A stretch of DNA of 64,000 bases from Arthrobacter sp. ISL-5 (GTDB lineage: Bacteria; Actinomycetota; Actinomycetes; Actinomycetales; Micrococcaceae). How positions within the stretch are numbered: position 1 is the first letter of the stretch; every line of letters starts with the position of its first letter. The DNA is taken from assembly GCF_018613835.1 (NCBI RefSeq), contig NZ_JAGGPM010000028.1, positions 62,001-126,000 on the forward strand, read 5' to 3'. Under the pieces are notes generated by a model that saw only the letters and a list, made by a program, of their open reading frames with translations, ran no database searches and was not told the DNA's origin. Of the stretch, positions 1 to 64,000 are shown piece by piece. A program made the position numbers and the translations under genes.

Positions 1-769
1 CCCAGCTCTGACCGTCCACCTGAACCCGGGTCACAGCGAACTCCTTCGCGTTGGCCACCGCCCAGTGCGCCAGCGACCATGCCAGATTATCCGCAGCCTC
101 CAGTTCGAGGGTCCGGCCGGACGCCGTGGCGGGAATGCCCCCGTATGCTGACTCCGCCTCGGCGAGCAGGGCCCCGGGGTCACCGGCGGCGTCGGGAGCG
201 CGGAGCGTGCAGTCAAGGGCACCGTGGGTCTGGCCGCTCAACACCGAGGCGAAGGAGCGGCCCATGGCCTCGTGCTGGGCGTAGGCGCGCGGGTACGCCG
301 AACGCTGGACCCGTTGCGCGGCTTCGGTGATCTCAAGCGTGACGTAACCGGGCACCTCCACGAGGGCGTCGTAAAACGCATTCGTGGCGTGGTTCGGATC
401 CATCACCTGTTCCTGCGTGCCCCAGCCTTGCGACGGGCGCTGCTGGAACAGGCCCCTGGAGTCCGGTCCCGCCAGATCGCCGTGGCCGATGTTCCTCAGC
501 TTGGACTCCTGCATGGCCGTGGCCAGGGCGATGCTCGCCGCGCGCGGCGGCAGCCCGCGGCGCACCGACACGGCGGTGATCAGGGCCGCGTTGGCCGCCT
601 GGTCCGTGGCCAGTTCCGCACGCTGCGTACCGACGACGGCGGTGCATCCTTCCGTGACCAGCTGCTCCGAGCGCTGCAGCAGCACCGTCGCAGTGTAGAT
701 ACCGCCGGCGACGAGTACGAGGGAGAGGACCACAACGATCGCTCCGCGCAGCTTACGTCTGCGTGTCAC
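1..769 (-). CDS. Membrane-anchored lysozyme-fold (transglycosylase-like) protein, 3' end cut by window
   Basis: The gene reads leftward from a GTG at 769 and stays open for 256 codons to the window edge, so its C-terminus is missing. The protein starts with basic residues (MTRRRKLRG), then a single membrane segment at about residues 10-31, so most of it should lie outside the cytoplasm. Around residues 82-118 it has ATAMQESKLRN followed by RGLFQQRPSQGWG. An Ala-Met-Gln-Glu-Ser motif followed by GLFQQRPSQGWG is typical of an actinobacterial family with a lysozyme or transglycosylase-like fold, and Glu88 is the likely catalytic acid. Such proteins are sometimes misnamed heavy-metal transporters. 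The enzymatic role is inferred. No close operon partner: dapD starts its own unit upstream on the same strand and ends 62 bp away. Confidence 0.75.
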   Translation of the reverse strand, partial: MTRRRKLRGAIVVVLSLVLVAGGIYTATVLLQRSEQLVTEGCTAVVGTQRAELATDQAANAALITAVSVRRGLPPRAASIALATAMQESKLRNIGHGDLAGPDSRGLFQQRPSQGWGTQEQVMDPNHATNAFYDALVEVPGYVTLEITEAAQRVQRSAYPRAYAQHEAMGRSFASVLSGQTHGALDCTLRAPDAAGDPGALLAEAESAYGGIPATASGRTLELEAADNLAWSLAHWAVANAKEFAVTRVQVDGQSW

Positions 770-831
770 GTACTTACTCCCTCAGGCCTTCGTCAGGTCG
801 GTAGATGCCGGTGCCGGCTGCACCCGGACGG

Positions 832-1860
832 TCAGTTGGCGTGCAGGGCGACGTTCAGCTCCACGGTCTGGCCCTGGCGCGGCAGGACTTCCACTTCACC
901 GGTGCTGGAGTTGCGGCGGAAGAGCAGGTTGGGCACGCCGGAGAGCTCCACGGCCTTAACGATCTTGGAGGTGTCTTCGCCGTCGGCGTCTTTTGGACCG
1001 ACCACGCGGACCCGGGTGCCGGCGGTGACGTAGAGTCCGGCCTCCACCACGGAGTCGTCGCCGATGCTGATGCCGACGCCGGAGTTTGCGCCCAGCAGCA
1101 CCCGCTGGCCCAAAGCAATCTTTTCCTTGCCTCCGCCGGAAAGGGTGCCCATGATTGAGGCGCCGCCGCCGACGTCGGTGCCGTCGCCCGCCACAACACC
1201 GGCCGAGATGCGGCCTTCCACCATGGAGGTGCCCAGCGTGCCGGCGTTGAAGTTGACGAAGCCCTCATGCATGACCGTGGTGCCTTCGGCGAGGTGGGCA
1301 CCGAGGCGTACGCGGTCGGCGTCGGCGATGCGGACGCCCGCCGGGACAACGTAGTCAACCATGCGGGGGAACTTGTCGACACCGTAGACAGTCACTGCCC
1401 CGCGCTTGCGGAGCTTGGCGCGCGTCAGCTCGAAACCGTCCACGGCGCAGGGGCCGAAGTTGGTCCAGACGACGTTCGGGAGCTTGCCGAAGATGCCGTC
1501 GAGGTTGATGGTGTTGGGCTTGACGAGGCGGTGCGACAGGAGGTGGAGGCGGAGGTAGGCATCGGCGGTGTCGGCCGGTGCTTCGTCCAGATTGATCTGC
1601 ACGAACACGACCTTCTGCTCGGTGCCGCGGTCCGCATCTGATCCGTCTGCGGCGATCGCGGCCAGGGATTCGTCGGCGTTTTCGATGGCGCGGAGGTTTT
1701 CGGCGGCCACGCCGAGGGCCGGGGCCGGGAACCAGACATCCAGCACCGTGGCATCACCGTTCCGGGTGGCGATGGTGGCCACCCCGAATCCATAGGCCGA
1801 CCGGGAATCGTCGGACAGCGTCTGGGCAGCGGGCACGGCAGAAGAAGCGGTTTCAGTCAT
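832..1860 (-). CDS. dapD: 2,3,4,5-tetrahydropyridine-2,6-dicarboxylate N-succinyltransferase
   Basis: DapD transfers succinyl from succinyl-CoA to tetrahydrodipicolinate in the succinylase branch of lysine and meso-diaminopimelate synthesis, so it feeds peptidoglycan. The 342-residue product fits the long actinobacterial DapD form. Its C-terminal half carries Gly-rich, hexapeptide-like stretches ([18 protein letters not shown] and [13 protein letters not shown]) of the left-handed beta-helix fold used by trimeric acyltransferases. I chose the ATG at 1858-1860 ([10 protein letters not shown]); an upstream in-frame start would add an Arg/Cys-rich leader not expected for the family. It is divergent from dapE, the next-but-one step of the same pathway, with about 125 bp between them, so the two likely share a regulatory region. 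Confidence 0.95.
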
Positions 1861-1985
1861 GGCCCCAGTGTATCGAGACGACGTGCAAGCACTGAAACCT
1901 GCCGCCTCCCGACCGGGTCGCAATTGACGCCGGGAACGGCGTCAGCTGTGCCTTAGCCGGGAGCGTGCGGCGATAGAGTTGGAGG

Positions 1986-3107
1986 GTGATTGCCGAAACT
2001 GCCCCCTTAACCCTTGATCTGCGCCAGGATGTGGCCCTGCTGACGGCTGCCCTCATCGACATCGACAGCGTGTCGGGCAACGAAAGCGCGCTTGCCGACG
2101 CAGTGGAGTCGGCGCTCCGCCAGCTTCCCGGCCTCAAGCTGGTCCGGGACGGGGACGCGATCATCGCCCGCACGGACCTCGGCCGGGCGGAGCGCGTGAT
2201 CCTGGCGGGCCACCTTGACACGGTGCCCCTGCCCGTGACGGAAGGATCGCTGGGAACGGTTCCGTCCAGCTGGCCCTCAGGCATTCCCGGCGAGGGAGTC
2301 CTTTACGGCCGCGGCGCCACCGACATGAAAGGCGGCGTGGCGGTGCAGCTCGCACTCGCCGCGTCCATGTTCGACGGCGGCGCGGAGCCGTCCAAGGACG
2401 TCACGTTCGTCTTCTACGACCACGAGGAAGTGGAGGCCGTCAAGAGCGGCCTGGGCCGGCTGGTCCGCAACCACGGGCACCTGCTGGAGGGCGACTTCGC
2501 CATCCTGCTGGAACCGACCGACGGCACCGTCGAAGGAGGCTGCAACGGAACCATGCGGCTTGAAGCCACCACGGCGGGGGAAGCCGCCCATTCGGCTCGT
2601 GCCTGGATGGGCCGCAACGCCATCCACGCCGCGGCTCCCATCCTGGAACGGCTCGCAGCGTACCGCCCGCAGACCATCAACGTGGACGGCCTGGACTACC
2701 GCGAAAGCCTGAACGCCGTGAAGATCCACGGCGGCACCGCCGGCAACGTCATTCCCGACCGCTGCGTGGTGGAGATCAACTACCGCTTCGCGCCGGACAA
2801 GTCGCCCGACCAGGCGGAGGCCCACGTGCGGCAGCTGCTCGAAGGATTCGACGTGGTCCGCACGGACAGCGCCGCCGGCGCGCGGCCCGGACTGCACCAC
2901 CCCGCCGCCGCGTCCTTCGTGGCCGCAGTGGGAGCCGAGCCCAAACCAAAATACGGCTGGACCGACGTCGCGCGTTTCAGCGAGCTCGGCATCCCGGCAG
3001 TGAACTTCGGGCCGGGTGATGCGCTGTTGGCGCACAAGGACAACGAACACGTGGCGGCCGAGGCCGTCCGGGCCTGCCTCCGCGCACTTCAGGCCTGGCT
3101 TTCCTGA
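1986..3107 (+). CDS. dapE: Succinyl-diaminopimelate desuccinylase
   Basis: DapE removes succinate from N-succinyl-LL-diaminopimelate, giving LL-DAP for lysine and cell-wall synthesis. The 373-residue protein is an M20-family di-zinc hydrolase. Visible metal-site motifs are GHLDTVP (His76, Asp78), GRGATDMKGG (Asp113) and DHEEVE (Glu147/Glu148). The start is a GTG at 1986. The gene is divergent from dapD and ends against a strong bidirectional hairpin shared with the convergent glutamate-transporter operon. Length and motifs are normal for the family. Confidence 0.95.
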   Translation: MIAETAPLTLDLRQDVALLTAALIDIDSVSGNESALADAVESALRQLPGLKLVRDGDAIIARTDLGRAERVILAGHLDTVPLPVTEGSLGTVPSSWPSGIPGEGVLYGRGATDMKGGVAVQLALAASMFDGGAEPSKDVTFVFYDHEEVEAVKSGLGRLVRNHGHLLEGDFAILLEPTDGTVEGGCNGTMRLEATTAGEAAHSARAWMGRNAIHAAAPILERLAAYRPQTINVDGLDYRESLNAVKIHGGTAGNVIPDRCVVEINYRFAPDKSPDQAEAHVRQLLEGFDVVRTDSAAGARPGLHHPAAASFVAAVGAEPKPKYGWTDVARFSELGIPAVNFGPGDALLAHKDNEHVAAEAVRACLRALQAWLS

Positions 3108-3139
3108 TCCGCTGTTTCGCCTGAAAGACTGACCAGTCG

Positions 3140-3185
3140 CAATGCAGAAGGTCCGCAACCAATCGGTTGCGGACCTTCTGCATTG
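3140..3185. terminator. Bidirectional hairpin terminator between dapE and gluD
   Basis: A perfect inverted repeat: the left arm at 3140-3160 and the right arm at 3165-3185 pair over 21 bp around a 4-nt AATC loop. It lies between two convergent genes, so it can end transcription from both sides. There is no long T-tract on either strand. Confidence 0.85.
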
Positions 3186-3222
3186 CCCCCGCGGACTTAG
3201 TTCGCGGGTCTACTTCGTACGT

Positions 3223-4062
3223 CTACTTCACCACGGTGGAGACGCCGGCCGTGGGGGCCTTCGCCACGCCGCCGGCAGCCTTCTTTGAACCACGGCGCTC
3301 GATCCAGATGGCGAGGCGGGACACCGCCAGGTTGATGGCGATGTAAATTGCCGCCGCGACGAAGAACACCGGGAACAGGAACTGCGGGCCGAGGAAGTCC
3401 GCCATCACCTGTACGGCGCGCAGCAGCTCTCCGTAGGCCACGATGTAACCCAGCGACGTGTCCTTCAGCAGGACCACGAGCTGAGCCACCAGGGAGGGCA
3501 GCATACGCCTGATGGCCTGCGGCAGTTCAACGCTGAGCCGGGACTGGAAGCTGGTCAGGCCGATCGCCAGGCCGGCTTCGCGCTGGCCTTTGGGCAGGGA
3601 CTGGATGCCTGCGCGGATGATTTCGGCGAAGATGGCCGAGTTGTAGAGGACCAGGCCGGCAACGACTGCAACGAACGAGCTCGTGGCGAACACGAGCAGC
3701 ACGAACAGCATCATCAGGACCACGGGCATGCCGCGCAGGAATTCCAGCACGATTCTGGTGGGAACCCTGATCCAGGCGATATCCGAAATGCGCATGAGGC
3801 ACAGGAGCAGGCCCAGCGGGAAAGCGATGACAGCTGCGATGGCGGCGGCACTCAACGTGGCGCTCATGCCGCTAAAGAGCAGCGACCAGACGTCCGCCTG
3901 CCCGAAGATCGCCCACCGCTGTGCTTGGAAGATTCCCTGCTGGGCGAGCGTGACAATGGCAAGCGCGAGCAGGCCGCCGATGACGACGACGCCGACGATC
4001 GAGCCGATCAGGGAGATTCTGCGGGCTTTGGGGCCCGGGACGTCGTAGAGAACAGAAGTCAT
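3223..4062 (-). CDS. gluD: Glutamate-type ABC transporter permease (GluD-like)
   Basis: Inner-membrane permease of a polar amino-acid ABC importer, 279 residues, with about five hydrophobic segments. The first covers IGSIVGVVVIGGLLALAIV near the N-terminus. The HisM-type EAA loop region shows IQSLPKGQREAGLAIG, the contact with the ATPase. The chosen ATG (4060-4062) overlaps the stop of the upstream permease gene as ATGA, indicating translational coupling. It is the last gene of a four-gene unit (ATPase, binding protein, two permeases) in the same order as the Corynebacterium gluABCD glutamate uptake system, which is the basis for the name. Glutamate as substrate is inferred; aspartate or glutamine are alternatives. 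Confidence 0.88.
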   Translation of the reverse strand: MTSVLYDVPGPKARRISLIGSIVGVVVIGGLLALAIVTLAQQGIFQAQRWAIFGQADVWSLLFSGMSATLSAAAIAAVIAFPLGLLLCLMRISDIAWIRVPTRIVLEFLRGMPVVLMMLFVLLVFATSSFVAVVAGLVLYNSAIFAEIIRAGIQSLPKGQREAGLAIGLTSFQSRLSVELPQAIRRMLPSLVAQLVVLLKDTSLGYIVAYGELLRAVQVMADFLGPQFLFPVFFVAAAIYIAINLAVSRLAIWIERRGSKKAAGGVAKAPTAGVSTVVK

Positions 4063-4709
4063 CGGGCGATCGCCACCTTTCGTTCGACCTGGTGAGCGAC
4101 GTAGCCCAGCGGCACGGTGATCAGGAGATAGAAGAATGCCACGCCCACGAGAACCCACATGACGGCGTCACCGTGGTCGTTAGCCAGCTGCTTTCCGTAG
4201 CCGAACAGCTCCAGGACGAAGAAGGCGCCGGCCACGGAGGAGTTCTTCACAAGGGCGATCAGGATGTTGATCAACGGCGGAACCACCGTGCGCAGGGCCT
4301 GCGGCAGGATGATCAGGGACAGCACCTGGCCGAACGTCATGCCGATGCTGCGCGCGGCCTCGGCCTGGCCCAAGGGGACGCTGTTGACGCCCGAGCGGAC
4401 TGCTTCGGCGATGAAGGCAGCCGTATAAGCGCTCAGCGCGATGATGGCGGCGACCTCGAACTGCTGGAAGGTCACGCCCAGCCGGGGCAAGACGACTGCC
4501 GCAAAAAAGAAGGCGATGGTCAGCGGGGTGTTACGCACCACCTCCACGTAGGCCATGCTGAATCCGCGGAGGGCCGCCACGGGTGAAACGCGGGCGGCGG
4601 CCAGGAGTGTGCCCACTACAAGGGCAATGATGCCGGACACGACGGCCAGGAACAGGGTTCTGAGAAAGCCGTCCCAGTACTGCGGGAGGCTTTCAATGAT
4701 GACGTCCAT
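4059..4709 (-). CDS. gluC: Glutamate-type ABC transporter permease (GluC-like)
   Basis: Second permease of the same importer, 216 residues, starting at an ATG at 4707-4709. It contains several membrane segments (for example TLFLAVVSGIIALVVGTLLA) and the conserved cytoplasmic loop VNSVPLGQAEAARSIGMTF, the EAA-type signature that docks on the ATP-binding subunit. The HisM/GlnP family normally works as a heterodimer of two such permeases, which fits the neighbouring gluD-like gene. The gene sits about 100 bp downstream of the solute-binding protein gene and overlaps the next gene by four bases. Confidence 0.88.
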   Translation of the reverse strand: MDVIIESLPQYWDGFLRTLFLAVVSGIIALVVGTLLAAARVSPVAALRGFSMAYVEVVRNTPLTIAFFFAAVVLPRLGVTFQQFEVAAIIALSAYTAAFIAEAVRSGVNSVPLGQAEAARSIGMTFGQVLSLIILPQALRTVVPPLINILIALVKNSSVAGAFFVLELFGYGKQLANDHGDAVMWVLVGVAFFYLLITVPLGYVAHQVERKVAIAR

Positions 4710-4807
4710 AGGGTCCTTCAGCTGCGTTCGTGGGAAATGATCGGAAAACGGAAGCGGCGGTTACCGGGGCCGTGGAATGCACAGCCGCAGGTAACCGCCA
4801 CACCGGT

Positions 4808-5695
4808 TTAGTAGCGGTCGATCGCCGGGAGCTCCGGTGCCGTCTTGATGACAGCGCCGGCCGTGGCTTCCCAGGCCTTCTTGTAGGAGCCGTCCTTGGC
4901 GAAGCCTTCCAGCTGGTCGTTGATCCAGTTGCGGAATTCGGTGTCGTCCTTCTTCACTCCGATGCCGTAGGGCTCCTTCGTGAACGTCTCCTCGGAGGCC
5001 AGCTTGAAGGCGTCCGGTTCCTTGTTGACGAAGCCGGCCAGGATCACGTTGTCGGTGGTGATTGCTTCAACCTGCTTGTTCCGCAGCGGCTCAAGGCAGG
5101 CCGAGTAGGTGGCCGCCGGCACCAGGACCGCGCCGTACTTCTCCACGATGGTGGAGGCGGGAGTCGACCCGGTCACGGAGCAGACGTTCTTGCCCTTGAC
5201 GTCCTCGGGCTTGGTGATGGACGTGTTGTCCTTGTTCACCATGAGCGCCTGGCCTGCCTCGTAGTACGGGCCGGCAAAGGCCACTTCGGTCTTGCGCTTG
5301 TCGTTGATGGTGTAGGTGGCGACGATCAGGTCCACCTTGCCCTGCTTGATGAACTGCTCGCGGTTGGCGGAGACGGTTTCGACCCATTCGATCTTGTCAG
5401 CGGCGATTCCCAGCTTGGCTGCGATCAGCTTCCCGATTTCCACGTCAAAGCCCACCGGCTTGCCGTCAAGGCCCTTCTGGCCGAACAGGGGCTGGTCAAA
5501 CTTGGTGCCGATGGTCACCTTGCCGGCAGAAGAGAGCTTTTCCATCGTGGAGCCAGCGGCGAAGCTCGGCTTTTCAACGGGGGAGGGGCTGGTGCCAGTG
5601 CCGGCGCCGCCGCCGCCGCAAGCGCTCAGCGTCAGGGCAAGGGCTGCGGATGCTGCTACCAGAAGGGATTTCCTTCGGGTCAAAAATGCCTTCAT
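4808..5695 (-). CDS. gluB: Glutamate-binding lipoprotein of ABC importer (GluB-like)
   Basis: Extracytoplasmic solute-binding protein, 295 residues. The N-terminus is a lipoprotein signal: basic MKAFLTRRKS, a hydrophobic stretch and a lipobox LSAC with Cys26 as the acylation site, followed by a Gly-rich linker. The mature part has the family 3 signature region GKPVGFDVEIGKLIAAKLG and later VDLIVATYTINDKRK, typical of polar amino-acid binding proteins. It should be anchored on the outer face of the membrane and deliver substrate to the two permeases encoded downstream. The gap to gluC (98 bp) may hold processing or attenuation signals, but I see no clear hairpin there. Confidence 0.9.
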   Translation of the reverse strand: MKAFLTRRKSLLVAASAALALTLSACGGGGAGTGTSPSPVEKPSFAAGSTMEKLSSAGKVTIGTKFDQPLFGQKGLDGKPVGFDVEIGKLIAAKLGIAADKIEWVETVSANREQFIKQGKVDLIVATYTINDKRKTEVAFAGPYYEAGQALMVNKDNTSITKPEDVKGKNVCSVTGSTPASTIVEKYGAVLVPAATYSACLEPLRNKQVEAITTDNVILAGFVNKEPDAFKLASEETFTKEPYGIGVKKDDTEFRNWINDQLEGFAKDGSYKKAWEATAGAVIKTAPELPAIDRY

Positions 5696-5753
5696 GACAT
5701 TCCTTTCATTGGGCGGCCGTCCTGGACGGCCTGGGGTGCGGACTGGGGAGTCG

Positions 5754-6501
<748 letters not shown>

Positions 6502-6509
<8 letters not shown>

Positions 6510-6544
6510 GACTACGAATCTAGCGAACATTTGTCATATATGAC
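6502..6544. promoter_or_regulatory. Two perfect palindromes at the gluA start and leader (possible operators)
   Basis: GTAGTCATGACTAC at 6502-6515 is a 14-bp perfect palindrome spanning the gluA start codon, and GTCATATATGAC at 6533-6544 is a 12-bp perfect palindrome just upstream. Their centres are about 30 bp apart, or three helical turns. This is compatible with a dimeric regulator binding two sites, but no regulator is identified. Confidence 0.35.
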
Positions 6545-6615
6545 CGCAATCACTCCAACTTCCTGCGGATCGTAATTCAAGAGATACCTGCTGGTCAGCA
6601 GGTTAGCCTTAGGTG

Positions 6616-7401
6616 ATGAGCATCAACGCAGATCCGTCAAAATCCGTTCAGCCCCGCCGCAAGGGGCCCCTTGAGCTCCGCCGCAAGCAGGCTGCGGTTG
6701 AGATGTCGGACCAGCGGCTGCTCGACACCAAAGGCCCCGGGCATTTCATCCACACGGACCCGTGGAGGGTGATGCGGATCCAGAGCGAGTTCGTGGAAGG
6801 CTTCGGGGCGCTGTCGGACCTGGGCCAGGCCGTCAGCGTGTTCGGTTCGGCGCGCACCAAGCCGGGCAGCCCGTTCTACGAGATGGGTGTTGAGGTGGGA
6901 CGCAAACTGGCGGAAGCCGGCGTGGCGGTCATCACCGGAGGCGGCCCGGGATCGATGGAGGCAGCCAACCGCGGAGCCGTGGAAGGCAACGGCGTGTCCG
7001 TCGGCCTTGGCATCGAGCTGCCGTTCGAGCAGGGGCTGAACCAGTGGGTGGACCTGGGGATCAATTTCCGGTACTTCTTCGCCCGTAAGACCATGTTCGT
7101 GAAGTATGCGCAGGGCTTCATTGTCCTGCCCGGAGGACTCGGCACCCTCGACGAGCTCTTCGAGGCCATGGTCCTGGTCCAGACGCAGAAGGTGACTTCA
7201 TTCCCGATCGTCCTCCTGGGCAAGGACTTCTGGGGTCCGATGATGGAGTGGATCAAGGGGACACTGGTTGCCGAGGGCATGGTGTCCGAGAAGGACATGG
7301 ACCTGGTCCAGCTGGTGGACGATCCGGAAGAGGCCGTCAACCTGGTCCTGCACGGCCACGTCCGCCCGCCGTCTACCAACGGGGACCAGCGGCCTGAGTA
7401 G
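6616..7401 (+). CDS. LOG-family protein (TIGR00730), nucleoside-5'-monophosphate phosphoribohydrolase type
   Basis: A 261-residue cytosolic Rossmann-fold protein of the LOG (Lonely Guy) family, which hydrolyses cytokinin-type or purine nucleoside monophosphates to base plus ribose 5-phosphate. The two hallmark loops are present: GGGPGSMEAANRGA in the first half, and PGGLGTLDELFE (the PGGxGTxxE motif). An Arg/Lys-rich N-terminal tail of about 45 residues precedes the domain, as in the longer actinobacterial members. A GTG three bases upstream (6613) is an equally possible start. It stands alone but is followed closely by the DivIVA-domain gene. The true substrate in this organism is unknown. 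Confidence 0.88.
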   Translation: MSINADPSKSVQPRRKGPLELRRKQAAVEMSDQRLLDTKGPGHFIHTDPWRVMRIQSEFVEGFGALSDLGQAVSVFGSARTKPGSPFYEMGVEVGRKLAEAGVAVITGGGPGSMEAANRGAVEGNGVSVGLGIELPFEQGLNQWVDLGINFRYFFARKTMFVKYAQGFIVLPGGLGTLDELFEAMVLVQTQKVTSFPIVLLGKDFWGPMMEWIKGTLVAEGMVSEKDMDLVQLVDDPEEAVNLVLHGHVRPPSTNGDQRPE

Positions 7402-7433
7402 CAGCGGCACCGGCGTCTGGCACGATGGGTGAT

Positions 7434-7832
7434 GTGAGTTTCTTCCTCGTTTTCCTTGCCATCGTGCTGATTGGCGCAACCGCCCTGATCGGGACCGACA
7501 TCGGGGCAGGCCTCATGCGGAAAAGGCGCTCCCGAAACGAGCTGATCGACGACGGTTTCGATGAACCGGTGGCGTCGCTGCCCCCGGTCCTGCTGCCCGC
7601 CGATGCCAAACCCGCCGACGTCGACCATGTCCGGTTTTCGCTGGGCCTTCGCGGCTACCGGATGGACCAGGTGGACGAGGTGCTCGATGACCTCCGCGAC
7701 CAGCTCGCTTCCAAAGACGACCAGCTCGCGGCCAAGGACGCCGAGATCGCGTCCAGGGACGCCGAGCTCGGGCGGCTCCGGGAGCAGCTCCGGACCAATG
7801 TCCTGAGCGCTTCGTCCGAGGACCTGCCTTGA
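7434..7832 (+). CDS. Membrane-anchored DivIVA-domain protein
   Basis: A small protein (132 residues from the GTG at 7434) with an N-terminal membrane segment (FFLVFLAIVLIGATALIG). A short DivIVA-like module follows around VRFSLGLRGYRMDQVDEVLD, then a predicted coiled coil made of near-repeats (DQLASKDDQLAAKDAEIASRDAEL). DivIVA domains recognise curved membrane and recruit polar-growth factors in actinobacteria. An ATG at 7425 is an alternative start. The stop codon overlaps the TTG start of the next gene, a membrane mannosyltransferase-like protein, implying coupled expression. A role linking glycosyl transfer to sites of wall growth is inferred only. Confidence 0.8.
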   Translation: MSFFLVFLAIVLIGATALIGTDIGAGLMRKRRSRNELIDDGFDEPVASLPPVLLPADAKPADVDHVRFSLGLRGYRMDQVDEVLDDLRDQLASKDDQLAAKDAEIASRDAELGRLREQLRTNVLSASSEDLP

Positions 7833-9193
7833 ACGGTCATGCCCCCGGTCCCGGCTCTGCTTCAGGGTCTGCTCCCCGCAGGTCCGAGGCACCGTTCCGG
7901 GACCTTCGGCCGGCTCCGGCCGGCGTCATAACCGGCGCGCTGGGTGCGGTCTCGTCGTCGCTTGCCGCGAGGGCGGGCCGCTGGCCGTGGTGGGTCCAGG
8001 CGGCGGCGATCTATGTATGTGCCCGGCTGCTCAGCGCCTGCATCTTCATGTCCGCGGCGCTGCACCAAGGCGTGAACCCCTGGTTCCCGGCCAAGCCCGA
8101 CTACTGGAACTTCATCAACATCTGGGACGCCCGCTGGTACGGCGAGGCCATTGCCGGAGGGTACCCGTCACAGTTGCCGGCGGATGATGCCGGGAACATC
8201 CAGGAAAACACCTGGGCCTTCTATCCGTTGTTCCCCGCACTGGGGCGGATGCTGTCGGGCGTTTCGGGGATGAGCCCGGCCGCCGCCCTAACGCTCATCG
8301 CGATGCTCGCAGGCCTCGCCGCATCGCTGGTGATCTATGCGCTGTTCCGGCACAGGGCCGCGCACGGGACGGCTCTCTGGGGCGTGGCGTTCGTTGCGAC
8401 CTTTCCGGTGTCTCCGGTGCTGCAGGTTCCATATGCGGAGTCCCTGAACATCCTTCTGCTTGCCTCAGCCCTGCTGCTGGTGGTGCGGCGGCAATATCTG
8501 TGGGCCATTCCCGTGGTTGCGGCAATGTGCCTCTCCCGGCCCACGGGCGTGCCGTTCGCCGCGATGGCCGGGATCCTGTTCCTTTACCGCGCGGCGGAGG
8601 CGTGGCGGCACAGCCGGAACAAGGCAGCTGAAGCTGCCGAGGGCGCCGCAGTCCCGGAAAGGCCGCAGCGGTTCCACAGCCGCACGGAGCTGTGGTCGCT
8701 CGCGGCGCTGACCGCGGCGAGCGGAGCAGCCGCACTGCTGTGGCCTACCATCGCGTGGGCAACAACGGGGGACATCGAGGCGTACACCAAGACCGAAACG
8801 GTCTGGCGCGGGCACGACCTGGTGCCGTTCAAGCCCTGGTTCGACACCGGCGTGCTGCTCTTCGGCCCCGTTCTGGGCATCGTGGCGCCGTTCGTCTTCG
8901 TGGCCATATTCGCCCTGCTCATGATGTCCCGTCCGGTGCTGCGGCTGGGAACGGAACTCAGGCTCTGGTGCGTGTGCTACATGGGGTATCTCGTGGTGTT
9001 CCTGCATCCGCAGACCAGCACGTTCCGCATGCTGCTCCCGCTGTTTCCGCTGGCTTTGGCCGCCGCGCTGGTGTCGCGGTCGCGGGCCTATCGGGGCGCG
9101 GTGGTCACCATGTTCGTCCTGCTGCAGATCGTGTGGGTCGTGTGGCTCTGGGCTTGGGCCCAACTCCCCGGAGGAGGGGACTATCCGCCCTGA
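7829..9193 (+). CDS. PIG-V-type polytopic mannosyltransferase-like protein
   Basis: A 454-residue multi-spanning membrane protein with about ten hydrophobic segments. After a Pro/Gly/Ala-rich cytosolic leader and the first membrane segment comes an outward loop with NFINIWDARWYGEAIAGGYP, and then AFYPLFPALGRML. The WDxxWY..IA..GYP and FYPLFP pattern is characteristic of PIG-V/GPI18-like GT-C mannosyltransferases that use polyprenyl-phosphate mannose on the outer face. A His-rich tract later (FLHPQTSTFRML) is also family-like. The start is TTG at 7829, in TTGA overlap with the DivIVA-domain gene. The acceptor (glycolipid, lipomannan or protein) cannot be told from sequence. Confidence 0.75.
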   Translation: MNGHAPGPGSASGSAPRRSEAPFRDLRPAPAGVITGALGAVSSSLAARAGRWPWWVQAAAIYVCARLLSACIFMSAALHQGVNPWFPAKPDYWNFINIWDARWYGEAIAGGYPSQLPADDAGNIQENTWAFYPLFPALGRMLSGVSGMSPAAALTLIAMLAGLAASLVIYALFRHRAAHGTALWGVAFVATFPVSPVLQVPYAESLNILLLASALLLVVRRQYLWAIPVVAAMCLSRPTGVPFAAMAGILFLYRAAEAWRHSRNKAAEAAEGAAVPERPQRFHSRTELWSLAALTAASGAAALLWPTIAWATTGDIEAYTKTETVWRGHDLVPFKPWFDTGVLLFGPVLGIVAPFVFVAIFALLMMSRPVLRLGTELRLWCVCYMGYLVVFLHPQTSTFRMLLPLFPLALAAALVSRSRAYRGAVVTMFVLLQIVWVVWLWAWAQLPGGGDYPP

Positions 9194-9327
9194 TCGCTGC
9201 GGAGACACGCCGTGCGGCGACGCGGGGAATCTGCAGTCGCACGGAATGTCCATCGATTAGCTACAGACGGGTAATTACAGGATAATAGAGGATAAGCAAG
9301 GACAAGAAGCATACGAATTGTTCAGCC

Positions 9328-9394
9328 ATGGCGGCTGCCGAACCGGCCGCCATAGCGGCTTGTTTGACCATGCGGACTCAGCCCGGCCGGGCTG
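9328..9394 (+). promoter_or_regulatory. Structured leader upstream of the DUF3117 gene
   Basis: The 235-bp gap before the DUF3117 gene contains an 8-bp stem (9328-9335 pairing with 9346-9353). It also contains a perfect 16-bp palindrome CAGCCCGGCCGGGCTG at 9379-9394. A strong Shine-Dalgarno GGAGGGG follows at about 9413-9419. The elements may be mRNA hairpins, a terminator of the preceding gene, or a protein-binding site. No known riboswitch class is recognised. Confidence 0.35.
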
Positions 9395-9428
9395 CTCAGT
9401 CCTGGGACTACTGGAGGGGATATTCCTC

Positions 9429-9596
9429 ATGGCGGCTATGAAACCACGCACCGGCGACGGCCCTATGGAAGTAACCAAGGAGGGCCGCAGCCTCATCATG
9501 CGTGTGCCGCTCGAAGGCGGAGGGCGGCTCGTGGTTGAACTCAATGCCGCCGAGGCGGCCAACCTCAAGGAATGCCTCGTCGGCGTCACCGAATAA
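9429..9596 (+). CDS. DUF3117 family small protein
   Basis: A 55-residue protein, MAAMKPRTGDGPMEVTKEGR at its N-terminus, followed by an RVPLEGGGRLVVELNAAEA core. This matches the DUF3117 family, found almost universally in actinobacteria and of unknown function. The ATG at 9429 follows a good Shine-Dalgarno (GGAGGGG). The gene is monocistronic, preceded by a structured leader and ended by a strong hairpin. Its small size, high conservation and private regulatory signals suggest a housekeeping accessory role. No activity should be assigned. Confidence 0.9.
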   Translation: MAAMKPRTGDGPMEVTKEGRSLIMRVPLEGGGRLVVELNAAEAANLKECLVGVTE

Positions 9597-9603
9597 CGTG
9601 CCG

Positions 9604-9639
9604 GGCAGGGTCCGCAGCCAGCAGGCTGCGGACCCTGCC
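9604..9639. terminator. Bidirectional hairpin terminator
   Basis: Left arm 9604-9619 and right arm 9624-9639 form a perfect 16-bp stem with an AGCA loop, followed by TTT on the plus strand. It separates the DUF3117 gene from the convergent O-methyltransferase gene, whose stop codon begins two bases further. Confidence 0.88.
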
Positions 9640-9640
9640 T

Positions 9641-10273
9641 TTACTTCTTAACCGCTACCAGCAGCCCGTCTCCGGTGGGCAGCATCGCGGAGGACAGCCG
9701 GTCGTCGTCGCGCACGGACTTGCCAACCTGACGCAGCACAACGGTGGTCGCGTCGCGCGCCGTGGGGTTGGATACGCGGTCCTTGTCCAGGGCGTCGTTG
9801 ACGATCAGGAGGCCGCCGGATTTGAGCAGGCGGACGGCCTGCTCCACGTAGCGGGGGAAGTTGGGCTTGTCGCCGTCGATGAAGACGAGGTCGTAGGCGG
9901 CATCGGTCAGCCTCGGCAGGACATCGCCTGCGCGGCCCGAAATGGTGCGCGTCCGGTTGGCAGGGCTGCCGGCTTCCTGGAATGCCTCACGCGCGGCCTT
10001 GAGGTGCTCGACGTCCACATCGATGGTGGTCAGCACGGCCTGCGGGCCGAGCCCGCGGAGGATGCACACGCCGGACACCCCCGCGCCCGTGCCGATCTCG
10101 ACGGCGGTCTGCGCCTTGGAGGCGGCCGCCAGCACGGTCAGCACGGCCCCGACGCCGCGTCCGATGGGGGTTACGCCCAGCTCGAAGGAACGTTCCCGGG
10201 CGCGCAGCAGGACTTCATCCTCGGCAGGCAGATCTTCTGCATAGGACCAGCTCGTGGACTTATCGGCGCTCAT
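9641..10273 (-). CDS. Class I SAM-dependent O-methyltransferase
   Basis: A 210-residue protein resembling the catechol/caffeoyl-CoA-type O-methyltransferase family. The SAM-binding motif I is VEIGTGAGVSGVCILRGL; the acidic residue after the next strand lies in LTTIDVDVEHL. A metal-site-like DLVFIDGDKPNF motif follows and then an NDALDKDRV stretch, where divalent-metal-dependent members of this family place ligands. The protein is cytosolic with no signal peptide. In actinobacteria this gene commonly sits divergent from sigE, as it does here, and the 320-bp intergenic region probably holds both promoters. The methyl acceptor is unknown. Confidence 0.88.
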   Translation of the reverse strand: MSADKSTSWSYAEDLPAEDEVLLRARERSFELGVTPIGRGVGAVLTVLAAASKAQTAVEIGTGAGVSGVCILRGLGPQAVLTTIDVDVEHLKAAREAFQEAGSPANRTRTISGRAGDVLPRLTDAAYDLVFIDGDKPNFPRYVEQAVRLLKSGGLLIVNDALDKDRVSNPTARDATTVVLRQVGKSVRDDDRLSSAMLPTGDGLLVAVKK

Positions 10274-10593
10274 GGGTATTCGCTTTCTGGGCGGCAGGGG
10301 GCATGTTTCTTACAGCGTACTTGGTCGGGCCGTGCGCGGCGGGAAGGTGACGGCGGGGTGGCCTGTGATGGCGGATACTGCCGGGGCTCCCGGGTGCGTC
10401 GCACCCGTCCATGCGGCGCCGGAAACCCCCTGAAGCCTCCGTTGTTGCGCTTTTGGCTAAAGGGGGCCCCGCCATCAGGAAATTCCCAGCCATCTTTGAA
10501 ATGATGGTTATCCGCTCATCCAAGTGGTGATCGGCGCCGAACCAATGATGTCAACCACATCAGGCGTTAGTACATCCACGAGGGGAGTGGACG
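10274..10593. other. 320-bp divergent intergenic region between O-methyltransferase and sigE
   Basis: No convincing coding sequence. It contains a small hairpin (GGGTGCGTCGCACCC at about 10392-10406), an ECF-like promoter candidate (10421-10447), and just before sigE the leader with AGGGGAG as ribosome binding site. A long sigE leader with several promoters would be expected by analogy with mycobacteria. Confidence 0.6.
10421..10447 (+). promoter_or_regulatory. Candidate ECF-sigma (SigE-type) autoregulatory promoter
   Basis: GGAAAC at 10421-10426 and GTTG at 10444-10447 are separated by 17 bp. This resembles the GGAAC-N17/18-GTT pattern of SigE/SigH-type ECF promoters. It lies about 150 bp upstream of sigE on the same strand, as expected for autoregulation. 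The match is to a short, degenerate consensus, so chance is possible. Confidence 0.35.
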
Positions 10594-11211
10594 ATGTCAG
10601 GATCAGTTGTGGCACCTGTCCCTACAATTGAAGAGCCCGCAGCCGACTGGGTCATGCCCACGTGGGAGGAAGTGGTGACCAACCACTCCGCCAAGGTCTA
10701 CCGGCTTGCGTACCGGCTCACCGGCAACAAGTACGACGCCGAGGACCTCACGCAGGAAGTGTTCGTCCGGGTCTTCCGTTCGCTGGCGAACTTCAAGCCC
10801 GGAACGCTGGACGGCTGGCTGCACAGGATCACCACGAACCTGTTCCTGGACCAGGCCCGGCGCAAGAGCCGGATCCGTTTCGACGCCCTGGCGGAGGACG
10901 CCGAATCACGGCTGCCGGGCCGGGAGCCGGGGCCGGAGCAGAGCTTTGAGCTGAACAACCTTGACCTCGATGTCCAGGCCGCGCTGGAGGAACTCCCGCC
11001 GGACTTCCGCGCCGCGGTAGTGCTGTGCGACCTTGAGGGCTTGTCCTACGACGAGGTTGCCGAGGCGCTGGGCGTGAAACTCGGCACCGTGAGGTCGCGT
11101 ATCCACCGCGGCCGGACCATGCTGCGGGAGAAGCTCGCCCACCGCGATCCGCGGCCCGCGCAGTCCCGCAAGCCGCGGTTGAAGTTGCCCCGCATCGCCG
11201 GCGTTCTCTGA
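10594..11211 (+). CDS. sigE: ECF RNA polymerase sigma factor SigE
   Basis: Extracytoplasmic-function sigma factor, 205 residues. Region 2 contains [20 protein letters not shown], with the DAEDLTQ element that binds core polymerase, and continues to [16 protein letters not shown] for -10 recognition. Region 4 contains [20 protein letters not shown], then [21 protein letters not shown], a helix-turn-helix for -35 binding. It likely governs cell-envelope and redox stress genes. The following gene encodes a zinc-motif anti-sigma factor and then come tatB and mrp, the gene order known around mycobacterial sigE. The Lys/Arg-rich C-terminal tail (about residues 185-205) is typical. Confidence 0.95.
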
Positions 11212-11219
11212 TCGGCGCC

Positions 11220-12269
11220 ATGGGTCATCTGCATCGCTTACTGGGGGGGCTTAAGGACAAAACGGCATCTCTGCACGTCGCGGCGGTGCGTCACCCGGGG
11301 ACAACAGATCATGTCCGCCAGTGCGCTGATTGCTCTGCCGCGCTCAGGCGGCAGCGGCAGTACCTTGAAAGGCTCCGCGGTGCCGCCATCCCGGCGGCCA
11401 GCGACGAACTGACGGCGCGGCTGCTCCTGCAGACGCAGCAGCTTGCCATGGCGCCCGCTGCGGACGCTCCACGGCCCAGTGCCCTTAGGCTCGCAGGACT
11501 TGCCGGCGGCGTTGCCGTCGTGGCCGCCGGAGCCGTCGCTGCGGGAGCGTACCTGTCTGCCGGTGAACCCCCGCAGTATGCGGCCGCCGCCGGGTCAGCT
11601 TCCGTTTCCGGAGCGTCCGGGCACACTGGCGCCGGTGGCGGTCCGGGCCGGGACGATTTGCCCGTGACCGGTGCGGCCGGGAATGGGTCGGCGGCCAGCG
11701 AGGCGGAAAGCCGGCTGGCGACCCTGCGATCCCATGGCTGGGCGTGTCCGGACCTCAAGGCCATGGGATTCCGGATTGTATCCGCAACGACGACCGAGCG
11801 GGGCGGCCAACGCGCCGTTGAACTGCTGCTCTCGGACGGCCGGCATCTGGCGACGATCCTGGAACAGCACTCCGCCGCGGTTCCCGCCGAAGGCCAGGAC
11901 CCGGCCGCATCACCAACCGCTCCGGAGTCACCGGTCAACCCCCTGACGGGTCACCCGGCAAGGCTCGACGGGTTCGTCCCCGTTGGCGCTGCCGGCGGTG
12001 AGGCGGCGGGACGGCTCTGGATCAAGACGGCGGCGCCCTGGAGCGCGATCTACCAGGCTTCCGGGACCACATTCACCTACGTGTCCGACCTGCCGGCGGA
12101 TGCTGCCGACGACGCCGTGGCGGCGCTGGCGGCGGCAGGCTTGGCGACGCACCCCGGAATCGTGGCAACCTCACGGTCGGAAGCGGGCGAGGACAATCCC
12201 GGCGCCGAATCCATCCTCGACCGCATGGGGCGCGGACTCCGCAAGATAGCACGGCATTTCCCGAATTGA
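11220..12269 (+). CDS. Anti-sigma factor with ZAS-like motif and large extracytoplasmic domain (RseA-like)
   Basis: A 349-residue protein encoded 8 bp after sigE. Residues 31-38 read HVRQCADC, the His-x3-Cys-x2-Cys zinc-binding anti-sigma (ZAS) motif, used by redox-responsive anti-sigma factors that hold ECF sigmas. A membrane segment follows at about 90-112 (LAGLAGGVAVVAAGAVAAGA), and the remaining ~235 residues should be outside the cell. Mycobacterial RseA is much shorter, from memory about 150 residues, so the exported domain here is an enlarged putative sensor. It contains a Ser/Gly-rich linker and then folded-looking segments such as WIKTAAPWSAIYQASGTTFT. Binding to this SigE is inferred from position and motif. 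Confidence 0.82.
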   Translation: MGHLHRLLGGLKDKTASLHVAAVRHPGTTDHVRQCADCSAALRRQRQYLERLRGAAIPAASDELTARLLLQTQQLAMAPAADAPRPSALRLAGLAGGVAVVAAGAVAAGAYLSAGEPPQYAAAAGSASVSGASGHTGAGGGPGRDDLPVTGAAGNGSAASEAESRLATLRSHGWACPDLKAMGFRIVSATTTERGGQRAVELLLSDGRHLATILEQHSAAVPAEGQDPAASPTAPESPVNPLTGHPARLDGFVPVGAAGGEAAGRLWIKTAAPWSAIYQASGTTFTYVSDLPADAADDAVAALAAAGLATHPGIVATSRSEAGEDNPGAESILDRMGRGLRKIARHFPN

Positions 12270-12358
12270 CATGCGTCCCGGCTGTGCCGGCGGGCGGAAT
12301 CCGGCCATGACCGGCACGAAATCGTCGCCACGTCCCAGGAGAGGGTAATCTTCCTAAA

Positions 12359-12781
12359 GTGTTTGGAATCAACGGCCCGGAGTTTCTGCTTCTGCTGCTC
12401 ATCGGCATTCTGGTGATCGGTCCCCAGCGGCTGCCCGAATACACCCAGAAGCTGGCAAACCTGGTCCGCGAAGTTCGCCGCATGGCGTCCGGGGCACGGG
12501 AGCAGATCAAAGAAGAAGTCGGCATCGACATCGACGACGTCGACTGGAAGAAGTACGACCCCCGCCAGTACGATCCGCGCCGCATCATCAAGGAAGCACT
12601 CCTCGATGACGACACGAAGCCGGTCAGCCCGGGAGCGCCTTCCAGCGGTACCGCTTCCACCGCGGCCGCCGTGGCCGGTGCGGTGGCGGCGGGAGAATCG
12701 TCGCCGGAATCCCGCACCAGGCCGCTGCTTGAGCGCCTGCCCGACGGCGTGCCCGCACCTTTCGACACGGAAGCCACCTAG
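12359..12781 (+). CDS. tatB: Sec-independent (twin-arginine) translocase subunit TatB
   Basis: A 140-residue protein with an N-terminal membrane helix (FGINGPEFLLLLLIGILVIG) leading into the GPQRLPEYTQKLANLVREVR amphipathic helix. Glu8 and the Gly-Pro hinge are features of the TatA/B family. An acidic/basic central part and an Ala/Pro-rich C-terminal tail follow, as in actinobacterial TatB. TatB receives folded Tat substrates together with TatC, which is not in this window. The start is GTG at 12359. It shares the sigE neighbourhood but is 89 bp from the anti-sigma gene and may have its own promoter. One Tat substrate candidate is encoded in the window (31583-32260). Confidence 0.92.
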   Translation: MFGINGPEFLLLLLIGILVIGPQRLPEYTQKLANLVREVRRMASGAREQIKEEVGIDIDDVDWKKYDPRQYDPRRIIKEALLDDDTKPVSPGAPSSGTASTAAAVAGAVAAGESSPESRTRPLLERLPDGVPAPFDTEAT

Positions 12782-12807
12782 GCCCTGCCGTCACCTAGGT
12801 CCTCAGG

Positions 12808-13935
12808 TCAGCGGGGCTGCAGCCCCAAGGACATTCCGGTAAGGCCGCGGGGTTTGGCCGCAAGTTGTCCGGCGATCCCGGACAGCGCCGCCGCTGCGGG
12901 CGTTTCGGGACGGCCGAGCACGATGGGCTGGCCCGTGTCCCCGCCTTCGCGCAGAAGTATGTCCAGGGGGATCTGGCCCAGCAACGGCACATCCTTGCCG
13001 GTGGCGGCGCTCAGCCGTTCGGTGAGCGACTGCCCGCCGCCGGTTCCGAACAGAGCCATCCGGCCGCCGTCGGGCATTTCCAGATACGACATGTTCTCGA
13101 TGACCCCCGCCACTGTCTGCCCCGTCTGGGTGGCGATGGCACCTGCCCGCTCCGCGACATCGGCCGCGGCCGCCTGGGGAGTGGTGACCACCAGAATCTC
13201 GGCCTTGGGAAGCAGCTGCGCCACCGAAATGGCGATGTCGCCGGTGCCGGGAGGCAGATCAAGGAACAGGACGTCCAGGTCGCCGAAATAGACGTCGGTG
13301 AGGAACTGCTCGAGTGCCCGGTGCAGCATCGGTCCGCGCCAGGCCACCGGCTGGTTGCCCGTGACGAACATGCCGATGGAGATCACCTTCACCCCGTAGG
13401 CCACGGGCGGAAGGATCATGTCGTCCACCCGGGTAGGCGGCTGCGTGATGCCCATCAGGGCCGGAACCGAGAAGCCGTAGACATCCGCGTCCACGATACC
13501 CACCCGCAGGCCCTGGGCCGCCAGGGAGCAGGCCAGGTTGACGGTCACGGACGACTTTCCCACGCCGCCTTTGCCGCTGGCCACGGCAAACACCTTCGTC
13601 AGCGATCCCGGCTGGTTGAACGGGACGCCCCGCTGGCCGCCGGGACCGCGGAGCTGCTCCTTCAGGGCGTCGCGCTGGGCCTGGGTCATGACCTTCAGGT
13701 CGACGTCGACGGCGGTGACGCCGGGAACGGCCAGCAGCGCGGCCTCCGAATCCCTCGTGATGGTGTCCCTGAGTGGGCAGCCCGCGATGGTGAGCAGCAC
13801 CGCGAGGCGCACGGTGCCGTCGTCGGAAATCGCCACGGAATCGATCATGCCCAGTTCCGTGATGGGTCGGCGGAGTTCCGGATCGATGACGGTTGCCAGC
13901 GCAGCGTTGACTGCCTCGACGAGGGCGGTGCTCAT
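12808..13935 (-). CDS. mrp: Mrp/ApbC-type P-loop ATPase, iron-sulfur carrier
   Basis: A 375-residue cytosolic protein with an N-terminal MIP18/DUF59 domain (about residues 1-90, VIDPELRRPITELGMI) and a C-terminal MinD-like ATPase domain. The deviant Walker A is ASGKGGVGKSS (residues 119-129), and LFLDLPPGTGD is the Walker B region. Mrp proteins bind and transfer Fe-S clusters. The CxxC motif present in many Mrp proteins is absent here: the corresponding region reads ENMSYLEMPDGGR. As I recall, actinobacterial members also lack it, so cluster binding may differ. The gene converges on tatB and lies upstream of no other gene in its unit. Confidence 0.92.
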   Translation of the reverse strand: MSTALVEAVNAALATVIDPELRRPITELGMIDSVAISDDGTVRLAVLLTIAGCPLRDTITRDSEAALLAVPGVTAVDVDLKVMTQAQRDALKEQLRGPGGQRGVPFNQPGSLTKVFAVASGKGGVGKSSVTVNLACSLAAQGLRVGIVDADVYGFSVPALMGITQPPTRVDDMILPPVAYGVKVISIGMFVTGNQPVAWRGPMLHRALEQFLTDVYFGDLDVLFLDLPPGTGDIAISVAQLLPKAEILVVTTPQAAAADVAERAGAIATQTGQTVAGVIENMSYLEMPDGGRMALFGTGGGQSLTERLSAATGKDVPLLGQIPLDILLREGGDTGQPIVLGRPETPAAAALSGIAGQLAAKPRGLTGMSLGLQPR

Positions 13936-13946
13936 GCTGTGGGTAC

Positions 13947-14666
13947 TCAGCTTTCGGGAGAGGTGGGACGCGGCTGGGCCGAACGGCCCTGGCGCGTCTT
14001 GTCCGGCTTGACCTTGGGGATCTGCTGGGTCCGCGGGTTGCGTTGCCGCTCCCGCTTTTCCTTCAGCTTCTCCCTGACCAGTTCGCGGGGGGACTCGTGG
14101 CTGCCGGGCCCGGTGGCTTCGTGGGTGCGCAACTCCTCCTGGGCCTCCAGCAGGTCTTCGAGCATGCTGCGGAGTTCAGCCCTGACGTAATCGCGGGTGG
14201 CCACTTCACGCAGCGCGATGCGCAGCGACGCCAGCTCGCGGGTCAGGTATTCGGTGTCGGACAGGTTGCGCTCCGCACGCTGGCGGTCCTGCTGAAGGGA
14301 GACGCGGTCCCGGTCGTCCTGGCGGTTCTGTGCCAGCAGCAGCAGCGGCGCCGCGTAGGAGGCCTGCAGGGAGAGCATCAGCGTCAGGAGTGTGAAGCCG
14401 AGCTCAACCCTGTCGAACTGCCAGGCGGTGGGCGCGAACGTGTTCCAGACCAGCCAGAACAAACAGAACACGGTCATGTACAGCAGGAACTGCGGCGTGC
14501 CCATGAAGCGGGCAAACCCCTCTGTGGCATGGCCGAAGGCATCGGGATCCGGTTTGAACTTGGGCAGTATGCGCTGCCGGCCGCTCAGCGGGGTGTCCAG
14601 GCTCCCTTTGCCCGCGGCCTTTCCTGGCGTCCGCGGACCGGCGCCCTTTGTATCTTTTTCAGCCAA
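13947..14666 (-). CDS. DUF1003 membrane protein
   Basis: A 239-residue protein from a TTG at 14664-14666 preceded by GGAGG; longer in-frame readings upstream lie inside the neighbouring gene and lack family sequence. The DUF1003 core shows FLLYMTVFCLFWLVWNTFAP and LMLSLQASYAAPLLLLAQNR, two membrane helices with the NxxxP and QASYAAPLLLLAQNRQ signatures. A long charged C-terminal region follows (RDRVSLQQDRQRAERNLSDT) that looks helical. The gene start overlaps the stop of the MgtE-like gene by 8 bases, so the two are translated together. The function of the family is unknown; coupling to a magnesium-sensor-like protein hints at ion homeostasis. Confidence 0.85.
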   Translation of the reverse strand: MAEKDTKGAGPRTPGKAAGKGSLDTPLSGRQRILPKFKPDPDAFGHATEGFARFMGTPQFLLYMTVFCLFWLVWNTFAPTAWQFDRVELGFTLLTLMLSLQASYAAPLLLLAQNRQDDRDRVSLQQDRQRAERNLSDTEYLTRELASLRIALREVATRDYVRAELRSMLEDLLEAQEELRTHEATGPGSHESPRELVREKLKEKRERQRNPRTQQIPKVKPDKTRQGRSAQPRPTSPES

Positions 14667-15945
14667 TGCGGCCTCCAAGCCTTCTGATGGGAGCTTCGCC
14701 GTCGTTGGCCCGCCAGTCATCCGGCAGCAAATGATCCAGGACGTCATCAACGGTCACGGCCCCCACCAGCCGGCCGGCCTGGTTGACCACGGGCAGCGAG
14801 TTCAGGTTGTAGGTGGCCAGGGTGCGGGCCACTTCGCTGATGTGCGCCTGGTCCGACAGCGGCTCCAGGTTCTTGTCCACGAGGTTGCCGAGCGGCTCGA
14901 ACGGCGGATAGCGCAGCAGCTGCTGGATGTGCACCACGCCAAGGAAGCGGCCGGTGGGAGTTTCCAGCGGCGGCCGGGCGATGAAGATGGACGAAGCCAG
15001 GGCAGGGGACAGCTCTTCGCGCCGGACGTGGGCGAGTGCCTCGGCCACTGTGGCCTCGGGCGGCAGGATGACCGGAACAGGGGTCATCAGGCCGCCGGCC
15101 GTGTCTTCGTCGTATTCGAGCAGGCGGCGGACGTCTTCCGCACCTTCGGGCTCCATCAGCTGCAGCAGTTCCTCGGCCTGCGCGGAGGGTAGTTCACCGA
15201 GGAGGTCGGCGGCGTCGTCGGGGTCCATCTCCTCCAGGACATCGGCCGCGCGCTGGACGTCCAAGGCGGAGAGGATCTCCACCTGGTCGTCTTCCGGCAG
15301 CTCCTGCAGGACGTCGGCGAGGCGTTCGTCCTGGAGTTCGCTCGCGACTTCGAACCGCCGCTTGTCGCTCATCTCCTGCAGTGCCTCTGCAAAGTCGGCC
15401 GGTTTGAGGTCCTCGTGGTTGGCGACGAACTGGGTGGCGGCCTGGGGCTCGGTCTTGGCGCCCTGGTTCGCGTCCGCCCAGTCGATGATCATGGTTTCGT
15501 TGCGCCGGAGCCTGCTCAACGGGGCCAGCGAATGGCCGCGCCGGACGAACAGCTTGCTGACGAACCAGTCGCCGGAGCGGTGCTGGTCCATCGCGATGTC
15601 CTCGATGGTGGCGTCGCCGCTGCCGTCCCGCAGCGTGACGCGGCGGTCGAACATCTCGGCCACCACCAGGGTCTCGGCGCCGCGCTGTTCGAAGCGGCGG
15701 AGATTGACCAGGCCGGTGCAGATGACCTGGGTCTGGTCGATGGAGGTAATCCGCGTCATGGGGACGAAGACGCGCTTCTTGCCGGGCACCTCGACGACGA
15801 TGCCCACCACATGGGGGGCGCCGCGGGTCCCGCGCGAGAGCACTACGACGTCGCGCAGCCGGCCCAGACGGTCGCCCAGGGGGTCGAAGACGTCTAGTCC
15901 CAGAAGGCGTGCAACGAAGACGCGGGTAGGATTTGTGCTCACCAC
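14659..15945 (-). CDS. MgtE N-domain/CBS protein without channel domain, PRC-barrel N-terminus
   Basis: A 428-residue soluble protein. Its N-terminus looks like a PRC-barrel-type beta domain (GLDVFDPLGDRLGRLRDVVV). The centre matches the MgtE N-terminal helical superhelix (EVASELQDERLADVLQELPE, ADVLEEMDPDDAADLLGELP). Two CBS domains follow in the C-terminal third, ending ...VTVDDVLDHLLP. The five-helix magnesium channel domain of true MgtE is absent and I see no membrane segment. It therefore looks like a detached Mg2+ or nucleotide sensor rather than a transporter. It overlaps the DUF1003 membrane gene, a possible partner. The GTG at 15943-15945 is the chosen start; a second GTG follows directly. 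Confidence 0.85.
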   Translation of the reverse strand: MVSTNPTRVFVARLLGLDVFDPLGDRLGRLRDVVVLSRGTRGAPHVVGIVVEVPGKKRVFVPMTRITSIDQTQVICTGLVNLRRFEQRGAETLVVAEMFDRRVTLRDGSGDATIEDIAMDQHRSGDWFVSKLFVRRGHSLAPLSRLRRNETMIIDWADANQGAKTEPQAATQFVANHEDLKPADFAEALQEMSDKRRFEVASELQDERLADVLQELPEDDQVEILSALDVQRAADVLEEMDPDDAADLLGELPSAQAEELLQLMEPEGAEDVRRLLEYDEDTAGGLMTPVPVILPPEATVAEALAHVRREELSPALASSIFIARPPLETPTGRFLGVVHIQQLLRYPPFEPLGNLVDKNLEPLSDQAHISEVARTLATYNLNSLPVVNQAGRLVGAVTVDDVLDHLLPDDWRANDGEAPIRRLGGRIG

Positions 15946-15972
15946 TACAGGCTACCGAGTCTGCTCTCTTTT

Positions 15973-15987
15973 AGCTGAATTTCAGCT
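15973..15987. promoter_or_regulatory. Short perfect inverted repeat in divergent promoter region
   Basis: AGCTGAATTTCAGCT: two 7-bp arms around one central base, located between the divergent MgtE-like and GSP17M-like genes and 32 bp before the latter's start codon. Spacing suits an operator, but no regulator can be named. Confidence 0.3.
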
Positions 15988-16018
15988 CGCACACATCCTT
16001 ATAGGCAAGAATGGGTGT

Positions 16019-16963
16019 ATGTCAAACATTTTTGGTGGTCCCAAGGCTGGTGTCCCGAACGGATCCGACGAGTCACGCACAGTCCCCACGGGGGATACCG
16101 TCGGCACGTATACCTCCTACCTGGACGCCCAGAAGGCCGTCGACTACCTCGCCGACCAGCAGTTCCCGGTGCACATGGTGTCCATCGTGGGCAATGACCT
16201 GAAGATGGTGGAACGGGTGACCGGACGGCTCAGCTACCCCCGCGTGGCACTGTCGGGTGCCCTGAGCGGCATGTGGTTCGGTCTCTTCGTCGGGGTCATG
16301 CTTTCCTTCTTCACGCCGGCCGGCGGGACGTTCTCGATCATCAGCTCCGTCCTGATGGGCGCTGCGTTCTTCATGCTCTTCGGGATTGTCACCTATGCCA
16401 CGCAGCGCGGCAAGCGTGATTTCACGTCCACCAGCCAGGTCGTGGCGACCAACTACGACGTCGTGGTGTCCTTCGAGGCCGCACATGAGGCCCGCCGGCT
16501 GCTGCAGCAGCTGCCGATGTCGCCGTCGGACGCCTCGGGCGGAGCCCGGCCCGCGACATACACGCAGCGCGACTACCAGGGCCAGCCGTACCAGCAGCAG
16601 CCCGGCCAGCACCCCGGGCAGCAGGGCCAGGCGCCGCAGCGGCCCGCCGGGTGGAATGACCCCTATGGCCAAAGGGCCCAAGATGCCCAGGGGCAGGACG
16701 CCCAGGGCTCTCAAACTCAAGGTTCCCAGACTCAGGGCCCCCAGGTTCCGGGCGCGCCGGTCGCGGGTGCACCCCAGTACGGGGTCGTCGATGGTCAGCC
16801 GGGCCAGACCCCGGACGGCCAGACCCCGGACGCCGGGCAGCGCGCGGGCCAGCGGCCTGCGGCGGTCCGTTACCCGGACCTGCCGGACGGACGCCCGCAG
16901 TATGGCGTGCGGGTGAGCGATCCCAGCCAGGTGCCGCAGCGCAAGGACGACGAGCAGCACTAG
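16019..16963 (+). CDS. GSP17M-type (general stress protein) membrane protein with long Gln/Pro-rich tail
   Basis: A 314-residue protein. The N-terminal domain resembles the general-stress-protein 17M family: GTYTSYLDAQKAVDYLADQQ followed by VHMVSIVGNDLKMVERVTGR. Two membrane segments lie at about 77-98 and 104-126 with a very short outside loop, so both termini should be cytosolic. After residue 165 the protein turns into a low-complexity tail rich in Gln, Gly and Pro, with near-repeats (QGSQTQGSQTQG) and YQGQPYQQQPGQ. The ATG at 16019 gives the family-like MSNIFGGP start; upstream in-frame sequence belongs to the opposite-strand gene. The function is unknown. The genomic position next to the SigE region suggests envelope stress, an inference. 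Confidence 0.83.
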   Translation: MSNIFGGPKAGVPNGSDESRTVPTGDTVGTYTSYLDAQKAVDYLADQQFPVHMVSIVGNDLKMVERVTGRLSYPRVALSGALSGMWFGLFVGVMLSFFTPAGGTFSIISSVLMGAAFFMLFGIVTYATQRGKRDFTSTSQVVATNYDVVVSFEAAHEARRLLQQLPMSPSDASGGARPATYTQRDYQGQPYQQQPGQHPGQQGQAPQRPAGWNDPYGQRAQDAQGQDAQGSQTQGSQTQGPQVPGAPVAGAPQYGVVDGQPGQTPDGQTPDAGQRAGQRPAAVRYPDLPDGRPQYGVRVSDPSQVPQRKDDEQH

Positions 16964-16975
16964 CAGCCCGAGGGC

Positions 16976-17020
16976 ACGAATAAGGCAGGGCCACCGGACG
17001 GTGGCCCTGCCTTTATTCGT
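16976..17020. terminator. Bidirectional hairpin terminator with flanking A/T tracts
   Basis: Left arm 16976-16995 pairs with right arm 17000-17020 with a one-base bulge and a 4-nt loop. The stem is G/C-rich in the centre and A/T-rich at the base. It sits between the convergent stress-protein and aminopeptidase genes. Confidence 0.85.
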
Positions 17021-17046
17021 TGCCGGGCCGCGCAAACCGCCGGGGG

Positions 17047-18624
17047 CTAACTGCGGCCGAGCTCCTCGTAGATTCCCGCCATCCATGCCTCGACGTCGTC
17101 GGCGGTGCGGGGCAGGGCGGCGCTGAGGTTGACGGGGCCGTCGGCCGTCATCAGGATGTCGTCCTCGATGCGCACACCAATTCCGCGGTACTCCTCAGGG
17201 ATGGCCAGGTCCTCATTCTTAAAGTACAGGCCGGGTTCGATCGTGAAGACCATTCCCTCGGCCAGCACACCGTCAAGGTAGAGTTCCCGCTTGGCCTGCG
17301 CGCAGTCGTGGACGTCCAGGCCGAGGTGGTGGCTGGTGCCGTGCGGCATCCAGCGGCGGTGCTGCTGCCCCTCCTCACTGACGGCTTCCGCGACCGGCAC
17401 CGGGAGCAGGCCCCACTCGGCGAGGCGTTCCGCCAGGACGGTGGTGGCCGCGGTGTGGATGTCGCGGAACTTGGTTCCTATCTGTGCTGCGGCGAATCCG
17501 GCGTCGGCAGCGTCAAGCACTGCTTCGTAGACCCTGCGCTGGACCTCGGAGAAAGTGCCGTTGGCCGGGAGCGTGCGGGTGATGTCCGCGGTGTAGAGGG
17601 AGTCAGCCTCGACGCCCGCGTCCAGCAGGAGAAGCTCGCCGGCATTGATTTTGCCGGTGTTCCGGGTCCAGTGGAGCACCGTGGCGTTGTTGCCCGAGGC
17701 GGCAATGGTGTCGTAGCCGAGTTCGTTGCCTTCCTCGCGGGCCCGTGCGAAGAAGGCGCCCTCCACGACGCGCTCGCCGCGGAAGTGGGTCAGCGCGCGG
17801 GGCAGCGCCTTGACCACTTCGGTGAAGCCCTCGGCCGTGGCGGCCACGGCGATCCGCATCTGCTCGACTTCCCACTCATCCTTGATCAGGCGGAGCTCGG
17901 AAAGGGCCTCGGAGAGCTTCTCGTCCAGGCCGTCCAGCACGCCGAGGTCCAGATTGTCCGGATCCTTGGCCGTGTTGTAGCGGGCGGTGTCCACGAGGGC
18001 ATCAATGTTCTCGTCCACCTTGCGCACCAGCCGGATCGAAATGCCGCCGATTTCCGGGGCGCCCACGTTCTTGGTGATTGCCATCTCAAGTTCGTCGATG
18101 TGCGATGTCGGGAGGCCAAGGCGTGCCTCGAACTCGGCCAGCGTGGGGCGTGCGCCGATCCAGAATTCGCCGGACCGCGAGTCGGCGTAGAACTGCTCGG
18201 TGTCCCTGCCGGCCAGCGGGCGGAAGTAAAGGGTGGCGCGGTGGTTCCCGCCGTCGTCGCCGGTGCCTTCCTCGACCGGTTCGAAGATGAGCACGGCATC
18301 GGGCTCATGATCCAGGCCGAGGCCGGTGAGGTGCGCGAAACCGGAGTGCGGCCGGAAGCGGTAGTCGCAGTCGTTGGAGCGGACCTTCAGCGGACCGGCC
18401 GGCACCACCAGGCGTTCACCTTTGAACTGTTCGGAGATGGCGCGGCGCCTTCGGGCGGCGTGGTCAGCCACGGCGTCGCGCGCAGGGGTCACCTGCGGGG
18501 ACGGCGCCCAGTTGCTGGCCATGAAGGCCTTGAAGGCTTCGGAACTGGGCCGCTGCGAGCGGTTGTTGACCCGCTCTTCGAGAGGCTGGGAAGCGGAGTC
18601 TGGGGTGTTTTCTGCGTCGTTCAC
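17047..18624 (-). CDS. pepP: Xaa-Pro aminopeptidase (aminopeptidase P, M24B)
   Basis: A 525-residue cytosolic di-metal peptidase that removes N-terminal residues preceding proline. The first ~190 residues match the AMP_N domain (FRPHSGFAHLTGLGLDHEPD and LYFRPLAGRDTEQFYADSRS). The catalytic pita-bread domain shows all five metal-ligand regions: LLLDAGVEADSLYTADITRT (two Asp), HGTSHHLGLDVHD (His), FTIEPGLYF (Glu) and GVRIEDD (Glu). The length is normal for bacterial PepP with an AMP_N domain. The gene is a single unit, divergent from the PHP gene with about 100 bp between them and no evident shared operator. Confidence 0.92.
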   Translation of the reverse strand: MNDAENTPDSASQPLEERVNNRSQRPSSEAFKAFMASNWAPSPQVTPARDAVADHAARRRRAISEQFKGERLVVPAGPLKVRSNDCDYRFRPHSGFAHLTGLGLDHEPDAVLIFEPVEEGTGDDGGNHRATLYFRPLAGRDTEQFYADSRSGEFWIGARPTLAEFEARLGLPTSHIDELEMAITKNVGAPEIGGISIRLVRKVDENIDALVDTARYNTAKDPDNLDLGVLDGLDEKLSEALSELRLIKDEWEVEQMRIAVAATAEGFTEVVKALPRALTHFRGERVVEGAFFARAREEGNELGYDTIAASGNNATVLHWTRNTGKINAGELLLLDAGVEADSLYTADITRTLPANGTFSEVQRRVYEAVLDAADAGFAAAQIGTKFRDIHTAATTVLAERLAEWGLLPVPVAEAVSEEGQQHRRWMPHGTSHHLGLDVHDCAQAKRELYLDGVLAEGMVFTIEPGLYFKNEDLAIPEEYRGIGVRIEDDILMTADGPVNLSAALPRTADDVEAWMAGIYEELGRS

Positions 18625-18727
18625 CGTCCCATAGTCTCACCAGCCATGCGGCTTAGGCCAACACAGCCCCGCGTAGGGAAACCGGCCTGTCCGGCCGCAT
18701 CGGCCGCGCATCTACTAGGCTGGGCAG

Positions 18728-19573
18728 GTGAGGATAGATCTGCACGCCCACTCGAACATCTCGGACGGCACGGAAGCGCCGGCCGCGGTGATGGCAGCCG
18801 CGGCTGCGGCGGGCCTGGACGTCATCGCCCTGACTGACCACGACTCCACCGACGGGTGGGCCGAGGCGTCCCGCGCGGCTGTCGAAAACGGCGTGGCGCT
18901 GGTGCCCGGCATGGAGATTTCCTGCCGGACGGACCAGGGGATCAGCGTGCACCTGCTGAGCTACCTGCACGACCCCACCCACGAGGGGCTCCTCGACGAG
19001 ATCACCAAGGCCAAGGACGCACGCCTCACCCGGGCCGAACGCATGGTCACGCTGTTGGCCGAGGACTACCCCCTGAGCTGGGACGATGTGATCCACCACG
19101 TGGCGCCCGGGGCAACCCTGGGACGGCCGCACATCGCCGACGCCCTCGTGGCGGCGGGAGTGGTCGCGGACAGGTCCGAAGCCTTCACCTCCATCCTCAC
19201 CTCCCATTCGCGGTACTTCGTGCAGCACTATGCGCCGGAGCCGGCCCTCGCCGTCGAGCTGGTCCGCGCGGCAGGGGGCGTCCCGGTCTTCGCGCATCCG
19301 GTGGCGTCCGCACGGGGGCGCGTCGTGGGGGAGCGCACGTACCGGGAGATGATCGACGCCGGCCTCGCCGGCCTGGAGGTTGATCACCGTGACAACCCGG
19401 AAGAGGGCCGGGACTTCCTGCGGCGCCTCGCAGCGAAGCACGGCCTCCTCATGACGGGGTCGTCCGACTACCACGGCACGGGCAAACCGAACCGGCTCGG
19501 GGAATACCTGACAACGCCGGAGGTCTTCGCGAGGATCGAGGAGCTCGGCTCCGGCACGCCCGTCGTCCGCTGA
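18728..19573 (+). CDS. PHP-domain phosphoesterase (TrpH/YciV-like)
   Basis: A 281-residue cytosolic protein of the polymerase-and-histidinol-phosphatase fold. Metal-binding motifs are DLHAHSNISDGT at the N-terminus (His6, His8, Asp13), ALTDHDST (Asp, His, Asp), and a C-terminal GSSDYHGTG. Relatives of this type hydrolyse 3',5'-nucleotide bisphosphates or 5' ends of short RNA (RNase AM/YciV in E. coli). Which activity applies here is inferred. The GTG at 18728 is the start. The 3' end faces the long palindrome at 19587-19652. Confidence 0.88.
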   Translation: MRIDLHAHSNISDGTEAPAAVMAAAAAAGLDVIALTDHDSTDGWAEASRAAVENGVALVPGMEISCRTDQGISVHLLSYLHDPTHEGLLDEITKAKDARLTRAERMVTLLAEDYPLSWDDVIHHVAPGATLGRPHIADALVAAGVVADRSEAFTSILTSHSRYFVQHYAPEPALAVELVRAAGGVPVFAHPVASARGRVVGERTYREMIDAGLAGLEVDHRDNPEEGRDFLRRLAAKHGLLMTGSSDYHGTGKPNRLGEYLTTPEVFARIEELGSGTPVVR

Positions 19574-19586
19574 CCCGCGTCCCCGG

Positions 19587-19652
19587 CCCAACTGACTCGC
19601 AGTTGTGGTCGTTTTGAGGCTTCAAAACGACACCTAGTGCGAGTCAGTTGGG
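19587..19652. repeat. Long interrupted palindrome (REP-like element) overlapping the methyltransferase stop codon
   Basis: A 66-bp element with outer 15-bp perfect arms CCCAACTGACTCGCA (19587-19601) and its complement at 19638-19652. Inner arms GGTCGTTTT and AAAACGAC surround an 8-nt loop. It lies between convergent genes and the rightmost arm contains the stop codon (CCC AAC TGA on the minus strand) of the DNA methyltransferase. The length, symmetry and convergent placement resemble dispersed REP-type palindromes. Whether further copies exist cannot be seen here. It could also work as a terminator. Confidence 0.75.
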
Positions 19653-20516
19653 CGGGTAGGAGGCGAACTCGGCGTGCGCGCCCAAACGCTTCGCCATGAC
19701 GTCGATGGCCGGCTGGTTCTGGTCCACGCAGACGAACCTGCGGCCCAGCTTGGCCGCAACCGCGCCGAGCGTGCCGGAGCCGGCAAAGAAATCCAGGCAC
19801 CAGTCGCCGGGCCGGCTTGAGGCGGCGACCACGCGGCGCACCAGGCCTTCGGGCTTCTGCGTGGGATAGCCCGTCTTCTCCTTGCCCGTGGGGGAAACGA
19901 TGGTGTGCCACCAGACGTCCGTGGGGAGCTTGCCCAGCTCACGCTTGGCGGGCGTCACGAGCCCCGGCGCCATGTACGGCTCCCGGTCCACTTCGGCGCT
20001 GTTGAAGTGGTATTTGGCCGGGTTCTTCACGTAGACAAGGATGTTGTCGTGCTTGGTGGGCCAGCGGTATTTGGCGCGCGCCCCGTAGTCGTACGCCCAG
20101 ATGATCTCGTTCAGGAAGCATTCCCGGCCGAAGATGGCGTCCAGCATGACCTTGGCGTAGTGCACCTCGCGGTAGTCCAGGTGCAGATAGAGCGTGCCGT
20201 CGTCAGCCAGCAGGCGCCATGCCTCGACCAGCCGCGGCTCCAGGAAGGACCAGTAGTCGCTAAAGGCGTCGTCGTAGCGGTGCAGGGCGCCTTTGATCGT
20301 GTCATAGGACCGGCCCTTGAAGCCGACCCGGTCACCGTCGCCGCCGGCGTTGAGCACCATCTTGGTTTCCTGGCGCTGCTGGGCCCGGCCGGTGTTGAAC
20401 GGCGGGTCCACGTATATGAGTGTGAAGGCGCCGTCCGGCAGCGTGGGGAGGAACTGCGCGTTATCCGCGTGTACCACCAGGTTGCTGCCGTCCGGCGCCC
20501 AGACAGTTTCAGTCAT
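19644..20516 (-). CDS. Orphan beta-class DNA methyltransferase (N4-cytosine or N6-adenine)
   Basis: A 290-residue site-specific DNA methyltransferase. The catalytic motif IV is DPPFNTG at residues 37-43, and the SAM-binding motif I (FFAGSGTLGAVAAKLG) comes near the C-terminus, an order that marks the beta class. LYLHLDYREVHYAKV and NEIIWAYDYGARAKYRWP are typical of the Mod/type III-related group. No restriction endonuclease, specificity subunit or Vsr gene is adjacent, so it appears to be an orphan. Its partner genes are an RNA helicase and an RNase, and a regulatory rather than defensive role is plausible. The stop codon lies in a palindrome, so the final residues (YPPN) are encoded by the repeat. 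Confidence 0.88.
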   Translation of the reverse strand: MTETVWAPDGSNLVVHADNAQFLPTLPDGAFTLIYVDPPFNTGRAQQRQETKMVLNAGGDGDRVGFKGRSYDTIKGALHRYDDAFSDYWSFLEPRLVEAWRLLADDGTLYLHLDYREVHYAKVMLDAIFGRECFLNEIIWAYDYGARAKYRWPTKHDNILVYVKNPAKYHFNSAEVDREPYMAPGLVTPAKRELGKLPTDVWWHTIVSPTGKEKTGYPTQKPEGLVRRVVAASSRPGDWCLDFFAGSGTLGAVAAKLGRRFVCVDQNQPAIDVMAKRLGAHAEFASYPPN

Positions 20517-20524
20517 TGAGGCTT

Positions 20525-22267
20525 TTAGGCCTCGGTGCCGCTGGGCTGTGAGCCGGTTGCCGCCGACTCACTGCCGGCCACCACTTCACCGTTGCGGCGG
20601 CGGGTGCGCGTGCGGTTGCGGCGCGCGCGCGACGGCTGCTCGGCACCCGTTACGGCGGAGCCGGTGGCGGTTGCGGCGGAACCTGCTGCGGGGCCGGTTC
20701 CTGCATCAGCGGCGGGCTCGGTGGAACGACGACGGCGGTCTCCCGAACGTCCGCCCGATTCGGCGCCGCTGCGGCGGCTGCCTTCCCTGCTGCCGGAGCG
20801 GCCGGCGTCGCGTCCGCCTGAACGGCCGCTCTCGCGTGCGCCGTCCCGTCCGCCGCTGTCCCGTCCGCTGACGCGGGTGTTCTTCTTGCCGGTTTCGCCC
20901 AGGTCCTCCAGGACCTCGGCATCGACGCCGGCCAGCGTGCGCTTGCTGCGCGGGAGCCGGCCCTTGGTGCCTTCCGGGATGTCCAGGTCCTCGAACAGGT
21001 GGGCCGAGGAGGAGTACGTTTCGACGGGCTCGGGAACGCTCAGCCCCAGCGCCTTGTTGATGAGGCCCCAGCGCGGCATGTCGTCCCAGTCCACGAACGT
21101 GACGGCGGTGCCCTTGTTGCCGGCGCGGCCGGTGCGGCCCACGCGGTGCAGGTAGATCTTCTCGTCCTCGACGCACTGGTAGTTGATGACGTGCGTGACG
21201 TCGTCGACGTCGATGCCGCGGGCGGCGACGTCGGTGGCGACAAGGACATCCACCTTGTTGTTGCGGAAGGCACGCAGGGCCTGTTCGCGGGCACCCTGGC
21301 CGAGGTCGCCGTGGATGGCGGCGGCGGCGAACCCGCGGTCCACGAGTTCCTCGGCAACCTTCGCGGCAGTGCGCTTGGTCTTGGTGAAGATGATGGTGCG
21401 GCCGCGGCCGCGGGCCTGCAGGATGCGGGCAACAACCTCGGTCTTGTCCATGCTGTGCGCACGGTAGATGAGCTGACGGATGTCGCGCTTGGTCAGGCCT
21501 TCGTCGTCCGGGTCCGCGGCGCGGATGTGGGTGGGCTGCGTCATGTACCGGCGGGCCATGGCAATGACCGGGCCGGGCATCGTGGCCGAGAACAGGAGCG
21601 TCTGGCGGACGGCCGGAGTGCCGGCGATCAGGGTCTCGACGTCCGGAAGGAAGCCGAGGTCCAGCATTTCGTCGGCTTCGTCCAGCACCACGATCTTGAC
21701 GTTCTTCAGAACCAGGTGCTTCTGCTTGTAGAGGTCAATCAGGCGGCCGGGGGTACCGACCACCACCTCCACGCCCTTCTGGAGTGCCTCGATCTGCGGC
21801 TCGTAGGCGCGGCCGCCGTAAATCGTGGCGATCCGGGCATTGCGCTTGCGTGATGCGTTCTGGAGGTCGTTGGCAACCTGCACGGCGAGCTCACGCGTGG
21901 GAACGATCACCATCGCCTGCGGGGCACCCGGGGCGGGCAGCTTGTCGAAGCCGGCGTCGTCCGGGCCCACCACGCGCTGCAGCGCGGGAATGCCGAAACC
22001 GAGGGTCTTGCCCGTGCCGGTCTTGGCCTGGCCGATGATGTCGTGGCCGGACAGCGCCACGGGCAGGGTCATCGCCTGGATGGGGAAGGGGTGGGTGATG
22101 CCGGCATCGGCGAGGGACTCGACGATATCGGCCCGAACGTTGTAGTCCGCAAAGGACTTCTCCGCTATTTCGTGGGGTTTCTCATCCGAGATGATGGTTT
22201 CTTCCGGCTCGATGGTCTCGGTTCCGGAGTCATCAGAGAGAAGCTGGTGGGTATGCAATTCACTCAC
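20525..22267 (-). CDS. DEAD-box RNA helicase with Arg/Gly/Ser-rich tail
   Basis: An ATP-dependent RNA helicase, 580 residues, of the DeaD/CsdA/RhlE type used in ribosome biogenesis, mRNA turnover and cold adaptation. Visible motifs in order are Q motif region (GITHPFPIQAMTLPVAL), Walker A AKTGTGKT, PTRELAVQ, DEADEML, SATMPG, VATDVAARGIDV and HRVGRTGRAG. The last ~140 residues are low complexity and strongly basic (SGRDSGGRDGARESGRSGGR), like RGG-type RNA-binding tails. The GTG at 22265-22267 is the start. It sits between the methyltransferase (8 bp away) and an RNB ribonuclease on the same strand, hinting at a shared RNA-decay function with the latter. Confidence 0.93.
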   Translation of the reverse strand: MSELHTHQLLSDDSGTETIEPEETIISDEKPHEIAEKSFADYNVRADIVESLADAGITHPFPIQAMTLPVALSGHDIIGQAKTGTGKTLGFGIPALQRVVGPDDAGFDKLPAPGAPQAMVIVPTRELAVQVANDLQNASRKRNARIATIYGGRAYEPQIEALQKGVEVVVGTPGRLIDLYKQKHLVLKNVKIVVLDEADEMLDLGFLPDVETLIAGTPAVRQTLLFSATMPGPVIAMARRYMTQPTHIRAADPDDEGLTKRDIRQLIYRAHSMDKTEVVARILQARGRGRTIIFTKTKRTAAKVAEELVDRGFAAAAIHGDLGQGAREQALRAFRNNKVDVLVATDVAARGIDVDDVTHVINYQCVEDEKIYLHRVGRTGRAGNKGTAVTFVDWDDMPRWGLINKALGLSVPEPVETYSSSAHLFEDLDIPEGTKGRLPRSKRTLAGVDAEVLEDLGETGKKNTRVSGRDSGGRDGARESGRSGGRDAGRSGSREGSRRSGAESGGRSGDRRRRSTEPAADAGTGPAAGSAATATGSAVTGAEQPSRARRNRTRTRRRNGEVVAGSESAATGSQPSGTEA

Positions 22268-22568
22268 AGGGGAGTTTCCTTATTCATTTGGGCATTGGCA
22301 CCGCCTGCTCAACGGGGGCGGCCAAAAGGGGCCGATCCGGAGCACGCTCAGGCGCGCAAGCAAATCCAGTGGAAGCCGATCGCGGGCTATCTAAATGCTG
22401 GCACTGGGGACCAGCGGGTGTGTCTCAAGATCGCGTAGGGGCGGGCTTGTTGAATTCAAAATCAAGGAAATCAACGACCGGGCATCCATTACTACCCCTT
22501 CAGTCTAGCTGGCAAAACGGGATTCACTGACTGGCGCGGCCGTGCACCGGCAGGAATCAGCCGCAGGA
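22268..22568 (-). other. Non-coding leader region of the DEAD-box helicase gene
   Basis: About 300 bp without a supported gene. Read on the minus strand it contains an AT-rich block with the 10-bp palindrome TTGAATTCAA (22448-22457) and ends with AGGAAA upstream of the helicase start. A long 5' untranslated region is common for cold-induced DEAD-box genes; here it is only a suggestion. I see no tRNA and no recognisable riboswitch. Confidence 0.5.
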
Positions 22569-24098
22569 TCAGTCCACGAGCTCGAGGTGGACCTCGCGCG
22601 TGGCGATGTCCGAGGAGATGAGCCGCACCCTCACCTTGGTGCCGGGTTCCATTTCTCCGGCGCACCTGGCTGTGACGGCCGGCTCCGCAATCTGGACGAC
22701 GCCGGAGGGGCCGTTGCCGTTGGACGCCTTGCCGTTGGAGCCCTTGCCGTTGCCGTTCCCGTTGCCGTTGGAGCCCTTGCCGTTGCCGTTGCCGTTGCCG
22801 TTCTTGGCGGGTTTCGACCCGGAGATCACCACGGCGTCGAATTCCTGGCCGACGTGGTTGATCAGCAGGGCGGCCTCCACGGTGTCCAGGGCCAGCCGCT
22901 CCATCTTCGAAGCCAGCTGGTCCGAGGCCGCCATGATGTCGGGCAGGGAAGGCAGTGCCTGCCGGGCCCATGCCGGTACGGTCCGGTTGTTGCTCAATGC
23001 CTCGCAAATGACCAGGACGAAGCGGTCCACGAGCCGGCGCAGCGGCGCCGTGGTGTGTGCGTACGCCGTCCCGATGGCGGACTGGATGGCGTCATCCGGG
23101 ACGGTTCCGTCGAAGTGCGTGTACCCGGCTCCGCGGAAGAGCATGCTTGCCGAATGCATGATGGCCAGCTGCCGGTGATCGGTGGGGTCCAGCGTCCGAA
23201 GGTAATCCCCGTAGCTGGCCTTTCCGTCCCACGGCTTCCCCAAGGCGGCGGTCTGGCGCCTGAAGTGGCTGAGGGAGCGTTCGTCAGGTGCCGGCATGGT
23301 GCGCAGGATGCCCACTTTGCCCTCAAGCATCATGGCGGCCGCCGCCATCCCTGTCATGAGGGAAATCTGGGCGTTCCAGTCCTCCACCGGAAGCTGCGGC
23401 GCCGCCACGATCCGGTAGCCGCCGTCGGGAAGCTGCACGATTTCCTGCTCCGGCATGTTCAGGCTTGCCCCGCCGCGGGCCCGTTCAAGCTCCACCCGCT
23501 TCAGCCCCACCTCACGCAGGAGCACGAGCACCGGCGCGGCCGTTCCGGCGTCGAGTTCCGCCTGGACGCCCTTGTAATTGAGCTTGGCCCGGCTGCGGAC
23601 CATCGCCCGGCGCACCAGCACGGACGTCACCTCGGCTGCGGCATCGAGCTTGAACTCCCACACGAACGCCGAACACAGCTGCCCGGCGAGCAGGCTGCCG
23701 GCGTTCTCGCTGATGACTTCCGGGTGCAGCGGAATGCGGCCGTCCGGGGCGTAGAAGGTCTGTCCGCGGCGGCGGGTCTCGGCGTCGAGGGCACCGCCCG
23801 GCGCGACGAAGGACGGCACGTCCGCGATGGCATACAAAATCCTGTAGCCGTCCCCTGAGCGTTCGATGAAGAGCGCCTGGTCCAGGTCGGTGGACGACGG
23901 CGGATCGATCGTTAGGAACTCGACGCCGGTCAGGTCCAGCGCCGGCAGCTGCCGTTCCGCCACGGCCGCTTCCGCTTCCTTGAGCACACGCTCCGGGAAT
24001 TCTCCGGGCAGTTCCAGCTCCGTCCGGAGCGCGCTCAGGGCGTCCGCAAGCGCACTGGGCTGCTCGTGGACGCTGGGGGACAAGCGATGATGTGACAC
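22569..24098 (-). CDS. RNB-domain 3'-5' exoribonuclease (RNase II/R-like)
   Basis: A 509-residue exoribonuclease. The catalytic RNB domain begins with FLTIDPPSSTDLDQALFI, which carries the conserved Asp residues that bind Mg2+, and continues with YAIADVPSFV and ETRRRGQTFYAPDGRIPLHP. The segment AHTTAPLRRLVDRFV is the RNB signature near the active site. It lacks the N-terminal cold-shock domains of full-size RNase R. Near the C-terminus an Asn/Gly/Lys tandem-repeat linker (about residues 430-463) precedes a small S1-like stretch (GTKVRVRLISSDIATREVHL). It degrades RNA to mononucleotides, probably in concert with the neighbouring RNA helicase. Confidence 0.9.
   Translation of the reverse strand: MSHHRLSPSVHEQPSALADALSALRTELELPGEFPERVLKEAEAAVAERQLPALDLTGVEFLTIDPPSSTDLDQALFIERSGDGYRILYAIADVPSFVAPGGALDAETRRRGQTFYAPDGRIPLHPEVISENAGSLLAGQLCSAFVWEFKLDAAAEVTSVLVRRAMVRSRAKLNYKGVQAELDAGTAAPVLVLLREVGLKRVELERARGGASLNMPEQEIVQLPDGGYRIVAAPQLPVEDWNAQISLMTGMAAAAMMLEGKVGILRTMPAPDERSLSHFRRQTAALGKPWDGKASYGDYLRTLDPTDHRQLAIMHSASMLFRGAGYTHFDGTVPDDAIQSAIGTAYAHTTAPLRRLVDRFVLVICEALSNNRTVPAWARQALPSLPDIMAASDQLASKMERLALDTVEAALLINHVGQEFDAVVISGSKPAKNGNGNGNGKGSNGNGNGNGKGSNGKASNGNGPSGVVQIAEPAVTARCAGEMEPGTKVRVRLISSDIATREVHLELVD
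22713..22805 (-). repeat. Coding tandem repeat (Asn-Gly-Lys) in the RNB ribonuclease
   Basis: GCCGTTGCCGTT-type hexanucleotide units repeat across this stretch and encode alternating NG with KGSNG breaks. The units are near-identical in DNA as well as protein, suggesting recent slippage and likely length variation between strains. Confidence 0.8.
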
Positions 24099-24139
24099 GA
24101 AAATCAGGTTAGCCCGAATTGCGCCGTTAGTCTTGGATT

Positions 24140-24826
24140 ATGGGCACATCCTCGGCTGACACCGCTCGGTACGACCGCTTCGTCGCAGATCTGTTCGGCG
24201 TCATGGCCTACGGCGAGCTTTCCGCCTTCGAACGGCTCTCTTCTGATGCCCGCTATTCGCCCACTCTGCACGACCGTGCCGTGCTCGGCAGGATCGCCGT
24301 CATAGAGTTCCAGCACTACGAGATCGTGAGTGCGAAGCTCGCCGCCATGGGCGTGGACGTCGAGGATGCAATGCTCCCGTTCCAGGCCGCCGTGGACCAC
24401 TTCCATGAACGGACCCGCCCGGCGGACTGGTACGAATCCCTGATGAAGGCCTACGTCGTGGACACGGTCTCGGCGGACTTCTACCAGATGGTGGCCCGGT
24501 ACGTGGATGCGGAAACCCGGGACGTCATCGAGCAGATCCAGTCGTCGGAGGAAGCGACGGCCGTTCTCCGGGAACGCCTCAAAGGGGCCCTCTCGGATGA
24601 TCCCCGGCTCGCCTCGCGGCTGGCGCTGTGGGGCCGCCGGCTCCTCGGCGAGGCGGTCACGCAGGCCCAGCGGGTGGGCTACGAACACGCCTTCCTGAGC
24701 GGGCTGCTCACTTCAGCAGAGAGCGGTGCAAACGATGCCGCGGCGCGGGAGCTGGTACGCAGCCTCACGGCGGAACTCGCGGACAACCACTCGCGCCGGA
24801 TGGTGCAGCTCGGACTGAGCGGGTAG
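24140..24826 (+). CDS. Ferritin-like fold protein (MiaE-like hydroxylase family)
   Basis: A 228-residue all-helical protein of the ferritin-like superfamily found throughout actinobacteria next to RNA-processing genes. Candidate di-iron ligands are in [23 protein letters not shown] (Glu and His), and the C-terminal half around [17 protein letters not shown]. The closest named relatives are tRNA 2-methylthio-N6-isopentenyl adenosine hydroxylases (MiaE), but this assignment is weak and the annotation should remain ferritin-like. The start is ATG at 24140, with about 40 bp to the divergent RNase gene, so the two share a promoter region. Confidence 0.8.
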
Positions 24827-24887
24827 CCGCCCGCCCGTCCGGCCACGGCTGCGGGCCTGCTCGGTGTACTCAGCTAGACGCACTCAG

Positions 24888-25592
24888 CTACGACGCGGCG
24901 GCCGCCGGCTCCGCCGCATCCAGGGCGGTCAGCAGCTCGGCTGCCGCGCCCTCCGGATCCGGGGACTCGGTGATGGCGCGCACCACGACGATCCGGCTGG
25001 CCCCCGCCGCCAGGACCTGTTCCACGTTGCTGAGATCGATCCCGCCGATGGCGAACCAGGGCAGGAGCAGGCCGCCGACTCGTTCCTCATCCGCCTTCCG
25101 GACTGCCTCCGCCGCATACCGGACAAGGTCAAGACCGACGGCGGCACGTCCCGGTTTCGTGGGGGTGGCCCACACCGGGCCCGCGCAGAAGTAGTCCAGC
25201 CCGGTGCGGCCGTGGGTGGCGGCGATGGCGGCATCCACCTGCTCGGTGGTGTGCGTGGACAGCCCGATCACCGTGGCGGCGTGCAGCAGCTTCCGCGCCG
25301 AGCGGAGCGGCAGGTCCTTCTGGCCGATGTGGAACACCGGGGCCCCGGACAGCGACGCGATGTCCGCACGGTCGTTGACGGCCCAGAGCCGGCCGTGCCT
25401 GTGGGCTGCCTGGCGCAGGACGTCCAGGAGTTCGAGTTCCTCGGCGGCCTCGATGCCCTTGTCACGGAGCTGGATGATGTCCACGCCGCCGGCAAAGGCA
25501 GCGTCGACGAAATCGGCGAAGTCACCGCGGTCCTTGCGGGCGTCGGTGCAGAGGTACAGGCGGGCAGTGGTGTGGACGTCATGCGCGGTCAT
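24888..25592 (-). CDS. thiE: Thiamine-phosphate synthase
   Basis: ThiE joins 4-amino-2-methyl-5-hydroxymethylpyrimidine diphosphate with the thiazole phosphate to form thiamine phosphate. The 234-residue TIM-barrel shows [13 protein letters not shown] (a pyrophosphate/Mg2+ site), [11 protein letters not shown] and [14 protein letters not shown], then [13 protein letters not shown] and [12 protein letters not shown], all ThiE signatures. It is divergent from thiOSG with the TPP riboswitch on the thiO side only, so thiE is not obviously under the same RNA switch. An Ala-rich C-terminal end closes the protein. Confidence 0.94.
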
Positions 25593-25625
25593 GGCACCCA
25601 GCCTAGTTCCTCTAAACTGGGCAGG

Positions 25626-25724
25626 TACCGCGGGAGCCCGCTGCAGCTGTCACAAAACGGCGCAGGGCTGAGAGGGCGTAAGAGCCGACCGCTTGACCTG
25701 ATCCGGTTAGTACCGGCGTAGGGA
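25626..25724 (+). promoter_or_regulatory. Thiamine pyrophosphate (TPP) riboswitch upstream of thiO
   Basis: The conserved THI-box elements are visible: GGGCTGAGAGGG (about 25664-25675) and CTTGACCTGATCCGGTTAG followed by TACCGGCGTAGGGAA (to about 25724). A 5' stem region starts near ACCGCGGGAGCCCG. The aptamer ends just before the ribosome binding site AAGGAT and the thiO start at 25734, consistent with sequestration of translation initiation when TPP is bound. It should control the thiO-thiS-thiG unit. Confidence 0.93.
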
Positions 25725-25733
25725 AGGATTTCC

Positions 25734-27055
25734 ATGAACCCTGCATCCGGCGGGAACACTCCTGCCACGGCAACACTGCAAGCCGATGTGGCCGTCATCG
25801 GCGGCGGCGTGGTGGGCCACGGGATTGCCTGGGAGGCAAGGCGCTCGGGACGCTCCGTGGTCCTCATCGATGAATCGCCCGGGACGGGTGCCAGCTGGGC
25901 GGCCGCCGGGATGCTGGCACCGGTCAGCGAACTGCACTACCAGGAAGAGGAACTCCTGGAGCTGATGCTCGAGTCCTCGGCCCTGTGGCCGGCCTTCGCC
26001 GGCGCGCTCGCCGACGGCGGACGGGACACCGGGTATCTTCCGACGCCGACCCTTGCGGTCGGTGCGGACCCCGCCGACCGCCGCGCCCTGATGGACCTCC
26101 GCGAAGTCCAGCGGGCGAGCGGGCTCGTCGTCGAACCCCTGACCATCCGGGAAGCACGCTCCCGGGAGCCGCTGCTGAGTCCGGGCATCTCCTGCGCCCT
26201 GGACATCCCCGCCGACCACCAGGTGGATCCGCGGCGGCTCTTGGAAAGCCTCGCCGCTGCCCTGGCCGAGCACACACCCGGGTCCCGGACGGCCGTCACC
26301 GGTGCGCGGCAGGGGTACGGGGTGAGGGAACATGCCGCTGGCCTGCTGTGGGACGGCGCGGGTGTCTGCGGAGTCCGGCTCACCGGCGGCGGGACTGTCC
26401 GGGCCGCCGAGACGGTGGTGGCCAACGGCCTTGGTGCGGGATCGCTGGAGGGGCTGCCGGAGGGGCTCAGGCTTCCGCTGCGGCCGGTCTACGGCGACAT
26501 TCTCAGGCTCAGGGTTCCGGAGCACCTCCGTCCGCTGCTGACGGCCACGGTCCGGGGCATGGTCCGCGGTGCGCCCGTGTACCTGGTTCCGCGCCGGGAC
26601 GGCACAGTGGTGATCGGTGCCACCCAGCGGGAAGATGACCTGTCCGGTCCCAGCGCCGGCGGGGTTTATCAGCTGCTGAGGGATGCGCAGTCGCTGGTGC
26701 CTGCAGTGGCGGAGCTTGAGCTCCTTGAGTCCACGGCCAGGGCGCGGCCGGGAACGCCGGACAACGCGCCCCTGCTGGGCCGTGTCCCAACCGGCTGTGT
26801 CCCAACCGGCTGTGTCCCGTCCGGCAGCGGCAGCGGCTCCGGGACAGCGGTGGCGGGGCTCATCATCGCCACCGGGTTTTTCCGCCACGGCGTGCTCCTG
26901 ACCCCGGCAGCCGCAGTAATCTGCCGCGAGCTGATGGACGGCGTCGAGGACGGGCGCTGGGATGCCTTCCGGCCAGGGAGGTTTTCGCCGGAACTATCAG
27001 CATCGTGCTCTCCCACAGCCGGCACAGTCACATTTGACCAGAACAAGGAATCAGC

Positions 27056-27059
<4 letters not shown>
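25734..27059 (+). CDS. thiO: Glycine oxidase for thiazole synthesis
   Basis: ThiO is an FAD enzyme that oxidises glycine to iminoacetate (dehydroglycine), the nitrogen donor for the thiazole ring. The 441-residue protein begins with a dinucleotide-binding fold: VAVIGGGVVGHGIAWEAR and an acidic strand end VVLIDE. Later it contains VYGDILRLRVP, YLVPRRDGTVVIGATQR and the C-terminal GLIIATGFFRHGVLLTPA FAD-domain signature. It is longer than usual in part because of a Val-Pro-Thr-Gly-Cys/Gly-Ser repeat at about residues 350-370. Its stop overlaps the thiS start (ATGA). A TPP riboswitch precedes it. Confidence 0.93.
26783..26827 (+). repeat. 15-bp tandem repeat within thiO
   Basis: TGTCCCAACCGGCTG occurs twice exactly at 26783-26797 and 26798-26812, and a third degenerate copy TGTCCCGTCCGGCAG follows at 26813-26827. 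In frame they encode VPTGC-like units and run into a GSGSGSG stretch. The repeats lie in the surface loop between LLGRVP and the FAD-domain motif. Confidence 0.85.
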
Positions 27060-28113
<1,054 letters not shown>

Positions 28114-28184
28114 GCCCGGGACACACCCCCGCGGAGACCATGGCGGCGCGGCAGGCTCACAGGATCCCCTCTTAGGAGTCAGCC

Positions 28185-28850
28185 GTGGCCACCAGGGACG
28201 CTGTCCTCACCCGCCCCCAGATCGATGACGCGCTCGCCGGCCTGCCCGACTGGCGCTACCGGCTCGGCGGCCTGGTCACCGCCTACAAGGCGCCGACGGC
28301 GGCCGCCGCGCTTGAGCTGATTGCCGCCGTCGGGCGCATTGCCGAAGAGAGCGACCACCATCCCGACCTCGACTGGCGCTACAACCGCGTGTTCATCCGG
28401 TTCAGTTCCCACGACGCCGGCAGTGAGGTCACGCCGAGGGACGTCAACGCGGCGGCCGCGGTCAGTGAGGCAGCCGCCGGGGCGGGTGCCCAGGCGGAGC
28501 CGGGCCTGTACCGGACCGTGGAGATCGGGATCGACACCGCGGACGTGGCGGGGATCTCGGAGGTCTGGCGGGTCGCCCTTGGCTACCGGAAGGGGCGGCA
28601 CGGGGGCCTGGCGGACCCGTACGGCCGCGGGCCGGGGCTGTGGTTCCAGGAGACCGACACTCCGAGCGAGAACCGCCTGCACGTGGACATCTACCGGTCC
28701 AAGGCCGAATCGGCGCCGGCCCTCGAGAAGACAGCGGCCACCGGCGCGTTAATGAACAGTGACCACGCACCCGGCTGGGTGGTGGTCACTGACACGCAGG
28801 GGAACCGGCTTTGCCTGTGCACCGAGGAAGGCACCGGACCGGATCTCTAG
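28185..28850 (+). CDS. Pterin-4a-carbinolamine dehydratase fused to a VOC (glyoxalase-like) domain
   Basis: A 221-residue two-domain protein. Residues 1 to about 95 match pterin-4a-carbinolamine dehydratase, with the active-site EESDHHPDLDWRYNRVFIRF and the later SHDAGSEVTPRDV. PCD recycles pterin cofactor after aromatic amino-acid hydroxylases. Residues ~108-220 form a beta-alpha-beta-beta-beta unit like the glyoxalase/dioxygenase fold (YRTVEIGIDTADVAGISEVW, ENRLHVDIYR, GWVVVTDTQGNRLCLC). No aromatic amino-acid hydroxylase gene is in the window. The fused domain may bind a small ligand or metal. In actinobacteria this fusion exists, but its biochemical job is not established to my knowledge. 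Confidence 0.82.
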   Translation: MATRDAVLTRPQIDDALAGLPDWRYRLGGLVTAYKAPTAAAALELIAAVGRIAEESDHHPDLDWRYNRVFIRFSSHDAGSEVTPRDVNAAAAVSEAAAGAGAQAEPGLYRTVEIGIDTADVAGISEVWRVALGYRKGRHGGLADPYGRGPGLWFQETDTPSENRLHVDIYRSKAESAPALEKTAATGALMNSDHAPGWVVVTDTQGNRLCLCTEEGTGPDL

Positions 28851-28892
28851 GACCGGTTCTCGAGGAGTGCCGGACCTCGGGGGCACCGGCAG

Positions 28893-29195
28893 CTAGATCT
28901 TGAGGGCAGCCGTTAGCCGCTGGGTGTCATGCCTTGCGCGGACCCTGCCCAGGTATACGGCCACGGCCGCAGCCGCAGCGGTGCCAGCCACCATTGGAAC
29001 GATCCATGGAATCCACGTGAGTCCCGGCTGGTAGCCGAGCCCCGCTGCCATGCAGACAATCCAGGCGAGCATGCCCACCACGGCGGCCACGCCCGCCGGG
29101 AGGAGAATGCCGTACTTGGCGTGCCGTTTGTCATTGGCCCAGACGATGAAGCCTGCGGCAACGGCCACCAGGAGCACGATAACGAGGGACAGCAC
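28893..29195 (-). CDS. Small three-helix membrane protein, unknown function
   Basis: A 100-residue hydrophobic protein from a GTG at 29193-29195 with an AGGAAG ribosome binding site. Three membrane segments are visible: LSLVIVLLVAVAAGFIVWAN, ILLPAGVAAVVGMLAWIVCM and WIPWIVPMVAGTAAAAAVAV. Basic residues flank the first loop (DKRHAKYG), and the C-terminus is cytosolic and basic. Longer upstream readings overlap the DUF3107 gene and are unlikely. It is 8 bp downstream of DUF3107 on the same strand, so the two are probably cotranscribed. I do not recognise the family. Confidence 0.7.
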   Translation of the reverse strand: MLSLVIVLLVAVAAGFIVWANDKRHAKYGILLPAGVAAVVGMLAWIVCMAAGLGYQPGLTWIPWIVPMVAGTAAAAAVAVYLGRVRARHDTQRLTAALKI

Positions 29196-29203
29196 GGTGC
29201 TTC

Positions 29204-29428
29204 CTACAGTGCGCCGAAGCCGACCCGGCGGACTTCCTCGGCGCCGATTTCGACGTAGCCCAGGACGTTCGCGGGGATGATGATCTGACGGCCCTTTTCG
29301 TCGCTCAGCCGCAGCTCCGTGCCTTTGGCGAGGGATTCCGATACGACCTTGGCCACGGAGTCTGCATCCTGGGCCGATTCCAGCACAATTTCGCGGCCGA
29401 TATTCTGAATGCCGATCTTTACTTCCAC
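29204..29428 (-). CDS. DUF3107 family protein
   Basis: A 74-residue soluble protein, MEVKIGIQNIGREIVLESAQ at the start and VLGYVEIGAEEVRRVGFG at the end. This matches DUF3107, a conserved small actinobacterial family, sometimes called an ATP-binding protein in older annotations without evidence. It is encoded between a small membrane protein and a TetR regulator, all on the same strand, and is preceded by a good ribosome binding site (GGGAGG about 8 nt before the ATG). The function is unknown. Confidence 0.88.
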   Translation of the reverse strand: MEVKIGIQNIGREIVLESAQDADSVAKVVSESLAKGTELRLSDEKGRQIIIPANVLGYVEIGAEEVRRVGFGAL

Positions 29429-29485
29429 AGCAAGGCCTCCCAGCCAATCAAAGTTGAAATTTCAAAGGTGTTCTCCCTTTGTAGT

Positions 29486-30172
29486 CTAGGACTCTTTGGG
29501 GAAGCGAGAGATTCCGCGCCAAGCTAAACGGTAGATAAGGTCACTGGCGACATCCAGATCAAGATTGCCGTCCGTCTCGAGCCAGTAGCGTGCGCTGACC
29601 TGCGCCATGCCGGCGAGGCCCCGGCCGAGCAGCTGCGCCTCCAGGAGCGGCAGCTTGGTGTCTTCGGCGATGACCCGCGCGATGGCGTCGGCGAAGGCCT
29701 TGTTGAAGGTCTCCAGGCGCGCGCTGACGTCCGGATCGTTGACGAGGTCGGACTCGAACACGAGGCGGTGCGCCTGGTCGTCACTGTCGATGAACCGGTA
29801 GTAGGCGCGCATGACGGCCTGGACGCGCTCCTTGTTGTCGGTGGTGGAATTGAGCGCCCCCATCATGAGATCGGTCAGGGTCCCGAGATGGCTGTCCAGG
29901 AGCGCCAGGTAGAGCTCGCGCTTGGAGGGGAAGTGCTGGTACAGCACCGGTTTGCTCACATGTGCCGTTTCGGCGATCTCGTCCATGGCGGCACCGTGGT
30001 AGCCATTGGCGACGAATACCTCCTGGGCGGCAGCCAGCAGCTGGGCCCTGCGCTCATCCCGCGGCAGCCTGGCGGATCGCTGCCCGGCGGCGCGGGGGGT
30101 GCCGGCAGGGGATTGCGCGGCCTGAGTTCGATCAACGTGTGCATGATGAACCACGGTTGGCCTTCTTTCCAT
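29486..30172 (-). CDS. TetR/AcrR-family transcriptional regulator
   Basis: A 228-residue repressor-type protein. After a ~45-residue basic and Ala/Pro-rich N-terminal tail comes the helix-turn-helix: RRAQLLAAAQEVFVANGYHG, AAMDEIAETAHVSKPVLYQHF, then PSKRELYLALLDSH. The ligand-binding half is helical and ends WLETDGNLDLDVASDLIYRL. TetR dimers bind palindromes and are released by a small molecule. The ATG at 30170-30172 is chosen; the DNA-binding domain would also be complete from a later start. It is divergent from the MoeB-like gene by about 65 bp, so it may regulate that gene or itself; I see no strong operator. Confidence 0.88.
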   Translation of the reverse strand: MERRPTVVHHAHVDRTQAAQSPAGTPRAAGQRSARLPRDERRAQLLAAAQEVFVANGYHGAAMDEIAETAHVSKPVLYQHFPSKRELYLALLDSHLGTLTDLMMGALNSTTDNKERVQAVMRAYYRFIDSDDQAHRLVFESDLVNDPDVSARLETFNKAFADAIARVIAEDTKLPLLEAQLLGRGLAGMAQVSARYWLETDGNLDLDVASDLIYRLAWRGISRFPKES

Positions 30173-30238
30173 TGCTGTTAACTTCACTTTACCCGGGGGT
30201 AATATGACCGCGCGGTATCTTCAGGCATACATTGAAGT

Positions 30239-31438
30239 ATGGCTTCTACGTCCACCGCAAATGCAGCTCTCACCTCACTGGACCCCCTGGTTGATCCGGC
30301 GCCCGGACTCTCGCCCGAGGAGGTGGAGCGGTACTCCCGGCACCTCATCATTCCGGAGATCGGCGCGCTCGGCCAAAGGCGGCTGAAGAACGCGCGCGTC
30401 CTGGTGATCGGCGCCGGCGGACTCGGCTCTCCCGCCCTGCTCTATCTGGCCGCGGCCGGCGTCGGAACCATCGGCATCATTGACGACGACTCCGTTGACC
30501 TGAGCAACCTGCAACGCCAGATCATCCATGGCGTCCAGGACGTCGGACGCCCCAAGATCGAATCGGCGCGCGATGCGATTGCCGCGCTCAACCCCCTCGT
30601 CGACGTTCGGCTCCACAACGCCAGGCTGGACGCCTCCAACGCCCTGGAGCTTTTTGCCGGCTACGACCTCATCCTTGACGGGGCGGACAACTTCGCCACC
30701 CGCTACCTGGTCAACGACGCCGCGGCCATCCTCGGCAAGCCCTACGTCTGGGGGTCGATCTTCCGCTTTGACGGCCAGGTCAGCGTGTTCTGGGAACAGC
30801 ACGGCCCCACCTACCGCGACCTGTACCCGGAGGCGCCACCGGCGGGTTCCGTGCCGTCGTGCGGCGAGGGCGGCGTTTTCGGGATGCTCTGCGCGGCTGT
30901 CGGATCCCTGATGGTGACGGAGGCCGTCAAGCTGATCACCGGCGTCGGGCGTTCCCTGCTCGGCCGTGTGGCGCTGTATGACGCCCTGGGCGGCAGCTGG
31001 CGCGAGATCAGGGTGGCCAAGGACCCGGCGGCCCCGCGGATCACGGAGTTGACGGATTATGAGGCGTTCTGCGGAATCACGCCTGCGGAAGCCACGGACA
31101 AGGAACACACCGTCACCGCAACCCAGCTGGCAACAATGCTCGCCTCGCGCGATGCCGGGCTGAAGGACTTCGAGCTCGTGGACGTCCGCGAGACGGGGGA
31201 GTACGACATCGTCCGGATTGACGGCTCCGTCCTGATTCCGCAGGGCCGGATCCTCGCGGGCGAGGCCTGGGGGGAGCTGCCGCAGGACAAGGACATCGTC
31301 TTCCACTGCAAGGCCGGGACGCGGTCCGCCGCCGTGCTCGCCGCCGCACAAAAGGCCGGCTACCAGCGGGTGAGCCATCTCGACGGCGGCATCCTCGCCT
31401 GGGTCAGGGACGTGGAGCCGCAGAAGCCCGTCTACTGA
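30239..31438 (+). CDS. ThiF/MoeB-type adenylyltransferase with C-terminal rhodanese domain (MoeZ-like)
   Basis: A 399-residue protein that adenylates the C-terminal Gly of ubiquitin-like sulfur carriers and then transfers sulfur from its rhodanese domain. The E1-like domain shows RVLVIGAGGLGSPALLYLAA, the acid DDDSVDLSNLQRQIIHG with the ATP-contacting Asn and Arg residues, and later DGADNFATRYLVND. Residues ~275-395 form a rhodanese domain with active-loop CKAGTRSA (catalytic Cys) and HLDGGILAWVRDV. It likely serves molybdopterin, cysteine or thiazole sulfur carriers. ThiS in the thi cluster about 3 kb upstream has no dedicated thiF in the window, so this is a candidate partner. Confidence 0.9.
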   Translation: MASTSTANAALTSLDPLVDPAPGLSPEEVERYSRHLIIPEIGALGQRRLKNARVLVIGAGGLGSPALLYLAAAGVGTIGIIDDDSVDLSNLQRQIIHGVQDVGRPKIESARDAIAALNPLVDVRLHNARLDASNALELFAGYDLILDGADNFATRYLVNDAAAILGKPYVWGSIFRFDGQVSVFWEQHGPTYRDLYPEAPPAGSVPSCGEGGVFGMLCAAVGSLMVTEAVKLITGVGRSLLGRVALYDALGGSWREIRVAKDPAAPRITELTDYEAFCGITPAEATDKEHTVTATQLATMLASRDAGLKDFELVDVRETGEYDIVRIDGSVLIPQGRILAGEAWGELPQDKDIVFHCKAGTRSAAVLAAAQKAGYQRVSHLDGGILAWVRDVEPQKPVY

Positions 31439-31472
31439 CTGTGGCGCAGGGTTTTCGGTCGGGAACGTCATA

Positions 31473-31580
31473 TCACGCCGCGATGACCGGGATTCGGTCC
31501 CCGAATCCCCGATGGTAGACGCGTGAACCGTCCACCATGGGCAGGAAGCCGTCGTTAATGTGCAGGTCCAGAGGGCTCAT
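31473..31580 (-). pseudogene. Short ORF, possible N-terminal remnant of a multicopper oxidase
   Basis: A 35-codon reading frame starting at an ATG (31578-31580) only two bases after the stop of the Tat-exported protein gene. The peptide (MSPLDLHINDGFLPMVDGSR and then VYHRGFGDRIPVIAA) looks like a real protein start rather than random GC-rich translation. From memory it resembles the N-terminus of a class of actinobacterial multicopper oxidases, which open with a short beta-strand and NDGF.PMVDG. No continuation is visible in any frame downstream, where the moeB-like gene ends. I cannot prove the identity. No strong Shine-Dalgarno is present. Confidence 0.4.
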
Positions 31581-31582
31581 GG

Positions 31583-32260
31583 CTACGCCCGGCTTGCGCT
31601 CAGCGGCGGCAGGGCCAGGCGCAGGGTCCCGTCCAGCTCCGGCTCCGAATACTCCACCTCCATGTCAAGGGAATCGTGGGGCGCCAGGTAGCTGATCCAG
31701 AGGTGCTCCGTTGCGCCGCCCGCTATGGCGCCGGGGCCCCTGTTGAAGTCCTGGGGCGTGACTGTGGTGCCGGACGGCACCAGCTTCAGGCGAAGCTGCC
31801 CCGGGGCGAACAGGGCAGGCCCGGGCCGGGTGTTTCTCAGGGCCACTTCGAGGAGGACGATGTCGCCCCACGTGAGGTTGGCAGGCTGCGGCCAGCCGTC
31901 CTGGGGGAGGACATCCGCGTCATGGCCGTGGGAATCGGTTGAAGCACGCTGGATAGTGGCGGCCTGGCCTGCAGCGGTCACGTGTCCGGCGCCGGACGTC
32001 CCGAGGAGCCGGGTGGCTGCAGCCGCCACGGACCGGAACGCCGGGCGGCCTTGTGCATCCAGCCGGGCGAGGCGGCCGGCCCGGACCACGGACAGGGAGC
32101 CGAACGCGGTAGCAACCGGTCCGGCGCCGTTCGATGTGCTTCGCGAGACCACGCCGTAGGTGCCTCCGGCCGCGAGCAGCAAGGCCCCGCCGCCCGCGAT
32201 GAGGCCGAATTGCCGGCGGCTCAGGACAGGGACGGTTACTGCAGGCCGAGTCAGCTTCAT
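31583..32260 (-). CDS. Tat-exported protein of unknown function
   Basis: A 225-residue protein with a twin-arginine-type signal: LSRRQFGLIAGGGALLLAAG near the N-terminus, so it should fold in the cytoplasm and be exported by Tat (tatB is at 12359). The mature part includes a beta-rich domain with QPANLTWGDIVLLEVALRNT, LRLKLVPSGTTVTPQDFNRG and EHLWISYLAPHDSLDMEVEY, reminiscent of DUF4352-like immunoglobulin-fold domains. No catalytic motif is seen. The gene is directly followed by a short ORF that may be a lost multicopper oxidase; if so, the pair was once a copper or redox unit. An alternative is a stand-alone envelope protein. Confidence 0.65.
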   Translation of the reverse strand: MKLTRPAVTVPVLSRRQFGLIAGGGALLLAAGGTYGVVSRSTSNGAGPVATAFGSLSVVRAGRLARLDAQGRPAFRSVAAAATRLLGTSGAGHVTAAGQAATIQRASTDSHGHDADVLPQDGWPQPANLTWGDIVLLEVALRNTRPGPALFAPGQLRLKLVPSGTTVTPQDFNRGPGAIAGGATEHLWISYLAPHDSLDMEVEYSEPELDGTLRLALPPLSASRA

Positions 32261-32282
32261 GGTCGCACCCCTTAAAAGGATT

Positions 32283-32308
32283 CACGGACAGGTTCAATGC
32301 TGTCCGTG
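32283..32308. terminator. Inverted repeat between hemA and the Tat-protein gene
   Basis: CACGGACAG (32283-32291) and CTGTCCGTG (32300-32308) form a perfect 9-bp hairpin with an 8-nt loop, followed on the minus strand by a weak T-run (CCTTTT). It may terminate hemA transcription or be an operator 23 bp before the Tat-protein start. Confidence 0.5.
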
Positions 32309-32357
32309 CAACCTATGGAAAGGTTGGGCGTGCGGCGCTCTGATCGGGTGGAAGAAG

Positions 32358-33707
32358 TTAGGCGGAGTTCCGCCGCGCCCCGGCCTCGGGGATCGTGGCC
32401 GGAGCCAGCTGGCTGTGATCGACGGGGCACTCGGCCTTTGCCGCGGCCGTCGGCTGTTCCACCGTGATGCCGTAGAGGGTTTCCAGGGCGGCAACGTAGT
32501 CGTCCTGCTGGCCGTTCGACGCCAGCTCCCGGGCCCGGACGGTGGGGACGTGGAGGAGCTGCTTGACCATGCGCCGCAGCGCAAATTCAACCTCTTCGGC
32601 CGCTGCCGTGCAGCCGTGGCGGGCGCGCACCTTTTCCATTTCCGCGTCCAGGACGTTCATGGTGTGGCGGCGCAGGGCCACGATGGCCGAATCCACGGAC
32701 CGGGCCTCGCGTTCCTGCTCGAAGGAGGAGGCTGCGCCGGACACCAGGCTGCTGGCTTGCGCGAGGGACTCCGCCTGCTCCTGGGGAGCCGCCAGGCGCA
32801 CGGACTCCAGCGTGAGGAGTTCCACGCCGTCGAGCTCTCCCACGGCGGGGTCGAAATCGTGCGTCAGCGCCAGGTCGATGGCGATCAGGGGCTGCGGGGA
32901 GTTTGCGCGGACCTGGGCGAGCTCGGCCGCTTCCACCCTGGCGTCCGAGCCGCTGCACCCGATCATGACGTCCGCGGCTGCCACAGCGGCATCAAGAGTG
33001 TCGCCGTCGAGCGCCGTGCCGCCGCGGGTGGCAACGAACGTTGCCGCGCGTCCTGAGGAGGAGAACACCGAGATGTCGCGGCAGCCGCGCTCGCGCAGCA
33101 GGGCCATGGTGGCTCCGGCGTAGGCGCCGGTGCCGAACACCACAACCTGCTTCTGCGACCAGTCGGTTTCCTCGGAAAGGTCTATGGCGAGATCGAGGGC
33201 CACCGAGACGATGGACAGCCCCCTGGAGCCGAGCGCCGTCTGGGCGCCGACGTCCTTTGCCGTCTTGGATGCGGCCTGGAACAGGCGGACCAGGCCGGAG
33301 CTGGCGGTGCCCTCATGCTGGGCGGTGATCAGCGCGCGCCGCACCTGTCCCGCGATTTCGCGTTCGCCGACCACGGCGGAGTCGAGGCCCGAGCTGACGG
33401 CGAAAAGGTGCTGGCTGACTTCGGGGCCCGTGTGCGTGCTGAATGACCGGGACACGAGCTGTTCACTGAGCCCGCTCGTCTCGCTGATCTGGCCGACCAA
33501 GGCGGCGCGGGCGGCTTCGACGTCGTCCGCGTGCGGCGCCTCGCCGTAGATTTCGTAGCGGTTGCAGGTGGCAAGGACAATCGCACCCGTCACTGCCGGC
33601 GATCCGGCGAGGGCGGATGTTGCGATGCCTGATGAACCGTTGCTTAGCTGAGCGACGGTTTCGAGGTCGATGTCGGCGTGAGTCGCCACCAATGAAAAAA
33701 GAACCAC
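32358..33707 (-). CDS. hemA: Glutamyl-tRNA reductase
   Basis: HemA reduces glutamyl-tRNA to glutamate-1-semialdehyde with NADPH, the committed step of the C5 route to 5-aminolevulinate. From the GTG at 33705-33707 the protein is 449 residues ([19 protein letters not shown]). The catalytic Cys lies in [13 protein letters not shown] at about residue 48, followed by the substrate-binding region [20 protein letters not shown] and the NADP fold ([20 protein letters not shown]). The long helical C-terminal dimerisation domain is present. The GTG start is preferred over a longer N-terminus, which would add a Ser/Arg-rich leader. It is divergent from hemE, with about 160 bp of shared intergenic DNA. 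Confidence 0.94.
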
Positions 33708-33865
33708 AGCAGGACAATCATAGCTTTTTCGCAGCGGCGTAGAACAACCCCCCGCCGGGTTCGCGGGCCTCCGGCGCCGTGATTCCTGCCACGCGGGGTC
33801 TGTCCGGTCCCGGGATGACAGGCTGTCGTTATCTTTTGGGGCCGATTTTCGGCACAATCAAAGGC

Positions 33866-34960
33866 ATGACTTCTAGCGCTGCAACTTCAGCCGGCACCGT
33901 TCTTGATGCAGGCCATCCGCTCATGGACGGGCGCACCGCCGACTCGCCGCTCATCACGGCTTACCGCGGCGGCAAGCCGAGCCGCCGTCCGGTCTGGTTC
34001 ATGCGGCAGGCCGGCCGGTCCCTGCCTGAATACCTGAAGGTCCGCGAAGGCGTGGCCATGCTGGACTCCTGCCTCCGCCCCGAGCTGGCCTCCGAGATCA
34101 CGCTGCAGCCTGTGCGCCGGCACGATGTTGATGCGGCGATTTTCTTTTCCGACATTGTCATTCCGCTCAAGCTGGCCGGCGTCGGTGTCGACATCGTGCC
34201 GGGCATCGGCCCCGTCTTGGACAAGCCCGTCCGGACCGCCGCCGATGTCGCAGCCCTGCCCAAACTCACGTGGGAGGCGCTGGAGCCGATCCGCGAGGCC
34301 GTCCGCCTGACAGTGGCGCAGCTGGGCAAGACGCCGCTCATCGGTTTTGCCGGCGCGCCCTTCACGCTGGCCGCCTACATGGTGGAGGGCAAGCCGTCCC
34401 GCGACCACCTTGGCCCCCGCACCATGATGCACGCCGATCCGGAAACCTGGACGGCGCTGGCCAACTGGGCCGCTGATGCGTCCGGGATGTTCCTTCGGGC
34501 CCAGCTGGAGGCGGGCGCCTCTGCCGGGCAGCTCTTCGATTCCTGGGCGGGCTCCCTTGGCCTGGCGGACTACCGGCGATTTGTAGCGCCGGCATCCGCC
34601 CGTGCTCTGGACCATGTCCGGCACCTCGGCGCGCCGCTGATCCATTTCGGCACCGGAACCTCCGAACTCCTCGTTGCCATGCGCGACGTCGGCGTGGACG
34701 TAGTGGGTGTGGATTACCGTCTCCCGCTCGACGAAGCGAACCGCCGGCTCGGCGGCACCGTGCCGCTGCAGGGCAACATCGATCCGGCGCTCCTCTCGGC
34801 CCCGTGGGACGTGCTCGAGGCGCACGTCCGGGAGGTCATTGCGTCCGGCGCGGCGGCGCCCGGCCACGTCCTCAACCTCGGCCACGGCGTGCCGCCGGAA
34901 ACCGACCCGGACGTTCTGACGCGCGTCGTCGAACTTATCCACTCCATTTCTCCGGAGTAG
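33866..34960 (+). CDS. hemE: Uroporphyrinogen decarboxylase
   Basis: HemE removes four carboxyl groups from uroporphyrinogen III, giving coproporphyrinogen III, the branch point of the coproporphyrin-dependent heme route. The 364-residue TIM-barrel has RPVWFMRQAGRSLPEYLKVR at the start, the classical signature with active-site Arg residues, then IFFSDIVIPLKLAGVGVDIV (catalytic Asp), and GFAGAPFTLAAYMVEG. HFGTGTSELL and LNLGHGVPPETDP are also diagnostic. The ATG at 33866 gives the family-like MTSSAATSAG start. It is the first gene of a long, same-direction heme operon. Confidence 0.95.
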   Translation: MTSSAATSAGTVLDAGHPLMDGRTADSPLITAYRGGKPSRRPVWFMRQAGRSLPEYLKVREGVAMLDSCLRPELASEITLQPVRRHDVDAAIFFSDIVIPLKLAGVGVDIVPGIGPVLDKPVRTAADVAALPKLTWEALEPIREAVRLTVAQLGKTPLIGFAGAPFTLAAYMVEGKPSRDHLGPRTMMHADPETWTALANWAADASGMFLRAQLEAGASAGQLFDSWAGSLGLADYRRFVAPASARALDHVRHLGAPLIHFGTGTSELLVAMRDVGVDVVGVDYRLPLDEANRRLGGTVPLQGNIDPALLSAPWDVLEAHVREVIASGAAAPGHVLNLGHGVPPETDPDVLTRVVELIHSISPE

Positions 34961-34964
34961 GGCG

Positions 34965-36422
34965 GTGGCCGCGGGCAATCCTTCGGCTGCCGGACGGACG
35001 GCCCTGGTGGTCGGGGGCGGTATCTCCGGCCTCATTGCCGCGAGGGAACTGGCCCAGGCGGGCCTCCGGACCACGCTCCTTGAAGCCACTGATGCGTGGG
35101 GCGGCTGCGTGGGCCGCCACGAGGTTGCCGGACTGACGCTGGACAGCGGCGCCGAGTCCTTCGCCACGCGCTCCAGCGCTGTGGCTGACCTCGCCGCGGA
35201 ACTGGGTCTTGCCGGAAATATTGTTTCCCCCCATCCCGGCGGGGCGTGGGTGCAGCTCCCGGACGGTCCGCGCGAGCTTCCCAAGACCGGCGTGCTCGGC
35301 ATCCCGGCGAATCCATGGGATCCGGAGGTGCGCCGGTCCCTGGGGCTAAGCGGCTCCCTTCGCGCCTCGCTGGATAAGTTCCTGCCGTCCTCCGTGGGCA
35401 CCACGGCTGACGTCTCGAGCGTCTCCGCCCTGGTGCGGGCGCGAATGGGCCGCCGCGTCCTCGAACGGCTCGTCGAGCCCGTGGTGGGCGGGGTCCACTC
35501 CGCCGACCCCGGACTGCTGGATGTCGACATGGTTGCTCCGGGGCTTCGCGCGGGGATCACCCGGCACGGGTCGCTGGCCGCCGCCGTCGCCGCCCAACGC
35601 AAGGGGGCCGGCGTGCAGCCTTCAGGCGTGCAGGGGGCTGCCGCCAAGGCGGGTTCCGCCGTCGCCGGTTTGACGGGCGGCATGCATACCCTGGTTGCCG
35701 CCCTCGTGGCAGATCTTCGCCGGAGCGGCGTGGAGCTGGTGCCCGGCACGCGTGCCGACGCCGCGGCGCGCACGCCCCGCGGATGGCGGATTGCGGCGGG
35801 GGAGGAAACGTACGACGCCGATGTGCTGGTGATCGCCCTCGACGGGCCCTCCGCCGTCGGGCTCCTCGAGAATGCCGTGCCGGCCCTGGCCGGCCACCGG
35901 CCCGGCCCGGGGCCGAAGGTCAAGCTTGTGACACTTGTTGTGAACGTCCCTGAACTGGACGCGCGCCCGCGGGGAACCGGAATCCTGGTGGCCCCGCAAA
36001 CCGCCGGAATCCGGGCCAAGGCGCTCACCCACGCCACGGCCAAATGGGACTGGCTTGCTGCCGAGGCGGGGCCGGCCAGGCATGTGCTGAGGCTGTCGTA
36101 CGGGCGCCGGGACAGTTCCTCCCCGGCCGGACAGGCGCCTGCGGAGGGATCTGACGCTGCCCTGCTTGACATCGCTTTGCAGGACGCGTCAACCCTGCTG
36201 ACCGTTCCTGTCAAGGCTGGGAACCTGGCCGGATGGGATGTGGTCTCCTGGGCCGGCGCCCTGCCGTTTGCGGCAGTCGGGCACCGGCAGCGAGTGGCGG
36301 ACGTCCGAAGGATCTGCTCCGGCACTGAGGGTCTGCTGATGGTGGGCGGGTGGCTCGCAGGCAACGGCCTCGCGGCCGTGGTGGCCGACACCCGGCAGCA
36401 GCTGCAGGCATTCCTGCAGTAG
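34965..36422 (+). CDS. hemY: Coproporphyrinogen III oxidase (CgoX/HemY-type)
   Basis: An FAD-dependent oxidase, 485 residues, that converts coproporphyrinogen III to coproporphyrin III in the coproporphyrin-dependent pathway; it was formerly annotated protoporphyrinogen oxidase. The N-terminal FAD fold is ALVVGGGISGLIAARELAQA with the next-strand acidic residue in LLEATDAWGGCVG. The C-terminal FAD motif is GLLMVGGWLAGNGLAAVVAD. Presence of hemQ and hemH downstream supports the coproporphyrin pathway. The start is GTG at 34965, 4 bp after hemE. A middle segment contains a Gln/Gly/Ala-rich insertion (about residues 205-228). Confidence 0.92.
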   Translation: MAAGNPSAAGRTALVVGGGISGLIAARELAQAGLRTTLLEATDAWGGCVGRHEVAGLTLDSGAESFATRSSAVADLAAELGLAGNIVSPHPGGAWVQLPDGPRELPKTGVLGIPANPWDPEVRRSLGLSGSLRASLDKFLPSSVGTTADVSSVSALVRARMGRRVLERLVEPVVGGVHSADPGLLDVDMVAPGLRAGITRHGSLAAAVAAQRKGAGVQPSGVQGAAAKAGSAVAGLTGGMHTLVAALVADLRRSGVELVPGTRADAAARTPRGWRIAAGEETYDADVLVIALDGPSAVGLLENAVPALAGHRPGPGPKVKLVTLVVNVPELDARPRGTGILVAPQTAGIRAKALTHATAKWDWLAAEAGPARHVLRLSYGRRDSSSPAGQAPAEGSDAALLDIALQDASTLLTVPVKAGNLAGWDVVSWAGALPFAAVGHRQRVADVRRICSGTEGLLMVGGWLAGNGLAAVVADTRQQLQAFLQ

Positions 36423-36541
36423 CGCCGACCCCCGAGAGGATTCTGTGCCCTCCAGCCCACTTCATTGCCGCCCGCCATACCTGCTCGCGGGCGAGTCCGC
36501 AAGTTTTCCCCTGCGCGATTTTATGTCTAGGGTCGATAACT

Positions 36542-37483
36542 ATGGTCAATCAGAAGTCCGATAACTTTCGTACGCTGACTGGTTTCCATGGGGGTCTTCG
36601 GCGCGGCACGGCAGCAGCTGCGCTCGGAGCGGTGCTGGTCATGTCCGCAGGGGTTCCTGCATCCAACGCTCTTACGCCTGACCTGCCGGTAGGCCCGGAC
36701 AGCGGCACCTCGGCCACAACAGGACTGAGTGCCAGTGTCTCCGGAGTGGCCGACCTCGAAGCTTGGGCGGCAGCCGCACTGACAGCCGAGCCGGAGCCGT
36801 CCGAAACGCCGGCCCCGACGCTGTCGCCAATGCGGTCACCGTCACCGTCGACTTCGCCTTCGCCTTCGCCGTCGGCAACGGCCACCGCCACCGCAACGCC
36901 TACGCCCACCCCGACCGCACCCTCGGTCACGCCACCCGCACCGTCGCCGACCGGCTCGCCGTCCGGGACCGCCGCGCCTGCGCCCGCACCTGCGCCCTCC
37001 GGCTCTGCCTCTTCGCCAGCCGCCGAAAACGGCGGCACGTCGGGAGCTGCAGGCTCCGGCCCGGCCCGTCCCCTACCCTCCGCTTCAAGCCAGTGGACCG
37101 CCCCGGCTCCGGCGTCATCCGGGGCAGGGACCGCCTCCGGCTGGGCCTCAAGCGGGGCCACCGGCGGGCCTGCGGCCGGCCCGGAGCCGTCCGGCAAGGC
37201 CGGTTCGGCTGCGGACGTCTCGGCGCTGACCGCAGCCTGGGGCTTCGGGGGACGTTCTGTCCCCGGAATCGCATCCGGGGTATGGGGCTCGGCCGGGTTG
37301 TCCGGCCCGATGAACATGGCCGGTGCCGACTCGCCGTACACCGCGCGCGGGCCAGCTGAGAGTGCTGTTCTCACGGCCACGCCCGGCGGCCCGGTCTCGC
37401 CGCTGGTCTGGTGGGGTGCCGGGCTGGTGATCCTGGCGGGCGCCGCGGGCCTTGCCGTTGTCAGGATCCGCCGGTCCCTGTGA
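36542..37483 (+). CDS. Secreted/surface protein with Ser/Thr/Pro-rich stalk and C-terminal membrane anchor
   Basis: A 313-residue protein between hemY and hemQ. It has a signal peptide (RRGTAAAALGAVLVMSAGVP with cleavage likely near ASNA), then a long low-complexity stalk of Ser/Thr/Pro (SPSPSTSPSPSPSATATATA) and Gly/Ala/Ser-rich segments. It ends in a single membrane helix (WWGAGLVILAGAAGLAVV) with a basic tail RIRRSL. There is no LPXTG sortase motif, so it is probably a membrane-anchored surface protein with an extended, possibly glycosylated ectodomain. No heme-binding domain is recognisable. A terminator follows directly, so it may end the first part of the heme operon. The function is unknown. 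Confidence 0.75.
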   Translation: MVNQKSDNFRTLTGFHGGLRRGTAAAALGAVLVMSAGVPASNALTPDLPVGPDSGTSATTGLSASVSGVADLEAWAAAALTAEPEPSETPAPTLSPMRSPSPSTSPSPSPSATATATATPTPTPTAPSVTPPAPSPTGSPSGTAAPAPAPAPSGSASSPAAENGGTSGAAGSGPARPLPSASSQWTAPAPASSGAGTASGWASSGATGGPAAGPEPSGKAGSAADVSALTAAWGFGGRSVPGIASGVWGSAGLSGPMNMAGADSPYTARGPAESAVLTATPGGPVSPLVWWGAGLVILAGAAGLAVVRIRRSL

Positions 37484-37487
37484 CCTT

Positions 37488-37521
37488 CCCCACTTCTACG
37501 CTCTGTAGAAGTGGGGTTTTT
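37488..37521 (+). terminator. Intrinsic terminator with T-tract
   Basis: CCCCACTTCTAC (37488-37499) pairs with GTAGAAGTGGGG (37505-37516) through a 5-nt loop and is followed by TTTTT. This is a textbook rho-independent terminator located between the surface-protein gene and hemQ, implying that hemQ onward has its own promoter or depends on readthrough. Confidence 0.93.
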
Positions 37522-37547
37522 CGACTTGGGCGCACGGAAGGGGCAGT

Positions 37548-38258
37548 ATGGTATTCATGAGCCACACTCCTGCCGAATCTGTCACCAAAACCGAAGAATC
37601 AGCCGAGCAGTTCTTCACCCTCTGGACCGTATTCAAGCGCTCCGCCGAGGTCCTCCGCAGCGCTGATGCTGCCGACGATTTCGACGCCCTGATTGCGCGC
37701 CTGGCCGAGGGCGGGGTGACCCACCGCGGAAGCTACGACGTCTCCGCCATGCGCGCCGACGCCGACGTCATGGTCTGGCTCCACGGCCCCAAGCCCGAGG
37801 CACTGCAGCAAGCCATCCGCGACATCCGCCGCAGCAAGCTCTTCGCGGCAACCGAACTCGTGTGGTCGGCCATGGGCGTCCACCGTGAAGCGGAGTTCGC
37901 CAAGAACCACACCCCGGCCTTTTCGCGCGGCGTCGAACCGGCGGAATGGCTGTGCGTGTACCCGTTCGTCCGGTCCTACGAGTGGTACCTCCTGCCGGAG
38001 GACGAGCGCGGCAAGATGCTGCGCGACCACGGCATGCTGGGCCGCGACTTCCCCCAGGTCATTTCCAACACGGTGTCCTCGTTCGCACTCGGCGACTGGG
38101 AGTGGATCCTCGGCCTGGAGGCCCCTGAACTCGTTGACCTGGTGGACCTCATGCGCCACCTGCGCTCCACCGAGGCCCGCAACCACGTCCGCGAGGAAAT
38201 TCCGTTCTACACGGGCCGCCGGATCACAGCCGGGGAGATTGCCGAGGTCCTGGCATGA
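37548..38258 (+). CDS. hemQ: Coproheme decarboxylase (HemQ/ChdC, chlorite-dismutase family)
   Basis: HemQ decarboxylates coproheme III with hydrogen peroxide to give heme b, the last step of the coproporphyrin-dependent pathway. The 236-residue protein has the fold-typical VWLHGPKPEALQQAIRDIRR region and VYPFVRSYEWYLLPEDERG, which contains the catalytic Tyr region. LGRDFPQVISNTVSSFALGD and LEAPELVDLVDLMRHLRSTE are family signatures. Two ATG codons are possible starts (37548 and 37557); the first has the better-spaced AAGGGG ribosome binding site. Its stop overlaps the hemH start (ATGA). Confidence 0.93.
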   Translation: MVFMSHTPAESVTKTEESAEQFFTLWTVFKRSAEVLRSADAADDFDALIARLAEGGVTHRGSYDVSAMRADADVMVWLHGPKPEALQQAIRDIRRSKLFAATELVWSAMGVHREAEFAKNHTPAFSRGVEPAEWLCVYPFVRSYEWYLLPEDERGKMLRDHGMLGRDFPQVISNTVSSFALGDWEWILGLEAPELVDLVDLMRHLRSTEARNHVREEIPFYTGRRITAGEIAEVLA

Positions 38259-39496
38259 GCCCGCTGAATTCCTGGGGCTCAGCGGTGGCGGTGAACCCCG
38301 TGACCGAGGCCGGCAGGATGGCGCCCAAGGAATATGACGGCGTGCTGCTCGCCTCCTTCGGCGGCCCCGAGGGCCAGGAGGACGTGATCCCGTTCCTCCG
38401 CAATGTCACCCGCGGCCGCGGCATCCCCGACGAGCGGCTTGAAGAGGTCTCGCACCATTACCGCGCCAACGGCGGCATCAGCCCGATCAACCAGCAGAAC
38501 CGGGAGCTCAAGGCAGCCCTCGAGGCCGAGCTGGCTGCGCGGGGCATCGACATGCCGGTGCTGTGGGGCAACCGCAACTGGGATCCCTACATCCCGCAGA
38601 CCCTCCAGGACGCTTACGACGCCGGTCACCGGAAGCTGCTCATGGTCACCACGAGCGCCTACTCCTGCTACTCCAGCTGCCGCCAGTACCGTGAAGACAT
38701 CGGCATGGCGCTCACTGAAACGGGCCTGGACGGCCGGCTGGAAGTGGACAAGGTCCGCCAGTACTTCGACCACCCGGGCTTCGTGGAGCCCTTCATCGAA
38801 GGCACCGCCGCGGGAATCGCCGAGGTCCGCGCGCAGCTGGCCTCTGCGGGAAACCCTGAGGCGCCTGTGCATGTTCTGTTCGCCACGCATTCCATACCGA
38901 CGCGCGACGCCGATGCTGCAGGACGGTCCGCCGAGGAGCCCCGCCAGTTCGCCGAGGATTCCGCCTACGTGGCCCAGCACCTGGCCACCGGCGCCGAGGT
39001 CATGCGGCGGGTGGAAGCCGAATCCGGGCTCGCGGCCCCCTGGTCCCTCGTGTACCAGTCACGGTCCGGAGCTCCGCACGTGCCCTGGCTTGAACCAGAC
39101 ATCAACGACGCCATCGGGGACCTGTCCAAGCAGGGCGTCAAGGGCATCGTGATTGTGCCCCTCGGGTTCGTCAGCGACCACATGGAGGTGGTCTGGGATC
39201 TTGACACCGAGGCACTGGAGACCTGCCGCGAACTGGGCCTGGCCGCAACCCGCGTGCCGACGCCCGGAACGCACCGCCGCTTCGTTGAAGGGCTCGTGGA
39301 CCTCATCTGTGAACGCACCGCCGCGAACAACATCGCCGACCGGACCCACATGACCGACCTCGGCCCCTGGTACGACGTGTGCCGGCCGGGCTGCTGCGCC
39401 AACTTCCGGGGGGAAAAGCCCACCATTGCGGGGGCCGACACCACGGTGGGTGCCGGTCACGACCCCTACCCCGCCGGGGGAGGGGACGCCCGATGA
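38255..39496 (+). CDS. hemH: Coproporphyrin ferrochelatase (CpfC/HemH)
   Basis: It inserts Fe2+ into coproporphyrin III. The 413-residue protein starts ATG at 38255 and overlaps hemQ. The substrate-cleft residues are in FATHSIPTRDA (catalytic His) and the downstream VPLGFVSDHMEVVWDLDTEA, with Glu residues lining the metal site. Cysteines in SAYSCYSSCRQYR and in the C-terminal VCRPGCCANFR could form the [2Fe-2S] cluster known from actinobacterial ferrochelatases such as that of Mycobacterium; exact ligands are inferred. A short Gly-rich tail follows the cysteines. The stop overlaps hemC. Confidence 0.93.
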   Translation: MSPLNSWGSAVAVNPVTEAGRMAPKEYDGVLLASFGGPEGQEDVIPFLRNVTRGRGIPDERLEEVSHHYRANGGISPINQQNRELKAALEAELAARGIDMPVLWGNRNWDPYIPQTLQDAYDAGHRKLLMVTTSAYSCYSSCRQYREDIGMALTETGLDGRLEVDKVRQYFDHPGFVEPFIEGTAAGIAEVRAQLASAGNPEAPVHVLFATHSIPTRDADAAGRSAEEPRQFAEDSAYVAQHLATGAEVMRRVEAESGLAAPWSLVYQSRSGAPHVPWLEPDINDAIGDLSKQGVKGIVIVPLGFVSDHMEVVWDLDTEALETCRELGLAATRVPTPGTHRRFVEGLVDLICERTAANNIADRTHMTDLGPWYDVCRPGCCANFRGEKPTIAGADTTVGAGHDPYPAGGGDAR

Positions 39497-40491
39497 CAGT
39501 CCGGATCGGTACCCGCGCGAGCAAGCTCGCCCTGACCCAGACGCAGCAGACGGCCGACCGGCTGGCCGCCGTCGGGGGTTTCCCGGTGGAACTCGTGCAC
39601 ATCAGGACCGACGGCGACGTCCTCACCGGATCGCTGTCCCAGATGGGCGGCACCGGCGTCTTCGTTGCGGCGCTCCGCGACGCGCTGCTACGCAACGAGT
39701 GCGATGTTGCAGTGCACTCGCTCAAGGACCTGCCCACGGGCTCCGCCGTGGGGCTGACTCTGGCCGCTACTCCCCGCCGCGTGGACGTCCGCGACGTCCT
39801 GTGCGCCCGCGACGGATTCAAGCTGGCTGATCTTCCCAAGGGCGCGCGCGTGGGCACAGGCTCGCCGCGCAGGGCGGCACAGCTCCGTGCGGTCCGGCCC
39901 GACCTGGACATCGTGGACATCCGCGGCAATGTGGACACCAGGCTCGGCCGTGTCCCCGGGCTGCCGGGCAACGTGACCGAGGCCGTCGTGGACGGAAAAT
40001 CGTGCGACCTTGATGCCGTGGTGCTGGCTGCCGCGGGTCTCGAGCGCATCAGCCGGCTGGACACCGTCACCGAGTACCTCGAGACGGACATCATGCTTCC
40101 GGCCGCGGGACAGGGTTCGCTGGCCATTGAATGCCGCACGGCGGACGCCCCGCGCCTGGCCGGCTCCACTGAGGGCTCGCAGGGCGTGCTCGCGCAGGCA
40201 CTGGCAGCATTGGACGATCACGACACCCGGCTCGCGGTCACCGCAGAACGGGCGCTGCTGGCGCGGCTCGAAGCCGGCTGCGCCGCTCCGGTGGGTGCGT
40301 ACGCCTACCGGAAGGGCAGCATGCTCCACCTCGAAGCCGTGGTGTGCGCCGTGGACGGCACCGCGTCCGTGCGTGACAAGCGGGCCACTGACGGCCTGAC
40401 CGAAGTGGGCGCGACGCTGCTGGGCATTGAACTGGCGGAGGCTCTCCTGGCCGCGGGGGCTGCGGATATCGCTGACCTGACCGCGTCCTGA
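39493..40491 (+). CDS. hemC: Hydroxymethylbilane synthase (porphobilinogen deaminase)
   Basis: HemC polymerises four porphobilinogens into hydroxymethylbilane using a covalent dipyrromethane cofactor. The 332-residue protein starts MTVRIGTRASKLALTQTQQT and has the catalytic Asp region VAVHSLKDLPTG, the substrate-binding GTGSPRRAAQLRAVRPDL with conserved Arg residues, and DIRGNVDTRLGR. The cofactor-attachment Cys lies in LEAGCAAPVGAYA. The gene begins in an ATGA overlap with hemH and precedes hemD by 20 bp, so expression is coupled through the operon. Confidence 0.95.
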   Translation: MTVRIGTRASKLALTQTQQTADRLAAVGGFPVELVHIRTDGDVLTGSLSQMGGTGVFVAALRDALLRNECDVAVHSLKDLPTGSAVGLTLAATPRRVDVRDVLCARDGFKLADLPKGARVGTGSPRRAAQLRAVRPDLDIVDIRGNVDTRLGRVPGLPGNVTEAVVDGKSCDLDAVVLAAAGLERISRLDTVTEYLETDIMLPAAGQGSLAIECRTADAPRLAGSTEGSQGVLAQALAALDDHDTRLAVTAERALLARLEAGCAAPVGAYAYRKGSMLHLEAVVCAVDGTASVRDKRATDGLTEVGATLLGIELAEALLAAGAADIADLTAS

Positions 40492-40511
40492 GCGTCGGCG
40501 GCCATCGGCTT

Positions 40512-41486
40512 ATGGGACAGACGAACCGGCAGGGTCCGGAAGGCAACCCCGCCGGACGCCCGGACGCGCGGCGCCCGCTGGAGGGCGCCCGCATCCTCAT
40601 CACGCGGAGCCCGGACCGCGCGGAAGCCCTCGCAGCGGAACTCCGGCTGGCGGGGGCCGAGCCGCTCGTGCTGCCGCTCACCGACGCCGAACGTGCCCGT
40701 GACCAGGGCGCCCTCGACGACGCCTTCGACGCGCTGGGTGCAGGCCATTTCGCGTGGCTCGTGGTCAGCAGCGCCACGACCGTCCTGGCCCTGACAGAGA
40801 AAGCAGCGGAGCGGTCGGTGGCCCTGAGCGAGTGGATTCCGCTGTCAACCCGCGTGGCTGCAGTGGGACCGGCGACCCGGAGCGCCCTGCAGTCCGCCGG
40901 CGTCACGGTGCATTTTGTGCCGGAGCAGGAGCATTCGGCCGCCGGGCTGACGGCCGAGTGGCCCGGGGGGCCGGGCGAAGTGCTGCTGCCGCAGGCTGAC
41001 ATCGCAGCGCCTGCCCTGGCACATGGGCTCGAAGCGAAGGGCGCCCGGGTCCGGACGGTGGTCGCCTACCACACGGTGGATTATCCGGCCGCGCCGGACC
41101 GCCGCCTCGCCCCGGCCATCAACGCCTCGGCCATTTACGCCGGTGTCGGCTCCGCGAACGGCGTCCTGCCGGTGCTCACGCCGGACGCCGCCAGAGGCGC
41201 GGTATCGTCCGGCGAGCTGGCCGCCGTCGTCGCCGCTTCACCGAGCGCTGCGCGCCGTATTTCCGCCGAGCTCGCACCGCTCGGAGCCTGCCGGGTCGTG
41301 GCCATCGGCAAGGCAACCGCCGCCGAAGCAGAGGCCCGGGGCCTGACCGTTGCGGCCACGGCGCGGGAATCCACCCCGGAGGGCCTCGTGGCGGCCATCA
41401 TCCGTGCACTGCACCCCCAGGCCGGCGACGCCCCGGCCGGCAGCCGAATTCCGGACATCCATTCATCAGCACCCGGCACCCAGTGA
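40512..41486 (+). CDS. hemD: Uroporphyrinogen-III synthase
   Basis: HemD cyclises hydroxymethylbilane with inversion of ring D. The family is poorly conserved; position between hemC and hemB is strong support. The 324-residue protein starts with a basic/Pro tail, then [20 protein letters not shown]. The second lobe contains [40 protein letters not shown] and later [20 protein letters not shown], all matching the bilobal HemD pattern. Its length is above the usual 250-270 residues because of N- and C-terminal extensions. Confidence 0.9.
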
Positions 41487-41496
41487 AGGACAGGAC

Positions 41497-42477
41497 ATGA
41501 GTTTTCCGCAGCACCGCCCACGGCGGCTCCGCACCACCCCCGCCATGCGCAGGCTCACGGCCGAGAACAGGCTCGCGCCCGCAGAGTTGATCCTGCCCGC
41601 GTTCATCCGGGAAGGCCTGACGGAACCGAACCCGATCGCATCCATGCCAGGCGTGGTGCAGCACACCACGGATACCCTCAAGCGCGCCGCCGCGGAAGCC
41701 GTGGAGCTCGGCGTCGGCGGCATCATGCTGTTCGGCATTCCTGCCGCCAGGGACGCCGAGGGAACGGCGTCCCTGGACCCGGACGGCGTGCTCAACAAGG
41801 CCATCCGTGACGTCCGGGCCGAGGTCGGCGACGACCTCGTGGTGATGAGCGACGTCTGCCTGGACGAGTTCACCGACCACGGCCACTGCGGCGTCCTGGA
41901 CGCCAACGGCTACGTGGACAACGACGCCACCCTGGACATCTACGCCAGGATGGCGGTGGCACAGGCCGACGCCGGTGCGCACGTGCTGGGTCCGTCCGGA
42001 ATGATGGACGGCCAGATCGGCGTCATCCGAGACGCACTCGAGGACGCCGGCCACGTGAACACCGCCGTCATCGCCTACGCCGCCAAATACGCCTCCGCGT
42101 TCTACGGCCCGTTCCGGGAGGCCGTCGATTCGCAGCTGAAGGGGGACCGCCGGACCTACCAGATGGATGCCGCCAACCGGCGCGAAGCCATCCAGGAGGT
42201 GGAGCTGGACCTCGCCGAAGGGGCCGACATGGTGATGGTCAAGCCGGCCATGAGCTACCTCGACATCCTGGCCGACGTCGCCGACATGAGCCCCGTGCCG
42301 GTGGCCGCCTACCAGATCTCCGGTGAGTACGCCATGATCGAGGCGGCGGCGGCCAACGGCTGGATCGACCGCCGCGCAGCCGTCACCGAATCGGTCCTTG
42401 GCATCCGCCGCGCCGGAGCAAACATGGTCCTGACGTACTGGGCGAGCGAACTCGCCGGCTGGCTCAAGGAGTCCTGA
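41497..42477 (+). CDS. hemB: Porphobilinogen synthase (5-aminolevulinate dehydratase)
   Basis: HemB joins two 5-aminolevulinates into porphobilinogen. The 326-residue TIM-barrel carries two Schiff-base lysines, in [15 protein letters not shown] and in [14 protein letters not shown]. The metal-site loop reads [19 protein letters not shown]: two of the three zinc cysteines of the zinc-type enzymes are present, but the middle one is Asp, an intermediate metal site. The ATG at 41497 is used; it gives the usual [20 protein letters not shown] start. The stop overlaps the next gene (TGATG). Confidence 0.95.
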
Positions 42478-43565
42478 TGCCGGAGTCCGCCGCGTCTCCC
42501 ACCGCCCCGGTGGGGTCCGACGAGATTCTCCTGGGCCTGAACACGTTTGGTGACGTCGGCCTCGACAGCGACGGTGAGCCGAAGCCGCATGCCCGGGTGC
42601 TGCGTGAGGTGCTGAACCAGGCCATGTTGGCGGACGCCGTCGGGCTCCATGCCTTCGGCGTGGGGGAGCACCACCGCCGCGATTTCGCCGTGTCCGCTCC
42701 CGAGGTGTTCCTCGCCGGCGCCGCAACGCGGACCTCCCGGATCAGGCTGGGTTCCGCGGTCACCGTGCTGAGCTCGGACGACCCGGTCCGGGTCTTCCAG
42801 CGGTTCGCCACCCTGGATGCGCTCTCCGGCGGACGGGCGGAAGTCATGCTGGGCCGCGGTTCGTTCATCGAATCGTTTCCGCTGTTCGGACTGGACCTGG
42901 CCGATTACGACGTCCTGTTCGAGGAAAAGCTCGAGCTCTTCGACAAGGTGCGGGACCAGAAGCCCGTTCACTGGGAGGGGCGCACCCGGCCGCCCTTGAG
43001 CGGGCTGAGCGTATTCCCTCCCCTGGAGCGGCACCTGCTGCCGGCCTGGATCGGCGTGGGCGGCACGCCGGAGTCCGTGCTTCGCTGCGCGGAGTATGGC
43101 TACCCGATCATCTTTGCCATCATCGGCGGCCAGCCCCGCGCCTTTGCCCCGCTGGTCAACCTGTACCGCGAGGCGATGGCCAAGTACGGCCACCCCATGC
43201 AGCAGATCGCCACCCATTCACCGGGGTACATCGCCGACACTGACGAGGCGGCGCGCGAAGAGCTCTTCCCGCACTGGCTCGCGCAGCGGAACCGGATCGG
43301 AGCCGAGCGCGGCTGGGGTCCCGGCAACCGGGGGGAATTCGACGCCATGTGCGGTCCGGAGGGTGCCCTGTACGTGGGCTCACCTGAGACGGTGGCCCAG
43401 AAGATCGCACTGCTCAAACGGAACCTCGGCGTTGACCGCTTCGACCTCAAATACAGCAACGGGACCCTTCCCCACAGCTCCATGATGCGCTGCATCGAAC
43501 TGTTCGGCACCGTGGTGGCGCCCCGGGTGGCCGAGCTGCTGTCCGGGCCGCGGCCCGCAGACTGA
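42477..43565 (+). CDS. LLM-class (luciferase-like) flavin-dependent oxidoreductase in the heme operon
   Basis: A 362-residue TIM-barrel oxidoreductase of the luciferase-like monooxygenase superfamily, expected to use FMNH2 or F420. Visible family features are [40 protein letters not shown] (the EHHR signature), then [40 protein letters not shown], and [19 protein letters not shown]. It starts on the last base of the hemB stop (TGATG), so translation is coupled to hemB, and hemL follows 13 bp after it. No known heme-pathway step needs such an enzyme, so its role is unknown; it may act on a porphyrin intermediate or be a passenger. Confidence 0.88.
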
Positions 43566-43578
43566 AAGAATAGGAACC

Positions 43579-44910
43579 ATGACCTCCAGCACGCCTCGCA
43601 ACGAGGAACTCTTTGACCGCGCCCGCCAGCTCATGCCAGGCGGCGTCAATTCCCCGGTCCGCGCCTTCGGATCGGTGGGCGGCACCCCCCGGTTCATGGT
43701 CTCGGCCAAGGGCCCGTACCTGACCGACGCCGACGGCAAGGAATACGTGGACCTCGTCTGCTCCTGGGGCCCGGCACTGCTCGGCCACGCCCACCCTGCC
43801 GTCCTCGAAGCCGTGCACGCGGCCGTTGACCGCGGCCTGTCCTTCGGCGCCTCGACACCCGACGAAGCGAACCTGGCTGCCATCGTCATGGAACGGGTGT
43901 CTGCCGTCGAGCGGCTGCGGATGGTGTCCACCGGCACGGAGGCGACCATGACGGCGATCCGGCTGGCCAGGGGCTTCACCGGCCGCAACCTGGTGATCAA
44001 GTTCGCGGGCTGCTACCACGGCCACCTCGACGGGCTGCTCGCGTCGGCCGGCTCCGGCGTGGCCACCCTCGCCCTGCCCGGTTCGGCCGGGGTCACGGCC
44101 GCCACCGCCGCCGAAACGCTCGTGCTGCCCTACAACGACCTCGGCGCCGTCGAGGCAGCCTTCGCCGAGCACGGACCCAACATCGCTGCCGTGATCACCG
44201 AGGCGGCACCGGCCAACATGGGCGTTGTCACCCCCGGCGAAGGATTCAACGCCGGGCTGTCCCGGATCACGGCCGCCCACGGCGCGCTGCTGATCGTCGA
44301 TGAGGTCCTCACGGGGTTCCGCACCGGCTACTCCGGCTACTGGGGGCTCACGGGCGGGGCGGCGGATGCGGCCGAGAAGTGGACCCCGGACCTGCTCACG
44401 TTCGGCAAGGTGATCGGCGGGGGCATGCCGACGGCGGCCCTCGGCGGCCGTGCCGACGTCATGGACTACCTGGCGCCGATCGGACCCGTCTACCAGGCCG
44501 GCACACTGTCCGGGAACCCGGTGGCCATGGCCGCCGGCGTGGCCACCCTGACGCACGCCACGCGGGACGTCTACTCGTTCGTGGACGCGCGTTCACTCGA
44601 GCTGTCATCCGCCCTTTCCGCAGCCCTGGATGCGGCCGGCGTCGACCACTCGATCCAGCGCGCCGGAAACCTGTTCTCCGTGGCGTTTGGCACCTCGGAG
44701 CGGGGCGTCCACAACTACAGCGACGCGCAGAAGCAGGACGTTTTCCGCTACGCGCCGTTCTTCCACTCCATGCTGGACTCCGGCGTGTACCTCCCGCCGT
44801 CCGTCTTCGAGGCCTGGTTCCTGTCCGCGGCGCACGACGACGCCGCCATGAACCGGATCTTCGACGCACTGCCCGCCGCGGCGGAGGCAGCCGCCGCCAC
44901 TAAGGCCTGA
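43579..44910 (+). CDS. hemL: Glutamate-1-semialdehyde 2,1-aminomutase
   Basis: HemL converts glutamate-1-semialdehyde to 5-aminolevulinate using pyridoxal phosphate. The 443-residue class-III aminotransferase fold shows [20 protein letters not shown] at the start, [50 protein letters not shown], and the cofactor lysine in [19 protein letters not shown]. It closes the heme cluster and works directly after HemA, encoded divergently at the other end. The gene ends against a 28-bp-stem hairpin. Confidence 0.95.
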
Positions 44911-44952
44911 CCCGCCGTCGTCCTTAAGTCCTGCATCGCAGGGGCGGAACGA

Positions 44953-45010
44953 CCCGCATTAAATAACTCTGGCACCCGCCGCGGCGGGTGCCAGAGTTAT
45001 TTAATGCGGG
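44953..45010. terminator. Very long perfect hairpin terminator between hemL and metQ
   Basis: Left arm 44953-44980 and right arm 44983-45010 are perfectly complementary over 28 bp with a 2-nt centre, the longest perfect stem in the window. The stem has AT-rich flanks (TTAAATAA) next to a GC core and separates two convergent operons, so it should work in both directions. Confidence 0.9.
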
Positions 45011-45026
45011 AGTTGCGCTGCCCGGC

Positions 45027-45869
45027 CTAGAAGGCGGGCGTCACGTCGCCGTTGGGCCATTCCTTCTCGATGAAGGCCTTGACCTCGGGGGAGTGGAGGA
45101 GTTCGTCAAGCTTCTTGATGCGGGGGTCGTCCTTGGACTCCGTGCGCCATGCCAGGAAGTTGGCGTACGGGTTGTTGTCCGTGGACTCCACTGCCAGTGC
45201 ATTGTCGGTGCTGAGGCCGGCCTTGAGGATGAAGTTTCCGTTGATCAGGGCCAGGTCCACGGAGGGATCCTTCAGGTCGTTGATCAGCAGCTCAGGCTGG
45301 TTTTCCGAGAACTTGAGCTTCTTGGGGTTCTGCGCGTCGGTCAGTGCGATCACGGAGCTGTCGTCCTTGATGTCCTTGACCAGACCCGCCTTTTCCAGGA
45401 CCTTGAGCGCGCGGACCTGGTTGGAGGGGTCGTTGGTGATGGCAACCTTGGCGCCGTCCTTGATCTCGCTGATGTCCTTGACCTTCTCCGAGAAGGCCGC
45501 GTACGGCTCGATGTGGACGCCGGCGCCGTGGCCGAAGTCGTAGCCCTTGGTCTTGACCTGATCATCGAACCACGGCTGGTGCTGGTAGTAGTTGGTGTCC
45601 AGCGAGCCGTCGCTCAGGGCGGTGTTGGGCGTCTGGTAGTCCTCGATCTCCTTGATGTCCAGCTTGAGGCCGGCCTTCGGAGCGAGGTCCTGGTTGATGA
45701 ATTCGAGGATCTTGGCCTGCGGGACCGGGCTGGCGCCGACGCTGAGGGTTGCGGGCTTGGCCGGATCCAGGGTCTGGGTCTCGGAACTGGGCGCGGACGA
45801 ACCGCCGCACGCGGTCAGTGCCAGGGCGGTGACAATGCCGGTGGCGAGGAGGGTGAGTGATTTACGCAT
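45027..45869 (-). CDS. metQ: Methionine-binding lipoprotein of ABC importer
   Basis: A 280-residue NlpA-family solute-binding lipoprotein. The signal peptide ends in the lipobox ALTACGG with Cys21 as lipid attachment site. Motifs include LSVGASPVPQAKILEFINQD and later FGHGAGVHIEPYAAFSEKVK, VAITNDPSNQVRALKVLEKA and LINGNFILKAGLSTDNALA, typical of MetQ. It binds D/L-methionine (or its oxide) and delivers it to MetNI. It is the last gene of the metN-metI-metQ unit, 144 bp downstream of metI. Confidence 0.92.
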   Translation of the reverse strand: MRKSLTLLATGIVTALALTACGGSSAPSSETQTLDPAKPATLSVGASPVPQAKILEFINQDLAPKAGLKLDIKEIEDYQTPNTALSDGSLDTNYYQHQPWFDDQVKTKGYDFGHGAGVHIEPYAAFSEKVKDISEIKDGAKVAITNDPSNQVRALKVLEKAGLVKDIKDDSSVIALTDAQNPKKLKFSENQPELLINDLKDPSVDLALINGNFILKAGLSTDNALAVESTDNNPYANFLAWRTESKDDPRIKKLDELLHSPEVKAFIEKEWPNGDVTPAF

Positions 45870-46013
45870 CGGATGCGTTCCTTTCGAAATAGCCTGGATC
45901 CCGACGGCGTGGCCGGGGAGATCCGGTTCAGATGCAGTGAGCGGCTACTCGCTGCGTGAAGACTTGGCGGTGGTCCGTCTGGCGGTGGACCGTCGCTTAG
46001 CTGTGGTCCTCGC

Positions 46014-46685
46014 TTAGCGGTGGTCGAGGCTCCGGGAGATCCACTCACCCGTGAGCTGGATGACCTGGACCAGGACGATGATCAGCACGATCGTGACGAT
46101 CATGACGGTGACGTCGAAGCGCTGGAAGCCATAGTTGTAGGCAAGTTTTCCCAGCCCGCCGCCGCCGACGAGGCCGGCCATGGCGCTGTAGCCCACGAGG
46201 GTCACCACGGTGGTGGTTGCGGCAGCCACGAGTGCGGGCAGCGATTCAGGCAGCATGACCTTGTTGATGACCTGCATCCTCGTGGAGCCCATGACCTGTG
46301 CGGCGTCGATCTTGCCGTGGTGGACATCGCGGAGACAGGCCTCAACGAGGCGGGCAAAAAACGGAATGGTTCCGATCGAGAGCGAGACCGAGGCTGCCAC
46401 CGGGCCGAGGCTCGTGCCCACCAGGAGCCGGGCAAGGGGGATCAGGGCCACCATCAGGATCGCGAAGGGGATGGACCGCGTGATGTTGACCACGATGTCG
46501 CTGACAATCCTGTTGACCACGGGCATGGGACGGAGTCCGCCCGGGGCAGTGGCGTGCAGGAAGACGCCCAGCGGCAGTCCGACCAGGACGGTGAAGAACG
46601 CTGAGATCCCCACCATCTGCAGGGTTTCGACGATCGCCTCAGGGAGGGCCTTGGCGAGGACAGGGTTGCTGAAGATTTCGTTCAC
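46014..46685 (-). CDS. metI: Methionine ABC transporter permease
   Basis: A 223-residue inner-membrane permease with five membrane segments (for example ETLQMVGISAFFTVLVGLPL and IPFAILMVALIPLARLLVG). The cytoplasmic coupling loop reads DAAQVMGSTRMQVINKVMLP, the EAA-type loop that contacts the MetN ATPase. The start is a GTG overlapping the metN stop (GTGA), so translation is coupled. The MetI family forms a homodimer in the membrane, consistent with only one permease gene in the unit. Confidence 0.92.
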   Translation of the reverse strand: MNEIFSNPVLAKALPEAIVETLQMVGISAFFTVLVGLPLGVFLHATAPGGLRPMPVVNRIVSDIVVNITRSIPFAILMVALIPLARLLVGTSLGPVAASVSLSIGTIPFFARLVEACLRDVHHGKIDAAQVMGSTRMQVINKVMLPESLPALVAAATTTVVTLVGYSAMAGLVGGGGLGKLAYNYGFQRFDVTVMIVTIVLIIVLVQVIQLTGEWISRSLDHR

Positions 46686-47752
46686 TTGAGGTCTCCCGTC
46701 TCGGCGGCGAAGCCAGGCGTTTCGGGTGCGAAATCCGCCGGGTCGGACGGAACGACGGCGGTGTCCACCACTTTCGCGCTGATCCCGCGGTCGCGGAGGT
46801 ACCCCACGACGGAGTCATAATCGACGTTTTCGGCCAGCTGGACACGCAGGTGTCCGAACTGCTGCCCGGCCAGCGTTTCCACGCTTCCCGCGAGGACATT
46901 CAGATCGATGTCAAAGTGCCGCGCGACGCTGGTGAGAACAGGTTCTTTGGCGCTTTCGCCGGAGAACAGGATCTCGAGCACGGGGCCGGCCTGGAGGGCA
47001 CCCTTGATCGGTTCAGAAGCCGGCAGCGGAAGGAGCGCCCGGGCCAGCTTGCTGTCCAGTTCGGCCGCCACATCCGCCAGCTCGCCGGCTTCGACGACCC
47101 GGCCCCTGGCCAGGAGCGACACCGAGCCGCAGACGCGCTTAACTACGTGCATCTCGTGCGTGATGATAAGCACGGTGAGCTGAAGGCGCCGGGTCAGGTC
47201 CTGGATCAGGTCCAGGATTTCATCGGTGGTGGCCGGGTCCAGGGCGGACGTCGGCTCGTCGCACAGCAGCACGTCGGGATCAGACGCCAGGGCACGGGCG
47301 ATGCCCACTCGTTGGCGCTGGCCTCCTGAGAGCTGTGACGGGTAGGCGTTCTCGAAGCCCTCGAGCCCCACGAGCTTGAGCAGCTCGGCTACCTTTGCGC
47401 GGGTCTTGTCCTTGGGGGTCTTCACCAGCTCCAGCGGATGGGCCACATTGCCTGCCGCGGTGCGGGAATCCATCAGGTTCGCGTGCTGGAAGACCATGCC
47501 GATCCGGCGTCGCGCCGCACGGATTTCTGAGTCTCGCACCGAGCTGAGTTCGGTGCCGTCGATGTTGACCGAACCGGACGTGGGGCGGTCCAGCAGAGTC
47601 AGGCACCGTACCAGCGTGGACTTCCCTGCTCCCGAATGGCCGATGATGCCGTGGATGGAGCCTTTGGGGACCGAAAGGGTTACCCCGTCAAGGGCCACCA
47701 CTTCCTTTTTCCCCTGACGGTAGACCTTGCGCAGGTCGGTAACTGTGATCAT
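46682..47752 (-). CDS. metN: Methionine ABC transporter ATP-binding protein
   Basis: A 356-residue ATPase that powers methionine import. Walker A is GHSGAGKST, the signature motif is LSGGQRQRVGIARALASDPD, and Walker B is [13 protein letters not shown]. The C-terminal ~90 residues form the NIL regulatory domain (RHFDIDLNVLAGSVETLAGQ), where bound methionine inhibits transport. It starts at an ATG (47750-47752). I looked for a SAM riboswitch in the upstream ~75 bp and see none, so regulation is probably by a protein. Confidence 0.93.
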   Translation of the reverse strand: MITVTDLRKVYRQGKKEVVALDGVTLSVPKGSIHGIIGHSGAGKSTLVRCLTLLDRPTSGSVNIDGTELSSVRDSEIRAARRRIGMVFQHANLMDSRTAAGNVAHPLELVKTPKDKTRAKVAELLKLVGLEGFENAYPSQLSGGQRQRVGIARALASDPDVLLCDEPTSALDPATTDEILDLIQDLTRRLQLTVLIITHEMHVVKRVCGSVSLLARGRVVEAGELADVAAELDSKLARALLPLPASEPIKGALQAGPVLEILFSGESAKEPVLTSVARHFDIDLNVLAGSVETLAGQQFGHLRVQLAENVDYDSVVGYLRDRGISAKVVDTAVVPSDPADFAPETPGFAAETGDLK

Positions 47753-48060
47753 TTATCCTCAGGCGGTAGGACTTGGGCAGGGCATAGCACAAGCGCGCTT
47801 CTGAACTAAATTATGTCAGCGCCGGGAATCAGCCTCCACTTCCGAAGATTGTTCGGCACTGGACTCCTTGCGCCGCACCATCAACGGAGCGGCCGGTACT
47901 GCGGCGCGGTGATGGGCGGCCTGCGGCCCGCTTCCTGAATTGCTGCCGGGCCGTGAGACTCCTGGGGCTTGGACCGGAGGTTGTGATCTTTGTCCCACGG
48001 CGGGCGTGCCAAAGGCCTCGTTGCGCCCGCCTACCGATTCCTGCCCCGCTAAAACCGGCC
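47753..48060 (-). other. 308-bp gap between metN and the exonuclease gene
   Basis: No supported gene. Read leftward it holds the metN leader with an AT-rich block (CATAATTTAG near 47807-47816) that could belong to a promoter. A 60-codon minus-strand ORF (47816-47998) is too weakly supported to annotate. No riboswitch, tRNA or clear hairpin is visible. Confidence 0.5.
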
Positions 48061-48771
48061 CTAGAAATCGCCCCTGCTGGCGTCCTCCGGCGGCAGCACG
48101 GGCCAGTCACCCTCGATGACGGCGGCGGGTTTGGTCTTGCGGAGGTACTGCTGGAAGTCGGCCGCCTGGCTGACGGCCCAGTCCACCTGGAGCTGGTGCA
48201 GTTGGCTGGCCGGCAGCCTGAGTTTGGGGAACTTGCCCGCCATGGCATCGAGCATGCGCAGGGTGGCCAGGGCGTCGGCGGCCGAGGTGTGGGCGTTCTC
48301 GAGGTCCACGCCGTACTCTTCGCAGAGCGCCGTCAGGGTCCGCTTTCCCTTGCGGTAGCGGTCCACCTGCTTGTTCATGATGTAGGGATCCAGCACCGGA
48401 AACCGGCTCAGCTGCGGTACCCCGTAGCGGGCGGACTCGGCGGCCAGCACGGTGAAGTCGTAGCTGGCGTTGAACGCGATGACCGGGACGCCGTCGTCGA
48501 AAAGCTCCTGCAGCACGGCCGCGAGTTCCCTGGTGACCTCCGCCGCCGGCCTGCCGTGGCTTCGCGCATGCTCCGTGGTGACCCCGTGGACGTCGCTGGC
48601 CTCCGCCGGAATCTCAATGCCCGGGTCTGCCAGCCACTCGTGCTCCCGGATGACGTTTCCTGAGGCGTCCACCAGGGTCACTGATGCCGTGACGATCCTC
48701 GCGGCGCGGGAGTTGCGTCCGGTGGTTTCGAGGTCGAAGGCGGCGCGGGGGAGGGTGTTCCAAGTGCTCAT
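48061..48771 (-). CDS. DnaQ-type (DEDDh) 3'-5' exonuclease
   Basis: A 236-residue exonuclease of the DnaQ/epsilon-like superfamily. ExoI is AAFDLETTGRNSRAARIVTA (Asp and Glu metal ligands), ExoII lies in VIAFNASYDFTVLAAES (Asp), and ExoIII is AHTSAADALATLRMLDAMAG (His and Asp), so all four acidic residues plus the His of the DEDDh class are present. A C-terminal segment after the nuclease core (LHQLQVDWAVSQAADFQQYL, LRKTKPAAVIEGDWPVLPPE) matches the tail seen in actinobacterial homologues. It probably trims 3' ends of DNA or RNA in repair. It is divergent from the alkyltransferase-like gene. Confidence 0.9.
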   Translation of the reverse strand: MSTWNTLPRAAFDLETTGRNSRAARIVTASVTLVDASGNVIREHEWLADPGIEIPAEASDVHGVTTEHARSHGRPAAEVTRELAAVLQELFDDGVPVIAFNASYDFTVLAAESARYGVPQLSRFPVLDPYIMNKQVDRYRKGKRTLTALCEEYGVDLENAHTSAADALATLRMLDAMAGKFPKLRLPASQLHQLQVDWAVSQAADFQQYLRKTKPAAVIEGDWPVLPPEDASRGDF

Positions 48772-48881
48772 GCTTCAACGCTACCCGGTGGCACCGACAG
48801 TTTTGGCGCACGTCCCGGGCCTGTCGGCAAGTCCGCTGTGCAGGGTCCGGAGTGCGGTCTGCCAGCCGATAGTCTGGGACC

Positions 48882-49298
48882 ATGCGGACGGAGTATGTGG
48901 AGGCGGTGCTGGCTGTCGTTGAGCTCATCCCCCCAGGTTCGGCGGTGGCTTACGGGGATGTCGCCGAACTGCTCGGATCCGGCGGTCCGCGCCAGGTGGG
49001 CTCCGTCATGAGCCACTACGGCAGCGCGGTCCCGTGGTGGCGGGTGCTCAGGGCCAGCGGGCTGGCGCCGGAGGGACTGAAAGCGGAGGCCCTGCAGTTC
49101 TACCTGCGGGAGGGAACGCCGCTGCGCGGCGATTTCCTCAGGTTCGCACGGACGGGCGACGGCCGCTGGCGGGTTGACCTGGCGGCGGCGCGATGGGCGC
49201 CCTCCGACGCGGACTTCGCAGCCCTGGACGCCATTGCTGAGCGGCTGGAAGCGTCGCTGCGTAAATTGTCTGTGCCGGATGATGGAATGTCTGAGTGA
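48882..49298 (+). CDS. Alkyltransferase-like protein (ATL), MGMT fold with Trp in place of catalytic Cys
   Basis: A 138-residue protein of the O6-alkylguanine-DNA alkyltransferase DNA-binding domain. The helix-turn-helix and arginine-finger region is VAYGDVAELLGSGGPRQVGS, and the site of the catalytic PCHR motif reads VPWWRVLRASG: the Cys is replaced by Trp. ATL proteins bind and flip O6-alkylguanine without repairing it and hand the lesion to nucleotide excision repair, so the Cys loss defines the class. The start is ATG at 48882. The stop overlaps the start of adnA (GTGA), coupling lesion recognition and end-resection genes. Confidence 0.9.
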   Translation: MRTEYVEAVLAVVELIPPGSAVAYGDVAELLGSGGPRQVGSVMSHYGSAVPWWRVLRASGLAPEGLKAEALQFYLREGTPLRGDFLRFARTGDGRWRVDLAAARWAPSDADFAALDAIAERLEASLRKLSVPDDGMSE

Positions 49299-52200
49299 CC
49301 GCAACAATCACCCAGTCCGAAACCTTCTCCGAAGCGACGGGGCGCCGGGATCAGTCCGCCGGTGTCCCTGTGTCACCCGGGTCTGGTCTTCGGCTTCTGC
49401 CGCCGCGCCAGGTTCACAATGCCGTGCCGGTACTGTCCGCGGACCAGCTCGCCGCCGTCGAGGTTCCGCGGGGGGCAGGTCCTGTGCTCGTGCCCGGCGC
49501 GCCGGGCACCGGCAAGTCGACCGTCCTCATAGAGGCGGCCGTCCGCAGGGTCGAAGCGCACTCGGTTGATCCCGAACGGATCCTCATTCTCGCGCCCGGC
49601 AGGCTGGCCGCGGACACCCTGCGCGACCGGTTCACGGCACGGCTAAACCGGAGCCTGAGCACCACGCCGGCCCGTACCTGGGCGTCCTATGCCTTCGACC
49701 TGATCAGGCGCGCCAAGGCGGAAGGAATCCTGCCGTTGCCGCGGGCGCCCCGCCTCCTCTCCGGTCCCGAACAGGACCTCATCATCAAGGAGCTGTTGGA
49801 CGGTCACACCCTGCCAGGCTTGGGGCTGCCGTGGCCGGCCGATCTCGACGCCGCGTTGCCCACCCGCGGCTTCCGGCAGGAGGTCCGGCAGCTTTTTGAC
49901 CGGATCATCGAATCCGGCCGGACCGCCGCGGACCTTGCAGACCTCGGGCACGAGTGCGGCCGCCCCGACTGGATCGCCGCGGCCGCCCTGTACGCCGAAT
50001 ACCGCGACGTCCTCGATCTGCGCATGCCCGAGGCTTTCGATCCCGCCGGGATCATCACCGCTGCGCGGCAGCTTTTCCAGGATTCGCCGGACTTCCTGGC
50101 CGCGGAACGCGACCGCCTCCAGCTGATCCTTGTTGATGACATCCACGAGGCCAACCCTGCGGTCTTTGAGCTGCTGGCCGATGTCGCCGCAGGCAAGGAC
50201 GTCTTCGTGGCCTCTTCCCCGGACACGGTGGTCCAGGGCTTCAGGGGCGCCCGCCCGGACCTCGTCGCCGAGCTTCCCCGGCTGCTGGGAGGGGACGGCC
50301 AGGACGTTCTTGAGAGGCCGCTGCGGCATGCCCACAGGCATCGGCCTGCCGTCGCACAGGCCTGGCGTGGCGTTGCGGACCGGATCTCCCTGCGAGCCGG
50401 CGGGAAACTCGCCCGCCGGCTCGAGCAGTATCCCGCTGAACACGCTCCCGACGAACATGCTCACCGCCCGTCCTCCACCGGGGACACAGGCGCCCGTCCC
50501 GCAGGTAACCCCGGCGGAACCGTCGAGGCACACCTGCTGCCGTCGGCTGTCCATGAGTTGCGGTACGTCGCCCAGCGGATCCTTGAAGCCCAGGTAAATG
50601 ACGGCCGCGAACTGGCGGACATGGCGGTGATCGTCCGGAACGGCGGCCAGCTGAGCCAGCTGCAACGCTACCTGTCGGGCCAGGGAATTCCTGTGCGTAT
50701 TCCCGTGGCAGAGTCCGCTGTCCGCGACGAGGTAGCCGTCCGTCCGTTGCTTGACGCGTATGCCGTGGTCCTCGATCCGGACGTCCTCACCCCCGAATCC
50801 GCCGTGTCGCTGCTGACGTCCCGGATTGGCGGAGCCACATCCCTTGAACTGCGCAGGTTGCGCCAGTCCCTGCGCCGCGAAGAGATCCTGGGCGGAGGCG
50901 GACGCTCCAGCGATGCACTGCTCGTGGAAGCACTTCTCGAGCCCGGCGCCCTTGGTTCCCTGGGGATCGAAGGCCGGTCAGCGCGCCGCGTCGCCCGGAT
51001 GATCCAGGCCGGCCGGAAAGCCACCACCGAGGCCGGCGCCAACGCCGAGACCGTACTCTGGGCCCTGTGGAACTCGACCGGCCTTGCCGGAAGCTGGACG
51101 GCCGCCGCACTGTCGGGAGGGCTGGTGGGGGCCAGGGCGGACCGTGACCTCGACGCCATGATGGCCCTGTTCCATACCGCCGAGCGCTATGTTGACCAGA
51201 TGCCGGGGTCCGGGCCGGATCAGTTCCTCGAGTACCTGCTCAACCAGGAGCTTCCCATGGACACGCTCGCCGCACGTGCCCAGGTCGACGACGCCGTCGA
51301 ACTCATGACCCCTGCCAGTGCCGCCGGACGGGAGTGGCCCTTCGTCATTGTTGCCGGACTCCAGGAGGGCGTCTGGCCCAACACGCGGCTCCGTGGGGAA
51401 CTGCTGGGGAGCACGCTCTTCGCCGATGCCGTTGAACACGGCGTGGATTACGCACTCCAGCGGGGCCCGCTGAGCCGGCTCAGGGAGATCCGGTATGACG
51501 AACTCCGGAGCTTCTCGACCGCGGTGTCCCGGGCGAAGGAAGTGTTGATTTGCACCGCAGTGGCTTCGGAAGACGAACAGCCGTCCTCATTCCTGGACTA
51601 CGTGGCCCCGCTGATGCCGGACCAGGACGCGAGGGGGTTCACGCCGGTGGAGAGGCCGTTGACACTCAGGGCACTTGTGGCCGAACTGCGCCAGCACGCG
51701 CAACTTGCTGACCGGTCCGCTGCTGAAGCGGACGAGGCTGTCCGTGTCCTGGCCCGCCTGGCAACGGTGGATCCGCCCGTTCCCGGAGCGCACCCGGACA
51801 CCTGGTGGGGGCTGGCCCCGCTGTCCTCCGAAGAACGCGTGGTGCCACCCGGGGGCACTGTCTACGTCTCGCCCTCCAAGGTGGAGTCCGTCCAGAAGTC
51901 GCCCCTGGACTGGTTCATCCAGGCCGCGGGCGGTGAGGCGGCCACCGATTTCGCGAGAAGCCTGGGCACTCTGGTTCACGCGATCGCCCAGGATCTCCCT
52001 GACGCCTCCGGGGCCGAGTACCTCGCCGAACTCGTCAAGCGTTGGCCGTCCCTCGGAATGAAAGACAACTGGGAGGGAAAGTTGGATTTCCGGCGGGCCG
52101 AAACCATGGTGCGCAAACTGGCGCAGTACATCCTTGTCATGCGCAGCGAGGGCAGGCGCCTTATCGGCGTGGAGCAGGACTTCGAAGTGCAGCTGTCCGA

Positions 52201-52687
52201 ATCCGCCGCCGATCCGCTGCCGGAGGGCGCCACGGATGACGCACCCCGTTCCGCCGTTCTGCGGGGCCAGGTGGACCGGCTGGAGATCGACTCCGCCGGA
52301 CGGCTGGTCATCGTCGACCTCAAAACAGGAAAGAGGCAACCGGGCAAGGCTGAGCTGGGCCGGCATCCGCAGCTGGGCGCTTATCAGGCTGCGGTCCTCG
52401 CCGGAGGCTTCAGCGGTTCCCTGGACGTTTCCGGGGACGCACAGCCGGGCGGTGCCGTGCTCGCCCAGCTGGGAACCAGCGCCAAGAGTCCGGGCGTCCA
52501 GCACCAGGATCCCCTTGATCCGGGGGAGAACTGGGCATTGGACATGGTCAAGGAGGCGGCCGACGTGATGTCAGGCCATGAGTTCGAAGCCAGGCACGAT
52601 CCCTCCAAGAGCGGCTTCGGCGGTCACGGCTGCCGTCTGCCGGAGGTATGCCCCCTGTGCGCACGCGGAAAGCAGGTCACCGAATGA
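49295..52687 (+). CDS. adnA: AdnA-like helicase-nuclease subunit (UvrD-like motor, RecB-type nuclease)
   Basis: A 1130-residue subunit of the actinobacterial AdnAB end-resection complex, which processes DNA double-strand breaks. Walker A is GAPGTGKST (residues 68-76). Where an active motor has DExQ, this one reads LILVDDIHEANP (about 278-283), a degenerate Walker B as expected for the regulatory AdnA motor. The C-terminal nuclease has LRGQVDRLEIDSAGRLVIVD then LKTGKR, the Asp...Asp-x-Lys active site of RecB nucleases. Cysteines in CRLPEVCPLCARGK near the end look like part of an Fe-S cluster site. The start is GTG, in overlap with the ATL gene, and the stop overlaps adnB. Confidence 0.88.
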   Translation: MTATITQSETFSEATGRRDQSAGVPVSPGSGLRLLPPRQVHNAVPVLSADQLAAVEVPRGAGPVLVPGAPGTGKSTVLIEAAVRRVEAHSVDPERILILAPGRLAADTLRDRFTARLNRSLSTTPARTWASYAFDLIRRAKAEGILPLPRAPRLLSGPEQDLIIKELLDGHTLPGLGLPWPADLDAALPTRGFRQEVRQLFDRIIESGRTAADLADLGHECGRPDWIAAAALYAEYRDVLDLRMPEAFDPAGIITAARQLFQDSPDFLAAERDRLQLILVDDIHEANPAVFELLADVAAGKDVFVASSPDTVVQGFRGARPDLVAELPRLLGGDGQDVLERPLRHAHRHRPAVAQAWRGVADRISLRAGGKLARRLEQYPAEHAPDEHAHRPSSTGDTGARPAGNPGGTVEAHLLPSAVHELRYVAQRILEAQVNDGRELADMAVIVRNGGQLSQLQRYLSGQGIPVRIPVAESAVRDEVAVRPLLDAYAVVLDPDVLTPESAVSLLTSRIGGATSLELRRLRQSLRREEILGGGGRSSDALLVEALLEPGALGSLGIEGRSARRVARMIQAGRKATTEAGANAETVLWALWNSTGLAGSWTAAALSGGLVGARADRDLDAMMALFHTAERYVDQMPGSGPDQFLEYLLNQELPMDTLAARAQVDDAVELMTPASAAGREWPFVIVAGLQEGVWPNTRLRGELLGSTLFADAVEHGVDYALQRGPLSRLREIRYDELRSFSTAVSRAKEVLICTAVASEDEQPSSFLDYVAPLMPDQDARGFTPVERPLTLRALVAELRQHAQLADRSAAEADEAVRVLARLATVDPPVPGAHPDTWWGLAPLSSEERVVPPGGTVYVSPSKVESVQKSPLDWFIQAAGGEAATDFARSLGTLVHAIAQDLPDASGAEYLAELVKRWPSLGMKDNWEGKLDFRRAETMVRKLAQYILVMRSEGRRLIGVEQDFEVQLSESAADPLPEGATDDAPRSAVLRGQVDRLEIDSAGRLVIVDLKTGKRQPGKAELGRHPQLGAYQAAVLAGGFSGSLDVSGDAQPGGAVLAQLGTSAKSPGVQHQDPLDPGENWALDMVKEAADVMSGHEFEARHDPSKSGFGGHGCRLPEVCPLCARGKQVTE

Positions 52688-55600
52688 GCCGCCCCGCGGA
52701 CCTCCCTGCACCAAGGTTCAGTCCCGAAGATCTGTCCGTCCTGCTCGGCGAGAAGAACGTGCCCACCGCAGAACAGTCAGCCATCATCTCCTCGCCGCTG
52801 ACCCCCCGGCTTGTTATTGCCGGTGCGGGTTCGGGCAAGACCGCCACCATGGCCGACCGGGTCGTGTGGCTGGTCGCCAACGGCTGGGTGAAGCCGGAGG
52901 AAGTCCTTGGAGTCACCTTCACGCGGAAAGCCGCCGGCGAGCTGGCAAGCCGCATCCGGGCCAAGCTGGCCGCACTGCAGCGGATCGCGGAAGCCGATGC
53001 CGGCAACGCGGTGTTTCCGGCCGGCCTGCTCAGCGCCGACGCGCTGGAACCTAAGGTCTCCACGTACCACTCCTTTGCCAGCGGCATCGTGTCCGACTAC
53101 GGGCTCCGGCTTGGCATCGAACGTGACGTTGTCCTGCTGGGCGGGGCACAGGCCTGGCAACTTGCAAGCGAGGTCGTCGAGGCGTTCGACGGCGACTACT
53201 CCCATTTCCGGGTAGCCAAGTCAACACTCGTCAAGGCCGTCATGCAGCTCGCCGGCGAGTGCGCAGAGCATCTCCAGGACCCCGCCGGGGTTCACGACTG
53301 GCTCATGCAGCGGCTGGCAGAATTCGATGCCCTGCCGTACGTGGCGGAGGCGAAGAAGAATCCCAGCCAGGCCGCCGGGGAGCTGGGCGCCATGCTTCGA
53401 ACGCGGGCGAGCGTTGCGGAGCTCGTGGGCCGGTACTCCGAGGCCAAAAGGGCCCGGGGTGCCCTCGACTTCGGCGACCTCGTGGCGCTCGCCGCCAGGG
53501 TGGCCCGCGAGATTCCTCTCGCCGCGGAGATGGAGCGTCAACGCTACAAGGTGGTGCTCCTGGACGAATTCCAGGACACCTCGCATGCGCAGTTGGTCCT
53601 CTTCTCCAGGCTGTTCGGAGACGGTCACGCCGTCACGGCTGTGGGCGACCCCAACCAGTCGATCTATGGCTTCCGCGGCGCGTCCGCCGGTCAGCTGTTC
53701 CACTTTGTCAGCGAATTCCCCGTCCGGCTGGATGACGGGGAGGAAGGGCCGGCCCGGTTTAGCCCGGCCCCGACCTCCTACCTGACCACCGCCTGGCGGA
53801 ACGGGCGGAACATCCTGGCGGCGGCCAATGTCATTTCGGCACCGCTGAGCGCCGCTGCCGCTCAGGCCGGTCCGGCCGGAGAACGGACGTCAGCCGCGTC
53901 CGTCGAGGTGCCGCCCCTGCAGCCCAGTCCGGCCGCCGTTCAGGGCCGGGTGATCCTTGGACGCTTCGCCACGGATGAGGATGAGGCCGCCGCCATCGCA
54001 CGGGACCTGCTGAAATACCGGGTCACCGACTTCGATCAGTCATCAACTGCATCACCTGTGCCGCCGGCCATGGCCGTGCTGTGCCGCCGGCGGGCCCAGA
54101 TGGAGTGCATCAGGCGCGAGTTTGAGGCGCAGGGGATTCCCTACGAAATCGTGGGTCTCGGCGGCCTGCTGGACACGCCTGAAATCGTCGACCTGGTGTC
54201 GACGCTTCGGGTCCTTGCTGACCCAGGCCGGTCGGATTCCCTGATGCGGCTGCTCGCCGGTGCACGGTGGCGGATCGGCACTGCTGACCTCATGGCGTTT
54301 CGAGACTGGTCCGCATTTCTGGCGCGGCGCCGCGGACAGAGCGCGGCCGACGATGCGGCGGCAGCGGGCGGGAGCGACGAGCCGCCGGCCGACGTCGTCA
54401 TCGAGGGTGACCTTACCGACGCTTCCAGCCTGGTTGAAGCCCTGGACTGGCTGCCCAAGGAGGGCTGGACCTCGGCACATGGCCGCACGCTGACAGCCCC
54501 GGCGCGGGACCGGCTGCAGAGGCTGGGCACGGAACTCAGGCAGCTGCGCGGACTATTGGGGGAGGACCTGACCACGCTCCTGGGTGAGGTGGAGCGGGCC
54601 ATGCTGCTAGACATCGAGGTTGCCGCGCGCCCCGGGTTCAGCATTCACCAGGCGCGAAGGAACCTGGATGCGTTCCAGGATGCGGCTGCCGGATTCCTGC
54701 AGACGTCCCACCGCGTGGACGTCCTCGCGTTCCTCGCATGGCTGGAAGCCGCAGCCGCCGAGGAAGGGGGCCTCGACGTTCCGCCGGCAGACGTTAACCA
54801 TGAAGCTGTCCAGCTGTTGACCGTGCACGCTTCCAAAGGGCTCGAATGGGATGTCGTCTTTGTTCCGGGCCTCAACAGCGGGGCCTTCCCCAGCAGCCGT
54901 GATTCGCGGTGGAGCAGCGGTTCCGCCGCATTGCCCTGGCCCCTCCGCGGCGACAGGGCAGACCTTCCGCAATGGGATCTCGACCAGCCCGACCAGAAGG
55001 GGTGGCTGGACGCTGAGAAGGACTTTAAAGGCGCCGTCCAGGCCCACGGCGAAGCCGAGGAACGGCGGCTGGCCTACGTTGCGTACACAAGGGCCAAACA
55101 CGTGCTGTGGGTTTCCAGCGGTGCGTGGGTCGGCGGCCGCGGCGGAATGGCCGAGATGTCGCCGTTCCTCGCCGAGCTGGGACCGCTCGCCGGGATCGGA
55201 ACAGCCGCGGGCACGCTACCGGGCCCTGCCGCCACAGCAGGGATCCACCCCGACTCCGTGGACGAGGAGTCCCTTCCGGACGAGAGCCCCCTGACGCGGG
55301 ACCTTGAAGTCGCCATCTGGCCGTACGACCCCCTCGAAGGCCCTGTTGATCCGCGCACCGGCAAAAGGCTTCGGCTCGTTCCCGGGCGGCGGGCGGCCAT
55401 GGACTCCGCTGCGAGCCGGCTGCGGACCGAAATAGGGGCCATCCAAGAGTTGGCCTTTGACGGTCAGCCGGAGCTTGACGCTCAGCCGGAGCGGCCGGAG
55501 CTTATCGGCCGGCCGCGAACGCCGCTCCGACCCCATGCTGCTGGTTGGGCACGGGAGGCTGCGCTGCTCCTGGAGCGCCGCGCCCGCCGTGCGCAAAGCC

Positions 55601-56211
55601 GGGACGTCCACTTGCCCGGGCACATTTCCGCATCCACCCTCGTTGACCTCGGGGAGGATCCCGGGGCTGTCCTGCAGCGGCTGAGGAGACCCGTGCCGCG
55701 CGAGCCGGGGATGTCCGCCCGCAAGGGCACGGCGTTCCACGCCTGGGTCGAGGAGTACTTCGGAACAGCAGGCATGCTGGACCTCGATGAAGCGCCCGGA
55801 TCTGACAACCACATAGACGAGGCGTACGGCCTTGAGGACATGGTCGCCACGTTCAGGGATTCCCCTTGGGCACACAGGTCTCCGGCCCACGTCGAGGTGC
55901 CGGTCGAAACCCGGGTCGGCGAAGTCGTGGTCCGCGGGCGGATCGACGCCGTGTTCCGCGATGCCGACGGCTGCTGGGACCTCGTGGACTGGAAGACCGG
56001 CAGGCGGCCGTCCGCCGGGCAGCTGAAAACGAAGAGCGTGCAGCTCGCTGTCTATCGGTTGGCTTGGGCGCGGCTCAAAGACGTGCCGCTGGATGAGGTG
56101 CGGGCTGCCTTCTACTACGTAGCGGACAACCACGTGGTTCGCCCCCATGACCTGGCGTCGGGGGCCGAGCTGGAGGGAATTGTCGCGTCGGCCTTTGCAG
56201 CCCCGGGTTAA
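52684..56211 (+). CDS. adnB: AdnB-like helicase-nuclease subunit (UvrD-like motor, RecB-type nuclease)
   Basis: A 1175-residue partner of AdnA and the probable lead translocase. Walker A is GAGSGKTA (residues 47-54), motif Ia region VTFTRKAAGELASRI, Walker B VVLLDEFQDTSHAQL (about 293, intact), and GDPNQSIYGFRGA and LLTVHASKGLEWDVVFVPGL are motifs III and V. TRAKHVLWVSS is motif VI. The nuclease domain near the end is VRGRIDAVFRDADGCWDLVD followed by WKTGRR, again Asp-x-Lys. The ATG at 52684 overlaps the adnA stop (ATGA); a longer start would lie inside adnA. The two proteins act as a heterodimer on DNA ends. Confidence 0.9.
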   Translation: MSRPADLPAPRFSPEDLSVLLGEKNVPTAEQSAIISSPLTPRLVIAGAGSGKTATMADRVVWLVANGWVKPEEVLGVTFTRKAAGELASRIRAKLAALQRIAEADAGNAVFPAGLLSADALEPKVSTYHSFASGIVSDYGLRLGIERDVVLLGGAQAWQLASEVVEAFDGDYSHFRVAKSTLVKAVMQLAGECAEHLQDPAGVHDWLMQRLAEFDALPYVAEAKKNPSQAAGELGAMLRTRASVAELVGRYSEAKRARGALDFGDLVALAARVAREIPLAAEMERQRYKVVLLDEFQDTSHAQLVLFSRLFGDGHAVTAVGDPNQSIYGFRGASAGQLFHFVSEFPVRLDDGEEGPARFSPAPTSYLTTAWRNGRNILAAANVISAPLSAAAAQAGPAGERTSAASVEVPPLQPSPAAVQGRVILGRFATDEDEAAAIARDLLKYRVTDFDQSSTASPVPPAMAVLCRRRAQMECIRREFEAQGIPYEIVGLGGLLDTPEIVDLVSTLRVLADPGRSDSLMRLLAGARWRIGTADLMAFRDWSAFLARRRGQSAADDAAAAGGSDEPPADVVIEGDLTDASSLVEALDWLPKEGWTSAHGRTLTAPARDRLQRLGTELRQLRGLLGEDLTTLLGEVERAMLLDIEVAARPGFSIHQARRNLDAFQDAAAGFLQTSHRVDVLAFLAWLEAAAAEEGGLDVPPADVNHEAVQLLTVHASKGLEWDVVFVPGLNSGAFPSSRDSRWSSGSAALPWPLRGDRADLPQWDLDQPDQKGWLDAEKDFKGAVQAHGEAEERRLAYVAYTRAKHVLWVSSGAWVGGRGGMAEMSPFLAELGPLAGIGTAAGTLPGPAATAGIHPDSVDEESLPDESPLTRDLEVAIWPYDPLEGPVDPRTGKRLRLVPGRRAAMDSAASRLRTEIGAIQELAFDGQPELDAQPERPELIGRPRTPLRPHAAGWAREAALLLERRARRAQSRDVHLPGHISASTLVDLGEDPGAVLQRLRRPVPREPGMSARKGTAFHAWVEEYFGTAGMLDLDEAPGSDNHIDEAYGLEDMVATFRDSPWAHRSPAHVEVPVETRVGEVVVRGRIDAVFRDADGCWDLVDWKTGRRPSAGQLKTKSVQLAVYRLAWARLKDVPLDEVRAAFYYVADNHVVRPHDLASGAELEGIVASAFAAPG

Positions 56212-56234
56212 GGCGCCTTGGGTTAAGGCGCCTT
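56205..56234. terminator. 15-bp tandem duplication forming a hairpin and carrying stop codons of both convergent genes
   Basis: GGGTTAAGGCGCCTT occurs twice in exact tandem (56205-56219 and 56220-56234). Because AAGGCGCCTT is self-complementary, the two copies form a 10-bp stem with a GGGTT loop. The first copy gives the adnB stop (TAA at 56209-56211) and the second gives the stop of the opposite-strand kinase-like gene. There is no T-tract, so terminator strength is uncertain. Confidence 0.65.
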
Positions 56235-57605
56235 AGCGTCCACGATGGTGATGGCTGTCGTGGAGGTGTCGTCGGCGGAGAGCGGCTTGGGCTGCGTCGG
56301 CGCTTTGCTGTCGCGCGGGTGGTCTTCTGAGTCCGGGCCGGCAGCCGCGTCCACGCTGCCGCCTGCATCCACCGCGCCGGCCGCGGCCACGGTGTCAGGA
56401 GCGTCCACAGCGGCGGGAGCATCCGGCGCATTGGCCGTGTCCTCGTCGGCCGGGATGGGCATGACGTGAACGGCCGGCATCGGTTCGGAGACGTCGGTGG
56501 CTGCCGGCGCCGCAATCAGCTCGGCCGGAACCGGACCGCGTGAAACCGGGGCAGCTGAAACCGGGTCGTCCGCTGCCGATCGGGGCGCACCTGAAACCGG
56601 CACACCTGAAACCGGCCCAGCTGAAACCGGTGCAGCAGATCCCGGCGCAGCCGCCGGTGACGGCAGGGGCTCCACACTGATGGGCTGCCCGCCGTGCTCT
56701 GCAATGTCGTCCGCCAGCGTGGCCAGCATGCCTTCCGCCTCGGCAATCATCTCGGCATCGGCGGCGGCAATTCCCTTGACCAGATATTGCGCCAGCGCGA
56801 ACTCCGCGGACAGCGCCGCCCTCCGGAGCAGGTGACTGTCGGGTGCGTCGCGGCGGTGTTCGGTGTAGTGGCGCACCACCGCCTCCACGAAGTCGTGCTC
56901 GTTGGATGCCACGAGCCAGGCGAGGTCGTCGGCGGGGTCGCCGATTCGCAGATCGGTCCAGCCGGTGACGGCGGTGACCCGGTCCTCCTCGACGAGCAGG
57001 TTGTCCTCGTGGAGGTCGCCGTGGACCACGCACGGATTGAAGCGCCACAAGGACACGTCCTCCATGGCGTGCTCCCAGCGGCGAAGAAGCAGGGGCGGAA
57101 TCTTGCCCGTGGTCGCGGCCATGTCGAGCTCGTTCAGCCTGCGCTGGCGGAACTCGTTGGGGGTGTAGCTCGGCAGATCGGCGTTGCTTACCAGGGCACG
57201 GGGCAGGTCATGGATGGCGGCCAGGGCCGTTCCGATCTCCTTCGCCAGCTCCTGTGACCCCGCTGTCAGCTCCTCAACCGTGCGCGTGGAGCCATTGAGG
57301 TGGGAGTACACAAACGTGCTCAGGTTCTGCTGGCGGACGGTCCCGGCCACGGTCGGCATCAGAAAGGGAAGGTCCGCCCGGATGGCCGGGGCGAAGGCCC
57401 GCAGCACCAGGAATTCGGTCTCCAGCCGCGTGCTCGCCTCCGCATGGCGGGGCGAGCGGACCCGCCAGCGCTTGCCTTCGGAGTCGAGCAGGAGAGCCGA
57501 ATCGAAGTCCGCCGGATCATCCGGGGCGGAACTCACTGCAGTCGGGCTCAGTCCGGGGACTGCCGCGGTTGCCACAGCTGCCAGTTCGATCGGTTCTCTT
57601 CTCAC
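56223..57605 (-). CDS. APH-fold phosphotransferase-like protein with degenerate active site and repetitive tail
   Basis: A 460-residue protein from a GTG at 57603-57605 (VRREPIELAAVATAAVPGLS). The first ~280 residues fold like aminoglycoside/macrolide phosphotransferases. The catalytic loop is intact (VVHGDLHEDNLLVEEDRVTA), but the Mg2+-binding Asp of the usual I-D-W motif is Gly (AVTGWTDLRIGDPADDLAWL), and the nucleotide-binding Lys position reads Arg (RWRVRSPRHAEAS). This suggests a weak or inactive kinase. Residues ~315-400 contain Ser/Pro/Val repeats (SAAPVSAGPVSGVPVSGAPR). In actinobacteria a homologue commonly sits between adnB and nudC, so a resistance label is inappropriate. A larger reading frame upstream overlaps nudC and is rejected. 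Confidence 0.82.
   Translation of the reverse strand: MRREPIELAAVATAAVPGLSPTAVSSAPDDPADFDSALLLDSEGKRWRVRSPRHAEASTRLETEFLVLRAFAPAIRADLPFLMPTVAGTVRQQNLSTFVYSHLNGSTRTVEELTAGSQELAKEIGTALAAIHDLPRALVSNADLPSYTPNEFRQRRLNELDMAATTGKIPPLLLRRWEHAMEDVSLWRFNPCVVHGDLHEDNLLVEEDRVTAVTGWTDLRIGDPADDLAWLVASNEHDFVEAVVRHYTEHRRDAPDSHLLRRAALSAEFALAQYLVKGIAAADAEMIAEAEGMLATLADDIAEHGGQPISVEPLPSPAAAPGSAAPVSAGPVSGVPVSGAPRSAADDPVSAAPVSRGPVPAELIAAPAATDVSEPMPAVHVMPIPADEDTANAPDAPAAVDAPDTVAAAGAVDAGGSVDAAAGPDSEDHPRDSKAPTQPKPLSADDTSTTAITIVDAKAP
56549..56640 (-). repeat. Imperfect TGAAACCGG repeats in the kinase-like protein tail
   Basis: TGAAACCGG recurs about five times at spacings of about 15-45 bp and encodes Pro-Val-Ser-x-Gly-type units on the minus strand. 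It accounts for most of the low-complexity linker. Confidence 0.75.
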
Positions 57606-57758
57606 GCTTCCACGGTAGATTGACTCGCGTTCAAGACAACGATGTGTCGCGGCGAGTCTTGAGATCCAGCCGAAATATGAGCCTTCCGCCGCCTGAAACC
57701 GGGCCGCCAGGGGCCTGCGGAAATGTGAATTGTCACCCCGAGTCAGTACGGTGGATAC

Positions 57759-58811
57759 ATGAGTCATGCGGAGGCCGCTGCGCCGGTCAGTCAGCAGTTG
57801 GGCCGGTCGCCGGAAAATCAGCTGTCCAAGGGTGATTTGCCGGCCAACCACCTCTTCGACACCGTACTGCCGGTGCGCCCGGCCCTGGTGAACCGCGGAT
57901 CCGTTGAGCGGATGAAGCCGAATCTCGTCGAAGACCTGCTGGCGCGCGGCGGCGCCCAAGCCATGGTCCTCTCCGGCAGGCACGGCCTCATCCACCGTGA
58001 CGCCCTTGTCCTGACGGACGCCGCCCGGCTGCTGGATCGGCTCCGAAGTGCAGACTCCGGACCCTCGCTCGTCATCTACCTTGGCTCTGCACTGGAGAAC
58101 TCCGACCTGCCGGCAGGGACGGAGATCCTGCTCTTCATCCTGCCCGCGCCGGTGGATCCGGGCACCGCAGGACTCCCCTCGGGCGCCACCTGGGAGGGAT
58201 TCCGCGACGTTGCCGCCCGGCTGGATCCGACCAACACGGCCCTTTTCGTAGAAGCCAGCGCCATCGCCAACTGGCATGCCAGCCACACCCATTGCCCCCG
58301 GTGCGGCGCCCCGACCACCGTGGAGACCGGGGGATGGGTCCGGCGCTGCCCCGTTGACAACTCCGAACACTATCCCCGGACCGATCCAGCGATCATCGTC
58401 ACAGTGGTGGGCCCGGACGACCGCCTGCTCCTTGGCGGCGGAGGGCCCCTCGATGCCAAGAACTACTCAACACTTGCCGGTTTCGTGGAGCCGGGGGAGT
58501 CGCTCGAGCAGGCAGTGGTCCGCGAAATTCACGAGGAAGTGGGTGTGCGCGTCAGGGCCTGCCAGTACCTCGGATCCCAGGCATGGCCCTTCCCGGCGTC
58601 ACTCATGCTCGGTTTTACCGCCGTCACGGATGATTCCGAGGCAAAGCCCGACGGCGTGGAGGTCACCCGTGCGCGGTGGTTCAGCCGGGAGGAACTCCAG
58701 GAGGCTGTGCTGAGCGGCGAGATTGTCATTTCCACCAGGCTCTCCATCGCACGGTCCCTGATCGAACACTGGTACGGCGGCGTCATCCAGGACCGGCCCG
58801 CCGACGAATGA
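57759..58811 (+). CDS. nudC: NAD(H) diphosphatase / NAD-cap hydrolase
   Basis: NudC cleaves NADH to NMNH and AMP and also removes NAD caps from RNA. The 350-residue protein has an N-terminal beta domain, then a zinc ribbon CPRCGAPTTVETGGWVRRC whose fourth ligand may be His or missing, as only three Cys are seen. The Nudix box is GFVEPGESLEQAVVREIHEE followed by VG, a canonical GX5EX7REUXEEXGU. The trailing SQAWPFPASLMLGF is the SQPWPFPxS motif specific for NADH pyrophosphatases. The ATG is at 57759; divergent from the kinase-like gene and followed after 125 bp by uvrD2. Confidence 0.93.
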   Translation: MSHAEAAAPVSQQLGRSPENQLSKGDLPANHLFDTVLPVRPALVNRGSVERMKPNLVEDLLARGGAQAMVLSGRHGLIHRDALVLTDAARLLDRLRSADSGPSLVIYLGSALENSDLPAGTEILLFILPAPVDPGTAGLPSGATWEGFRDVAARLDPTNTALFVEASAIANWHASHTHCPRCGAPTTVETGGWVRRCPVDNSEHYPRTDPAIIVTVVGPDDRLLLGGGGPLDAKNYSTLAGFVEPGESLEQAVVREIHEEVGVRVRACQYLGSQAWPFPASLMLGFTAVTDDSEAKPDGVEVTRARWFSREELQEAVLSGEIVISTRLSIARSLIEHWYGGVIQDRPADE

Positions 58812-58936
58812 CCGGACGGACACACGGCGGATTGCACCGGACCGGCCTCGCCGCCGTGAATCAACCGCCGTGAACCAGCCGCAGTGACATCTGCCGGCGC
58901 GAGCACCCTATCCATCCCATCGACTGAGCAGCAGAA

Positions 58937-61069
58937 GTGACTACAGAAATTCCTGAAGGCAACGACTCCCTGGAGGACCGCATCCTCGGTGGCCTCGACG
59001 CCGAGCAGCGGGAGGTGGCCAGCACCCTCACCGGCCCGCTCTGCGTACTCGCGGGGGCCGGAACCGGCAAGACCCGTGCCATCACGCACCGGATCGCGTA
59101 CGGCGTGCACTCCGGGGTCTACAGCCCGCAGCGGCTGCTGGCCGTGACCTTCACGGCACGTGCTGCCGCTGAAATGCGCAGCAGGCTGCGCGACCTCGGC
59201 GTGGGCAATGTCCAGGCCCGGACCTTCCACGCCGCCGCGCTCCGGCAGCTCCAGTTTTTCTGGCCACAGGCGGTCGGGGGGACGCTGCCAAACCTCCTGG
59301 ACCACAAGGCACAGATGATCGCCGAGGCCGCGCGCCGGCTCCGGCTCAGCACGGACCGGGCCTCCATCAGGGATCTGGCGTCCGAGATCGAGTGGGCCAA
59401 GGTGTCCATGCTGACGCCTGCCAACTACCTGGAAAACGCCCAGGACCGCGGCAACCCGGGCGGCTTCGACCTCACAGCCGTGGCCAGGGTCTTCCAGTCC
59501 TACGAGGACGTCAAGACCGACCGGAACGTCATCGACTTCGAAGACGTCCTGCTGATTACGGTGGGCATCCTTCAGGAAGACCCGAAGGTCGCCGCCACGG
59601 TCCGCGAACAGTATCGGCACTTCGTCGTGGACGAGTACCAGGACGTGTCCCCGCTCCAGCAACGCCTCCTGGAGCTGTGGCTGGGCGGCCGGGATGAACT
59701 GTGTGTGGTGGGCGATGCCAGCCAGACCATCTATTCGTTCACCGGCGCGTCTCCCCGCCATCTGCTCGGCTTCAAGGGCCTGTACCCGAATGCCAGCGTG
59801 GTCAAGCTGATCCGTGACTACCGTTCAACGCCCCAGGTGGTGAAGCTGGCGAATGACCTGCTGGCGGCCCGCCGCAGCGGAGGCCCGGCGGCGGATGCTG
59901 CTTGGGCCGCACCGCTGAAGCTGGTTGCCCAGCGGAACCCCGGTCCGGCGCCGCAGTTCACCGAGTGCTCAGACGACGAAGCAGAGGCGGCTACCGTGGC
60001 CGCCAAGATCCGCGGCCTGCTCGACGCCGGCACACCGGCCAGCGAAATTGCCATCCTGTTCCGCACCAACGGCCAGTCCGAAGCGTACGAACAGGCGCTG
60101 GCCTCCGCGGGAATCGGCTACCAGCTGCGTGGCGGCGAGCGTTTCTTCGCCCGCAAGGAAGTGCGCGACGCCATCCTCCAGCTGCGCGCGGCCACCCGCG
60201 CCGTCGCGGAGTCGGCGCCGCAGCCGCTGGGCCAGCTCGTCCGCGACATCGTTGCATCGCTGGGGTACACGGACTCCGCGCCCCACAGCGGAGGCGCGCT
60301 GCGGGAGCGCTGGGAATCCCTTGCAGCCCTGGTGGCACTGGCCGACGAGCTCGTGCTGAGCCGCGGCCCGGAGTTCAGCCTCTCGGACTTCGTCAACGAG
60401 CTCCAGGAGCGGTCACTGGCCCAGCACGCGCCCACGGTGCAGGGCGTCACGCTGGCGTCCCTGCACGCCGCGAAAGGCCTGGAGTGGGATGCCGTGTTCC
60501 TGGTGGGGCTGAGCGAAGGCCTCATGCCCATTTCGTTCGCCGACACTCCGGAAGCCGTGGACGAGGAACGCCGCCTGCTGTACGTCGGCATAACCCGTGC
60601 GCGCGAGCACCTGGCACTGTCCTGGTCCACCGCGCGGACACCGGGCGGCCGCGCCAACCGGAAACCGTCACGCTTCCTGGACGGGCTCCGGCCGGATTCC
60701 GTGGCCAGTTCCAGCGTACGCGGCAAGGGTGCCTTGCCCCGGCGGAAGGCAGCCGCGCCAGCGTCCTGCCGGGTCTGCGGCACCATGCTGGCCAGCGGCG
60801 CCGAACGGAAGGTGGGCCGCTGCAGCCAGTGCCCGCCGACCTACGAGGAGCAGACCTTCAACGCGCTGCGGGAGTGGCGCAAGGAAGTCGCCCTGTCAGC
60901 GGAGGTTCCGGCCTTCGTGGTCTTCACCGATGCAACCCTCACGGCGATTGCCGAGGCCCGGCCGGCGTCGCTGGAGGAACTGGCCCGTCTCGCGGGCGTG
61001 GGCCCGTCCAAACTGGAGAAGTACGGCGAAGCCGTCCTCGCGGTCCTGGTGGAAAGCACCACGCTCTGA
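58937..61069 (+). CDS. uvrD2: UvrD2-type superfamily 1A DNA helicase with tetracysteine and HRDC domains
   Basis: A 710-residue 3'-5' DNA helicase. Walker A is AGAGTGKTRAI (residues 39-49), Walker B VVDEYQDVSPLQQR, and later GDASQTIYSFTGA, SLHAAKGLEWDAVFLVGLSE and YVGITRAREHLALSWS complete the SF1 motifs. After the motor comes a tetracysteine module CRVCGTMLASGAERKVGRCS then QC, and a C-terminal HRDC-like domain (LTAIAEARPASLEELARLAG). This architecture is that of mycobacterial UvrD2, in which the tetracysteine motif is needed for full helicase activity and the HRDC domain is dispensable. The GTG at 58937 is the start; the stop overlaps the next gene. Confidence 0.93.
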   Translation: MTTEIPEGNDSLEDRILGGLDAEQREVASTLTGPLCVLAGAGTGKTRAITHRIAYGVHSGVYSPQRLLAVTFTARAAAEMRSRLRDLGVGNVQARTFHAAALRQLQFFWPQAVGGTLPNLLDHKAQMIAEAARRLRLSTDRASIRDLASEIEWAKVSMLTPANYLENAQDRGNPGGFDLTAVARVFQSYEDVKTDRNVIDFEDVLLITVGILQEDPKVAATVREQYRHFVVDEYQDVSPLQQRLLELWLGGRDELCVVGDASQTIYSFTGASPRHLLGFKGLYPNASVVKLIRDYRSTPQVVKLANDLLAARRSGGPAADAAWAAPLKLVAQRNPGPAPQFTECSDDEAEAATVAAKIRGLLDAGTPASEIAILFRTNGQSEAYEQALASAGIGYQLRGGERFFARKEVRDAILQLRAATRAVAESAPQPLGQLVRDIVASLGYTDSAPHSGGALRERWESLAALVALADELVLSRGPEFSLSDFVNELQERSLAQHAPTVQGVTLASLHAAKGLEWDAVFLVGLSEGLMPISFADTPEAVDEERRLLYVGITRAREHLALSWSTARTPGGRANRKPSRFLDGLRPDSVASSSVRGKGALPRRKAAAPASCRVCGTMLASGAERKVGRCSQCPPTYEEQTFNALREWRKEVALSAEVPAFVVFTDATLTAIAEARPASLEELARLAGVGPSKLEKYGEAVLAVLVESTTL

Positions 61070-61689
61070 TGCCCGGCACGCCGCAGACCACGCACGACGG
61101 CGCCCCCGTTGTGGTGCGCCGGTCGGCCCGCCGGCGCCGCACCGTTGCCGCCTTCTGGGAGAACGGCACGGTGGTTGTGGCGATTCCGGCCCACTTCAGC
61201 AGGACTCAGGAAGCCGAATGGGTCCGCCGGATGCTGGAGAAGCTCAGGGCCCAGGGCGACAAGCAGTCCAACGGCAAGGGCCGGCGGCGCCCCTCATCGG
61301 ATGAGGCCCTGGCCGGCCACGCCGCCCACCTCTCGGCAACGTACCTGGGCGGCAAGGCAAGGCCGACGTCGGTCCGCTGGGTCAGCAACCAGAACTCGCG
61401 GTGGGGTTCGGCCACTCCCGCTGACGGCTCCATCCGGCTTTCAGACAAGCTCCGCCCGATGCCGCAGTGGGTCATCGATTACGTGTTGCTCCACGAGTTG
61501 GCACATCTGCTGGTGGCCGGGCACAACGCTGCCTTCTGGAAGCTGCTGGAGGCCTATCCCGAGACCGCGCGCGCCAAGGCGTTCCTGGAGGGCGTGGCGT
61601 TTGCCACAGCCCGCGGGCTGCCGGACGAAGGCGGCAGCCCGCATGGGCAGGCCGACGACGCCAGGCTGCCCGCCGCCGTCGGCCCTTAA
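61069..61689 (+). CDS. SprT/YgjP-like zinc metalloprotease (M48/DUF45 type)
   Basis: A 206-residue protein starting at the last base of the uvrD2 stop (TGATG), so it is translationally coupled to the helicase. The core zinc motif is VLLHELAHLLVAGHNAAFWK, i.e. HExxH plus the downstream His of the gluzincin-like YgjP/WSS1 group. WVSNQNSRWGSATPADGSIR is the conserved RWG.....G.I segment of DUF45. Relatives in this group include DNA-protein crosslink proteases; in this DNA-repair neighbourhood that role is plausible but inferred. A long in-frame reading further upstream lies within uvrD2 and is not real. Confidence 0.87.
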   Translation: MPGTPQTTHDGAPVVVRRSARRRRTVAAFWENGTVVVAIPAHFSRTQEAEWVRRMLEKLRAQGDKQSNGKGRRRPSSDEALAGHAAHLSATYLGGKARPTSVRWVSNQNSRWGSATPADGSIRLSDKLRPMPQWVIDYVLLHELAHLLVAGHNAAFWKLLEAYPETARAKAFLEGVAFATARGLPDEGGSPHGQADDARLPAAVGP

Positions 61690-61695
61690 CCGTTC

Positions 61696-63126
61696 CTACG
61701 TGCCCTTGGCTCCGGGAGCTGCATCATCGGGCCCCTCATCCTCCGCGGCGCCGCTATCCTTGGCCGGCCCGGACTCCGGGGCGTCAAAGCCGCCGTTCAG
61801 CAGCTTCATGAGGGCGTCGTCCACCTCGCTGTCGCTGGCCTCGGCCAGCTTGCGGCGTTCGCTGAACCCCTTGGGGTCGTCCAGGTCCTCGGCCGTGGGG
61901 AGCAGGTCGGGGTGCTTCCACATGGCGTCGCGGCCGTCAATGCCGCGTTCTTCCTTCAGTGACGCCCACAGGGTAGCGGCCTCGCGGAGACGCCGGGGGC
62001 GCAGTTCCAGTCCCACCAGCGAGGCGAAAGCGTGCTCGGCAGGGCCGCCGGTGGCGCGGCGGCGCCGGACGGTCTCGCGGAGTGCACCGGAGGACGGGAG
62101 GACCTTCTCGGTCGCTGCCGCAGTGAGCTCGTCAACCCATCCTTCAACCAGTGCCAGGGCGGTCTCCAGTTTCTGGAGGGCCTGCTCCTGGGCCGGCGTC
62201 CGCTGGGGCATGAAGACGCCCTGTGAAAGGGCCTCCTGAATTCCTTCGGGGTTGCTGGGGTCGAGGTCCCGGGCGAGCTCCTCTATCCGCGACGTGTCAA
62301 TGTGGATGCCGCGGGCGTACGCCTCGATGGCACCCAGCAGGTGCCCCCGCAGCCACGGAACCTGGACGAACAGCCGGGCATGGGCGGCTTCGCGGACAGC
62401 AAGGAACAGCCGGATGTCGTTCTCCGGAAGGCCGAGCCCCTCGCCAAACTTCGCCACGTTGCCCGGAAGCAGAGCCATTTCCAGGTCGGCCAGCGGAACG
62501 CCGATGTCAGTGGAACTGACCACCTCGGCGGACAGCGCACCGATGGCCTGTCCCAGCTGCATGCCGAAGATGGCGCCGCCCATGTTCTGCAGCATGGAGG
62601 AAGCGCCGCCCATCATGGACTTCATTTCCTCCGGCATCTGCTCCGTCATGGCGCTGGACAGTGCGTTGGCGATGCTGTTGGCCACCGGCTCCGTCAGCCG
62701 CTTCCAGGTGCCGAGCGTTTCCTCGACCCACTCTGCGCGCGACCAGGCGCGGCCGATCAGGCCCGTGGCCGGCAGGTCGGTGACCGGGTCCAGCCACAGC
62801 TCGGCGAGCCGCAGTGCCTCGTCGACCTCGCGGGACTGCGGCGTTGTGACGGACGGATCAGAGCTGCTGGCGGCAACGCGACGTGCGTTGTCGTGGGCCA
62901 GTTTCCAGTTGACAGGCCCTTCGGACGGGGCGCTCATCATGGCCTGCACCTGTGAAAACATCTGTGCCAGCAGGTTTGGATCGTCGGGGAGCCCGGCCGC
63001 TTTCGCCAGTTCGGCGGGGTCGATGTCGCCCATGCCCTTGCCGCCCATGAGGTTCTGCAGCATTTCTGCCAGCGGATCCTTCGGGTTTTCGTCGCCGTTG
63101 GGCGGATTGAGTGGGTTGGAGGTCAT
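61696..63126 (-). CDS. Zincin-like metalloprotease, COG5282/DUF2342 family
   Basis: A 476-residue soluble protein of the actinobacterial family usually labelled zinc-dependent metalloprotease or, misleadingly, coenzyme F420 biosynthesis-associated hydrolase. It starts with a disordered Asn/Pro-rich segment, then contains IGRAWSRAEWVEETLGTWKR, NMGGAIFGMQLGQAIGALSA, FLAVREAAHARLFVQVPWLR and later ALVEGWVDELTAAATEKVLP followed by LRETVRRRRATGG, the family's conserved motifs. The likely metal site is around REAAHARLF and EGWVDE. An acidic Asp/Ala/Pro tail closes it. The gene is divergent from the YlbL-type gene and convergent with the SprT-like gene. Confidence 0.85.
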   Translation of the reverse strand: MTSNPLNPPNGDENPKDPLAEMLQNLMGGKGMGDIDPAELAKAAGLPDDPNLLAQMFSQVQAMMSAPSEGPVNWKLAHDNARRVAASSSDPSVTTPQSREVDEALRLAELWLDPVTDLPATGLIGRAWSRAEWVEETLGTWKRLTEPVANSIANALSSAMTEQMPEEMKSMMGGASSMLQNMGGAIFGMQLGQAIGALSAEVVSSTDIGVPLADLEMALLPGNVAKFGEGLGLPENDIRLFLAVREAAHARLFVQVPWLRGHLLGAIEAYARGIHIDTSRIEELARDLDPSNPEGIQEALSQGVFMPQRTPAQEQALQKLETALALVEGWVDELTAAATEKVLPSSGALRETVRRRRATGGPAEHAFASLVGLELRPRRLREAATLWASLKEERGIDGRDAMWKHPDLLPTAEDLDDPKGFSERRKLAEASDSEVDDALMKLLNGGFDAPESGPAKDSGAAEDEGPDDAAPGAKGT

Positions 63127-63348
63127 GATCCCGCCGATCGTCGGTGTGACTATTGATCAACCTTCACGCTACCCCGCAGGCGGGCGGCTGTCTGCCGAAA
63201 GGGGGTCCGTTCGCTGTAGGCAAAGAGCTTTCGCCGGGCCCGGACGCGTAGTGTTAGAAGTCGGAATGTTTGCATGCTGCGCCACGGCTGTCCGCCTGGC
63301 TGCAGCCACAGTGCCGCGATGCACTACGCGGTTCGGAGAGGTCCTTCA

Positions 63349-64000
63349 GTGACAATTACCAAGGGCGATCAGCCCTCAGAGGAGCCCGCGGCTGCCACGG
63401 GCGGCGGCGAACCGGCCGGCGCGGGAGATGCCCGCAATCCCAAGGCGGCTCGTGACCCCCGGGTCTCAACCATGATGCTCTCCGGACTCCTCGCCCTCGG
63501 ACTCGGCGTGACGGCCGCCGTCCTGCCGGTCCCGTACGTTGTGGAATCGCCCGGGCCCACGTTCAATACCTTGGGCGGTGACAACTCCAAGCCTGTCATC
63601 AGCGTCACCGGGCACGAAACGTTCCCTGCGAAGGGGAGCCTTGACCTCACCACCGTCTACGTGGACGGCGGCCCCAATGGTCCGGTCAGCGTATTTGAGG
63701 CCTTCACCGCCTGGCTTGACGGGTCAAAGGCCGTTTATCCGCAGGAACTGATCTTCCCGACAGGCGTCACCAAGGAACAGTCGCAGCAGGAGAGCGCGGT
63801 GGCCATGACCACGTCGCAGGAGAATGCCGTGGCTTCGGCGCTGAACGAACTCGAGATCCCGTACGGGCAAAAACTGGAAGTCGCCGATCTCTCTGACGGC
63901 TCGGCCGCTGCGGGAAAGCTCAAGGCGGGGGACGTCTTCACCTCGCTCAACGGCAAGGCGGTCACGTCACTGTCCGTGATCCAGGAGGAACTGGCCGCCG
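63349..64000 (+). CDS. YlbL-type PDZ/Lon-fold protease, 3' end cut by window
   Basis: The first 217 codons of a longer gene from a GTG at 63349. A Gly/Ala/Pro-rich cytosolic leader precedes a signal anchor at about residues 41-60 (TMMLSGLLALGLGVTAAVLP). The next part (VPYVVESPGPTFNTLGG) and a PDZ domain (GKLKAGDVFTSLNGKAVTSL) match YlbL/Lon-like membrane proteases, whose Lon-type Ser-Lys catalytic domain lies beyond the window. Such proteins act in envelope or sporulation proteolysis. It is divergent from the zincin gene with about 220 bp between them. Confidence 0.9.
   Translation, partial: MTITKGDQPSEEPAAATGGGEPAGAGDARNPKAARDPRVSTMMLSGLLALGLGVTAAVLPVPYVVESPGPTFNTLGGDNSKPVISVTGHETFPAKGSLDLTTVYVDGGPNGPVSVFEAFTAWLDGSKAVYPQELIFPTGVTKEQSQQESAVAMTTSQENAVASALNELEIPYGQKLEVADLSDGSAAAGKLKAGDVFTSLNGKAVTSLSVIQEELAA

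Follow-up and report, generated by a model that had tools for sequence, protein, structure and literature searches.

The gene at positions 56223 to 57605 of the window (the whole stretch of 64,000 nucleotides analysed here) encodes an APH-fold protein whose family is an order-wide core gene, normally present as a single orthologue in each genome and at the same locus, and whose catalytic residues have been lost repeatedly. In the window's own GTDB family, the Mg-binding Asp of APH enzymes is fixed as Gly. We think it fairly probable that kinase activity was dispensable and was lost in the window's family, and that the protein has been retained for a binding role. An APH-like gene is readily mistaken for an aminoglycoside or macrolide kinase; here catalysis appears to be optional across the order.

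The gene and the fold of its product

The APH-fold gene lies on the minus strand, begins with GTG at 57605 and encodes 460 amino acids followed by a stop codon. The reading frame continues open upstream of that GTG, which was chosen as the start because orthologues start at the same place. An earlier note on this DNA had given the reading frame, coordinates, strand and motifs as we found them, and its placing of the gene between an AdnB-like gene and nudC was borne out by domain matches. The convergent neighbour is an AdnB-like helicase-nuclease with UvrD and PDDEXK_1 domains (52648..56211, plus strand), and the divergent neighbour is NudC (57759..58811, plus strand), which matched the NCBIfam NAD(+) diphosphatase at 211.8 bits (cut-off 158). 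A UvrD2-like helicase follows on the plus strand (58937..61069). A perfect 15-bp duplication, GGGTTAAGGCGCCTT, is present at 56205-56234, where the converging adnB and APH-fold genes end.

The protein consists of an APH/Mph-like kinase-fold domain (residues 1-305; 56691..57605, minus strand) and a low-complexity Pro/Ala/Ser/Asp C-terminal tail (residues 306-460; 56226..56690, minus strand). Pfam PF01636 (APH) matched the protein at 1.1e-23 with 84.6 bits (cut-off 23.2), and sequence matches in the PDB were MphA (4.5e-21) and MphH (6.5e-15). An AlphaFold2 model calculated from 67 sequences, that is, the window's and those of 66 related loci (mean pLDDT 76, pTM 0.73), predicts the full two-lobed APH fold, with pLDDT below 50 at residues 184-186 and 189-196 beside the catalytic loop. 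Foldseek matched this model to MphH with an E-value of 4.6e-15, and an earlier model from 36 sequences (pLDDT 58) likewise matched Mph proteins. The best eleven rows of VIA-align (Z 19.2-21.9, rmsd 3.4-5.1, 272-287 residues) were all APH(2'') or Mph, and the 50 Foldseek and VIA-align matches listed were APH-like kinases and relatives. MphA and MphH, the nearest solved proteins by sequence and by Foldseek, thus share with our protein the fold, the Arg at beta-3 and the HG-D/E loop. In contrast to them, our protein has lost the Mg-binding Asp, scored at best 63.2 bits against the NCBIfam macrolide 2'-phosphotransferase, for which the cut-off is 550, and belongs to a family in which most of the mapped pocket columns are weakly conserved. 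Its closest relatives are found in Arthrobacter and are 94-95% identical.

The catalytic residues of MphH, a crystallised enzyme whose activity has been measured, are Glu196, His201 and Asp214 (PMC5760710). Since MphH aligns without gaps over residues 32-250 of our protein with an offset of one, these residues are equal to Asp197, Asn202 and Gly215 here. That is, the catalytic Asp and Asn of HGDxxxxN are present in the loop HGDLHEDN (residues 195-202; 57000..57023, minus strand), and the Mg-binding Asp of the I-D-W/F motif is missing. In its place, within the motif VTGWTDLRIGDP, the codon GGC (56961..56963, minus strand) encodes Gly215, just as the earlier note had read it. The note had also pointed to Arg50 (57456..57458, minus strand), which sits in RWRVRSP at the position of the ATP-binding Lys in beta-3. 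The Arg is indeed present, but MphA (WVLRIPRR) and MphH (WVLRLPRR) share it, and we rejected it as a sign of degeneracy because Arg is normal in Mph enzymes. Judged by the model and the alignment, our protein has retained the fold and lost at least one canonical catalytic residue, and in that sense it is a pseudokinase, which supports the kind of protein that the note had suspected. From these residues, the protein likely lacks ordinary Mg-dependent kinase activity.

Distribution of the family

An orthologue was found in 288 of 297 genomes sampled from Arthrobacter's order and in 38 of 39 relatives (the own genome being counted in both), in 90 of the 94 sampled genera, and in 274 of the 281 order genomes with a completeness of 90% or more and a contamination of no more than 5%. 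Of the nine order genomes that lack it, seven are assemblies in 250-1060 contigs and the other two are near-complete, at 0.8-0.9 Mb. Some genomes of the order hold a second or third match to the family. In a class-wide sample, 30 of 296 genomes matched at 1e-20; 27 of these belong to the order, and the three matches outside it carry an HGE motif and are of the macrolide-kinase type. When 20 nudC loci of other orders were scanned 7 kb either side where the contig allowed, no match to the family profile at E<=1 appeared, and two scans gave no viral homologues. A contig titled as an Acidobacteria MAG (L096, JABBNV010000018.1) carries an Arthrobacter-type locus whose product is 73% identical over the domain; this contig is probably mis-binned.

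Loss of catalytic residues

Of 220 loci collected, seven were re-fetched duplicates and four were Mph-type outgroup loci. The remaining 209 rows (195 distinct) are the orthologues, from which 87 representatives less than 80% identical were drawn. The window's family accounts for 123 rows, 109 of them distinct; some of its genomes are represented by more than one row because they were drawn from both of two collections.

All 123 rows of the window's family have Gly215 and Asp197, and 120 of them have Asn202. Among the 87 representatives, residue 215 is Gly in 40, Asp in 32, Glu in 6, Ser in 4, His in 2, and Thr, Ala and Asn in one each. The earlier note had suggested that the Asp loss may mark the whole actinobacterial family. 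The loss does extend beyond a private mutation, being fixed throughout the window's family, but it is not a trait of the whole actinobacterial family, because the orthologue is confined to one order in our samples and residue 215 is variable within it. Residue 197 is Asp in 64 representatives, Glu in one and another residue in 22; residue 202 is His in 25, Asn in 18, Ser in 14, Gln in 13, Arg in 7 and others in 10; position 50 is Arg in 79. Both positions 197 and 215 are acidic in 30 of the 87, 197 alone in 35, 215 alone in 8 and neither in 14.

As a control we used the other APH-fold proteins encoded in six order genomes, because the Mph paralogues (3/246 genomes) were too few. Of 78 PF01636 matches in these genomes, 30 entered the comparison, namely five orthologues and 25 others. 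Both acids were present in all 25 others (18 scored by pattern, 7 by eye), with Asn at the third position in 23 and Gln in 2, although this control leans canonical in that the fetched loci were mostly the higher-scoring ones of each genome.

We then placed the changes on a maximum-likelihood tree built without columns 50, 195-197, 202 and 215. At residue 215, Asp was gained or lost at least 11 times (12 if the outgroup is included). The two-acid state changed at least 10 times on the best tree by either count and was lost 10 times if no regain is assumed, and the acid at 197 changed at least 6 times, or was lost 7 times under the same assumption. All these counts come from one tree with 11 open forks, in which the long branches L208, L207, L209, L206 and L195 are uncertain.

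A plausible active site is found in the GTDB families f2, f5, f12, f56 and f58, in 10 of the 14 rows of f13, and, with Gln202, in f9. Therefore, the ancestral role of the APH-fold family was probably catalytic. It could be thought, then, that the family is mixed, with true small-molecule kinases where the triad is kept, pseudokinases elsewhere, lineage-specific roles and no common binding function. The two-acid state does depend on the GTDB family: both acids are kept in 14/14 rows of f13, 6/6 of f15, 4/4 of f5, 4/4 of f58 and 7/8 of f9, and in 0/123 rows of the window's family. However, the losses are also scattered within families (both acids in 3/14 rows of f8), 21 positions are at least 93% conserved in the two-acid class and in the degenerate class alike, and the locus is usually the same. 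We consider a mixed family without a common function unlikely.

It is less probable still that the protein acts as a kinase on a metabolite or protein substrate, either without the usual metal ligand or with a relocated one, such as Glu200. Human CASK, which has GFG in place of DFG, is a kinase without the usual metal ligand. The constancy of Asp197 and Asn202 in the window's family speaks for such a kinase, as do the retention of Arg50 and of the full fold and the occurrence of Glu200 together with Gly215 in the window's family. Residue 200 was acidic in a fraction of 0.42 of the representatives without Asp215 versus 0.12 of those with it, a column that covers the HEDN of the window's family, and Glu200 could conceivably help to hold the metal. 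Among the 87 representatives, no acid column other than residue 200 was clearly commoner where Asp215 is absent. Of the 55 representatives without Asp215, 36 had an acid at residue 218, as had 19 of the 32 with Asp215 (p 0.65 by Fisher's test), so that a takeover of the Asp215 role by residue 218 was rejected. An Asp supplied by a neighbouring residue, which the earlier note had named as the finding that would overturn its reading, did not clearly emerge at any position, residue 200 alone being raised. The absence of another raised column argues against a surviving kinase, and so does the fact that Asp197 itself is replaced by Gly, Ala, Ser, Arg, Gln or Pro in other lineages while the gene is retained.

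Nevertheless, some points run counter to a purely non-catalytic role. An acid at 197 in 65 of the 87 representatives, together with the retention of Asp197 and Asn202 in the window's family, exceeds what a pure scaffold needs. Moreover, Glu215 (6/87) and Ser, His or Gln at 202 need not be fatal to an enzyme: Mph enzymes have His at the position equal to 202, and methylthioribose kinase has Ser and Glu at the positions equal to 202 and 215 (PMC4702295).

Conservation of the fold

Among 307 columns ranked by conservation, the catalytic ones are poorly conserved, standing at 107 (residue 197), 147 (residue 215) and 233 (residue 202). Ten residues were invariant in 87/87 representatives, namely A10, G105, H132, W177, W187, D223, P224, D227, R262 and L297. 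Spore kinases have a structural His/Asp pair (PMC2860764), to which H132 and D227 may correspond by our mapping.

Values of dN/dS were obtained for 20 Arthrobacter-group genes, in 60 of whose 190 pairs the domain dS was 0.05-1. The median was 0.09 (0.03-0.16) for the domain and 0.38 for the tail, the latter being rough, because the pairs listed had a tail dS above 1. Strong purifying selection thus acts on the fold, and pseudogene decay was rejected on the value of 0.09. It appears that in many lineages at once the fold has been retained for a purpose other than phosphotransfer. Returning to loss of kinase activity with retention for binding, the two-lobed APH fold would be kept to bind a small molecule and/or a partner protein. 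Phosphotransfer would be dispensable and would have been lost many times, with the Mg-binding Asp ending up fixed as Gly in the window's family.

The C-terminal tail

A disordered tail of more than 25 residues is present in 56 of the 87 representatives and is absent or short (<=25 aa) in 31. The Pro/Ser/Val tail of the earlier note is confirmed in the window's protein, where a tandem array with a 15-bp unit (56541..56651, minus strand) codes for its PVS repeats. The element CTGAAACCGG occurs five times within the window, four of these inside the tail array, and its 11-base form has 10 copies in the own genome, 2 of them in the window. One copy of this element is intergenic, upstream of the APH-fold gene at 57693-57702. 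A role of CTGAAACCGG as a regulatory element was set aside because 4/5 window copies lie in the tail array, and we treated it as a coding repeat.

The tails share the pattern T-x-x-hydrophobic-x-hydrophobic, which was found in 32 of the 56 tails versus 7.9 expected (sd 2.6; 0/500 shuffles as high) and in 21 of the 41 tails outside the window's family (6.0 expected). Control patterns showed no clear enrichment: Ser in place of Thr gave 13 (9.4 expected), Ala 10 (16.4) and the reversed pattern 10 (8.0). As the pattern was written after viewing the tails, scans over residues and offsets are the fairer test. When all 20 residues were tried at the motif position, Thr gave a z of 10 and the next residue, Gly, 3.3; when 28 offset pairs were tried, +3/+6 gave a z of 11.5, +3/+5 8.9 and +5/+8 5.9. 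Acids were also common before the motif Thr, at -3 in 51% and at -4 in 38% of 39 sites versus about 20% at other Thr residues. The motif is carried by 109 of the 111 Arthrobacter-group tails, in 106 of them within the final 40 residues. In the window it is DDTSTTAITIV (residues 445-455; 56241..56273, minus strand), a conserved candidate Ser/Thr-kinase site in which Thr449 has hydrophobic residues at +3, +5 and +6 and acids at -3 and -4.

In M. tuberculosis, PknA-dependent sites have Leu/Val at +3, Pro at -1 and +2, and acids at -1 and at -3 to -6, and the PknB set of the same study yielded no significant motif (PMC7164672). The tail motif resembles such Ser/Thr-kinase sites and may be phosphorylated; its hydrophobic residues at +5/+6 find no counterpart in that description.

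Following this resemblance, a PknB-type Ser/Thr kinase could phosphorylate the acidic-T-x-x-hydrophobic-x-hydrophobic motif (Thr449 in the window) in the tailed lineages, and the phosphorylated tail might then dock an FHA protein or another pThr reader, in the manner of mycobacterial MviN. The tail of the MviN pseudokinase (ActPs3) is phosphorylated by PknB and recruits FhaA (PMC12599244). The two are alike as actinobacterial pseudokinases with a C-terminal tail, phosphorylation of the tail being a supposition in ours. They differ in that MviN is a transmembrane protein with a domain of the Ser/Thr-protein-kinase type, the type to which the bacterial pseudokinases reviewed there belong, and the window's protein has the APH fold. 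In that review the word 'APH' is absent and aminoglycoside kinases are confined to the discussion and references (PMC12599244). Since the tail is short or absent in 31/87 representatives, phospho-docking cannot be the family-wide function, and the tail is an add-on. A broader picture, in which the protein is a core signalling adaptor of the whole order whose tail takes in a PknB-type signal and docks FHA-type readers, with the old kinase cleft serving as a ligand sensor and catalysis lost about 10 times in parallel, seems to us tentative and rather unlikely. The APH-fold family is a candidate link to Ser/Thr-kinase signalling.

The locus

In loci of other genera, nudC lies divergent upstream of the APH-fold gene in 65 of 76 and adnB convergent downstream in 61 of 76; in Arthrobacter-group loci the counts are 80/80 and 79/80, and contig ends explain some of the missing neighbours. 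This constancy favours the suggestion that the protein works alongside AdnAB or NudC, be it in DNA repair or in NAD-linked signalling. So does a DNA-damage promoter motif of the P1/PafBC type in front of nudC. The consensus of the LexA-independent DNA-damage promoter is tTGTCRgtg-8-TAnnnT (PMC5656591), and a match to it was observed at 57730-57752, 6 bases ahead of the nudC start codon. Of the 123 loci of the window's family, 91 had its core pattern, compared with 1 of 86 others, the chance rate being about 0.24% per strand and region. The PafBC/P1 regulon may include NudC in that family.

However, such a motif pointing at the APH-fold gene was found in 0/209 loci, and the gene is opposite in strand to adnB and nudC except in family f58, where adnB lies upstream of it on the same strand (L202, L203). 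Further, the gene is absent from the 20 nudC loci of other orders, although 17 of them hold a UvrD2 match and 15 an AdnB match scoring 140 bits or more; in most of these loci adnB, nudC and uvrD2 are grouped without it. Because the neighbourhood occurs there without the gene, the APH-fold gene appears to have been inserted, in this order alone, into a neighbourhood that is older. It is kept in one genome with no NudC match (G388), in another with none over the cut-off (G373), and in genomes whose nudC is located elsewhere; in G027 the top-scoring AdnB match is just 33% identical. From the retention of the gene without NudC or with nudC elsewhere, and from the f58 layout, it follows that position tells little about function. 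A functional tie to AdnAB or NudC, which the earlier note had proposed along with an NAD or DNA-end signal as ligand, is unsupported beyond this position, and we regard it as very doubtful. A defence-system role was rejected, as no PADLOC match was obtained at E<=0.1.

Relation to known kinases

The spore kinases YtaA, CotS and YutH belong to Firmicutes. When compared by the pattern of loss alone, they are like the APH-fold family in being APH/choline-kinase-like, in having lost catalysis repeatedly, several classes apparently independently, and in keeping a structural His and Asp (PMC2860764). A non-catalytic role was deduced for them (PMC2860764), and we infer the same for the APH-fold family. 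They differ in that they are spore coat proteins linked to glycosyltransferases (PMC2860764), while the APH-fold gene is actinobacterial and stands at another locus. We found no publication on this APH-fold family in the open-licence literature. Recurrent catalytic loss in an APH-like family has been described before, and the present family stands out in that its gene is core to a whole order. Catalytic and dead orthologues at one locus also offer a natural series on the change from kinase to pseudokinase.

As for the macrolide kinases, six sites near the macrolide pocket of MphH could be mapped, four further sites described in PMC5760710 being outside the alignment. Five of the six are weakly conserved (ranks 258, 301, 167, 245 and 148 of 307), and the sixth, MphH Phe229, which is Trp230 here, is better conserved (rank 54 of 307). 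From these residues, a macrolide would not be the obvious candidate for the ligand. That the gene is a decaying macrolide-resistance gene is hardly credible, for although macrolide kinases are its closest solved relatives, the dN/dS of 0.09, its presence in 274/281 good genomes and the weak conservation at 5/6 mapped pocket sites all speak against decay. Mph-type paralogues with HGEIYPAH and an intact Asp (L217-L220) are sporadic in genomes of the class. With L220 as the query at 1e-30, such a paralogue was found in 3 of 246 class genomes, in contrast to the core syntenic APH-fold gene.
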